From Bacteroidales bacterium (lineage in GTDB: Bacteria; Bacteroidota; Bacteroidia; Bacteroidales; WCHB1-69): a stretch of DNA of 34,835 nucleotides. This document shows, piece after piece, positions 1 to 34,835 of the stretch; within the stretch, counting starts at the first letter, position 1, and each line of letters opens with the position of its first letter. The stretch lies in NCBI GenBank assembly GCA_016282395.1, contig JAEEKL010000014.1:1-34835 (forward strand), given 5' to 3'. The translations under genes were made by a program, and so were the position numbers. A model generated the notes under the pieces. The model was not told the DNA's origin, ran no database searches, and worked only from the letters and a program-made list of their open reading frames with translations.

Positions 1-8
1 CTTTTTCG

Positions 9-16
9 TACTTTTG
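9..16 (+). promoter_or_regulatory. Bacteroidota -7 box (TACTTTTG) for the sigma/WG gene
   Basis: TACTTTTG matches the TAnnTTTG -7 element. It lies 24 bp before the ATG at 41 and overlaps the possible TTG start at 14, which argues for the ATG. The -33 region is outside the window. Confidence 0.5.
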
Positions 17-40
17 CGTCGTCATTATAAAACAGCGAAA

Positions 41-1477
41 ATGCAGGGGAAACAGTTTTGTTCGCAGGCGTATCAGCGGAACATCTGTAAGATGGTCGGG
101 GTGTGCTGCCGCTATGTGGGCGACCGCGCAGTGGCCGAGGACCTCGCGCACGAGGCGTTCCTCAAGGCCATCGAGAAGTCCGGAACCTACCGCCGCCTCG
201 GCAGTTTCGACGGCTGGTTAATGCGCATCAACCTCAACACCACGATGGATTACCTTCGGCGGCAACCGCAATTTCTGTCGATGGATGACGATACCGTGGG
301 GACGCAATTTATCGCGTCCGCATCCGACATTGTAGAGACGTGCCATGGCGCGTCTCTACAGGACGAATCCGATGAAACGTGCATCTCCGCATCCGACCTC
401 ACCGAATCCGAAATCCTCGACGCCATCTGCGCCCTGCCCGACAAACAACGGACCGTTTTTAACCTGTATGTTTTTGAAAACCAATCTCATGCGAAAATCG
501 CGGAGTCATTGCAAATCGGGGTGCGCAGTTCCAAACGGTACCTCTCGGAGGCGCGGTCACAGCTGCAAATCGCCCTGAACAACCTTGTCCGCCACAAAAA
601 ATCTGGACTTATGATACTGCTCCCCTTTCTCCCCTGGAAAACGCACGCCATCGACCGTCTCTGTCGTGCGAAGCTGAAACACCTGGCGTTGTCGCCCGCC
701 GCACCGTCGCCCTTGTCCGCCGTCAACTGGACCGCAGCCCCGAAGCCGGGTGTCTGGATGGCCGTCACCGCCGCAAAAGCCCCCGCCATCGCCACGGGCG
801 TGGTCGCCACCGCCGTGACGGGTTCCGTCATTGCGTGGCAGGCGCAACCCGCACCCACAGACCCGACCCCGCAGGAAACGGCTGTAACCACGTGTGTTGC
901 AACCGATTCCGCAACCGTCAATGCCGATACCGCCGTCGTAGAGACGTGCCATGGCGCGTCTCTACCGACCGATCCCATACCCGATGCCGATACGCGCCAT
1001 GGCACGTCTCTACAGGAACCCCCATATCCTCAACAGCAAGTAAAAGGAACCGAATCATCTGTTTCACCATTGCCCGAAACGCCCGCATCCAACGTAGTAG
1101 AGACGTGCCATGGCGCGTCTCTACCTCCTCACCATAGCCTGAGAAAGTTCGAGCGCAACGGCTACTACGGTTTCCAAGACGAAAACGGAAACATCGTGGT
1201 ATATCCGAAATACACGGACATACGGCCGTTTGACGAATACCGGACCGGCTGGGCAATGGTGGAGATATTCGGGTTCAAGGGGTTTGTGGATAGCGCTAGC
1301 AAAGAGGTCGTGCACCCGCAATACGACGAAATCGGCAAGTTCGGTCTCTACCGCGACGGTTGCGCTCTCGTGCGGAAAGGGAACTTTTACGGTTTCATTG
1401 ACACTACAGGCAAGGAGGTGGTGCCCGTGACGCGCAAAAAGTCTGAATTAATTAAAATTCAACATAAATTACCATAA
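41..1477 (+). CDS. ECF-type sigma-70 factor fused to a membrane segment and WG-repeat domain
   Basis: Residues about 10-80 look like sigma region 2 (DLAHEAFLKAIE, then GWLMRINLNTTMDYLRR). Residues about 119-182 look like region 4, with LPDKQRTVFNLYVFE and a helix-turn-helix ending SSKRYLSEARSQL. A hydrophobic stretch at about 238-268 could be one membrane span. It is followed by a Thr/Pro-rich linker and, from about 366 to the end, a WG-repeat region (YYGFQDENG, FKGFVDSASKEVV, FYGFIDTTGKEVV). I infer a membrane-tethered sigma factor whose C-terminal part senses something outside the cytoplasm. Four palindromic DNA elements lie in frame inside the gene: one in the region 2/4 linker and three in the Thr/Pro linker. 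The ATG at 41 is chosen because an in-frame TTG at 14 overlaps a promoter box. The gene appears GC-richer than its neighbours. The next gene follows after 80 bp with no obvious promoter. Confidence 0.8.
   Translation: MQGKQFCSQAYQRNICKMVGVCCRYVGDRAVAEDLAHEAFLKAIEKSGTYRRLGSFDGWLMRINLNTTMDYLRRQPQFLSMDDDTVGTQFIASASDIVETCHGASLQDESDETCISASDLTESEILDAICALPDKQRTVFNLYVFENQSHAKIAESLQIGVRSSKRYLSEARSQLQIALNNLVRHKKSGLMILLPFLPWKTHAIDRLCRAKLKHLALSPAAPSPLSAVNWTAAPKPGVWMAVTAAKAPAIATGVVATAVTGSVIAWQAQPAPTDPTPQETAVTTCVATDSATVNADTAVVETCHGASLPTDPIPDADTRHGTSLQEPPYPQQQVKGTESSVSPLPETPASNVVETCHGASLPPHHSLRKFERNGYYGFQDENGNIVVYPKYTDIRPFDEYRTGWAMVEIFGFKGFVDSASKEVVHPQYDEIGKFGLYRDGCALVRKGNFYGFIDTTGKEVVPVTRKKSELIKIQHKLP
331..360 (+). 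repeat. In-frame palindromic element, copy 1
   Basis: A 30-bp near-perfect palindrome with one mismatched pair: arms TGTAGAGACG and CGTCTCTACA around a CCATGG core. It reads VETCHGASLQ in the host gene, in the linker between sigma regions 2 and 4. The 12-mer TCCGCATCCGAC occurs at 317-328 and again at 386-397, one on each side; the 69-bp offset keeps frame. Confidence 0.9.
938..965 (+). repeat. In-frame palindromic element, copy 2
   Basis: Identical over 28 bp to copy 1 (arms GTAGAGACG and CGTCTCTAC, CCATGG core). It again encodes VETCHGASL in the same frame, in the linker after the putative membrane span. The 10-mer ATGCCGATAC lies on both sides (921-930 and 984-993), 63 bp apart. Confidence 0.9.
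991..1014 (-). repeat. Palindromic element, copy 3, inverted with a degraded left arm
   Basis: The core and right arm read CGCGCCATGGCACG then TCTCTACA, the reverse complement of the other copies. The left arm has been replaced. The translation is TRHGTSLQ, still in the host reading frame. Confidence 0.75.
1097..1124 (+). repeat. In-frame palindromic element, copy 4
   Basis: The same 28-bp palindrome as copies 1 and 2, encoding VETCHGASL just before the WG-repeat region. All four copies have codons starting in the same register. Confidence 0.9.
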
Positions 1478-1557
1478 AAATCCACGAATTAATCAAAAAT
1501 TATGATAAATTCATGGTCAATTCATGATAATTTATGTCTAAACAAAATCCAAATACA

Positions 1558-2496
1558 ATGAAAAAATCAACATTAATCATTGCCATCTTATTGTCAATCA
1601 GCGTAATCTATGCGCAAGAACGTATCACCGCCAGCGGAGACATCGTCACAGAGGAATACAATTTGGATGCCTTCACCTCCGTGGACATCCGCTTCGTGGG
1701 GGATGTGATTATCCATCAGAGCCCTCACCACAAAACGAAGGTGACCGCTAACGAAAATGTGATCCAACATGTCCGTTTTCAGGTGGAAAATGGAAAGTTG
1801 TCTGTTTATGCAGATAAAAACTTCAACAATGTGAAAAAACTTGTGGTGAAGATTTATATGCCAACGCTGGAGGAACTCTCTATGCGCGGGCCGGGTGACG
1901 TGACGGTGGAAATGCGGAACGAGCCGCACCTGACGGTCATTAACACGGGTGCGGGCGACTGTACCCTCCAATGCCTGAAGATTGAAAAAACATTGGAATT
2001 GCACAGCAAAGGTCCTGGCGACATCATCGTCCCTGCCTCCGATGCCATCAAACAAGAGACTTTGCTCATCAACAACTCGGGCGCGGGCGATGTGAAAATC
2101 ATGACCAGCTCCACCAGTAGTTCATTGGTTGTCAATAACATAGGACCGGGTGATGTTACGGTGAACCTGATGAGCATCCCTACCGAAGAACTGATTCTTC
2201 AGAATAGAGGCGCGGGGGACATCAAAATGCAAAATATCACGGCAAAAAGGATAGAGTTGCGGAACCAGGGCCCGGGCGATATGAAGCTGATGAACGGCAA
2301 GGCGGAAGAGATGACGCTGGAAAACACAGGTGCCGGCAACGTCAACTCGCAACTTCTGAAAGTCACTACCGCGCACATCACGCACGCCAGTGTCGGCAAC
2401 ATCATCGCCACTGTAACGGGTACTGCTTATCTTACCGACAAGTCCGAACTCGGGAAGGTTACCATTCATGGCGGCGGGAAAGTGGTGAGGGAGTGA
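1558..2496 (+). CDS. Secreted GIN-domain (DUF2807) beta-solenoid protein
   Basis: The first 20 residues (MKKSTLIIAILLSISVIYAQ) form a signal peptide, so the ATG at 1558 is preferred over the in-frame ATG at 1534. The mature protein resembles the Bacteroidota head-GIN/DUF2807 family, which folds as a right-handed beta-solenoid and is exported; the family's role is poorly known. The sequence carries eight G-[P/A]-G-[D/N] motifs spaced 20-23 residues, starting near residue 111. They alternate strictly between GPGD and GAGD (the last is GAGN), as expected for one motif per solenoid turn. It lies 80 bp behind the sigma/WG gene with no visible promoter, so co-transcription is likely. A link to the sigma factor's sensing role is possible but unproven. 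Confidence 0.8.
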   Translation: MKKSTLIIAILLSISVIYAQERITASGDIVTEEYNLDAFTSVDIRFVGDVIIHQSPHHKTKVTANENVIQHVRFQVENGKLSVYADKNFNNVKKLVVKIYMPTLEELSMRGPGDVTVEMRNEPHLTVINTGAGDCTLQCLKIEKTLELHSKGPGDIIVPASDAIKQETLLINNSGAGDVKIMTSSTSSSLVVNNIGPGDVTVNLMSIPTEELILQNRGAGDIKMQNITAKRIELRNQGPGDMKLMNGKAEEMTLENTGAGNVNSQLLKVTTAHITHASVGNIIATVTGTAYLTDKSELGKVTIHGGGKVVRE

Positions 2497-2595
2497 TGGT
2501 TTGTGGAGATGCAAAATAAAACAATTCGTTTGGTACGGTTTTACACGGGTACGGCGCGTGAGGCATCTTTGAAGACAGAACGTAAGCGATCGCCC

Positions 2596-3357
2596 CTACG
2601 GCAGTTTCCCTGTCAAATATTCAAAATCGCCCAAAGACAATTGCTCGGCTCGTTTCATGAACAGCGGCTCGGTTTCCACGAAAGCCTTGTCAAAAGGCAA
2701 CGACTGTAAAGCGTTGCGGAGAGTTTTGCGACGGTAGTTGAAGGCAGTCTTCACTACATTGCGGAAGGTCTTCTCGTTGCAGTGCAACTGTTTGTCGAAA
2801 TTGCGGATAAGGCGGATGACGGCGGACTTCACTTGAGGCGGAGGCGTAAATTCATGTTCCCCGACGGTAAAGAGGTACTCGGTATCGTAAAAGGCCTGCA
2901 GTAGCACGCTGAGGATGCCGTACTGCTTGTTGCCAGGCTTGGCGCACACCCGTTCGGCTACCTCTTTCTGGAACATGCCCACCACCTCCACCACCGTTTC
3001 CTTCTCGTCCAACACCTTGAAAAGGATTTGGGAGGAGATGTTGTAAGGGAAGTTGCCCACAATCACTTTCGGGCCGTCGTAAAAGGTGTTCAGTGAATAT
3101 TGTAGGAAGTCACCATGGATGAGGTTGTTACCGAGTTCTTTAAAGTGCATCTGCAGGTACTCCACCGACTCCTCATCCAGTTCAATGACCGCAAATTGCG
3201 GGAATTCGCGCTGCAACAGGTACTGCGTGAGCACGCCCATGCCCGGCCCAATTTCCAGTACATGCGCGTCAGGCGTAAGCACCGCCTCCGCAATATCCTG
3301 CGCAATCGCCTGATTGTTCAAAAAATGTTGTCCTAACCGTTTTTTTGCTCGTACCAT
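2596..3357 (-). CDS. rsmA: 16S rRNA (adenine1518-N6/adenine1519-N6)-dimethyltransferase
   Basis: This is the RsmA/KsgA dimethyltransferase, which modifies two adjacent adenines in the 3' terminal helix of 16S rRNA during small-subunit assembly. The N-terminus (RAKKRLGQHFLNN) is the family signature. EIGPGMG at 35-41 is the SAM-binding motif I and NFPYN at 102-106 is the catalytic motif IV. The length of 253 residues is normal. It is transcribed in the same direction as dxs but lies 275 bp downstream, so it may have its own promoter. The bases just upstream of its ATG are a heptamer array. Its stop codon converges with the GIN gene over a 99-bp gap. Confidence 0.95.
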   Translation of the reverse strand: MVRAKKRLGQHFLNNQAIAQDIAEAVLTPDAHVLEIGPGMGVLTQYLLQREFPQFAVIELDEESVEYLQMHFKELGNNLIHGDFLQYSLNTFYDGPKVIVGNFPYNISSQILFKVLDEKETVVEVVGMFQKEVAERVCAKPGNKQYGILSVLLQAFYDTEYLFTVGEHEFTPPPQVKSAVIRLIRNFDKQLHCNEKTFRNVVKTAFNYRRKTLRNALQSLPFDKAFVETEPLFMKRAEQLSLGDFEYLTGKLP

Positions 3358-3360
3358 TTT

Positions 3361-3395
3361 TAGTGATTAGTGAATTGTGACCTGTGATTTGTCGT
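3361..3395 (-). repeat. Degenerate heptanucleotide array upstream of rsmA
   Basis: Five consecutive 7-mers can be read in one phase on the plus strand, beginning TAGTGAT, TAGTGAA; the later ones follow a YTGTGAY pattern. The array starts three bases upstream of the rsmA start codon, so it would lie in the 5' leader. Confidence 0.65.
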
Positions 3396-3477
3396 TGTTT
3401 TGTCATCTTGTTGCAACTTATCATTCTGTTGCCTCTCTTCCTGCTATCTATCAATGAAGGGTGTGTTGCCAATTTTC

Positions 3478-3485
3478 CAAACCTA
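3478..3485 (-). promoter_or_regulatory. Possible -7 box (TAGGTTTG) for rsmA
   Basis: The minus strand reads TAGGTTTG, a match to TAnnTTTG, 121 bp before the rsmA ATG. No convincing -33 TTTG is visible at the usual spacing. Confidence 0.3.
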
Positions 3486-3632
3486 TATAACAGGGTTTTA
3501 CGATAGGGATAGTCCTCACGGGCATTTTCTTGGGAGACAACCTCTCCTAAAGATGAATTTTATATGCAGTTTGCAAACAGTCAAAAAAGAATAACGTCTG
3601 CTTGGAATACAATTCCGATGTGTTTCGTACAT

Positions 3633-5531
3633 TTAGCCTTGCCATGCCTGTCTCACCTTCCTCGTTATTGATTCCTCGTCAAACCCGACTTCCTTGTAAA
3701 GATGCGGGATGTCGCCGTGGGAGATGAAACGGTCGGGAAGAGCGATGTGGAGCAATTGGTTGGAAAATGAATGGTTTTCCAAAAATTCCGCCACTTCAGA
3801 GAACAGACCGCCCTTTTCGGTTCCATCCTCCACCGTAATCCATACAGAATATTTAGATGTGAACTCCTCTAACGTTTTCTCATCCAATGGTTTAAGAAAT
3901 CTCATGTCATAGTGCGCCGGATGGATGCCTTCGGTCGATAATTTGTCCAAAACCTTTTGGACAATGTTGCCCAATGGTCCGAGGGTCAACAGCAGCACCC
4001 TTTCGCCTTCGCGCAGCATCCGCCCTTTGCCGATGGGCAGTACTTGCGGGTCGTTGTGCCAATCAGTCAGTACTCCTCGACCACGCGGGTAGCGGATTAC
4101 AAACGGAAGTCCGTGGTTCTTGGCATTATGATAAGCCGTAACCATCAAATTGCGCAACTCATGCTCGTTGTATGGCGAGGCAATAATCAGATCCGGGATG
4201 CATCGCAGGAAAGCCAGGTCGAAAGAGCCTTGGTGCGTCGCACCATCCTCGCCGACCAGCCCGGCACGGTCAATGCAAAAGATAACAGGCAGTTTCTGCA
4301 GTGCCACATCATGGATCACTTGGTCGTAGCCGCGCTGCAAAAACGATGAATAGATATTGCAAAACGGGATGTAACCTTCTGTAGCCAAGCCTGCTGCGAA
4401 AGTCACGGCGTGTTGCTCGGCAATACCCACATCAAAGACGCGGTCGGGATAGACAGCATCCATGATAGTGAGCGAGCAACCTGTGAGCATGGCCGGGGTG
4501 ATGCCGACTATTTTCTCATCTTTACGAGCTATTTCCAATATTGTATTTCCGAAGACATCCTGATATTTGGCGGGTTGCGATTTGTCCTCGGTACAAATAA
4601 TCTTTCCCGTATCAGGATCGAATTTGCCAGGCGCATGGTACTGGGTCTGGTTCTGCTCCGCCGCTTCCAGTCCTTTGCCCTTGACCGTCAGCACGTGGAA
4701 GAGCTTGAGGCCGGGCAGTCTTTTGAGGTCACGCAACGTTTTCACCAGATGAATCACATCGTGGCCGTCGGCGGGTCCGAAATAGCGGTAGCCAAGGCTT
4801 TGGAACCAGTTGCTGCCACCAAACAGCCAGCCCTTGATGGAGTTCCCCATTTTACTGAAGAAATTGGTGACCTTATTGGGATGGTTGGTGCGGAACGTGA
4901 AGAAATTCCAAAGACGGCTTTTGAAACGGTTGTAGGCTGGCGATGTCGTGATGGAAAGCAGATACCTGCTCATCGCTCCGGTGCTTTTGTCGATGGACAT
5001 CTTGTTGTCGTTCAGGATCACTAACATGTTGACATCGCGGTAGGGAGCCTGATTCATGGCCTCGAAAGCCATTCCTCCTCCGATGGCACCATCTCCAATA
5101 ACCGCAATGTGGTTGCATTTCATGTCGCCTTTCATCTTGGCGGCAACCGCCATACCCAAAACGGCGGAAACGGACGTGGAGGAGTGTCCTGTGCCAAAAG
5201 CGTCGTATTCGCTCTCCTCGCGGCGCGGGAACCCGCTGATACCCTGATAACTGCGGTTCGTGCGGAACTGCTCTTTTCGACCTGTCAGAATCTTGTGGCA
5301 GTAAGCCTGATGCCCCACGTCCCAAATCAGCTTGTCGTTAGGCGTATCAAACACATAGTGGATGGCAACTGTCAACTCCACCACACCCAAGCTGGAACCG
5401 AGATGACCCGGATGCTGGGCGGTCTGCTCGATGATGAACTGGCGTAGCTCGCCGCAAAGTTTCGGCAACTCGCTGACAGGCAGCTTGCGCAAGTCCTCAA
5501 CGGATTGTATTTGTGACAACAGATTACTCAT
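3633..5531 (-). CDS. dxs: 1-deoxy-D-xylulose-5-phosphate synthase
   Basis: DXS condenses pyruvate and glyceraldehyde 3-phosphate using thiamine diphosphate, the first step of the MEP isoprenoid pathway. The family order is intact: DVGHQAY near 71-77, the ThDP motif GDGAIGGGMAFEAMN at 146-160, the catalytic Glu372 in DVGIAEQHAV, and DRAGLVGEDGATHQG at 421-435. The length of 632 residues is typical. Its start overlaps the stop of the upstream glycosyltransferase by 4 bp, so the two are translationally coupled in an operon with the permease and transketolase half. Undecaprenyl-phosphate, the lipid carrier for surface glycans, derives from this pathway, which makes the envelope-gene neighbours plausible partners. 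Confidence 0.97.
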   Translation of the reverse strand: MSNLLSQIQSVEDLRKLPVSELPKLCGELRQFIIEQTAQHPGHLGSSLGVVELTVAIHYVFDTPNDKLIWDVGHQAYCHKILTGRKEQFRTNRSYQGISGFPRREESEYDAFGTGHSSTSVSAVLGMAVAAKMKGDMKCNHIAVIGDGAIGGGMAFEAMNQAPYRDVNMLVILNDNKMSIDKSTGAMSRYLLSITTSPAYNRFKSRLWNFFTFRTNHPNKVTNFFSKMGNSIKGWLFGGSNWFQSLGYRYFGPADGHDVIHLVKTLRDLKRLPGLKLFHVLTVKGKGLEAAEQNQTQYHAPGKFDPDTGKIICTEDKSQPAKYQDVFGNTILEIARKDEKIVGITPAMLTGCSLTIMDAVYPDRVFDVGIAEQHAVTFAAGLATEGYIPFCNIYSSFLQRGYDQVIHDVALQKLPVIFCIDRAGLVGEDGATHQGSFDLAFLRCIPDLIIASPYNEHELRNLMVTAYHNAKNHGLPFVIRYPRGRGVLTDWHNDPQVLPIGKGRMLREGERVLLLTLGPLGNIVQKVLDKLSTEGIHPAHYDMRFLKPLDEKTLEEFTSKYSVWITVEDGTEKGGLFSEVAEFLENHSFSNQLLHIALPDRFISHGDIPHLYKEVGFDEESITRKVRQAWQG

Positions 5532-6742
5532 CGCAAATTCAATATATTTTGGTAAAAATCTTCTAATTGTTTGGAAATGACAGTGTTGTTGTGATGCACC
5601 GAAATATAGTGCTGTGCATTTTCACTGATAATGCTGCACAAATCCGGCATCGCAACACACTTGTTGATGACTGACACGAACTCCTCCGGTGTATTGGCAA
5701 TGAACAGATGCTTACCGTCTTGGACGTCAAGTCCTTCCGCACCGATGGAGGTGGTGATGACCACACGGCCGAGGGCCATGGCTTCCACAATCTTGATGCG
5801 GATGCCGCTGCCGGAAAGCAATGGGACCACCATGATATCGTAATCCATCATGAACTCGTTGGCATTTGGCACCGCCCCCATAACCGTGACATTCGTGTCG
5901 TGACGGTTGCGGATGCTGTCAGGAATGTCGTGACCCGCCAAGGTGAACGTGAGGTCAGGATGCGCCAGCAAAATCTCCGGCCACACCTCTTCCAAAAACC
6001 AAAGGATGCCCTCCACATTCGGCGACCAGTTCATGCTGCCAAGATGGAACAAGGTCGGCTGATCCGTGGCGATGTAGTCGTCATCCTCCATGTCGTAGTT
6101 ATCCACGTCAAGGCCGAACGGGATGACAATGCCCGGCACATCAGGTGCCGTTTCATGGAAATACTGGTAATCGGGCTCGGAAATGGACATATAACCGTCC
6201 ACCTCATGCAAAATTCTGCGCTCCACACGTTTCAGTTGGTGGGCGTTGACACGATACGCCAGTTTCATAATCGGATTATGCTCGTTTTCCGACAGTCTCT
6301 CCCATATCTGGTGCTCAATATTATGCAAACGAAGCAGGATTTTCGCCTTTGAATACTTTCTGAGCAGCGAAATGTATGGAGCCATGTAAATTGACTCGAT
6401 GTGTATGATGTCAAATTTCTCGTTTTTGAGAATTTCCGTCAGCTTTGAGGCCATGTTTTTATGATAAAACCGCTCTATCTGATAGGATTTTCCAGTAAAC
6501 AGCGTTTTAAGGGCTTCGATTTTGTGCGGAGTGGTGTCTATATACACTGATTCAAAACGGGTTTTCGCCAAATAGTCTTTGGAATATGCCGACACCACAT
6601 ACGGATGCTTAGGTGTGGACACAGCAACCACCTTCACCTCCATATCACTGTCTAATAAGCATTTGGTGATATTGTGAATGGCAATACATCCTCCATCTAT
6701 GGAAGGCAAAGGTGTTTTATGGCAAAGTTGTAGGATTTTCAT
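5528..6742 (-). CDS. GT4-family glycosyltransferase
   Basis: This is a GT-B fold glycosyltransferase of the GT4 type. The N-terminus (MKILQLCHKTPLPSIDGGC) holds the Gly-rich acceptor-domain loop. The C-terminal half has the donor-binding region SGSGIRIKIVEAMALGRVV, including the conserved Glu, followed by IGAEGL. The 404-residue length fits. The acceptor and sugar cannot be told from sequence. It overlaps the upstream permease gene by 26 bp and the downstream dxs by 4 bp, so it sits in the middle of a tightly packed operon. A role in LPS or another envelope glycan is inferred from the LptF/LptG-type neighbour. Confidence 0.85.
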   Translation of the reverse strand: MKILQLCHKTPLPSIDGGCIAIHNITKCLLDSDMEVKVVAVSTPKHPYVVSAYSKDYLAKTRFESVYIDTTPHKIEALKTLFTGKSYQIERFYHKNMASKLTEILKNEKFDIIHIESIYMAPYISLLRKYSKAKILLRLHNIEHQIWERLSENEHNPIMKLAYRVNAHQLKRVERRILHEVDGYMSISEPDYQYFHETAPDVPGIVIPFGLDVDNYDMEDDDYIATDQPTLFHLGSMNWSPNVEGILWFLEEVWPEILLAHPDLTFTLAGHDIPDSIRNRHDTNVTVMGAVPNANEFMMDYDIMVVPLLSGSGIRIKIVEAMALGRVVITTSIGAEGLDVQDGKHLFIANTPEEFVSVINKCVAMPDLCSIISENAQHYISVHHNNTVISKQLEDFYQNILNLR

Positions 6743-8186
6743 GTCTTTTCTTAGAAAAAAGTTTTATGTTTTTAATTTTATCCATCCATTTGGCATAAGT
6801 ATCCGGCGAAAGGACAGCGGTATCCATCGTGGCGTGGTAGGTCAGGAACACACAGAGCGGCAGCAGGATAAAAGAGGACATCCACGTACCAAACCAAACC
6901 GGCATAGTGCTTCCGTTGGCGATTTTCTCCCCCGTCACGGACAAAGCGAAATAAATCACGAAGAATACGACCGTCAAAACCAATGGGATGGCAATTCCTC
7001 CTTTTCGGATAATGGATCCCAACGGCGCACCAATGAAAAAGAAGAGCAGACAGGCCACCGCAAGCCGGTATTTCCGTTGCAGTTCAATCTGATACGTCCA
7101 CATGTACTTTGTCCTGTACGTGGCCTCCGTGTAGTTGAACTGCATGGAATAGATGAACGAACGGGAGGAGTTTTCAGCGTTGCTCAGCACACGTTCGCGA
7201 ACATCGGGCGACAAAGTCGCCACATCGTTCTTCGTGGACGTTTCCTGTTTCTTAAACTGCTCATTGTTACGGACAAAGGTGTTGAAGTAGTATAAGTTAT
7301 CGAAAAACACATTCGCAGTATTGTCCTCCACTCCCTGAATCTGCTTCTTCATTGTGTCGATTTTCGTTCTCAACTGCTTGTTTGTCAAAGCGGAAGAATG
7401 TCCCTCAAAAAGTTCGGCATCTGTTTTGTTTAAGGAGAAGTCCGACATATCGAACCGTTTGTACTGTTTATCGAAAGTGGCGCGCATCAGGGGCAGTTGG
7501 GAGCGTTTTCCGCGACTTATCCCCATGGAGGATGTTTCGTCCCAAAAGGATCCGTTTTTCAGTGTAAACAGAAGGTAGTGTTTGTCGGGAGTGATGCTCA
7601 TCGTGCCGGAAGCGGCATAGGTGACGGAGGTGTTGCCCTGGCGACGGGAGTGGTCGTAAATCAGGATGTCCTTGACTGTTTCCCCGTCCGGCATTTTCTT
7701 CCCCACCAGAATCGAATAGTTGTCAAAACCCTCATAGAAGACCCCCTCTTCAATGTTCAAGGCGGGTTTCTGCTCTTGGATATCGTATAGCAACATTCTG
7801 AGTTTCAACGTGGCACGGGGAATCACCTGATCTGAAACCAAGAAAGACAATATGGTGATGAACACGGTCAGTACCGCCAAAGGGGTCATCATCTTTCGGG
7901 TGGAAATGCCCGCTGATTTCAATGCCACGATTTCGTAGCGTTCGCCCATGTTTCCGAAAGTCATCAGCGACGCTAACATCACCGCCAACGGAAACGCCAT
8001 GGAAGAGAGCGTAACACCCGCGAGGAACAGCAGTTTCAGCATAACGGTCACTTCCAAACCTTTGCCCACAAGTTCATCCACCCACTTCCAGACAAACTGC
8101 ATCAGCAGCACAAACAAGGCCACGAAGAAAGTCAGGAAAAAGGGACCGAGGAAGTTCTTGCAGAGGTATTTGTTGACAATTTTCAC
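6717..8186 (-). CDS. LptF/LptG family permease (YjgP/YjgQ)
   Basis: LptF and LptG form the membrane part of the Lpt ABC transporter that extracts LPS from the inner membrane and passes it to the periplasmic bridge. The topology fits: three N-terminal membrane spans in about the first 120 residues, a periplasmic domain at about 130-340, and three C-terminal spans at about 375-450. The motif GERYEIVALKSAGIS is the family's conserved cytoplasmic coupling segment. At 489 residues it is longer than the enterobacterial proteins, which is usual for Bacteroidota. It cannot be assigned to LptF rather than LptG from sequence alone. It starts 11 bp after the transketolase half and overlaps the GT4 gene by 26 bp. 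Confidence 0.88.
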   Translation of the reverse strand: MKIVNKYLCKNFLGPFFLTFFVALFVLLMQFVWKWVDELVGKGLEVTVMLKLLFLAGVTLSSMAFPLAVMLASLMTFGNMGERYEIVALKSAGISTRKMMTPLAVLTVFITILSFLVSDQVIPRATLKLRMLLYDIQEQKPALNIEEGVFYEGFDNYSILVGKKMPDGETVKDILIYDHSRRQGNTSVTYAASGTMSITPDKHYLLFTLKNGSFWDETSSMGISRGKRSQLPLMRATFDKQYKRFDMSDFSLNKTDAELFEGHSSALTNKQLRTKIDTMKKQIQGVEDNTANVFFDNLYYFNTFVRNNEQFKKQETSTKNDVATLSPDVRERVLSNAENSSRSFIYSMQFNYTEATYRTKYMWTYQIELQRKYRLAVACLLFFFIGAPLGSIIRKGGIAIPLVLTVVFFVIYFALSVTGEKIANGSTMPVWFGTWMSSFILLPLCVFLTYHATMDTAVLSPDTYAKWMDKIKNIKLFSKKRHENPTTLP

Positions 8187-8197
8187 GAGAGAGGATA

Positions 8198-9040
8198 TTA
8201 GTAATCTCCCAGCGTTTCAGGGAGTTGAGCCAAGGCGGCGGCAGCTTGTTCATCGTTAGGAGGCGTGCCGTGCCATTTGTGCGTACCCATCATGAAATCA
8301 ACCCCTTGCCCCATTTCGGTCTTCATCAAGATGACAATAGGTTTCTGGTTACCGGCAAGGGTTTTGGCCAATTTCAGTGTCTGGATGCAACTTTTCATGT
8401 CGTTGCCGTTCATCTCCAGCACCATCCATTGGAAAGCCTGGAGTTTGGCCCGAAGATTTCCGAGACTCATCACCGCATCCGTGCTGCCATCAATTTGTTT
8501 TTTATTGTAGTCAACAGTAACAATCAGGTTGTCAACATGCTTTGAACCAGCGAACATCAACGCCTCCCAATTCTGTCCCTCTTCCAATTCGCCATCGCCA
8601 GTAAGTGTATAGACGATATGATTGTCCTTGTTGGCTTTCTTGGCCAAGGCGGCACCTATAGACACCGAAAGTCCTTGCCCTAACGAACCGGAAGCCACGC
8701 GGATGCCCGGCAATCCCTCCACAGGGGTGGGATGGCCTTGCAGACGGGTGCCCAACTTGCGGAATGTAGCCAACTCCGAAATGGGGAAGTATCCGCGGCG
8801 GGCCATCACGCTGTACAGCACCGGGCTGATATGACCGTTGGAGAGGAAGAACATGTCCTCTCCGTTCCCCTCGCGGGTGAAATGTTCGGGGTCAATCTCC
8901 ATCACGTCGAAATATAAGGCGGTTAAAAAATCGGCACAACCAAGAGAACCGCCCGGATGCCCCGACTTGGCACCGTGAACCATACGGATGATATCTCTGC
9001 GAACCTGTGCGGCAATGTCTTGTAATTTATTGATTTCCAT
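8198..9040 (-). CDS. Transketolase, N-terminal (thiamine-diphosphate-binding) subunit
   Basis: This matches the N-terminal half of transketolase, the two-carbon transfer enzyme of the pentose phosphate pathway. SGHPGGSLG at 26-34 and the ThDP motif GDGELEEGQNWEA at 148-160 are clear. At 280 residues it corresponds to the N subunit of split transketolases, which need a C-terminal partner of roughly 310 residues. In split systems the two halves are usually adjacent, but here the next gene is an LptF/LptG-type permease and no C half is present in the window. The start follows a good promoter (9101-9131), making this the first gene of the operon. Confidence 0.9.
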   Translation of the reverse strand: MEINKLQDIAAQVRRDIIRMVHGAKSGHPGGSLGCADFLTALYFDVMEIDPEHFTREGNGEDMFFLSNGHISPVLYSVMARRGYFPISELATFRKLGTRLQGHPTPVEGLPGIRVASGSLGQGLSVSIGAALAKKANKDNHIVYTLTGDGELEEGQNWEALMFAGSKHVDNLIVTVDYNKKQIDGSTDAVMSLGNLRAKLQAFQWMVLEMNGNDMKSCIQTLKLAKTLAGNQKPIVILMKTEMGQGVDFMMGTHKWHGTPPNDEQAAAALAQLPETLGDY

Positions 9041-9100
9041 AATGATATAATGTAATCTTTATTGTTGATATACTTTTTTCTTCTCAATACTATTATGCGG

Positions 9101-9131
9101 CAAAGGTACACAAATTTCAAATATGCACCAA
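9101..9131 (-). promoter_or_regulatory. Promoter of the transketolase-permease-GT4-dxs operon
   Basis: The minus strand has TACCTTTG (9101-9108) as the -7 box and TTG (9129-9131) as the -33 element, with a 20-bp spacer. This is the best two-part sigma-ABfr promoter in the window, about 60 bp before the ATG at 9040. Confidence 0.65.
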
Positions 9132-9145
9132 CGAATGAATTTTTC

Positions 9146-9174
9146 TGTAGAGACGTTTCACGAAACGTTTTTAC
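9146..9174. repeat. Intergenic palindromic element, variant core
   Basis: The left arm TGTAGAGACG is the same as in the sigma-gene palindromes, but the core is TTTC/GAAA and the right arm is worn to CGTTTTTACA (two mismatches). It lies between the ruvC end and the transketolase promoter. Confidence 0.65.
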
Positions 9175-9200
9175 AACAGCGATTCAAATAAAATATGTTG

Positions 9201-9764
9201 TTATTTCACGACCCTGTCAGCATTTTGTGCAATGAAACTTTTCCATTTGGTCGCCTTGGTCTTGCCGAAGATTATTTTCTGTTGGAGATGATGACAGACG
9301 GCCACCGCCAAAGCGTCTGTAGCGTCTAAATATTCAATGCTTTCCGAAATGGGGTACATCCGGCAAAGCATAGCGGAAACTTGCTCCTTTGAGGCATTGC
9401 CGTTGCCCGTGATAGACTGCTTTATCTTTCTCGGAGAGTATTCATAGACCTCCATACCCGCGTGCAACGAGGCAGCGATGACGATGCCCTGAGCACGTCC
9501 GAGCTTCAGCATCGACTGCACATTCTTGCCGTAAAATGGGGCCTCAATCGCAAGAATATCAGGTTTATACTGCTCTATTAACCCGTTTATTTTCTCGTAA
9601 ATGAATTTCAATTTGGAATAAGCGTCCGGCAATTTTTTCATCTGCAGCACGCTGAGCACCTCCACCTCTGACTTGTTCAGCTCCGTGCTCAACACCGCAT
9701 AGCCCATAATGTTGGTACCCGGGTCCACACCCAAAATCCGCCGTTGTATTGTATGATCGTCCAT
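9201..9764 (-). CDS. ruvC: Crossover junction endodeoxyribonuclease RuvC
   Basis: RuvC resolves Holliday junctions with the RuvAB motor during recombination and repair. The four catalytic acids are visible: Asp14 in LGVDPGTN, Glu74 in LAIEAPFYGKN, and Asp147 and Asp150 in LDATDALAVAVCHH. The start at 9764 (MDDHTIQ) gives 187 residues, the usual length. An upstream in-frame ATG at 9800 would add a Ser/Lys/Leu-rich tail encoded by a short direct repeat (GTCAAA twice, then degenerate), which looks like spacer rather than protein. It is transcribed in the same direction as the retropepsin-like gene 115 bp upstream. Confidence 0.95.
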   Translation of the reverse strand: MDDHTIQRRILGVDPGTNIMGYAVLSTELNKSEVEVLSVLQMKKLPDAYSKLKFIYEKINGLIEQYKPDILAIEAPFYGKNVQSMLKLGRAQGIVIAASLHAGMEVYEYSPRKIKQSITGNGNASKEQVSAMLCRMYPISESIEYLDATDALAVAVCHHLQQKIIFGKTKATKWKSFIAQNADRVVK

Positions 9765-9799
9765 GATTTGATTGTGACTTTTTAACTTTGACTTTGACA

Positions 9800-9850
9800 A
9801 CCCCGCGCTGCGGCTTTCGCCTTGCGCAGGGCTTCCCGGCTCTTGCCCCT
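9800..9850. repeat. GC-rich repeat in the ruvC upstream spacer
   Basis: Begins with a 16-bp motif ACCCCGCGCTGCGGCT that recurs at 10349-10364 with two changes. The segment is much more GC-rich than the surrounding spacer and can form weak hairpins. No gene is seen in it. Confidence 0.4.
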
Positions 9851-9879
9851 TTGGGGCTGTATAAGGAATATTATTTTAA

Positions 9880-10320
9880 TCACTCCTTGCCTTTTGTCTT
9901 TTTGAAAAAGAATCTGTTCGTTTCATAATCAATGACCGCTTTGTGGTTGACACAGAAGTCGTTACCCAAAATCATTTGGACGGGTTTGAGGTGCAGAGCC
10001 TTGTAGGCGGCGTTGATATGGGAGAAGTCTATCACTGCGACGTTTTGCATCATTTTCTGATGGAAGTGGCCGATTTTAAAGTCGGGAAGGTCAGTCACCA
10101 GAACCTCAAAGTCCGTACCGCCGATACCTGCGTTCACTCCTTCGTTTTTTTCCATCTCCCTATTCGGAAACAGCAGATTGACAAATGATTTGTCCACGCA
10201 GCTGTGCGACGCGCCCGTGTCTAATACGATGCGCACTTTGTGACCCGCTACCATGCCGTTCAGCAATGTGTGGTAGTCGCCTTTTTCTAGTTGGAGGATT
10301 TTAATTGGGGTTTTGTACAT
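9880..10320 (-). CDS. Retropepsin-like aspartyl protease family protein
   Basis: The 146-residue protein carries the aspartyl protease active-site triad context VLDTGASHS (Asp34-Thr-Gly), the flap-like glycine segment GIGGTD near 65-70, and the closing motif ILGNDF at 117-122. These are the landmarks of single-lobe retropepsin-like proteins, which must dimerise to be active. There is no signal peptide, so it is likely cytoplasmic. Substrate unknown. It lies between corA and ruvC, same strand, with repeat-rich spacers on both sides; no promoter box was found. Family assignment is fairly sure, activity is inference. Confidence 0.75.
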   Translation of the reverse strand: MYKTPIKILQLEKGDYHTLLNGMVAGHKVRIVLDTGASHSCVDKSFVNLLFPNREMEKNEGVNAGIGGTDFEVLVTDLPDFKIGHFHQKMMQNVAVIDFSHINAAYKALHLKPVQMILGNDFCVNHKAVIDYETNRFFFKKTKGKE

Positions 10321-10348
10321 TATGGTTTTGATTTAAAGTTCACAGGAG

Positions 10349-10412
10349 ACCCCACACTGCGGCTCCGCCCTGTATGTTTTTTCGTCTTTGTGTGTCCCAC
10401 ACTGCGCTGTGC
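10349..10412. repeat. GC-rich repeat pair in the spacer upstream of the protease gene
   Basis: Holds a second copy of the ACCCCRCRCTGCGGCT motif (10349-10364) and a third related segment CCCACACTGCGCTGTGC (10396-10412). The latter forms part of a hairpin with the GTGTG that follows. No gene is seen in the rest of the 201-bp spacer. Confidence 0.4.
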
Positions 10413-10503
10413 TTGTGTGAGGTTAATTGTACTTCGCGCGTCTTGCCTCTCCAAGGCTGCTCAAGGAATCATATTTCAAAATATTGAGGCATTTCGTTAT
10501 AAA

Positions 10504-10524
10504 CCACTAACTACTAGTTAATTA
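10504..10524 (-). repeat. Short heptamer array at the corA stop
   Basis: Two similar 7-mers, CCACTAA and CTACTAG on the plus strand, abut a third (TTAATTA) that contains the corA stop codon. Degenerate; supported mainly by similarity to the other arrays. Confidence 0.4.
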
Positions 10525-11433
10525 CAGCCATCGCTTCTTGATAAAGAAAAGTATCAGCACTACGGAAATGATGAGGCAGAGGGCAATCACATAGAGGAAG
10601 GCGAATGGAGATGAGGCCATCGGCAGCCCCACGTTCATGCCGTAAAGTCCTGATATAAAAGTTAGAGGAAGCACGATGGTGGAAATGATGGTAAGCATTC
10701 GCATGATTTCGTTGGTCTTGTTGGCCTGCAGGGAGTCAAACGTGCTGGAAAGGCCGGCGACTAATTCGCCGTAGTCATCGACCATATCCCACATCTTCTG
10801 GTAGAAGTCGAGGATATTGCCCCAGTACTCTTCCATATCATCGGCGAAACCTTTCACCTCGCCAGACTCAAACATTTTAAACAAACGGAGTTGCGGCTTA
10901 AACATGGTGTTCATCTGAATGATGTTTTTCCGTATGATGGAGATCTGCTCGATGATTTTCTCCGCCTTGCTGCTGAACAGCTCGCGGCTGATGAAGTCGA
11001 TTTCGGTGCCGAGGCGTTCCACGATAAGGAAGGTCTCCTTCATCATCCTGTACAGAATGTGGTAGAGCATCGAGTCGGAGGTGCCGGTGATTTCGTCCTC
11101 ATCCTCGGGTTCGGGGTCGATTTTCTTCAGGTTGAAGAGATCCTGCACCACATAATGTGAGTTCCCGACCGTAATCAAGTAGTCTTGACCCCAGAAAATC
11201 TTAGTCTCCTCCGTTTTCACCAGGCGGGTGCGCTGGTCAAGGAGCGGGAAATGCAGCACGAGAAAGAAATAGTCGTCGTAAATGTCGATTTTGGGACGTT
11301 GCACAAAACTGGAGCAGTCTTCTATATCCAAGGGGTGGAAATGGAAGTTATCTCGCAAAAAATCCAAATCTTCAACAGTCGGATTCGTAATATGATGCCA
11401 TTTATAGGCACCGAAATTAATGGTGTCAACCAT
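10522..11433 (-). CDS. corA: CorA-family magnesium/divalent cation transporter
   Basis: CorA proteins are homopentameric channels for Mg2+ and, in some members, Co2+, Ni2+ or Zn2+. The signature YGMN at 264-267 lies at the end of the first of two C-terminal membrane spans (about 243-263 and 277-297), and the tail is basic (KKRWL). The long N-terminal part is cytoplasmic, with the stalk helix before the first span. The length of 303 residues is typical. The symbol is by family; ion preference cannot be read from the sequence. It has its own -7 box upstream. Confidence 0.93.
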   Translation of the reverse strand: MVDTINFGAYKWHHITNPTVEDLDFLRDNFHFHPLDIEDCSSFVQRPKIDIYDDYFFLVLHFPLLDQRTRLVKTEETKIFWGQDYLITVGNSHYVVQDLFNLKKIDPEPEDEDEITGTSDSMLYHILYRMMKETFLIVERLGTEIDFISRELFSSKAEKIIEQISIIRKNIIQMNTMFKPQLRLFKMFESGEVKGFADDMEEYWGNILDFYQKMWDMVDDYGELVAGLSSTFDSLQANKTNEIMRMLTIISTIVLPLTFISGLYGMNVGLPMASSPFAFLYVIALCLIISVVLILFFIKKRWL

Positions 11434-11504
11434 AGATAACCTCCTTTCATTTAATAGGTTAGAAAACTATTTTATTACATCTTGGCGCAAAATTTTACAG
11501 CTGG

Positions 11505-11512
11505 CAAAGATA
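11505..11512 (-). promoter_or_regulatory. -7 box (TATCTTTG) for corA
   Basis: The minus strand reads TATCTTTG, 72 bp before the corA ATG. No clear -33 TTTG at the usual distance. Confidence 0.45.
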
Positions 11513-11545
11513 CATTTTTTTGCTGTTTAGGGGCGACTGAAATAA

Positions 11546-11580
11546 AAAAAACACCTGCGAATCCATCGCAGGTGTTTTTT
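11546..11580 (-). terminator. Rho-independent terminator after tRNA-Ala
   Basis: A 15-bp stem (AAAAAACACCTGCGA paired with TCGCAGGTGTTTTTT) around a 5-nt loop, with A- and T-tracts making it usable on both strands. It begins two bases after the tRNA 3' end and separates it from corA. Confidence 0.9.
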
Positions 11581-11581
11581 G

Positions 11582-11655
11582 TGGAGCGTATGAGAATCGA
11601 ACTCACGACCTCTTGACTGCCAGTCAAACGCTCTAGCCAACTGAGCTAACGCCCC
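11582..11655 (-). tRNA. tRNA-Ala (anticodon GGC)
   Basis: On the minus strand the cloverleaf folds fully. The acceptor GGGGCGT pairs with ACGCTCC and includes the G3-U70 wobble that marks alanine tRNAs. The D arm has GCTC/GAGC, the anticodon loop is CTGGCAG (anticodon GGC, reading GCC), and the T loop is TTCGATT. The discriminator base is A and no CCA is encoded. A terminator follows directly. Confidence 0.95.
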
Positions 11656-11671
11656 ATCATCAAATCGGCGG

Positions 11672-11679
11672 CAAAAATA
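11672..11679 (-). promoter_or_regulatory. -7 box (TATTTTTG) for tRNA-Ala
   Basis: The minus strand reads TATTTTTG 16 bp before the tRNA 5' end, in the GGCAAAAATACA context seen at several other promoters in this window. Confidence 0.5.
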
Positions 11680-11755
11680 CACTTTTTTTCGATATGTGGC
11701 TCGTTTTTCTTTCGCTTTTGGCACACGAGCGTATGCGTTACATTCCTACAATCAA

Positions 11756-12478
11756 CTAACGTATTGTGAGATACGGGTTTACAAGTTCCAAATACATTTG
11801 TGTGTATTGCAATTCCGAATCTCGAATATCGAGGTGATGTTCTTCTTTCGGATATTTGTTGCACCCGTATTCTCGCACCACGCGGAAAATCGGTTTGCTC
11901 GTAGTCGGGCGGATATAGACGGATTTCCGGCAATGCCACCTTCCGATAGTGACTTGGTGAAACTCCTCCATCTCCACGGGTGGGAGTATCAGCGTGAAAC
12001 GGCCGTTCGGGGACAATAACTTGCCAACGCCGTCCACTAGCTCCTGAAACGACAACTGACCATCGCTGTGTTTGCTTTGTAACTTGCTCCTGTCCTGCGG
12101 TTTAAGATTGTCATGGAAATAGGGCGGATTGCTGACAATCAAGTCGAAACCGTGCGCATTATCCCGTTTCGCAAAATCCTGTAGGCTGACTTGTTCGAAA
12201 TGGAAGCTGCTTTTCGGGAGAAGCGGAAAGTGCTCGGCATTTTTTTTCGCTTCCGCGATGGAATCCGCATCCACATCAATGCCGAAAATTTCTGGAACTG
12301 TCTGTTGCTCTGCAAGTTTCTGTGCCAAGCAGAAAGCAATCACCCCGCAGCCGCAGCCAATGTCCAGCACTGTTTGTGCTGAATCCACCTGCGTGAGTGC
12401 AGCTAGCAACACGGCATCGGTTCCGATTTTCAGGGTACTTCGCTCGTGCTCTATCTCAAACTGCTTGAAATGAAACAT
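11756..12478 (-). CDS. tRNA1(Val) (adenine37-N6)-methyltransferase-like protein
   Basis: The protein fits the TrmN6/YfiC family, which methylates A37 of valine tRNA. MFHFKQFEIEHERSTLKIGT and the following DAVLLAA are the family N-terminus. VLDIGCGCGVIAF is the SAM motif I, and IVSNPPYFHDNL contains the NPPY motif of N6-adenine methyltransferases. The predicted length of 241 residues is usual. Two starts are possible: 12484 (MPMFHF) and 12478 (MFHF), and the second matches the family better. Neighbours upstream on the same strand are manA and a secreted protein, probably one transcript. Confidence 0.88.
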   Translation of the reverse strand: MFHFKQFEIEHERSTLKIGTDAVLLAALTQVDSAQTVLDIGCGCGVIAFCLAQKLAEQQTVPEIFGIDVDADSIAEAKKNAEHFPLLPKSSFHFEQVSLQDFAKRDNAHGFDLIVSNPPYFHDNLKPQDRSKLQSKHSDGQLSFQELVDGVGKLLSPNGRFTLILPPVEMEEFHQVTIGRWHCRKSVYIRPTTSKPIFRVVREYGCNKYPKEEHHLDIRDSELQYTQMYLELVNPYLTIR

Positions 12479-12484
12479 TGGCAT

Positions 12485-12512
12485 TTGACTTTTGGCAGCT
12501 AACAGCCAATAG
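12485..12512 (-). repeat. Heptamer array filling the manA/trmN spacer
   Basis: Exactly four 7-mers (28 bp) fit between the manA stop and the possible ATG at 12484; CTAACAG and CCAATAG on the plus strand are the clearest pair. The 13-mer AGCTAACAGCCAA here (12497-12509) recurs in the array at 21750-21762. Confidence 0.5.
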
Positions 12513-13496
12513 TTATGAACAGTAAACTTCCAGCAGTTTTGCTTTCGGGTCGGGGATAATCTGTATCTGATCCACCTCGGCAGGCACCAGCACCACCTCG
12601 CCGGTCTCTAACCGCTCCTTAAAGTCGCCGGAAACGAGGAAAACGTTGCCTTCCAAGCACATATAGATGACAAAAGAGTCCAAATTGACGAGCGACTTCT
12701 GCACTTGCATGTCCATTTCCAAAAGATTGGTGTTGAAATAAGGTGAATGCACAAGCGTCACGGTTTTGTTTTTTTCTTGGTTATAATGTATTTGGAAATC
12801 AGCCAGATTCTCTTCAGAATGAATAGCTTCGAAAGCCTCTTCAGTGTGCAGTTCGCGTCCTTTGCCGTTTGCGTCCACGCGGTTCCAGTCATAAATGCGG
12901 AAGGTGATGTCGGAGGGTTGCTGGATTTCTGCCAGCAGCACACCCTTACCGATAGCATGCACCGTGCCTGCGGGAATCATGAAGGTGTCGCCCGGTTTTA
13001 CGGGATAGAACTTGAGGTAGTTTTCCAATGTTCCGTTCTCCACAGCCTCCAAATACTGTTGGGCGGTGATTTTTTGGTTGAAGCCGACATACAAGCCTGC
13101 TCCCTCATCTGCTTGGATCACATGCCACATTTCGGTCTTGCCGTTCTGCCCGTATTTATCCTGTGCGAACGTGTCATCCGGATGTACCTGCACGGAGAGG
13201 TTGTCCTGTGCATCGATGAACTTGATGAGCAGCGGGAATCCGAGGCCGTATTTTTCGTAATTTTTCTCGCCTACGAGGTCGGTGAGGTATATTTCCATCA
13301 GTTCGTTGAGGTTGTTCTCGGCAAGGAAACCGTTGGAAACCACGGATTCGTCATCCACGATGCCGGAAATCTCCCAGCTTTCGCCGCAGTTCTTCAGCGG
13401 ACTGATTTGATGTTTGAGAATGGTCTCGATTTTGTTGCCGCCCCAGATTTTCTCTTTCAGGATGGGCGTGAATTTCAAAGGATATAAGGTTGCCAT
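12513..13496 (-). CDS. manA: Mannose-6-phosphate isomerase, type I
   Basis: ManA interconverts fructose 6-phosphate and mannose 6-phosphate, feeding GDP-mannose and GDP-fucose synthesis for surface glycans. The zinc-binding residues are in place: Gln103 and His105 in SVQVHPDD, Glu122 in TEMWHV, and His180 in IPAGTVHAIGKG. The conserved PSDITFRIYDWNR segment follows. At 327 residues it matches the short (Bacillus-like) form of the enzyme rather than the 390-residue enterobacterial one. It starts 3 bp after the upstream secreted-protein gene, so the two are co-transcribed. The polysaccharide cluster at 14622 lies next door on the other strand. Confidence 0.95.
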   Translation of the reverse strand: MATLYPLKFTPILKEKIWGGNKIETILKHQISPLKNCGESWEISGIVDDESVVSNGFLAENNLNELMEIYLTDLVGEKNYEKYGLGFPLLIKFIDAQDNLSVQVHPDDTFAQDKYGQNGKTEMWHVIQADEGAGLYVGFNQKITAQQYLEAVENGTLENYLKFYPVKPGDTFMIPAGTVHAIGKGVLLAEIQQPSDITFRIYDWNRVDANGKGRELHTEEAFEAIHSEENLADFQIHYNQEKNKTVTLVHSPYFNTNLLEMDMQVQKSLVNLDSFVIYMCLEGNVFLVSGDFKERLETGEVVLVPAEVDQIQIIPDPKAKLLEVYCS

Positions 13497-13499
13497 ACT

Positions 13500-14453
13500 T
13501 TATTGTACAGAATAATAGTTTCGGTTTTTGTGCTGGTAGTCGGGTCGCGCCTTGTCAGGGTTGGAGCCGCGCACGTTCTTTTGGAAAACCCACTTGCCAT
13601 CCTCTTCTATAAACCCTTGGTTCAGACTGGATTCGGGTATCATGTAGGCCGGCACATTCTTCATGGACTCTTCCATCGGGATTAGCTCCTCGAAAATGAT
13701 CATGTCGCAGCGCATCCGCTTGTAGTCGTAGTCATGGGTCTTTGGGTTATATTTCCCCGTGCTGACGAGGTATTCCTGGTTTTCAAAATTGAGGTACATG
13801 GTGGCATTTTTGGAATACTCGAAGATGACCCGTGCCACTTTTTCGGTGTAGTTCTTGAAGACACGCCCACCGAAAATCGGAGTCATTTCCTTGTTAAAGT
13901 GCAGGATTTCAATCAGCTTCTGATTCGTGAACAGGTTATTGCCATTCCAGCCGAGCAACGTGTAATAGGTGGTGTTTTTGTCCTTTACGGGAATCAACTT
14001 GTAATAGACTGCACCGTACCAACGATTGTGGTTGCCCACTAACGTTTTCGGATAGTCGATGTTCTGCCGCTTGTCGTACAACGGGTAGAGGACGTGTTTC
14101 TTACGAGCGTCATTATAGACTTGTATAAATCCAAAATTCTCAATGTCATAATTGTTCTTCACAACATACCATGTGAAAATCTTGAAAACATTGTCGGGAG
14201 AGGCCAAAACGCTGAAGTTTTTCACCGAATCCCATGTAAACTTGAAGGCGTCGGGCATCTGGAGAATCTCTTCAAGGAGAGACATGAAATCCTCGTTGAG
14301 AGCCAATCTGGCGGTTTCGTCAGATTCGGCCATCACACGGTCGCGGAGGTTGCAGAGGCTGTCCTCCCACATACGGAAATCGGCTTTCTTTTGGGGGAAA
14401 GCCGTTGCCCAGCAGAGCAGGACAAACATCACTATGGCCGAAATACGTCTCAT
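13500..14453 (-). CDS. Secreted protein of unknown function
   Basis: Starting at 14453, the protein opens with a signal peptide (MRRISAIVMFVLLCWATAFPQ) and continues for about 297 residues with no membrane span or repeat. An ATG 42 bp further upstream would give an implausible N-terminal extension and overlaps the promoter. I recognise no catalytic motif; the sequence is rich in aromatic and charged residues, with strings such as YYTLLGWNGNNLFTNQK. It resembles conserved exported proteins seen in Bacteroidales, but that is recollection, not a search. It is the first gene of a minus-strand group with manA (3-bp gap) and the tRNA methyltransferase. Confidence 0.75.
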   Translation of the reverse strand: MRRISAIVMFVLLCWATAFPQKKADFRMWEDSLCNLRDRVMAESDETARLALNEDFMSLLEEILQMPDAFKFTWDSVKNFSVLASPDNVFKIFTWYVVKNNYDIENFGFIQVYNDARKKHVLYPLYDKRQNIDYPKTLVGNHNRWYGAVYYKLIPVKDKNTTYYTLLGWNGNNLFTNQKLIEILHFNKEMTPIFGGRVFKNYTEKVARVIFEYSKNATMYLNFENQEYLVSTGKYNPKTHDYDYKRMRCDMIIFEELIPMEESMKNVPAYMIPESSLNQGFIEEDGKWVFQKNVRGSNPDKARPDYQHKNRNYYSVQ

Positions 14454-14469
14454 AAAGCGAAACAAACGG

Positions 14470-14477
14470 CAAAAATA
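14470..14477 (-). promoter_or_regulatory. -7 box (TATTTTTG) for the secreted protein-manA operon
   Basis: The minus strand reads TATTTTTG 16 bp before the ATG at 14453. TTG is found at 14493-14495, but with a shorter spacer (15 bp) than usual. Confidence 0.55.
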
Positions 14478-14571
14478 CAAAATATATTGCATCAATACCG
14501 TTCCGTAATTTATATTAACTCAAAGATGGATTCAACAGGCAAAGTAAAAAATAGGCAATACGTAAAAAATG

Positions 14572-14579
14572 TATTTTTG
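14572..14579 (+). promoter_or_regulatory. -7 box (TATTTTTG) for the polysaccharide cluster
   Basis: TATTTTTG lies 42 bp before the flippase ATG. It is divergent from the box at 14470, so about 95 bp holds both promoters. Confidence 0.55.
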
Positions 14580-14621
14580 CCAGTTTTTTTATGAGGAAAA
14601 AACGACTGCATTAAATAGGGA

Positions 14622-16073
14622 ATGGAACAAGACAATTTGAAGGACAAGACGATTTTCGGCATGATGTGGAGTGCCGTCGGTAAGGTGGGGACGCTGACCA
14701 TCAACTTCCTTTCCAATCTTGTGCTGGCACGCCTCCTTATGCCTGAGGACTTCGGCTGCATCGGGATGCTGGCCATTTTCCTCGCTGTCTCCAACATCTT
14801 CATACAAGGCGGACTCGGTAGCGCGCTTATCCAAAAGAAAGACCCTGACCATCTCGACTATTCCACGGTGTTCTATTGGAATCTGGTCTTCGCCGTCCTC
14901 TTCTACCTGATTTTGTACGCATCAGCACCCGCTATAGCGAATTTCTACAAGATGCCGTCAGTGAAACCGTTGCTTCGGGTGCAGAGTGTCGTGCTGATTA
15001 TCCAGTCGTTTGCCATCGTGCAGGTCACCCAGTTGACAAAACAGATGAATTTCAAAGCGTTGGCTATCAGGAATATAACGGCGGCGTTGGCCGGAACATT
15101 GGTATCCATTCCGTTGGCTTTGCGTGGGTTCGGTGCGTGGAGCCTGGTGGCCTCCGCCATCACCGCCTCCATTGTCAATGTGCTGTTGCTCTGGATATTG
15201 AGCAGTTGGAGACCGACATGGGAGTTTAGCCTTGCCTCATTAAAAAAGCTGTTCAGCTTCGGCGGACTGATGCTGCTCTCCTCCCTTGCGGAGACCGTGT
15301 ACACCAATCTCCAGGGGCTGATTATCGGAAAACGATTCTCCGCCGGCGACTTGGGCTATTTTTCCCAAGCAAAAAAACTGGATGAGATTCCCGTTACCGG
15401 ACTTTCCTCCATTGTCAACGATGTGACTTTCCCTGCGTTCGCTTCCATCCAAGACGACAAAGTGCGTTTGAGAGACGGGGTACGGAAAAGCATGAAAGCC
15501 ATCACGTTCGCTAATTTCCCGATAATGATACTGCTGATGGTCATTGCTCTTCCGCTAATCACGTTCTTATACGGCAGTAAATGGGAACCTTCCGCCCCTT
15601 ATTTCCAAATCCTTTGCGTCTCCAGCTTGATTTACTGCACCAACACTCTTAACACCAATGTAATCAAATCGTTAGGAAAAGGAAAAATCTTCTTTTTAAT
15701 CCAAATTGTCAAACGAGTCATTGGCATTGCGTTGATATTGTTTGGTGTCCGTTTCGGAATTTACGGATTGCTGTGGTCGGTGACGATTGTGGCCTATATC
15801 AGTTTCATCATCAATGCGATGGTGAACAAGAAATTGATTGATTACGGACTTTTCAGACAGGCGGGTGATATACTTCCCAGTTTATTGGTTGCGGCTTTCG
15901 CCGGGGCGTTGGCCTACGGTGCGGGCCTGCTGTTGCACGGCAATATCTATGTCACCATGCTGATACAAATACTCGTTTATGCGATAGTCTATCTCCTTGT
16001 TGCCAAATTACTGAATTTTGAAGGACTACAAATGTATGAGGATGTCCTGTTTAAGATGTTCCATCGCAAATAA
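14622..16073 (+). CDS. Polysaccharide flippase, MOP superfamily (WzxC-like)
   Basis: The 483-residue protein is highly hydrophobic with about 12-14 membrane spans, the layout of MOP-superfamily exporters that flip lipid-linked oligosaccharides across the inner membrane. The N-terminus (KDKTIFGMMWSAVGKVGTL) and the segment NLVLARLLMPEDFGCIGML resemble the WzxC-type O-antigen and colanic acid flippases. It opens a plus-strand cluster with an ATP-grasp protein 11 bp downstream, a polymerase-like/glycosyltransferase fusion and a GT2 enzyme, which supports a surface polysaccharide role. The exact glycan is unknown. A second, unrelated-looking flippase is encoded at 28202-29725. Confidence 0.88.
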   Translation: MEQDNLKDKTIFGMMWSAVGKVGTLTINFLSNLVLARLLMPEDFGCIGMLAIFLAVSNIFIQGGLGSALIQKKDPDHLDYSTVFYWNLVFAVLFYLILYASAPAIANFYKMPSVKPLLRVQSVVLIIQSFAIVQVTQLTKQMNFKALAIRNITAALAGTLVSIPLALRGFGAWSLVASAITASIVNVLLLWILSSWRPTWEFSLASLKKLFSFGGLMLLSSLAETVYTNLQGLIIGKRFSAGDLGYFSQAKKLDEIPVTGLSSIVNDVTFPAFASIQDDKVRLRDGVRKSMKAITFANFPIMILLMVIALPLITFLYGSKWEPSAPYFQILCVSSLIYCTNTLNTNVIKSLGKGKIFFLIQIVKRVIGIALILFGVRFGIYGLLWSVTIVAYISFIINAMVNKKLIDYGLFRQAGDILPSLLVAAFAGALAYGAGLLLHGNIYVTMLIQILVYAIVYLLVAKLLNFEGLQMYEDVLFKMFHRK

Positions 16074-16084
16074 AACACCGAAAT

Positions 16085-16969
16085 ATGCAAATACGTTCCA
16101 ATCTGAATATCTGGTTCCGTTATTTGATGACTACCATTTCGCCGAAATGGACGATCAACCTGCTTTTCAGGCTATGCCACCATCGTAAGCCGGATCTTGA
16201 AAATCCGAAAACACTGGATGAGAAATTGCAGTGGATGAAATTGCATTACTACAAGGATAATGCGCTGGTTAAACAGTGTGCTGACAAGTGGAGAGTACGC
16301 GATTATGTGAAAGAGTGCGGTTTGGAGTCCATTTTGACGGAGGTGATTGCGTGCTATGATGACCCAAAGGAGATCCAATGGGAAAAGTTGCCCGAAAAGT
16401 TTGTGTTGAAGTGGAATTTTGGGAACGGCGGCAACGTGGTCTGCACGGACAAGCAACAGTTGGGCATTGGGCAGGCGGTACGGGAGTTGAGTCGTTTTCA
16501 GAAACTCAAGTTCCATTTATTGGCCGCGGAGCCCCAATATGACGTGGCGAAAAAGGTGCTTATATGTGAAAAATTCATTGAACCGGAACAAGGAGACTCG
16601 CCTGTGGACTACAAGTTTTACTGCTTCAATGGGGAAGCGAAATATGTGCTGTGCTGCATCGGGCGCCGGGAAAACCAAAAGCCGGCTTTCTATTTCTTTG
16701 ACCGTAATTGGCAGCTGCAAAGGCTTAACCGTCAGGGGAAAATGGCACCGGAAGGTTTTACAATCCCGAAGCCCGAAGGTATGGATGCGCTGTTTGAATT
16801 CGCCGAGACCCTTTCCAAGCCGTTCCCGTTTGTCCGGGCCGACTTCTATCTTGAACGCGGAAAAGCCTATTTCGGAGAGTTGACATTTACTCCAAGCGGC
16901 GGTTTTGATTATGGACGACTCCCGGAAAGCGACCTGCTTTTTGGCAGTATGGTGCAGTTAGATGTGTGA
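16085..16969 (+). CDS. TupA-like ATP-grasp protein of polysaccharide biosynthesis
   Basis: At 294 residues this matches the TupA-like ATP-grasp family, which occurs in capsule and exopolysaccharide clusters and is thought to ligate amino acids or similar groups to sugars. The family's opening region is seen in NPKTLDEKLQWMKLHYY. A nucleotide-binding segment KFVLKWNFGNGGNVVC starts near residue 105, DYKFYCFNG near 173, and the metal-binding end is FVRADFYLERGKAYFGELTF. The substrate is not known. The stop codon TGA is also the first three bases of a heptamer array. Confidence 0.8.
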   Translation: MQIRSNLNIWFRYLMTTISPKWTINLLFRLCHHRKPDLENPKTLDEKLQWMKLHYYKDNALVKQCADKWRVRDYVKECGLESILTEVIACYDDPKEIQWEKLPEKFVLKWNFGNGGNVVCTDKQQLGIGQAVRELSRFQKLKFHLLAAEPQYDVAKKVLICEKFIEPEQGDSPVDYKFYCFNGEAKYVLCCIGRRENQKPAFYFFDRNWQLQRLNRQGKMAPEGFTIPKPEGMDALFEFAETLSKPFPFVRADFYLERGKAYFGELTFTPSGGFDYGRLPESDLLFGSMVQLDV

Positions 16970-16994
16970 TGTATGACGTTTGATGTATGTTGTA
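16967..16994 (+). repeat. Heptamer array at the end of the TupA-like gene
   Basis: Four 7-mers in one phase, including TGATGTA twice; consensus TGATGTA. The first unit contains the TGA stop. The rest of the 111-bp spacer shows only a further two-unit run (TCTTACG, TCTTACT at 17041-17054). Confidence 0.65.
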
Positions 16995-17080
16995 GGATTT
17001 AAATGATGGTTGTAGTTATAGGCAACGATTTGCTCCAAAATCTTACGTCTTACTTTTTGAAATAACGAAAGTTAGATTAT

Positions 17081-19393
17081 ATGATAAAAAAGAATATGAA
17101 ACAGAAAATTGCGAATATATTGATGATGGTGGTGCTGTGTATGTCACCCTTGATGTTTCTACCATGGGTATATATGACGGTTATCTACTATATCGCCCGC
17201 TATGCGATTATGTTGATGACGTTGGCGGTCTTTACCCTCACTTTCTCGCTGACACGCACCTTGTCGGCGCGATTTGTGCGGCTTCTCGTTCTGGCCATCC
17301 TTTGCATGTCACCTTGTATTTTGTTCCTGCCCATGGAGTTGACGGACATTTTCCAGCTCGTTGTCACCTTAATCACTATCACGATTGGAATGAGCTTGCA
17401 ATGGGATGAATGTCGTTGGATGAACATCTGTTACTATTACACCATTTGTGTGGTGGCAGTCATTCTTTGCAATGCTATTTTCTACGCTGGCGGTTTGTAT
17501 GTCCCTGAGCATTACATGTTTGACGAAGGGAAGAACCAAATCGGGGCTATGGCAGCCATCGGGGCGACCGCCTGTTTCTATTTCGGAATGAAAATGCGGG
17601 ACGAGCGCACCTCCTTATGGGTGGTCAGTTTTTTGGCATTGCTGAGTTTAGTGCTGATTCGCGCCCGTTCGGATGTCTTCGCCCTGCTTGCCTGTGGTCT
17701 GTTGATTGTAGCGAAGGAAGCGGACTTCAAATGGAAGTGGAATGCAAAAACATTCCTGACTATTATCGGTATTGTGCTGATTGGGGTGATTGTTTACACC
17801 GGTTTCATCAGCGATGAATTGCATACGTTTATGTTTGGTGGGAAAAACGGCAACAGTATCAATGAGATAACCACAGACCGATGGGAGCGGAATCAACAAG
17901 GATTGGATATATTCATCCATCATCATTCCATGAATGATTTGAAAAATCCGATGAAGATACCGTTCATTCACAACTATCCACTTTTGCGACTTGCAAGATA
18001 TGGGCTTTTCTCATGGCCACTGCTTGTTTTCTATCTCTATTTCGGCATCAGTACGCTGATTGAAATTTTCAGGAGACGAAAATCCGAGATTCGTCAAGTG
18101 GGTTGGATAGTTTGCTGTATTTCGCTGATTATCAGTCTTGCGGAACCTAACTTCCCGTATGGTCCGGGATTGGTGCAGCTGCTCGCCTTCCTGTTGCTTG
18201 GATTCTCGCTCTCCACTTGCGAAAAAGTTCAACTATGCAAAGCGAATAAGAACGCAAACAAAGTGCTGCATGTCTGCAACGATTTCTTTTACAGCAAGGT
18301 GCATGCCAACTTATACCAAGAGTTGGACGATTTGGAGGTGGAGCAGGTGGTGTTTGCGCCGGTCAGAAAAACGACCCCTGAAGACAACCGTTTCGAGGGA
18401 AAGCATACAACATTTATATATGCGCACATTCTGAAACCTCTTCACCGCCTCTTCTTCTTCCATAAAGTGGAAAGAACGGTGCGAGAGATAGAAAAAACGG
18501 TTGATTTGGGGCAAATTTCGTGCATCCATGCCACTACCTTGTTCAGCGATGGTATGGTGGCGAGGGAGCTGCACCGGAAATATGGCATTCCCTATATCGT
18601 GGCGGTGCGTAACTGCGATGTGAACGCTTTTTTGCGCTATATGCCGCATTTGTGGTGGGTACATCGCGCCGTGCTTGAATCCGCCGCAAAGGTGGTATTC
18701 ATCACCCCAAATCTGCGTAATCGACTGCTGAAACATCCGACCCTTTGGAGGCTGAGAACTACTACAGCGGACAAATCTATTGTTATCCCGAATGGAATTA
18801 ACGAATTTTGGATCAATCATTTACATGCAGAAAAAAACAGCAAAAATCCGCATCGTTTGCTGTATGTCGGTATTTTCAACCGCAACAAAAACATTCCCCG
18901 AATGATACACGCTTTGCAAAACCTGCGTTCCGAAATTCCTGACTTGCATTTGGATGTGGCGGGTGACAGCGGTGACAATGAACAGCATGTTCTCGCTTTG
19001 ATGAAACAGCACGCCGACTGGATCACCTATCACGGAAGAATCACTGATTTGGAAGAAATGCGGTTATTGTACAGGGCCAACAGTGTATTTGTAATGCCCT
19101 CGAAATCAGAAACTTTCGGATTAGTCTATATTGAAGCGCTCTCCCAAGGTCTCTCTGTTCTATGGAGTCGGGGGGAAGCCATCGAAGGAATGTTCACAGA
19201 ATCGGTTGGTGAGCATGTCAATCCGTTGAAAAAGAGCGATATAGTAGCTGCGTTGAAAAGGCTGCTTCAGCATCCGGAATCCTACGAAACACTCCCTTCC
19301 AGCACCTTTGACACCTTCCGTTGGCGCTCCATCGCCCAACAGTATGTCTCCCTGTATGCCCATCTACGCAAGTTACAAGTCACTAATCACTAA
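17081..19393 (+). CDS. O-antigen polymerase-like membrane protein fused to a GT4 glycosyltransferase
   Basis: The 770-residue protein has two parts. Residues 1 to about 385 are a polytopic membrane region with about ten spans and one larger outward loop (about 245-300), like Wzy polymerases or O-antigen ligases. Residues about 390-770 form a soluble GT-B glycosyltransferase: VLHVCNDFFYSKVHANLYQ at the start, LYVGIFNRNKN near 593, and VMPSKSETFGLVYIEALSQG near 669-688 as the donor-binding motif. The joint (about 385) has no internal Met or stop, so it reads as a true fusion rather than two overlapping genes. The coupling of sugar transfer with polymerisation is inference. The last codons (VTNH and stop) are encoded by a heptamer array. 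Starts at 17081 or 17096 are both possible. Confidence 0.78.
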   Translation: MIKKNMKQKIANILMMVVLCMSPLMFLPWVYMTVIYYIARYAIMLMTLAVFTLTFSLTRTLSARFVRLLVLAILCMSPCILFLPMELTDIFQLVVTLITITIGMSLQWDECRWMNICYYYTICVVAVILCNAIFYAGGLYVPEHYMFDEGKNQIGAMAAIGATACFYFGMKMRDERTSLWVVSFLALLSLVLIRARSDVFALLACGLLIVAKEADFKWKWNAKTFLTIIGIVLIGVIVYTGFISDELHTFMFGGKNGNSINEITTDRWERNQQGLDIFIHHHSMNDLKNPMKIPFIHNYPLLRLARYGLFSWPLLVFYLYFGISTLIEIFRRRKSEIRQVGWIVCCISLIISLAEPNFPYGPGLVQLLAFLLLGFSLSTCEKVQLCKANKNANKVLHVCNDFFYSKVHANLYQELDDLEVEQVVFAPVRKTTPEDNRFEGKHTTFIYAHILKPLHRLFFFHKVERTVREIEKTVDLGQISCIHATTLFSDGMVARELHRKYGIPYIVAVRNCDVNAFLRYMPHLWWVHRAVLESAAKVVFITPNLRNRLLKHPTLWRLRTTTADKSIVIPNGINEFWINHLHAEKNSKNPHRLLYVGIFNRNKNIPRMIHALQNLRSEIPDLHLDVAGDSGDNEQHVLALMKQHADWITYHGRITDLEEMRLLYRANSVFVMPSKSETFGLVYIEALSQGLSVLWSRGEAIEGMFTESVGEHVNPLKKSDIVAALKRLLQHPESYETLPSSTFDTFRWRSIAQQYVSLYAHLRKLQVTNH

Positions 19394-19422
19394 TCACTAA
19401 TCACCAATCATACATCTTACGT
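19381..19422 (+). repeat. Heptamer array between the fusion gene and the GT2 gene
   Basis: CACTAAT three times, then CACCAAT, and two more degenerate units ending one base before the GT2 ATG at 19424. The array supplies the last codons and stop of the upstream gene. Confidence 0.75.
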
Positions 19423-19423
19423 C

Positions 19424-20425
19424 ATGTTATCTGTCATCTGTCCCATATACAACGAGGAAAGCCGTATTGAGGAGTGCATTTCGTCGATTCTTGCGCAGGA
19501 TTACCCCAAAGAGGATTTGGAGGTGCTCTTTGTGGATGGCCAAAGTAGTGACCATACCCGCGATATTATTGAAAAATATAGGCGAGAGTATTCGTTTATC
19601 CAGCTGTTAGACAATCCTAAAAGGATTGCCCCCGCTGCTTTGAACATCGGCATACGCGCCTCTTCTGGGGACGTCATCATGCGCCTGGATGCTCACGCAA
19701 AGTATCCTGACGACTATTTCTCTGTGTTAGTCGGCAAGTTGAAAGAAACGAAAGCAGATAATGTCGGGGGTGTTTGTGAAACATTACCGGCGATGGATAC
19801 GGCTGTGTGCCGCGCTATAGCCCATGCCATGAGCTCCCCGTTCGGGATGGGCAATTCCTATTTCAGAATCGGTTCTGACCGTGAGATGTGGGTGGATACG
19901 GTGCCTTTCGGCTGTTTCAGGCGGGAAATCTTTGACAAAATCGGTTTTTTCGACGAAGAGCTGGTGCGTAACCAGGATGACGAATTTAATGGTAGAATCC
20001 TGCGACACGGAGGGAGAATCTTGCTCCTTCCGCAGGTGGTGGTGGAGTATTTCGCACGGGATTCCCTGACTAAAACCGCCAAGATGTTTTTCCAGTACGG
20101 TCTTTTCAAACCGCTGGTGAACTACAAGTTGCAAAAACCGACAACCCTCCGGCAATTCATCCCGCCATCGTTTTTTGCGGGTCTTATTGCAGGAGGGCTG
20201 TTGAGCTTTTTTTCAAGAACGATAATGTGGTTGTTTGTTTCCGTAATAGCTCTTTATGTTCTCTGTTGCTTCATTTTTGGAAGAAACCAAGAACGTGTCT
20301 GGCCGGATATTTTATGGATGCCTTTCACCTATGCAACCATTCATCTCAGTTACGGGTGCGGCTACTGGATGGGAATCCTCAAGATGATTTCGCACAGGAA
20401 AATCTCCGTGCAGTCGAATCATTAG
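19424..20425 (+). CDS. GT2-family glycosyltransferase (ExoA-like)
   Basis: A GT-A fold glycosyltransferase. The N-terminus MLSVICPIYNEESRIEECI is the nucleotide-binding start. VDGQSSDHT near 38 and MRLDAHAKYPDD near 86 are the family landmarks, with DAH in place of the usual DxD, as in ExoA-like enzymes. The segment RNQDDEFNGRI near 186 is the catalytic region. About two C-terminal hydrophobic segments (about 240-295) suggest membrane attachment. The length of 333 residues is normal. It closes the plus-strand polysaccharide cluster and likely adds one sugar to the lipid-linked intermediate. The beta-barrel gene that follows is on the opposite strand, with a 49-bp gap. Confidence 0.88.
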   Translation: MLSVICPIYNEESRIEECISSILAQDYPKEDLEVLFVDGQSSDHTRDIIEKYRREYSFIQLLDNPKRIAPAALNIGIRASSGDVIMRLDAHAKYPDDYFSVLVGKLKETKADNVGGVCETLPAMDTAVCRAIAHAMSSPFGMGNSYFRIGSDREMWVDTVPFGCFRREIFDKIGFFDEELVRNQDDEFNGRILRHGGRILLLPQVVVEYFARDSLTKTAKMFFQYGLFKPLVNYKLQKPTTLRQFIPPSFFAGLIAGGLLSFFSRTIMWLFVSVIALYVLCCFIFGRNQERVWPDILWMPFTYATIHLSYGCGYWMGILKMISHRKISVQSNH

Positions 20426-20474
20426 TTTAGTGAACAATGGTTGATATAGCATCCTAATATCAGAATTCACACGT

Positions 20475-21041
20475 TTAGAACGTGTAGCCGACTTTGGCTT
20501 CGATGCCGCCGCTGAACTCTTTCACGTTCGGGAACGTGCGGAAGAAGAAACCGCCCGTGAAGGAAAACGCCTTCACACGGAAACCGCCGGCAATGGTGGA
20601 ATACAGCCCAATGCCGTGCTTGTTTTCCTCAACGTAATAGTATGTGGGATTGCCCCATGGGTCAAGGTTGTTGGGATCAAAATAGTCGTATTCGTTTGTC
20701 CAAAAATGGAAACCGACACCGGCTGCAATGTTGATGAGCGGTTTCAGCTTGCGGCCTCTGTCAAAATAGTGGCGGTAGTTGAGGAAAAGAGGAATTTCCT
20801 GGAATGTGCCGGAGTTTAGACCATAGCCGACACCGATGCCGATGTTGTCGGTCCCCTTGATGGAGATGCCGTTGATGAAAACGCCTGTCATGCCGGCGTT
20901 CTTTCCTACGAAAAAGCCATATTCGTTGATGAAATTGTAGGCGATTTTTTTCTCTTGTTGCTCCTGGGCGGATAGTGTGCCCAACCCGCAAAGGAAGGCA
21001 ATGAATAACACTGCCAAGCATTTTAATGAATTTCTTTTCAT
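20475..21041 (-). CDS. Outer-membrane beta-barrel protein
   Basis: A signal peptide (MKRNSLKCLAVLFIAFLCG, then LGTLSAQ) precedes 165 mature residues with alternating polar/hydrophobic strands and many aromatic residues (IGIGVGYGLNSGTF, LINIAAGVGFHFW). The protein ends in Phe (KVGYTF), the usual outer-membrane insertion signal. This fits a small 8-stranded porin-like barrel; no family name can be given with confidence. It has its own promoter and is convergent with the polysaccharide cluster. Confidence 0.75.
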   Translation of the reverse strand: MKRNSLKCLAVLFIAFLCGLGTLSAQEQQEKKIAYNFINEYGFFVGKNAGMTGVFINGISIKGTDNIGIGVGYGLNSGTFQEIPLFLNYRHYFDRGRKLKPLINIAAGVGFHFWTNEYDYFDPNNLDPWGNPTYYYVEENKHGIGLYSTIAGGFRVKAFSFTGGFFFRTFPNVKEFSGGIEAKVGYTF

Positions 21042-21065
21042 AATTTTTTAATTTTTTTGAGGCGG

Positions 21066-21073
21066 CAAAAATA
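21066..21073 (-). promoter_or_regulatory. -7 box (TATTTTTG) for the beta-barrel gene
   Basis: The minus strand reads TATTTTTG 24 bp before the ATG at 21041, in the GGCAAAAATACA context shared with other promoters here. The rest of the 285-bp divergent spacer holds no gene that I can support. Confidence 0.55.
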
Positions 21074-21296
21074 CATTTTTTTTGATAGCATATAAATCGG
21101 TTCTTCCCAATTGTCATGCACATGCCGTTATCTTGAACAACAACGAGTATTTGTTGATAATGTCACCGGAAGCCCGTTTCTCCGTTGGAGTGTATTTTTT
21201 TCTATTGATTTTTGAAAATGCAACGCTCTGTCTCACCCTTTTTTGTTCCTGTATCGTTTCACCACTTCGAAAATGCACAATTTTGTAACTTTTTTT

Positions 21297-21304
21297 TATT
21301 TTTG
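21297..21304 (+). promoter_or_regulatory. -7 box (TATTTTTG) for the small lipoprotein gene
   Basis: TATTTTTG lies 22 bp before the ATG at 21327, so the longer reading frame from 21243 is unlikely to be the real start. Confidence 0.55.
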
Positions 21305-21326
21305 CATCCTGAAAAAAAATACCGCC

Positions 21327-21734
21327 ATGTTTAAATACCTCAAAGAAAAAAAGCAAAAACTGCTCCGATTCTTGTTCGGATCGTTTTCTTTCACCGCGTT
21401 GATGTTCGCGTTTCAAGCATGTTATGGAGTGCCCGGACATCAGATGAAAGCCGTTATCCAAGGTAGAGTGTCCGATGCGGAAACTAATCAACCCATTGAA
21501 GGATTGATGGTTGCATCTGAATTACTCGATTTTGTAGATACCACAGACCATAATGGAGTTTTCTCTGCCACAGAGGTACGTTATATGTATGACAGAGAGT
21601 ATTTTCAATTTACTGTTAGAGACATCGACAGTACGGAGAATGGGCAATACGAGACTTTGGACACCACGGTTTATGGAGCGGATTTGACTCAACCACTACA
21701 ATTTAAGGTCAAGAAAGTCTCTGATGCTCAATAA
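21327..21734 (+). CDS. Putative lipoprotein, resembles the radical SAM-associated lipoprotein family
   Basis: From the ATG at 21327 the 135-residue protein has a basic N-terminus (FKYLKEKKQKLLRFLF), a hydrophobic stretch and Cys32 in FAFQACYG, a likely lipid attachment site although the lipobox is not perfect. Then YGVPGHQMKAVIQGRVSD and TNQPIEGLMV suggest a small carboxypeptidase-regulatory-like beta-sandwich. From memory, this arrangement matches the Bacteroidales lipoproteins that accompany a radical SAM enzyme; no such enzyme is in this window. The start is set by the -7 box at 21297. The function is unknown. Confidence 0.6.
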   Translation: MFKYLKEKKQKLLRFLFGSFSFTALMFAFQACYGVPGHQMKAVIQGRVSDAETNQPIEGLMVASELLDFVDTTDHNGVFSATEVRYMYDREYFQFTVRDIDSTENGQYETLDTTVYGADLTQPLQFKVKKVSDAQ

Positions 21735-21735
21735 C

Positions 21736-21770
21736 AGCCAAGAGCTAATAGCTAACAGCCAAAAGCCGTC
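21736..21770 (+). repeat. Heptamer array after the small lipoprotein gene
   Basis: Five 7-mers in one phase following AGCYAAN (for example AGCTAAT, AGCTAAC), starting one base after the stop codon. Shares 12-13 bp strings with the spacers at 12497 and 28193. Confidence 0.75.
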
Positions 21771-21811
21771 AATAAATCTATCTGAAGTGAAATCATAATA
21801 GAAAGTTTTTG

Positions 21812-21819
21812 TATATTTG
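21812..21819 (+). promoter_or_regulatory. -7 box (TATATTTG) for the aminotransferase gene
   Basis: TATATTTG lies 55 bp before the ATG at 21875 and matches TAnnTTTG; no clear -33 element. Confidence 0.5.
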
Positions 21820-21874
21820 CCACATAAAATAATAAAGCTATTTAACTGATTATCAACAAAATAACATAAAAATT

Positions 21875-23074
21875 ATGCCGAAAATTTCCCAAAAAGGTGC
21901 AAGCATGCAGTCTTCCCCTATCCGGAAGCTCGTCCCGTTCTCTGATGCCGCCAAAGCCCGTGGCATCCATGTCTATCATTTGAATATCGGTCAGCCCGAC
22001 ATCGAGACCCCGAAAGGAGCCCGCGACGCCGTGCGCAACGCCGACATCCCGGTGATTGCCTACAGTCACTCCGCCGGTAACATCAGCTACCGCAAGAAAT
22101 TGGTGGAATACTACCACAGCGTAGGCATTGAGATCACTCCCGATGAGATTATCGTCACCACTGGTGGCAGCGAAGGCCTCCTTTTCGCCTTCAACAGCTG
22201 CATGGATCCCGGCGATGAGATTATCATTCCGGAACCTTTCTATGCCAACTACAATGCCTTCGCCACGATGTGCGGCGTGGTGGTGAAACCCATCGTCTCC
22301 ACGATTGAGAACGGCTTCGCTCTGCCGTCCATCGAGGATTTCGAGAAGGTCATCACCCCGAAAACGAAAGCCATCATGATCTGTAACCCTAACAACCCCA
22401 CGGGTTACCTCTACTCTAAGGAGGAAGTCCTGAAGTTGGGTGAGATTGCCAAGAAACACGACCTCTTCCTCTTCGCCGATGAGGTTTATCGTGAATTCTG
22501 CTACGATGGCGCCCAGCATTTCTCCGTCATGGAGTTGACCGACATCGCCGACAACGTGGTGCTTTTGGACTCTGTGTCAAAACGTTACAGTGCATGTGGT
22601 GTGCGTGTGGGTGCCTTCATCACACATAACAAGGAGGTTTACAATACGGCTATGAAGATGGCGCAGGCCCGTCTGAGCCCGCCTTCCTACGGTCAGATCC
22701 TCGGCGAGGCCGCCGTTGACACCCCGAAGGTCTATTTCGACAGCGTCAACAAAGAGTATGTGGCTCGCAGAAACACCATCGTGAACGGTGTGAACGCCAT
22801 CCCCGGCTGTTTCGTCCCGATGCCGAAGGGTGCCTTCTACTGCGTTGCCCGTCTGCCCATCGACGACTCCGACCGCTTCTGCCGCTGGCTGCTCGAAGAC
22901 TTCAGCTACAACGGTGCAACCGTGATGTTCGCTCCTGCCACCGGCTTCTATTCCAAGAAGGGTCAAGGCGTTAATGAGGTGCGTATCAGCTACTGCCTCA
23001 ACGTTTCCGACTTGGAGAAAGCCGTCGAATGCCTCCGCGAAGCCTTGAAGGTCTATCCAGGCCGCACTAACTAA
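21875..23074 (+). CDS. Class I/II aminotransferase, aspartate aminotransferase-like
   Basis: A fold-type I PLP enzyme of 399 residues. The PLP-binding Lys is Lys236 in SVSKRYSACGVRVG. NPNNPTG at 171-177 and ADEVY at 201-205 are conserved cofactor contacts, and the C-terminal EVRISYC holds the substrate-carboxylate Arg. The sequence is close to aspartate aminotransferases of subgroup I-beta, but specificity (aspartate, prephenate or other) cannot be decided by eye. Codons are strongly biased to C-ending forms compared with neighbours, which suggests high expression. It has its own promoter, and the spacer after it is a long heptamer array. Confidence 0.9.
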   Translation: MPKISQKGASMQSSPIRKLVPFSDAAKARGIHVYHLNIGQPDIETPKGARDAVRNADIPVIAYSHSAGNISYRKKLVEYYHSVGIEITPDEIIVTTGGSEGLLFAFNSCMDPGDEIIIPEPFYANYNAFATMCGVVVKPIVSTIENGFALPSIEDFEKVITPKTKAIMICNPNNPTGYLYSKEEVLKLGEIAKKHDLFLFADEVYREFCYDGAQHFSVMELTDIADNVVLLDSVSKRYSACGVRVGAFITHNKEVYNTAMKMAQARLSPPSYGQILGEAAVDTPKVYFDSVNKEYVARRNTIVNGVNAIPGCFVPMPKGAFYCVARLPIDDSDRFCRWLLEDFSYNGATVMFAPATGFYSKKGQGVNEVRISYCLNVSDLEKAVECLREALKVYPGRTN

Positions 23075-23078
23075 TTTC

Positions 23079-23162
23079 GGCTGTTAGCTGTTGGCGAGTG
23101 ATTCGTATCTAAATGCTTAAAGCCAAAAGATAATGGCAAAAAGCTAAAAGCCATAATCGGTA
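23079..23162 (+). repeat. Twelve-unit heptamer array filling the spacer before the outer-membrane protein gene
   Basis: The entire 84 bp divides into twelve 7-mers in one phase; GGCTGTT and AGCTGTT open it, and AGCCAAA-like units (AGCTAAA, AGCCATA) close it, one base before the ATG at 23164. The middle units are more degenerate. Confidence 0.65.
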
Positions 23163-23163
23163 G

Positions 23164-24048
23164 ATGTCAAGTATGAATTATTCAGATCAGTTTATGATTT
23201 ATTTTAAGCATACCAGAAAAGATGTGGCAGGTCGTCGCCTGCTGCATCTTTTTCTCTTTTTGGCGGTGGTAATGTTTGTTTCAATGCCGAAAAACACGGT
23301 TGCGCAACGAAGCAAACCGGTCTATCAGACTGATTTTTCCAGCAAGGACTACATTGACACCGCCGCGCCGATGATTTGGTTAGACGCGCACATGGCCTAC
23401 CATTTCCCGATGGGCAATCTGCGTACCATGTTCAAGAACAATTTTGCTGTCGGACCGGGGTTTACGTTCAAGTCGAAATCGAATTGGACAGTTGGTTTCC
23501 ATTTCGATTACATGTTCAATGCGAATATGCGCGACCCGAATTTCTTCAACGGCACGCTTGCTAACGAAGACGGCATTGTCATTGACGGCAACGGGTTGGT
23601 GTCGCCGGGCGGCATCCGGGCGGAAGGCCGGTATTGGACCGTTCAGGCCGACATCGGGAAGATTATCCCCGTGGACCGTTGGAAAAACTCCGGCATTTGG
23701 ATTCGACTTGGCGGCGGCTACTTCAGTCATCGTTTACGCTTGGATGACTTCAGCCACCAATATCCCCAGCTGGACGACAACTACGCCAAGGGCTATGACC
23801 GTCGGTCGGGCGGCTTTGTTCTCAGCCAGTTTGTCGGCTACCAGTTTGTGCGCAAAAACCGCATGTTGAATTTTTTTATCGGAGTGGAATTCCAAGAGAT
23901 GTGGACCAGACCGAATCGAAACTATGTCTTTTTCGAAGGTCCCACAGCAGACATGCCGTACAAATTCAGCGGCTTGGTTGGATTCAAGGCGGGCTGGAAC
24001 ATCCCGTTGTACGAACGGAAAACAACGACCACGTTTTATTATCGATAA
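23164..24048 (+). CDS. Outer-membrane protein of unknown function, upstream of waaA
   Basis: The 294-residue product has a long basic N-terminus, then a hydrophobic signal segment (LLHLFLFLAVVMFVSM) ending near VAQ at 46-48. The mature part alternates hydrophobic and polar residues with many Gly and aromatic residues (WTVGFHFDYMFNAN, IWIRLGGGYFSHRL, FFIGVEFQEMW), typical of a beta-barrel. The end (FYYR) is not the classic Phe. It lies 20 bp before waaA, so it is probably co-transcribed with it. A later ATG (23194) would give a more usual signal peptide. No family name is claimed. Confidence 0.7.
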   Translation: MSSMNYSDQFMIYFKHTRKDVAGRRLLHLFLFLAVVMFVSMPKNTVAQRSKPVYQTDFSSKDYIDTAAPMIWLDAHMAYHFPMGNLRTMFKNNFAVGPGFTFKSKSNWTVGFHFDYMFNANMRDPNFFNGTLANEDGIVIDGNGLVSPGGIRAEGRYWTVQADIGKIIPVDRWKNSGIWIRLGGGYFSHRLRLDDFSHQYPQLDDNYAKGYDRRSGGFVLSQFVGYQFVRKNRMLNFFIGVEFQEMWTRPNRNYVFFEGPTADMPYKFSGLVGFKAGWNIPLYERKTTTTFYYR

Positions 24049-24068
24049 GACAATGAAGCGATGAAACG

Positions 24069-25304
24069 ATGAAAGTGTTATACACGATAGGGATTTGGTT
24101 TTACGGGCTGGGCATCCGGGTGGCGGCGCTGTTCAATGAGAAGGCGCGGCTGTGGGTGCGTGGTCGGAAGGGCTTGTTTGCTGAGCTGGAACGCACTTTC
24201 GCCGGCAAATCAAATCCTGTGTGGATTCATTGCGCATCTTTAGGGGAATATGAGCAAGCCAAACCACTTATTGAGAAAATCAAGCAGGAAGAACCTGAAA
24301 CACAAATACTTGTGACGTTCTTCTCTCCTTCGGGTTACATGCAGGCAGTTAAAAAACCGCTTGCCGATTACAATTTCTACTTGCCGTTGGATTTGCCCTG
24401 CAATGCACGAAAGTTTATCAGCATCGTGCAACCAAAGACGGCCGTTTTTGTGAAATACGAATATTGGTATAGCTTCATGCAGCAATTGCATCGAAATTCA
24501 ATACCATTTTATTATATAAGTGCCATTTTCCGTGAAAAACAGCATTTCTTCAAACCTTTCGGCAGTTGGTTCGCGAAACAGCTGCAGCAGGCCACACACT
24601 TTTTCGTACAGACAGAAAAATCGAAACAGTTATTAGAAACCATTGGAATAAAGCAAGTTACTGTATGCGGTGACACCCGTTTCGATCGCGTAAAAACAAT
24701 TGCTGAACAAGTGCAGCCGTTCGATTTCATGGAATCGTTCCGTGGCAATAAGAAAGTCATCGTGGCGGGCAGCACTTGGGAACCAGACGAACAGCTGTTG
24801 GCACAATTATTGCGGCGTTTCCCTGACTACAAAATAGTGGTTGCTCCTCACGAGATTAGCCGTACCCCGGAAGTGAAACAAACGTTCGCTGCATATAATA
24901 CTGCGTTATATTCTTCCAAAGAGAATTCTGATATGGCAGGTTGCCAGGTGCTTGTTGTGGACACCATCGGTATTCTGAACCGCTTGTACCAGTATAGCAC
25001 TGTCTCTTACATCGGCGGCGCTTTCAAGACTGGCTTGCACAACATTTTGGAGGCAGCCGTCTATGGAAAGCCCATCTTTTTTGGTCCGCACTATGACCAT
25101 TTCAACGAGGCGGTGAATTTGGTGGCACAGAAAGGTGCGTTCTCCATTCAATCCGCAGAGGAAATGCGTGATATTATGACAAAATTTGAACAAAATCCTG
25201 AATATTACGACCAAACCTGCGATATTTGTCAGGAATATGTAGCACAGAATTCCGGTGCTGTTAACATCATATACGAAAACATCAAAATCAAAAATTCATA
25301 TTAA
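24069..25304 (+). CDS. waaA: 3-deoxy-D-manno-octulosonic acid transferase
   Basis: WaaA (KdtA) transfers Kdo from CMP-Kdo to the lipid A precursor at the inner membrane. The N-terminus is a single membrane anchor. The catalytic Glu60 lies in WIHCASLGEYEQAKPLI. The C-terminal domain has VIVAGSTWEPDE, APHEISR and FGPHYDHFNEAVNL, the CMP-Kdo binding landmarks. The length of 411 residues is typical. The start codon sits in a run of three octamers (ATGAAGCG and relatives), the third containing the ATG. A LemA gene follows after 12 bp. Confidence 0.95.
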   Translation: MKVLYTIGIWFYGLGIRVAALFNEKARLWVRGRKGLFAELERTFAGKSNPVWIHCASLGEYEQAKPLIEKIKQEEPETQILVTFFSPSGYMQAVKKPLADYNFYLPLDLPCNARKFISIVQPKTAVFVKYEYWYSFMQQLHRNSIPFYYISAIFREKQHFFKPFGSWFAKQLQQATHFFVQTEKSKQLLETIGIKQVTVCGDTRFDRVKTIAEQVQPFDFMESFRGNKKVIVAGSTWEPDEQLLAQLLRRFPDYKIVVAPHEISRTPEVKQTFAAYNTALYSSKENSDMAGCQVLVVDTIGILNRLYQYSTVSYIGGAFKTGLHNILEAAVYGKPIFFGPHYDHFNEAVNLVAQKGAFSIQSAEEMRDIMTKFEQNPEYYDQTCDICQEYVAQNSGAVNIIYENIKIKNSY

Positions 25305-25316
25305 AACTTTAATACA

Positions 25317-25916
25317 ATGGGTAAATTATTAAAAACTATCTTGATTATTGTCGGCATCGTTATCGTTTTTGGTGCCTTGTTAGTGAAACCTTACAACAAT
25401 ATGGTCCAGAAGGACGAGGAAGCTTCCAAGGCTTGGGCCAACGTGGAGAATGCCTATCAGCGTCGTATGGACTTGATTCCCAACTTGGTGAAAAGTGTTG
25501 AAGGTGCTGCGAACTTTGAAAAGGGAACCTTGACAGAGGTGATTGAGGCACGTGCCAAAGCCACATCGGTGCAAATTGACCCAAATAACCTCACAGAGGA
25601 ATCCATCGCAAAATTCCAGGCAGCCCAAGACCAACTTAGTTCCGCCTTGAGCCGTTTGATGGTCGTTGTGGAGCGCTACCCTGAGTTGAAAGCCAACCAG
25701 AATTTCCTGGAGTTGCAAGCCCAACTGGAAGGTACCGAAAACCGCATCGCTGTGGAGCGCGGCAAATTCAATGACACGGTGAACGATTATAACAACTATA
25801 TCCGTCGTTTCCCGAACAACATTGTTGCCGGATTGTTCAATTTTGACAAGAAAGGCTATTTCAAGGCAGCTGAAGGTGCCGACAAGGCTCCCGATGTGGA
25901 ATTCAATTTTAACTAA
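25317..25916 (+). CDS. LemA family protein
   Basis: LemA proteins are small membrane-anchored helical proteins of uncertain role. The N-terminal span (about 5-23) is followed by the family signature: EEASKAWANVENAYQRRMDLIPNLV, then the mid helix and NDTVNDYNNYIRRFPNNIVAGLF near the end. The length of 199 residues is usual. It is paired with a TPM-domain gene 18 bp downstream, a common LemA neighbour in many bacteria, which suggests a shared envelope function that is not defined here. Confidence 0.93.
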   Translation: MGKLLKTILIIVGIVIVFGALLVKPYNNMVQKDEEASKAWANVENAYQRRMDLIPNLVKSVEGAANFEKGTLTEVIEARAKATSVQIDPNNLTEESIAKFQAAQDQLSSALSRLMVVVERYPELKANQNFLELQAQLEGTENRIAVERGKFNDTVNDYNNYIRRFPNNIVAGLFNFDKKGYFKAAEGADKAPDVEFNFN

Positions 25917-25934
25917 CCGTAATCCTGAACGGCC

Positions 25935-26738
25935 TTGAAACGCCTGATAATCATATTGTTTGCTCTCTTCGTTGCGTGGGAGGGCATGGCGAAAACCAAG
26001 GATGCGATTCCGCCCAAGCCTGATCCGCCTCGATTAGTCAACGACTTTGCTGGCATCCTCACTTCGGAGCAAATTCAGGAGAAGGAGGATTTGCTGGTGG
26101 CTTTCAACGATACCACCACGAATGTTATCTGTGTGGTAACTGTCAACGACTTGGGCGACTACACGGCTGCGGAATTCGCCTACGAAATCGGTGACCAATG
26201 GGGTGTGAGATCCACTGATGACAAACGCAACGGTGTGGTGTTGTTGCTGAAACCCCGCAACGAGACCTCCGGAGAAGTCTATATCGCGGTGGGTTACGAC
26301 CTTGAGGGCGCTATCCCCGATGCTATCGCGAAACGCATCATTGAGACGAAGATGATGCCCGCCCTGCGTGACGGCGATTACAACGCGGCCATTGATTCGG
26401 CATTGGCATACATTCTGCCTCTGGCGGCAGGCGAAATCAAGGAGATACGAGAAGACAACGACTTTGACGGGGATGCCCTTTTTGGTCTTTTGTTTTTTAT
26501 CGGTATAGTTGTTCTCATTTGTGTAATCATACACAGAAGCGGGAAAGGAAGCGGCGACAGCCATTATACTGGTTCCTTCTTCCCACCCACCCACTATGGC
26601 GGCAACTGGTCTGACTTCGGCGGTGGCTTTGGAGGCGGCAGCTTCGGTGGCGGCCATAGCAGTGGCGGTTTCGGAGGCTTTGGTGGATTTGGCGGAGGAG
26701 GCGGCTTCGGTGGAGGCGGCGCCGGCGGACGATTCTAA
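25935..26738 (+). CDS. TPM-domain (YgcG-like) membrane protein with Gly-rich tail
   Basis: The start is TTG at 25935, since no ATG precedes the signal segment (LIIILFALFVAWEGMA). The mature protein carries a TPM/YgcG domain at about 33-170 (LVNDFAGILTSEQIQ, VVTVNDLGDYTAAEFAYEIGDQWGV, GVVLLLKPRNE), a membrane span near 182-198, and a C-terminal tail of GGFGGG/GGG repeats ending GGRF. This matches the usual LemA-neighbour protein. The Gly-rich tail is encoded by GC-rich repeats. Function is unknown. Confidence 0.85.
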   Translation: MKRLIIILFALFVAWEGMAKTKDAIPPKPDPPRLVNDFAGILTSEQIQEKEDLLVAFNDTTTNVICVVTVNDLGDYTAAEFAYEIGDQWGVRSTDDKRNGVVLLLKPRNETSGEVYIAVGYDLEGAIPDAIAKRIIETKMMPALRDGDYNAAIDSALAYILPLAAGEIKEIREDNDFDGDALFGLLFFIGIVVLICVIIHRSGKGSGDSHYTGSFFPPTHYGGNWSDFGGGFGGGSFGGGHSSGGFGGFGGFGGGGGFGGGGAGGRF

Positions 26739-26774
26739 CTATGCGATGAAAAACGATAAACTACTAACAGCTTC

Positions 26775-26809
26775 AATAACCAATAACCCATAACCTATAA
26801 CCACTACTA
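26775..26809 (+). repeat. Heptamer array upstream of pyrC
   Basis: Four units of NATAACC (AATAACC twice, CATAACC, TATAACC), then ACTACTA, directly abutting the dihydroorotase ATG. Only 7-bp periodicity is claimed. Confidence 0.7.
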
Positions 26810-28165
26810 ATGAATTATTTCATAAAAAATGCAATAATAGTAAATGAAGGTGAGACATTTAGTGCTCACCTTTATGTTAAAGATGGCATAATTGCCAAAA
26901 TCGTGCGCGACGGCGAGACTTTTGAACCAGGGAATGCGCAGGTTGTCGATGCGCGGGGCAAATATCTTATTCCCGGCATCATTGACGAACATGTGCATTT
27001 CCGGGAACCGGGCATGACCGCCAAAGCCGACATTTACAGCGAAAGCCGGGCGGCGGTGGCAGGCGGCGTGACTTCTTTCTTGGAGATGCCGAATACTGTG
27101 CCGCAGACCACTACTCAAGCTTTATTGCAGGAGAAATTCGACTTCGCCGCCGAAAAATCATTGGCAAACTACTCGTTCTACATCGGAGCTACTAATGACA
27201 ATCTTGACGAAATAGAGAAAACCGACCCTGCAAAAGTTTGCGGTGTGAAGCTGTTCATGGGTTCCAGTACCGGCAACATGTTGGTGGATAGAGAGGCCGT
27301 GCTGGAGACTCTTTTCAAAGAATCCCCGTGTTTGATTGCGGCGCATTGTGAAGACGAAGAAATCATCAAACGTAACACATTGCATTATAAGGGATTGGCT
27401 GAAAACCATGAAATAGTGCCTGATGCAAGCATCCATCCACTCGTCCGCTCTGAAGAGGCTTGCTATCGTTCAACCGAAAAAGCTGTAAAATTGGCAAAAA
27501 AAACGGGTGCGCGTCTGCACGTTATGCATATCTCCACCCGTGCGGAACTGCTGCTCTTTGACCCTGTTCTTCCATTGTCAGCCAAGAAGATAACTGCTGA
27601 AACCTGTCCGCATTATCTGCTGTTTGATGACCGTGATTACAACCAGTACGGCTTCGCCATCAAGTGTAATCCAGCCATCAAGTCGTCACATGACAAACGC
27701 GCTCTTTGGCGTGGGATGCAAGATGGCTACATTGACACTATCGGCTCCGACCATGCGCCGCATCTTTGGGAAGAGAAATTTACCGACAGTTATTTCACTG
27801 CCAAGTCCGGATTTCCCTCCATCCAGCATAATTTTGCGCTTATGTTGGATAATTTTAAGCGCAATAAATTGAAAATAGCCGATTTGGTAAGGCTTATGTG
27901 TCACAATCCCGCCACATTGTATCGCATTGAACGGCGTGGATTTATCCGGGAAGGCTATTTTGCGGATTTGGCAATAGTGGATGACAATGTCAAATCATTG
28001 ATCACCAACGAAGATGTGTTATACAAATGCAGATGGACGCCTTATGACGGTATTATGGTTCGTTCACAGGTGACTCATACATTCATTAATGGGAATTTAG
28101 TTTATGAAAACGGAATTTTCCATGAAGAAAATCGAGGTGAACGATTAACATTCTCTATAAAATAA
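26810..28165 (+). CDS. pyrC: Dihydroorotase
   Basis: This enzyme closes the ring of carbamoyl aspartate to dihydroorotate in pyrimidine synthesis. The zinc ligands His61 and His63 lie in IIDEHVHFREPGM, the lysine expected to be carboxylated is in GVKLFMGSSTG near 147, and DTIGSDHAPH near 304-313 is the conserved catalytic Asp. At 451 residues it matches the type I (allantoinase-like) dihydroorotases. The heptamer array touches its ATG. It is convergent with the second flippase gene (36-bp gap). Confidence 0.93.
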   Translation: MNYFIKNAIIVNEGETFSAHLYVKDGIIAKIVRDGETFEPGNAQVVDARGKYLIPGIIDEHVHFREPGMTAKADIYSESRAAVAGGVTSFLEMPNTVPQTTTQALLQEKFDFAAEKSLANYSFYIGATNDNLDEIEKTDPAKVCGVKLFMGSSTGNMLVDREAVLETLFKESPCLIAAHCEDEEIIKRNTLHYKGLAENHEIVPDASIHPLVRSEEACYRSTEKAVKLAKKTGARLHVMHISTRAELLLFDPVLPLSAKKITAETCPHYLLFDDRDYNQYGFAIKCNPAIKSSHDKRALWRGMQDGYIDTIGSDHAPHLWEEKFTDSYFTAKSGFPSIQHNFALMLDNFKRNKLKIADLVRLMCHNPATLYRIERRGFIREGYFADLAIVDDNVKSLITNEDVLYKCRWTPYDGIMVRSQVTHTFINGNLVYENGIFHEENRGERLTFSIK

Positions 28166-28192
28166 AGGCAAACAATAACAAGTCTTAAAAAC

Positions 28193-28206
28193 AGCTAATA
28201 GCTAGC
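28193..28206. repeat. Two-unit heptamer array in the convergent spacer
   Basis: AGCTAAT then AGCTAGC, overlapping the stop of the flippase on the minus strand. Shares the 12-mer AGCTAATAGCTA with the array at 21743. Confidence 0.45.
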
Positions 28207-29725
28207 TCTCAATCCTTAACATCTTTCGGATCAATCGGTTGATGTCTTCTGAAATATGCCAGTAGTAGCACACCACTATGGTGACACCTGTCAGCAGTAT
28301 GCTCTTGACCACGGCATCTACCATCGCATTAGTCGTTTGAGAAAACGGTAAATTCATGAAGAAGGGGGCAATTCCTTTCACCCATCCGAAATTCAACAGC
28401 AGTAATCCTAAGACCAAGGCTACTACTTTGAATTGTGCTTTTGATAAGATATTGATGTTCAGTTTTGTGCGAACTACTATCAGCAGACATAGGTAGAATG
28501 TCAGATAAGAAATCAGATGTGATAGAGAGGCTCCGTCCATACCATAACGTGGAATCAGCAATACATTCAGCAATACGGCCATAGCGGTAAGCATGACTGT
28601 AAACACCAGTGACCAATAGTAATATTTGGAGTAGTTCAACGCGCTAGAACTGACAAACAGGGTGGAATTGAAGAACTTGGCGAAACCGAGAATCAATACC
28701 ACACTTTTCCCAGCCTCATACATTTCGCCGTTGGGCAGGAGCATGAAAAGCGCGTCAATGTTGATCCAGATGAATAAAAAGATGAGAGCACTGGACAGCA
28801 TCAAATGCAAAGAAACGGATTTACAGAGTGTTTCAGCTTTTTCGATATCGTTGTTTTTGATGGATTCCGAAATTTCCGGTTGCACAATGGCATTGAGCGA
28901 CCGATTTGGCACTTCCACCACTGTGGCGATATAGTTTGCGATAGCGTAAATGCCTGTAAATGTGAGCCCCATGCCCGCACTGACAAAAAAAGTGTTCAGC
29001 AAAGGCATCGCATTTACCGTGACAGCGTTCAGCAGCAGGAACAGGGTGTAGAATCCGATATCTTTCAATAAAGGTTTGTTAAATATCTTGAAATCAGGTT
29101 TGAATGATATTTTGCCCAACGACAGCAGGTAGAGGAAATCAATAAGGGTGGCGAGGAAATAGGTGACACACACGCCCATTACAAGTCCGTCCAAGTCAAT
29201 GACATGCCAGTAGCCGTATAGCAGATAGGTCAACAGGAGTCCTACGCGCACACCCACTTCGCGCACGAATTTCGGCACCACAATACGCATCAGCACGTTG
29301 GTGTTTGCTTCGAAAACCGTTTGGTAGAGCATGAATAACGCCAACGGGAACACGAACCGGTAGTAGGTGACAAACAGTTCGGAGTTTTTCGAAAATGTGT
29401 GAATGATAGTGCCTTCCAGACATTTGGCTACAAGTACGAAAAAAAGGAATCCGACAATCGGAACAATCAAAGTCCAGAAAAAGAAGCCATGATGCTTTTC
29501 GTTTTCATCTTTGAAATAGGGGAAAAAACGGATAATGGAAGAACTGGTACCGAGTTGAGCAAAGCTGGCGAAGAGAACGGCGGCATCAATCATCACGCGT
29601 GTGAGGCCAATTTCCTCCTGTGTCAGATATTTAGTCACGATAAAAAAAGTAGTGAGAAAACCAATGGCGATTCCCACGTAGTTGACTATCGTGCCTTTAA
29701 TGCTTTGTTTGATGACTACGCCCAT
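28202..29725 (-). CDS. Second polysaccharide flippase, MOP superfamily
   Basis: The 507-residue protein is highly hydrophobic with about 14 predicted spans, consistent with a MOP-superfamily lipid-linked oligosaccharide flippase. The N-terminus KQSIKGTIVNYVGIAIGFLTTFFIVTKY and LTQEEIGLTRVMIDA resemble the Wzx-type family. It differs from the WzxC-like protein at 14622 and is not near a glycosyltransferase, so its glycan is unknown. It lies downstream of the lytic transglycosylase gene on the same strand, with a palindromic element between them. Confidence 0.85.
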   Translation of the reverse strand: MGVVIKQSIKGTIVNYVGIAIGFLTTFFIVTKYLTQEEIGLTRVMIDAAVLFASFAQLGTSSSIIRFFPYFKDENEKHHGFFFWTLIVPIVGFLFFVLVAKCLEGTIIHTFSKNSELFVTYYRFVFPLALFMLYQTVFEANTNVLMRIVVPKFVREVGVRVGLLLTYLLYGYWHVIDLDGLVMGVCVTYFLATLIDFLYLLSLGKISFKPDFKIFNKPLLKDIGFYTLFLLLNAVTVNAMPLLNTFFVSAGMGLTFTGIYAIANYIATVVEVPNRSLNAIVQPEISESIKNNDIEKAETLCKSVSLHLMLSSALIFLFIWINIDALFMLLPNGEMYEAGKSVVLILGFAKFFNSTLFVSSSALNYSKYYYWSLVFTVMLTAMAVLLNVLLIPRYGMDGASLSHLISYLTFYLCLLIVVRTKLNINILSKAQFKVVALVLGLLLLNFGWVKGIAPFFMNLPFSQTTNAMVDAVVKSILLTGVTIVVCYYWHISEDINRLIRKMLRIES

Positions 29726-29743
29726 GATGTTCTGTACTTTCCA

Positions 29744-29773
29744 ATAGAGATGGTGTTACACATCGTCTCTACA
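29744..29773. repeat. Intergenic palindromic element, third core type
   Basis: An imperfect 29-30 bp palindrome whose right arm ends CGTCTCTACA, as in the sigma-gene elements, with an inner ATGTG-type core and a mutated left arm (ATAGAGATGG). It lies between two minus-strand genes. Confidence 0.5.
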
Positions 29774-29797
29774 AATGGCGAACCGTAAAAACAGGTA

Positions 29798-31426
29798 TTA
29801 CTTTTTGGGAATTTTCAGTTTTTGGCCGATTTTGATGGCATCTTTGTTGGAGAGATGGTTATATTGTGCGATGTCGTTTGCCGTGGTGCCGTAGCGTCTG
29901 GCAATGGATGAGAGCGTGTCACCTTGGCGGATGGTGTAGGAGGTATAGTCCAACTGTTGCTGTACGGGCTTGATTTCGGGTTTCGGTTGGGCAGGAATAG
30001 GGCCGCCAATGGTGTCACTTTTCGTCACAGTGGAATCGACAGACGCATTGCTGGTAATGGTTTTTGTGGTGTCTTGCGTCGCCGGTTTGTAGTTGGGGTT
30101 GGGAACCTTCACGGTGGTGCCTTTCTTCACAATAAGTTTTTGTCCGATACGCAGATTGGTGCTGTGCAAGTGGTTCATTGCTTTCAAATTGTTGACACTT
30201 GTATGGTATTTTGACGCAATTTTGCCCAATGTCTCACCTTTTCTCACCACATGATATTTGTTCGGGGTTTTCTGCACAATCATCATGCCATCATCGGTGA
30301 TGGTACCGTTGTCGGCCACTATATTCAGGTTTTTGGTCGGGTTGAAATAGGTGTCATAATTGTAGTTCGGGATTGAGTCGGCCATGGCGATATAGTGCAG
30401 GATGTCGTTGGAACGGAGTCGCACCGGCATCGGCTGGTTGAAGGCCGGGATAATGTCCTTTTTGTATTGAGGGTTTAGCGATTTGATTTCGTCATAGCTG
30501 ACATCCAATACGTTAGCTATCTGTTGGAAATGCGTTTCTTTCTTGATCATGATGGTATCCACGTCCGAGGGAATAGAGATTTTTGCAGGTTGGATGCCGT
30601 AAAGGTTGTGGTAGGTCATCATGTACATGGCGCCGATGAAAGCGGGGAAGTAGTTCTGGGTCTCGCGGGGAAGATAGTTGCAGACGCTCCAGAAATCGGT
30701 TTTGCCGCCGGAACGCTGGATGGCCTTGCGCACGTTACCGGCGCCGCAATTGTAGGCGGAAATAGCCAAGCCCCAGTCACCGAAGATGTTGTAGAGGTCA
30801 CGGAAGTGCCGTGCCGCGGCATCGGTGGCTTTGTAGGGGTCGCGGCGGTCATCCACGTATGAGGTGACTTCCAAGCCGTAGAGTTTGCCCGTGCCGTACA
30901 TGAACTGCCAAATTCCTGTCGCTCCCGCCGGCGATACCGCCGTGGGATTCAACGCTGATTCGATAATGGTGATATAGACCAGCTCTTCAGGCAGGTCATA
31001 TTTGTCGAAAATGGCCTTCATCCACGGATAATAGTATTGCGCCAGCCCCAAGATCACAGAAGAACTGCGTTGGCGCTGAACGGAATAGAGTTCAATAAAG
31101 CGTTTCACTTTGTCATTGTAAGCAACCTGAATCGGGGTCTCAATCGCACTTAAACGCTTGTAAATCAGAGAATCATTGTTGTCATACTTGGTTGTGTCGT
31201 CAGTCAGTTTGGAAAGAACGGAGCTTTGGGAGGCGAGGTCGCGTTTCACATACCAGACATTCAACAGCGAATCCATCAAACGGATTTCATTGCGGGTGAA
31301 AATCTCCAAACTCTCTTGTGCGGTATTGGTGGCGGAGGAATCAGACACGGTCTGACTTTCCGGTTGTGCGTTCAACCCCCATACAAATCCGCACAATAAG
31401 GTACATATCAATATTCTTAATTTCAT
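29798..31426 (-). CDS. LysM-containing lytic transglycosylase, MltD-like
   Basis: The enzyme cleaves the glycan strands of murein to 1,6-anhydro products in the periplasm. From the ATG at 31426, a signal peptide (MKLRILICTLLCGFVWG, then LNAQ) is followed by a SLT domain with the catalytic Glu near 156 in VYITIIESALNP, then GIWQFMYGTGKLYG and AISAYNCGAGNV. Two clear C-terminal LysM modules (about 391-436 and 497-542), starting HVVRKGETL and YTIRQGDTL, bind peptidoglycan; a third weaker one may precede them. This matches the MltD type. It has its own promoter at 31535 and may be transcribed with the flippase downstream. Confidence 0.92.
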   Translation of the reverse strand: MKLRILICTLLCGFVWGLNAQPESQTVSDSSATNTAQESLEIFTRNEIRLMDSLLNVWYVKRDLASQSSVLSKLTDDTTKYDNNDSLIYKRLSAIETPIQVAYNDKVKRFIELYSVQRQRSSSVILGLAQYYYPWMKAIFDKYDLPEELVYITIIESALNPTAVSPAGATGIWQFMYGTGKLYGLEVTSYVDDRRDPYKATDAAARHFRDLYNIFGDWGLAISAYNCGAGNVRKAIQRSGGKTDFWSVCNYLPRETQNYFPAFIGAMYMMTYHNLYGIQPAKISIPSDVDTIMIKKETHFQQIANVLDVSYDEIKSLNPQYKKDIIPAFNQPMPVRLRSNDILHYIAMADSIPNYNYDTYFNPTKNLNIVADNGTITDDGMMIVQKTPNKYHVVRKGETLGKIASKYHTSVNNLKAMNHLHSTNLRIGQKLIVKKGTTVKVPNPNYKPATQDTTKTITSNASVDSTVTKSDTIGGPIPAQPKPEIKPVQQQLDYTSYTIRQGDTLSSIARRYGTTANDIAQYNHLSNKDAIKIGQKLKIPKK

Positions 31427-31534
31427 ATTCAAAACTTATAAAACAATAAACATCAAGACGTTATGATTTCTTGACATCGAAAAAAACACATCTGTTATCC
31501 TTAATGTAATCAAACAGATTGAAATTTAAGGCCA

Positions 31535-31542
31535 CAAAAATA
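31535..31542 (-). promoter_or_regulatory. -7 box (TATTTTTG) for the lytic transglycosylase
   Basis: The minus strand reads TATTTTTG, about 109 bp before the ATG at 31426. No clear -33. Confidence 0.45.
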
Positions 31543-31567
31543 CGAAATTTTTTAACGCGAAGCCCCA

Positions 31568-33070
31568 CTACTTTATTGTGTAGTTATTCCATTTTAGCTC
31601 CTTACCCTCTTTGTATAAGGTAGTTATGGATAAAATTCCGTCTTCGTTATAGAGTTGCCAAATTCCTTCCTGCAGACCGATTTCATATTTTCCAGTCAGG
31701 CGGACATTGCCATTTTCCCAGTACAACGCATATTTTCCGTCCATGAGATTGTCGGAATATTGGATTTCGGAAGCGATTTTGCCGTCCTCGAACCAGGTCT
31801 TCCAGAGCCCTTCACGCAAACCGCCTTCATAACGTCCTGTTTCAACGGATGTTCCGTTCCTGTATAACCAGGTTCCCTCTTCGTATCCGGCGGTGTATTG
31901 CCCTTGCGTGAGAGCCACACCTTCCTCATCATATTCAATGTAACGTCCTTCCAATTCTCCGTCCTCGTAGTTGGCCACGGTCATGGTGTCGCCGGTCGGG
32001 TAAAACCAAGACCACTCCCCGATTTTCTGTCCTTTGGCATTGTAACTGCCAATGATTTCGATAGTTTTATCCGGAAAATAGAATTCCCATTCTCCAACGG
32101 GCTTGGAGTTCTTGTATTTGCCTTTCGAGCGAAGTTCACCAGTAGGGTAGTATTCTTTCCATAGTCCCTGGCGAAGTCCGTTGAGGTCGGTGATGCCCTC
32201 GTAGCGAAGCCAGCCGTCCTCATAGAGATATCCGTTGGTGATTTTGCCCGTGGAGTCAAAATCGCGACGCAAACCGTCGGGGCGACCGTTGTAGTAGGTG
32301 GCGGCGATAGCGACCTGACCATTTGAATGATAGGTGCGTCGGCGCTCGAGTTCTTTAGTCTCCTTGGCATCTTTCACCAATTGGTCATTTTCGTACTTCT
32401 CAACATACAGAAAATCACCGTTCTCATCGTAATATTTGAAAAAACCGTGTTTTTTGTCGTTGAGGTATTGCGCCTCAACCCGTAAATTGCCGTTATTCCA
32501 GAAATATTTCCAGCTGCCCTGTTTGAGGCCGAACTTGTCAGTGCGGTTGACAACCTCGCGGCGGCTGCGCACCCCACGGTAATACTTGGTCACGGCCACC
32601 ACCAATCCCGTATCATTGAACTCCTTGGCCAGTCCGTGCGGCAGACCATTCATGTAGGGAATCGTTTTTTTCCAAACATGATTCAGTCCATACGTGTTCA
32701 CTTGACCGACGATGGTGTCTTCGTGCCATTGCGTTACGGTATATTCATCTTTCTGATAGACAATCTGTTCGCCTTCTTTTTTGTCTTCTTGGTAATGCAC
32801 TTTCATCCGAACGGAAGCGTCATCGTTGTAAAACGTCCACAAACTGTCGAGAAGAAAGTTCTTGCGGTTTCCTTCGGAGATGAGAACACCCTTTTCGTTG
32901 TAGGATTTCCACCAGCCGTCAGGTTTGCCATTGACCAGCCGGCCCTCACTCGACTTTATTCCGTTAGGATAGTAAAATATCTTGTAATCAGAAAAAAAAG
33001 TGGAATCTTGAGCCTGGCAGAATGCCCATCCCCAAAGGAGAAACAGCCCAAAAGTCCACTTTTTCAACAT
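31568..33070 (-). CDS. Secreted MORN_2-repeat protein
   Basis: From the ATG at 33070, a signal peptide (MLKKWTFGLFLLWGWAFCQ) precedes about 480 residues made almost entirely of MORN_2-type repeats of about 20-24 residues with the pattern G.W..Y...G.L...G.Y, roughly 15-18 copies. Such proteins are common in Bacteroidota, and some are annotated as YwqK-type antitoxins by family name only, with no toxin nearby here. They probably form extended beta-structures. An ATG at 33082 overlaps the upstream lipoprotein stop by one base and would give a start of MIPAMLKK; the later start is preferred for its signal peptide. The gene is likely co-transcribed with that lipoprotein. Confidence 0.85.
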   Translation of the reverse strand: MLKKWTFGLFLLWGWAFCQAQDSTFFSDYKIFYYPNGIKSSEGRLVNGKPDGWWKSYNEKGVLISEGNRKNFLLDSLWTFYNDDASVRMKVHYQEDKKEGEQIVYQKDEYTVTQWHEDTIVGQVNTYGLNHVWKKTIPYMNGLPHGLAKEFNDTGLVVAVTKYYRGVRSRREVVNRTDKFGLKQGSWKYFWNNGNLRVEAQYLNDKKHGFFKYYDENGDFLYVEKYENDQLVKDAKETKELERRRTYHSNGQVAIAATYYNGRPDGLRRDFDSTGKITNGYLYEDGWLRYEGITDLNGLRQGLWKEYYPTGELRSKGKYKNSKPVGEWEFYFPDKTIEIIGSYNAKGQKIGEWSWFYPTGDTMTVANYEDGELEGRYIEYDEEGVALTQGQYTAGYEEGTWLYRNGTSVETGRYEGGLREGLWKTWFEDGKIASEIQYSDNLMDGKYALYWENGNVRLTGKYEIGLQEGIWQLYNEDGILSITTLYKEGKELKWNNYTIK

Positions 33071-33081
33071 GGCGGGAATCA

Positions 33082-33519
33082 TTATTTCGTGCCCACAAAG
33101 CGGACAATGCTCACACGGGTCTGGAGCAGGTCGCTTATCAACGCTACTTCGTAAAACATATCCAGATTCACAGTGCTACCGCTGAAGGTGGCTTCCACTC
33201 TCACGTTTTTAATTTGTTCGGTTGCAGCGTTGTAGATGTTGCTTTGGTTGCCGATATACTGCAAAAGCTGGGTTACAAGCTCGGCATTGTTATCATTCGA
33301 TATGTAAATGTTGGATGATACAGGGTTGATAGGTACTACGCCATAGACCAACAATCCGGAAGTCAGGGGATTGGAAACCAACCGCAATGTGCCGTCTTTG
33401 GTTACATTATTCGTGACAAAAGTGAATGTGCCAGAATATTTGCCTGCATAAGGGTTTTGATTTTGGCAGCCCGTCAATGCAAGTACTGCCAACAGAATAA
33501 TAGGAATAATCTTTCTCAT
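33082..33519 (-). CDS. Small lipoprotein of unknown function
   Basis: The ATG at 33519 gives a signal peptide with a clear lipobox (LLAVLALTGC), lipidated on Cys18. An upstream in-frame ATG (33561) would extend across the promoter. The mature part (about 128 residues) has beta-strand-like segments (YAGKYSGTFTFVTNNVTKDGTLRLV) and no motif I can name. It overlaps the MORN gene start by one base in a TAATG arrangement, so the two are translationally coupled. Confidence 0.8.
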   Translation of the reverse strand: MRKIIPIILLAVLALTGCQNQNPYAGKYSGTFTFVTNNVTKDGTLRLVSNPLTSGLLVYGVVPINPVSSNIYISNDNNAELVTQLLQYIGNQSNIYNAATEQIKNVRVEATFSGSTVNLDMFYEVALISDLLQTRVSIVRFVGTK

Positions 33520-33543
33520 TTTTTTTCGAATTAATTTGAACGG

Positions 33544-33551
33544 CAAAAATA
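33544..33551 (-). promoter_or_regulatory. -7 box (TATTTTTG) for the lipoprotein-MORN operon
   Basis: The minus strand reads TATTTTTG 24 bp before the ATG at 33519. Confidence 0.55.
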
Positions 33552-33596
33552 CAAAAATCATCCGAATAAAAGGAGTGTATGTTATTAAAAAAAGTG

Positions 33597-33604
33597 TATG
33601 TTTG
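33597..33604 (+). promoter_or_regulatory. -7 box (TATGTTTG) for the first Cys-rich lipoprotein
   Basis: TATGTTTG is 29 bp before the ATG at 33634. Confidence 0.5.
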
Positions 33605-33633
33605 CAGTCCGATTTAAATTAAAATGTGTTGTT

Positions 33634-33849
33634 ATGAAGAAAAAGACTTTTATAATCTGTGCTGGCTTGTTTTTAATGGCATTGATTGCCGGTTCGTGCA
33701 GTAAGGAATGTGAATGTGTCTTGTATGAGGATGGTGTTGTGACCGGATCCTCTACGGAAAAAGTATGGGGGCAGACATGCGAGGAATTCAGCTCTGCTAC
33801 CGATACCCCTTACGGCAAAATAGGAATGGATTGTACCAAGAAAAAATGA
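33634..33849 (+). CDS. Tiny Cys-rich lipoprotein, paralogue 1
   Basis: A 71-residue protein with a lipobox (LIAGSC) and a mature part of about 47 residues that starts CSKECECV and ends CTKKK. Counting the lipidated Cys there are five cysteines: C, CxC, C, C. The next gene encodes a paralogue with the same pattern. The ATG at 33634 is preferred; an upstream in-frame ATG (33598) falls inside the -7 box. Four non-lipidated Cys could form two disulfides in the periplasm. Function is unknown. Confidence 0.75.
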   Translation: MKKKTFIICAGLFLMALIAGSCSKECECVLYEDGVVTGSSTEKVWGQTCEEFSSATDTPYGKIGMDCTKKK

Positions 33850-33860
33850 TTTTCCGATTT

Positions 33861-33893
33861 TTTGGTTTTGTATTAAAAAAAAATGTATTTTTG
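33861..33893 (+). promoter_or_regulatory. Promoter of the second Cys-rich lipoprotein
   Basis: TTTG (33861-33864) as -33 element and TATTTTTG (33886-33893) as -7 box, 21 bp apart. The ATG is 24 bp downstream. Confidence 0.6.
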
Positions 33894-33917
33894 CAACCTC
33901 ATTTAAATTAAAAAAAC

Positions 33918-34124
33918 ATGAAAAAATTAATGGCAATTGTTGGTGCTACTTTAATGTTAGCCGGTGTTGCAACTTCTTGCAGCAAAACTTGTGAATGTGT
34001 GACCACTGTTGGTGGTATTTCGACCACTTCTGAAGTTACGATTAAAAGCGGTAAATGTACTGACATGAACGCTGAAGTCACTAACATGGGTATCACCACC
34101 AAAACCGAATGCAAGAAAAAATAA
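33918..34124 (+). CDS. Tiny Cys-rich lipoprotein, paralogue 2
   Basis: A 68-residue lipoprotein with the lipobox VATSC. Its mature part (48 residues) begins CSKTCECV and ends ECKKK, so the cysteine pattern and ends match paralogue 1, while the middle (TTVGGISTTSEVTIKSGK) has diverged. It has its own promoter and a strong terminator 21 bp after its stop. Function is unknown; the shared Cys frame suggests a disulfide-stabilised fold. Confidence 0.8.
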   Translation: MKKLMAIVGATLMLAGVATSCSKTCECVTTVGGISTTSEVTIKSGKCTDMNAEVTNMGITTKTECKKK

Positions 34125-34145
34125 TTTTGCATTCAAGAAATTTTT

Positions 34146-34170
34146 AAGCCCCTCATTCAGGGGCTTTTTT
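34146..34170 (+). terminator. Rho-independent terminator after the second Cys-rich lipoprotein
   Basis: An 8-bp stem (AAGCCCCT paired with AGGGGCTT) with loop CATTC and a T-tract that runs into the next promoter box. Confidence 0.9.
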
Positions 34171-34178
34171 TATTTTTG
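34171..34178 (+). promoter_or_regulatory. -7 box (TATTTTTG) for rimO
   Basis: TATTTTTG starts directly at the end of the terminator T-tract and lies 19 bp before the rimO ATG. Confidence 0.55.
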
Positions 34179-34197
34179 CCGTGTAAACATTGAATAT

Positions 34198-34835
34198 ATG
34201 ACTATTAACATCATCACTTTAGGTTGTTCCAAGAACATTGTGGATTCGGAAGTTATGGCCGCGCAACTACATCGCAACGGCCATGAACTCTATTACGAAA
34301 GCGCGCAGAAGTCTGACATCGTGATCATCAACACATGCAGCTTCATCCACGACGCCCGGGAGGAATCCGTGAACGAAATTCTGCAACAGATTGAGCGCAA
34401 GAAACGTCGCCAGATCAAGAAGTTGTACGTGGTGGGATGCCTTGTGCAACGCAATATGGCGGAACTGCAGGAAGCACTGCCCGAGGTGGATGGCTTTTTC
34501 ACTTTCGCGGAACTTCCAAAATTGTTGGAGTCTCCAGATTTCCAGCTGCTTAACACAGCGGACCGGATGCTCTCGACCCCGCGGCACTACGCTTACCTCA
34601 AAATCTCCGAGGGTTGTGACCACCAGTGCTCCTACTGCTCTATCCCGCTCATCCGCGACCGGCAGGTCTCCAAACCGATTCCGCTTCTCGTGGAGGAGGC
34701 GCAACGTCTTGCCGACCAAGGGGTTAAGGAGCTGATGCTGATCGCCCAGGACCTCACCTACTACGGCATTGACCGCAGCGGCAAACGCGAACTCGCCGAC
34801 TTGATGGACAAACTCGCGCAAGTGAAAGGCATCCA
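34198..34835 (+). CDS. rimO: Ribosomal protein S12 methylthiotransferase RimO (5' part)
   Basis: Reading from the ATG at 34198 gives MTINIITLGCSKNIVDSEV, the start of RimO. The N-terminal MTTase cysteines are in LGCSKN, IINTCSFI and VVGCLVQR, and the radical SAM CxxxCxxC cluster is in EGCDHQCSYCSIP near residues 141-148. RimO adds a methylthio group to the conserved Asp of ribosomal protein S12. The gene is open to the window end, about 212 codons, so the rest of the radical SAM domain and the TRAM domain are missing. The LGCSKN motif and the absence of tRNA-enzyme features argue for RimO rather than MiaB. Confidence 0.93.
   Translation, partial: MTINIITLGCSKNIVDSEVMAAQLHRNGHELYYESAQKSDIVIINTCSFIHDAREESVNEILQQIERKKRRQIKKLYVVGCLVQRNMAELQEALPEVDGFFTFAELPKLLESPDFQLLNTADRMLSTPRHYAYLKISEGCDHQCSYCSIPLIRDRQVSKPIPLLVEEAQRLADQGVKELMLIAQDLTYYGIDRSGKRELADLMDKLAQVKGI

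Follow-up and report, generated by a model that had tools for sequence, protein, structure and literature searches.

The palindrome that lies four times inside a sigma-factor gene of a Bacteroidales bacterium is very probably a double-foot REP, dispersed (as we infer) by REP-associated tyrosine transposases (RAYTs), which keeps its place in genes while its core is replaced, and this is the account that best explains the data as a whole. Judged from sequence, both its likeness to double-foot REPs (in structure, in association with RAYTs and in the matching of cores in relatives) and the replacement of cores at fixed coding sites are established. An initial annotation of the window (the whole stretch of 34,835 nucleotides that was analysed) had taken the palindrome for DNA that spreads and not for a conserved protein motif, a view that holds: the arms are kept, the core changes as a block, some homologues are without the element and other genes have been entered.

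The host gene and its palindromes

Pfam domains in the host gene (window:50-1474) comprise Sigma70_r2 at residues 8-72, Sigma70_r4_2 at residues 121-172 and WG repeats with their best stretch at residues 373-405, in agreement with the gene content claimed in the initial annotation. The four in-frame copies reported in this gene are indeed present (Table 1), three of them intact, 28 bp long and identical (GTAGAGACGTGCCATGGCGCGTCTCTAC) and one inverted with a decayed left arm (GCCGATACGCGCCATGGCACGTCTCTAC), and their reading as VETCHGASL three times and TRHGTSL once (ADTRHGTSL in full) was also correct. Copy 1 corresponds to residues 95-104, between the two sigma regions, and the other three copies precede the WG repeats. 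As had been noted, the palindrome is open in two of its three frames, the third being closed because of the TAG in GTAG. The arm GTAGAGACG is found 9 times in the window against 0.07 expected, a number reached in 0 of 100 shuffles. Elsewhere in the window (21035-21083, 33876-33924, 11499-11521 and 14564-14594) there is an A/T-rich intergenic repeat around GGCAAAAATACA / TGTATTTTTGCC, which we presume may be a promoter-type motif of Bacteroidota.

Table 1. Host gene and palindrome copies in the window.
Feature	Position	Strand	Description
Host gene	14..1477	+	Sigma-70 family protein (regions 2 and 4) with C-terminal WG repeats; ORF of 487 aa, TTG start
Double-foot REP copy 1	332..359	+	Core TGCCATGGCG; VETCHGASL; between sigma regions 2 and 4; homologous copies in congeners
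Double-foot REP copy 2	938..965	+	Core TGCCATGGCG; VETCHGASL; homologous copies in congeners
Double-foot REP copy 3	986..1013	-	Opposite orientation; arm 986-994 decayed; ADTRHGTSL
Double-foot REP copy 4	1097..1124	+	Core TGCCATGGCG; VETCHGASL
Decayed intergenic copy	9147..9174		Core TTTCACGAAA; right arm with two mismatches; outside the initial annotation
Strongly decayed intergenic copy	29744..29772		Exact arm at 29764-29772 only; outside the initial annotation

Structure and abundance of the element

The search of the genome and its relatives that the initial annotation had suggested recovered 95 exact GTAGAGACG-N10-CGTCTCTAC sites in the genome of origin (an assembly of 2.5 Mb in 269 contigs, 69% complete) and 0 in a reversed control, and the palindrome is present in 66 of the 100 genomes searched, this one included, with 0 to 237 copies in congeners. 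A scan of named genomes gave at least 118 stretches with the palindrome; among the 80 matches listed, 47 belong by title to Bacteroidota (including one Balneolia), 22 to cyanobacteria (e.g., Nostoc, Calothrix and Dulcicalothrix) and 11 to others.

The N10 core is almost always palindromic and exists in many families, the CCATGG form being one among many. Among 68 copies of the own genome, complementarity is 96-99% at core pairs 2-5 and 53% at pair 1, and the core families include CGCCATGGCA (29 copies), CAAAATTTTG (14), TTTCATGAAA (6) and TTGCGCGCAA (6). With a GT[AG]G 5' foot and a complementary C[TC]AC 3' foot on a long stem, the element has the build of a double-foot REP, whose unit would be a hairpin of 28 bp, or perhaps of 30 bp with a flanking T/A pair, carrying GTAG at the 5' foot of both strands. 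The copies in the window are directional, owing to a single asymmetric pair (T..G, or C..A when the other strand is read). Among 90 distinct cores, 16 show this asymmetry at their first pair (68 of 274 copies) and 2 have another mismatch there; the asymmetry gives the hairpin a polarity, and in L250 and L252 the copies before and after the RAYT gene point in opposite ways.

As to target duplications, the 68 own copies have flanking repeats of 2 bp in 3 cases (4.2 expected), of 3 bp in 2 (1.1 expected) and none that are longer, and a 4-bp flank repeat accompanies 3 of 143 copies in public contigs against 0.6 expected, a slight excess. The outward flank favours A, followed by A/G, which resembles a YT^AR site.

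Association with RAYT transposases

Two loci fetched by means of the palindrome contain an ORF for a Y1-type transposase (detected with a home-made profile), with the palindrome inside the ORF in L113 (a Balneolia MAG) and beside it in L141 (Dulcicalothrix). The L113 protein has a match in 51 of 100 genomes, and a profile of 18 RAYT proteins (E 1e-8) has one in 56. When 30 RAYT loci were fetched by protein similarity alone, a GTAG..CTAC palindrome was found inside the gene or within 350 bp of it in 23, and inside it in 15 (25 and 16 of 32, respectively, if L113 and L141, chosen for their palindrome, are included). The arms are GTAGAGAC in 19 of these 23 loci and different in 4 (e.g., GTAGAGCCG, GTAGGGGCG). 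At L229, L232, L248 and L252, the same RAYT type is paired with other arms (e.g., GTAGAGCCG, GTAGGGGCG, GTAGGTTTG), so the arm also varies between RAYT lineages.

Palindromes within one RAYT locus are alike (mean 0.85 for 15 pairs in 9 loci, vs 0.55 between loci; 0 of 2000 shuffles). The RAYT gene of G015 has the TTTCATGAAA core on either side and that of G016 has CACGGCCGTG, whereas in G049 CGGTGCACCA stands before, in and after the gene and in G023 the CCATGG core of the window stands inside and after it. Fourteen of 62 palindromes lie inside or within 103 bp of a RAYT match (0.08 expected). With each family represented by a single genome (n=40), 13 genomes have both palindrome and RAYT, 1 has the palindrome only, 5 have the RAYT only and 21 have neither, an agreement in 34 (Fisher 8e-6, rho 0.76); the presence of generic Y1 transposases is also associated across families (14/0/17/9, p 0.016), but palindrome number does not follow their number (rho 0.18). 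Within the genus, the link between the numbers of RAYTs and of palindromes is weak (rho 0.35, p 0.03); PF01797 count is a better correlate of palindrome number (rho 0.59), genome size gives 0.68, and the partial correlation with PF01797 once genome size is accounted for is 0.39.

Generic Y1_Tnp transposases were rejected as partners of the palindrome. None of 30 loci, each with the best PF01797 match of one of 30 genomes (L016-L045), has a palindrome within 350 bp; one exact copy lies ~1.5 kb from such a locus in G006, and in the own genome neither of the two generic Y1 loci adjoins an arm.

The 18 aligned RAYTs carry the motifs NH[IFV]H, WQ and YIxNNP, in which HxH, WQ, YI and N never vary, HxH follows either N or D, and P is sometimes lost. 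By profile they match PDB 4er8, a RAYT with a REP hairpin (E 1e-9), and this structure is also the first Foldseek match of a predicted RAYT fold (pLDDT 73; E 7.7e-7), with modest TM-scores (0.41/0.52). The match to NCBIfam REP_Tyr_transpos reaches 44-60 bits, below the curated cut-off of 80, and Pfam Y1_Tnp is weak or absent in 4 of the 5 RAYTs scanned.

Neither the L113 protein nor the 18-protein profile detected a RAYT of subclass 2.4 in the own genome (0 matches each in the 69%-complete assembly), and the same searches found none in several palindrome-rich congeners, such as G003 (145 copies) and G014 (95). This absence counts against a simple RAYT story; it fits, without being proof of it, a model in which the RAYT is lost and its REPs remain, set out in passages of PMC3686654.

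Copies inside other genes

Of the own copies, 66 have enough flank to be placed by ORF length against a random-position control: 14 are inside ORFs of 200 aa or more and 52 outside, whereas 64% of random positions fall inside, so genes are avoided by the palindrome but not closed to it; for public contigs the figure is 25 of 140 copies. Two gene-calling models were discarded, one based on hexamers that was too strict (3 of 69 called, with the copies of the window missed) and one based on codons (12 of 69, with two of the three exact copies of the window still missed).

According to Pfam, the hosts include GH97 proteins, a DegT aminotransferase, a molybdopterin oxidoreductase, T9SS sorting tails and Fib_succ_major proteins, together with an NRPS adenylation domain, where the copy directly precedes a LLYTSGSTGTPKG stretch, and an A2M protein, where it is read in the other open frame. 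Four related proteins (three with Fib_succ_major) have differing cores at a similar place (L260, L268, L272 and L286). Insertion in frame in unrelated genes is thus found here, as it is for the Rickettsia elements discussed below. The DegT gene of G010 has a net gain of 30 bp over the empty loop of congeners (40 vs 30 aa), and copy 4 of the sigma gene again adds 10 residues net with respect to G009, the flanks having diverged there. Since the palindrome is open in two of three frames and brings a net 30 bp where filled and empty sites can be compared, insertions in linkers can survive. Thirteen of the 14 in-ORF copies of the own genome are read as VET; no frame bias is claimed, because several of these come from one gene or one paralogue family and the two frames are used 14 vs 11 times in public contigs.

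Replacement of cores at fixed sites

One and the same site in the sigma, DegT or GH97 gene can hold unrelated cores in homologues whose flanks are nearly identical. When homologous copies with flanks at least 80% identical are compared, the arms are about 97-100% identical, with recurrent codons GTA, ACG, TCT and CTA, while the core and the middle residues change en bloc, and the peptide changes with them from VETCHGASL to VETFHETSL, VETQNFASL and others.

The sigma comparison covers 26 loci (one of them, G031, a fragment), 67 elements with at most 2 mismatches per arm and 119 homologous pairs, which share ancestry and are non-independent. Of the 51 pairs with a flank identity of 0.80-0.97, 28 agree in core, 4 are intermediate and 19 have unrelated cores (<=0.6), with arms ~97% identical; where flank identity is at least 0.97, all 21 cores agree. 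The place homologous to copy 3 is occupied in congeners by CGCCATGGCA, CACGGCCGTG, CAAAATTTTG or ATGTGCACAT, and that of copy 4 by TTTCATGAAA in G006, G021, G010 and G013. A divergent sigma-like paralogue (detected by tblastn) adjoins the sigma locus in L048, L049 and L051-L057, with two more elements ~93-96 bp apart whose cores differ between species (e.g., L054 241 and 334).

Of 20 DegT loci, 15 are empty, one (G061) carries a different insert and 4 are filled; the filled loci have four cores between them, of which two are decayed. Judged by eye, the filled loci of G000, G006 and G013 have extra flanking residues in common, and for this reason one insertion seems to have been re-cored.

Twenty-six GH97 loci were aligned (L347-L350, from other families, and matches without a locus being left out), of which 24 have sequence at the site, G024 and G002 being the exceptions: 17 are filled with six core types, 1 is degenerate and 6 are without the element. 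On a tree of the protein minus the linker (17 taxa), at least 10 core changes are required against a shuffled mean of 9.6, with 1670 of 2000 shuffles at or below the observed value, and the core type is therefore without phylogenetic signal. Local flanks give no hint of transfer between alleles (the observed value is reached in 1181 of 2000 permutations). The GH97 loci are the best match per genome and, as some genomes have two or three GH97 genes, a few of the copies compared may be paralogues; the strongest pairs hold regardless, namely G000 vs G006, with proteins 97% identical and different cores, and G010 vs G021, with left flanks identical over 45 bp and different cores. Per-genome counts of CCATGG and TTTCATGAAA cores, set by eye against the cores at the sites as a measure of the donor pool, are suggestive for GH97 and contrary for copy 4 of the sigma gene in G013.

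Where GH97 homologues lack the element, their linker is shorter by only about one residue, so that at this site the element replaces native linker and is no clean addition. Four congeners (L324, L326, L332 and L346) have a near-identical native-like linker (DSTIQQINNIT or close) in place of the REP, although they stand apart in the genus. A second, unrelated insertion of ~28 residues (residues 216-242 of L273/L321) is present in some GH97 homologues and absent in others.

Mechanism and alternative explanations

Dispersal would be carried out by cognate HuH/Y1 RAYTs of subclass 2.4, which would recognise the single-stranded hairpin through the GTAG foot and a family-specific core, cut beside the hairpin and insert it at a site resembling YT^AR, leaving no target duplication. 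Within genes the element stays where it is, while its core is seen to be replaced by that of other REP families. The agent that we favour for this replacement, with a confidence that falls a little short of even, is a RAYT that would join another hairpin between the shared arms.

There is a real possibility that the cores are switched instead by ectopic gene conversion or template switching, carried out by host enzymes between copies with the same 9-bp arms, RAYTs having only made the copies. This would account for the one chimeric core, TTTCATGGCG in the GH97 gene of G018, in which two families are joined at CATG, for the base after the right arm in GH97, which varies together with the core (A for CCATGG, C for TTTCATGAAA, both in G000/G006 and in G010/G021), and for the switched cores of palindrome-rich congeners without a detected RAYT, such as CAAAATTTTG in the sigma gene of G014; the title of a 1988 review reportedly asks whether REPs evolve by gene conversion. 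On the other hand, nine shared bases are little for homologous recombination, and, apart from that single clear chimera, switched cores are nearly always whole families.

It is rather unlikely that the sites are hot spots at which an element is precisely lost and another family is later inserted in the same target, with no direct exchange. The target-like YT^AR context would suit such a process, as would the homologues without the element (15 of 20 loci in DegT, 6 of 24 in GH97), but the flanking residues common to three DegT loci point to one re-cored insertion, and neither member of the sister pairs G000/G006 and G010/G021, whose flanks are almost identical, is empty.

A conserved motif, VETxxxxSL, selected as a peptide is highly improbable and, as a full explanation, refuted, although a secondary use of the peptide is possible. 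According to the initial annotation, such a motif would be recognised by the same peptide at the same places in orthologues with synonymous changes in the DNA. The first part is observed, since VETxxxxSL stands at the same place in many orthologues, even in distant congeners where some of the DNA is altered (VETPCTASL, VETLSTPSL), but the DNA behaves in the opposite way to synonymous drift: it is the conserved level, with invariant third positions in the arms and a palindromic core, while the middle of the peptide changes, and drifted forms are seen in a few distant congeners. Moreover, the genome has 95 copies, most of those with enough flank (52/66) lie outside ORFs of at least 200 aa and the other open frame is used in some genes. 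Equally improbable is a MITE of a DDE transposon with GTAGAGACG terminal repeats, which would be a multicopy inverted repeat as well, given that the 68 own copies have no target duplication, that the cores are interchangeable and that the element is linked to RAYTs.

Significance

A tentative, wider interpretation of the RAYT-dispersed double-foot REP is a cassette exchange of REP for REP, in which RAYTs (or short conversion) would continually replace the hairpins of fixed coding sites by other families, because all families share one 9-bp arm pair. If this is true, the marked genes would be standing acceptor sites, in which VET-xxxx-SL is swapped from a genome-wide core repertoire faster than species diverge, and the exchange would constitute an unrecognised way to diversify protein linkers. 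As far as can be read from the genes, REPs add and change peptides in a sigma factor as well as in enzymes predicted from sequence (GH97, DegT aminotransferase, NRPS adenylation domain).

REPs are widespread in bacteria; in the passages of PMC3686654 on this subject, Nunvar et al. consider the mechanism of class switching open to speculation only. Homologous coding sites with near-identical flanks and differing cores, together with one chimera, constitute a natural record of the switching step, and there is a set of RAYTs with a core of their own; on these grounds the mechanism becomes testable.

Comparison with known systems

By description, the element can be likened to the small dispersed repeats of Nostoc, which Elhai et al. 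in 2008 reportedly presented as very small, hairpin-forming and dispersed, with compensatory changes; both are tiny dispersed hairpins. The initial annotation had drawn a parallel with the Rickettsia palindromic elements, which are likewise in-frame palindromes that add peptide and are set apart by description; some of them are much longer. The Rickettsia elements are CGTC-tagged and have no known dedicated transposase, according to passages of PMC3733652, and the terminal CGTC tag defined there is missing from the present palindrome, which ends in GTAG/CTAC and has CGTC only inside the arm, so that a double-foot REP of RAYT subclass 2.4 is the closer parallel.

The suggestion that the family had no description in Bacteroidota coding regions is not supported, since double-foot REPs are known from Bacteroidetes (PMC6006769, in part) and intragenic REPs in frame (in RAYT genes as well as others), like class switches at RAYT loci, are already in print. 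The literature searched, which consisted largely of passages, yielded no account of cores being often replaced at fixed coding sites while the arms stay constant; the listed matches to the arm word and those to GTCTCTAC combined with palindrome or repeat were unrelated by title, and the encoded peptides had no match.

Intragenic REPs tagged with GTAG or CGTC, in frame in many genes, are described in passages of Di Nocera et al. 2013 (PMC3733652), which also mention 'different REPs' near the same site in recB of two Xanthomonas species. In-frame insertion and differing REPs at one site are thus common to that work and to the present one, in which the replacement itself is analysed. Double-foot REPs of TnpA_REP subclass 2.4 (RAYT group 4) are reported from Cyanobacteria and Bacteroidetes in the relevant parts of Quentin et al. 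2018 (PMC6006769), and they share with our element the GT[AG]G foot and its complement, the long perfect stems and the type of RAYT motif; their REPs flank the RAYT gene and lie in frame inside it, as was found here in relatives (23 of 30 unselected loci, 15 of them inside). In comparison with what those parts report, the element described here occurs in frame many times across unrelated genes, combines a single arm pair with numerous interchangeable cores, and has its cores replaced at fixed sites. Finally, the 'orthoswitch' of REP classes at RAYT loci, as presented in passages of Nunvar et al. 2013 (PMC3686654) and Nunvar et al. 2010 (PMC2817692), also places different REP classes at orthologous positions by a mechanism that those authors call unknown; there, the REPs flank the RAYT gene and the changes are regarded as mutations of these REPs, whereas here dispersed copies inside genes swap whole cores.
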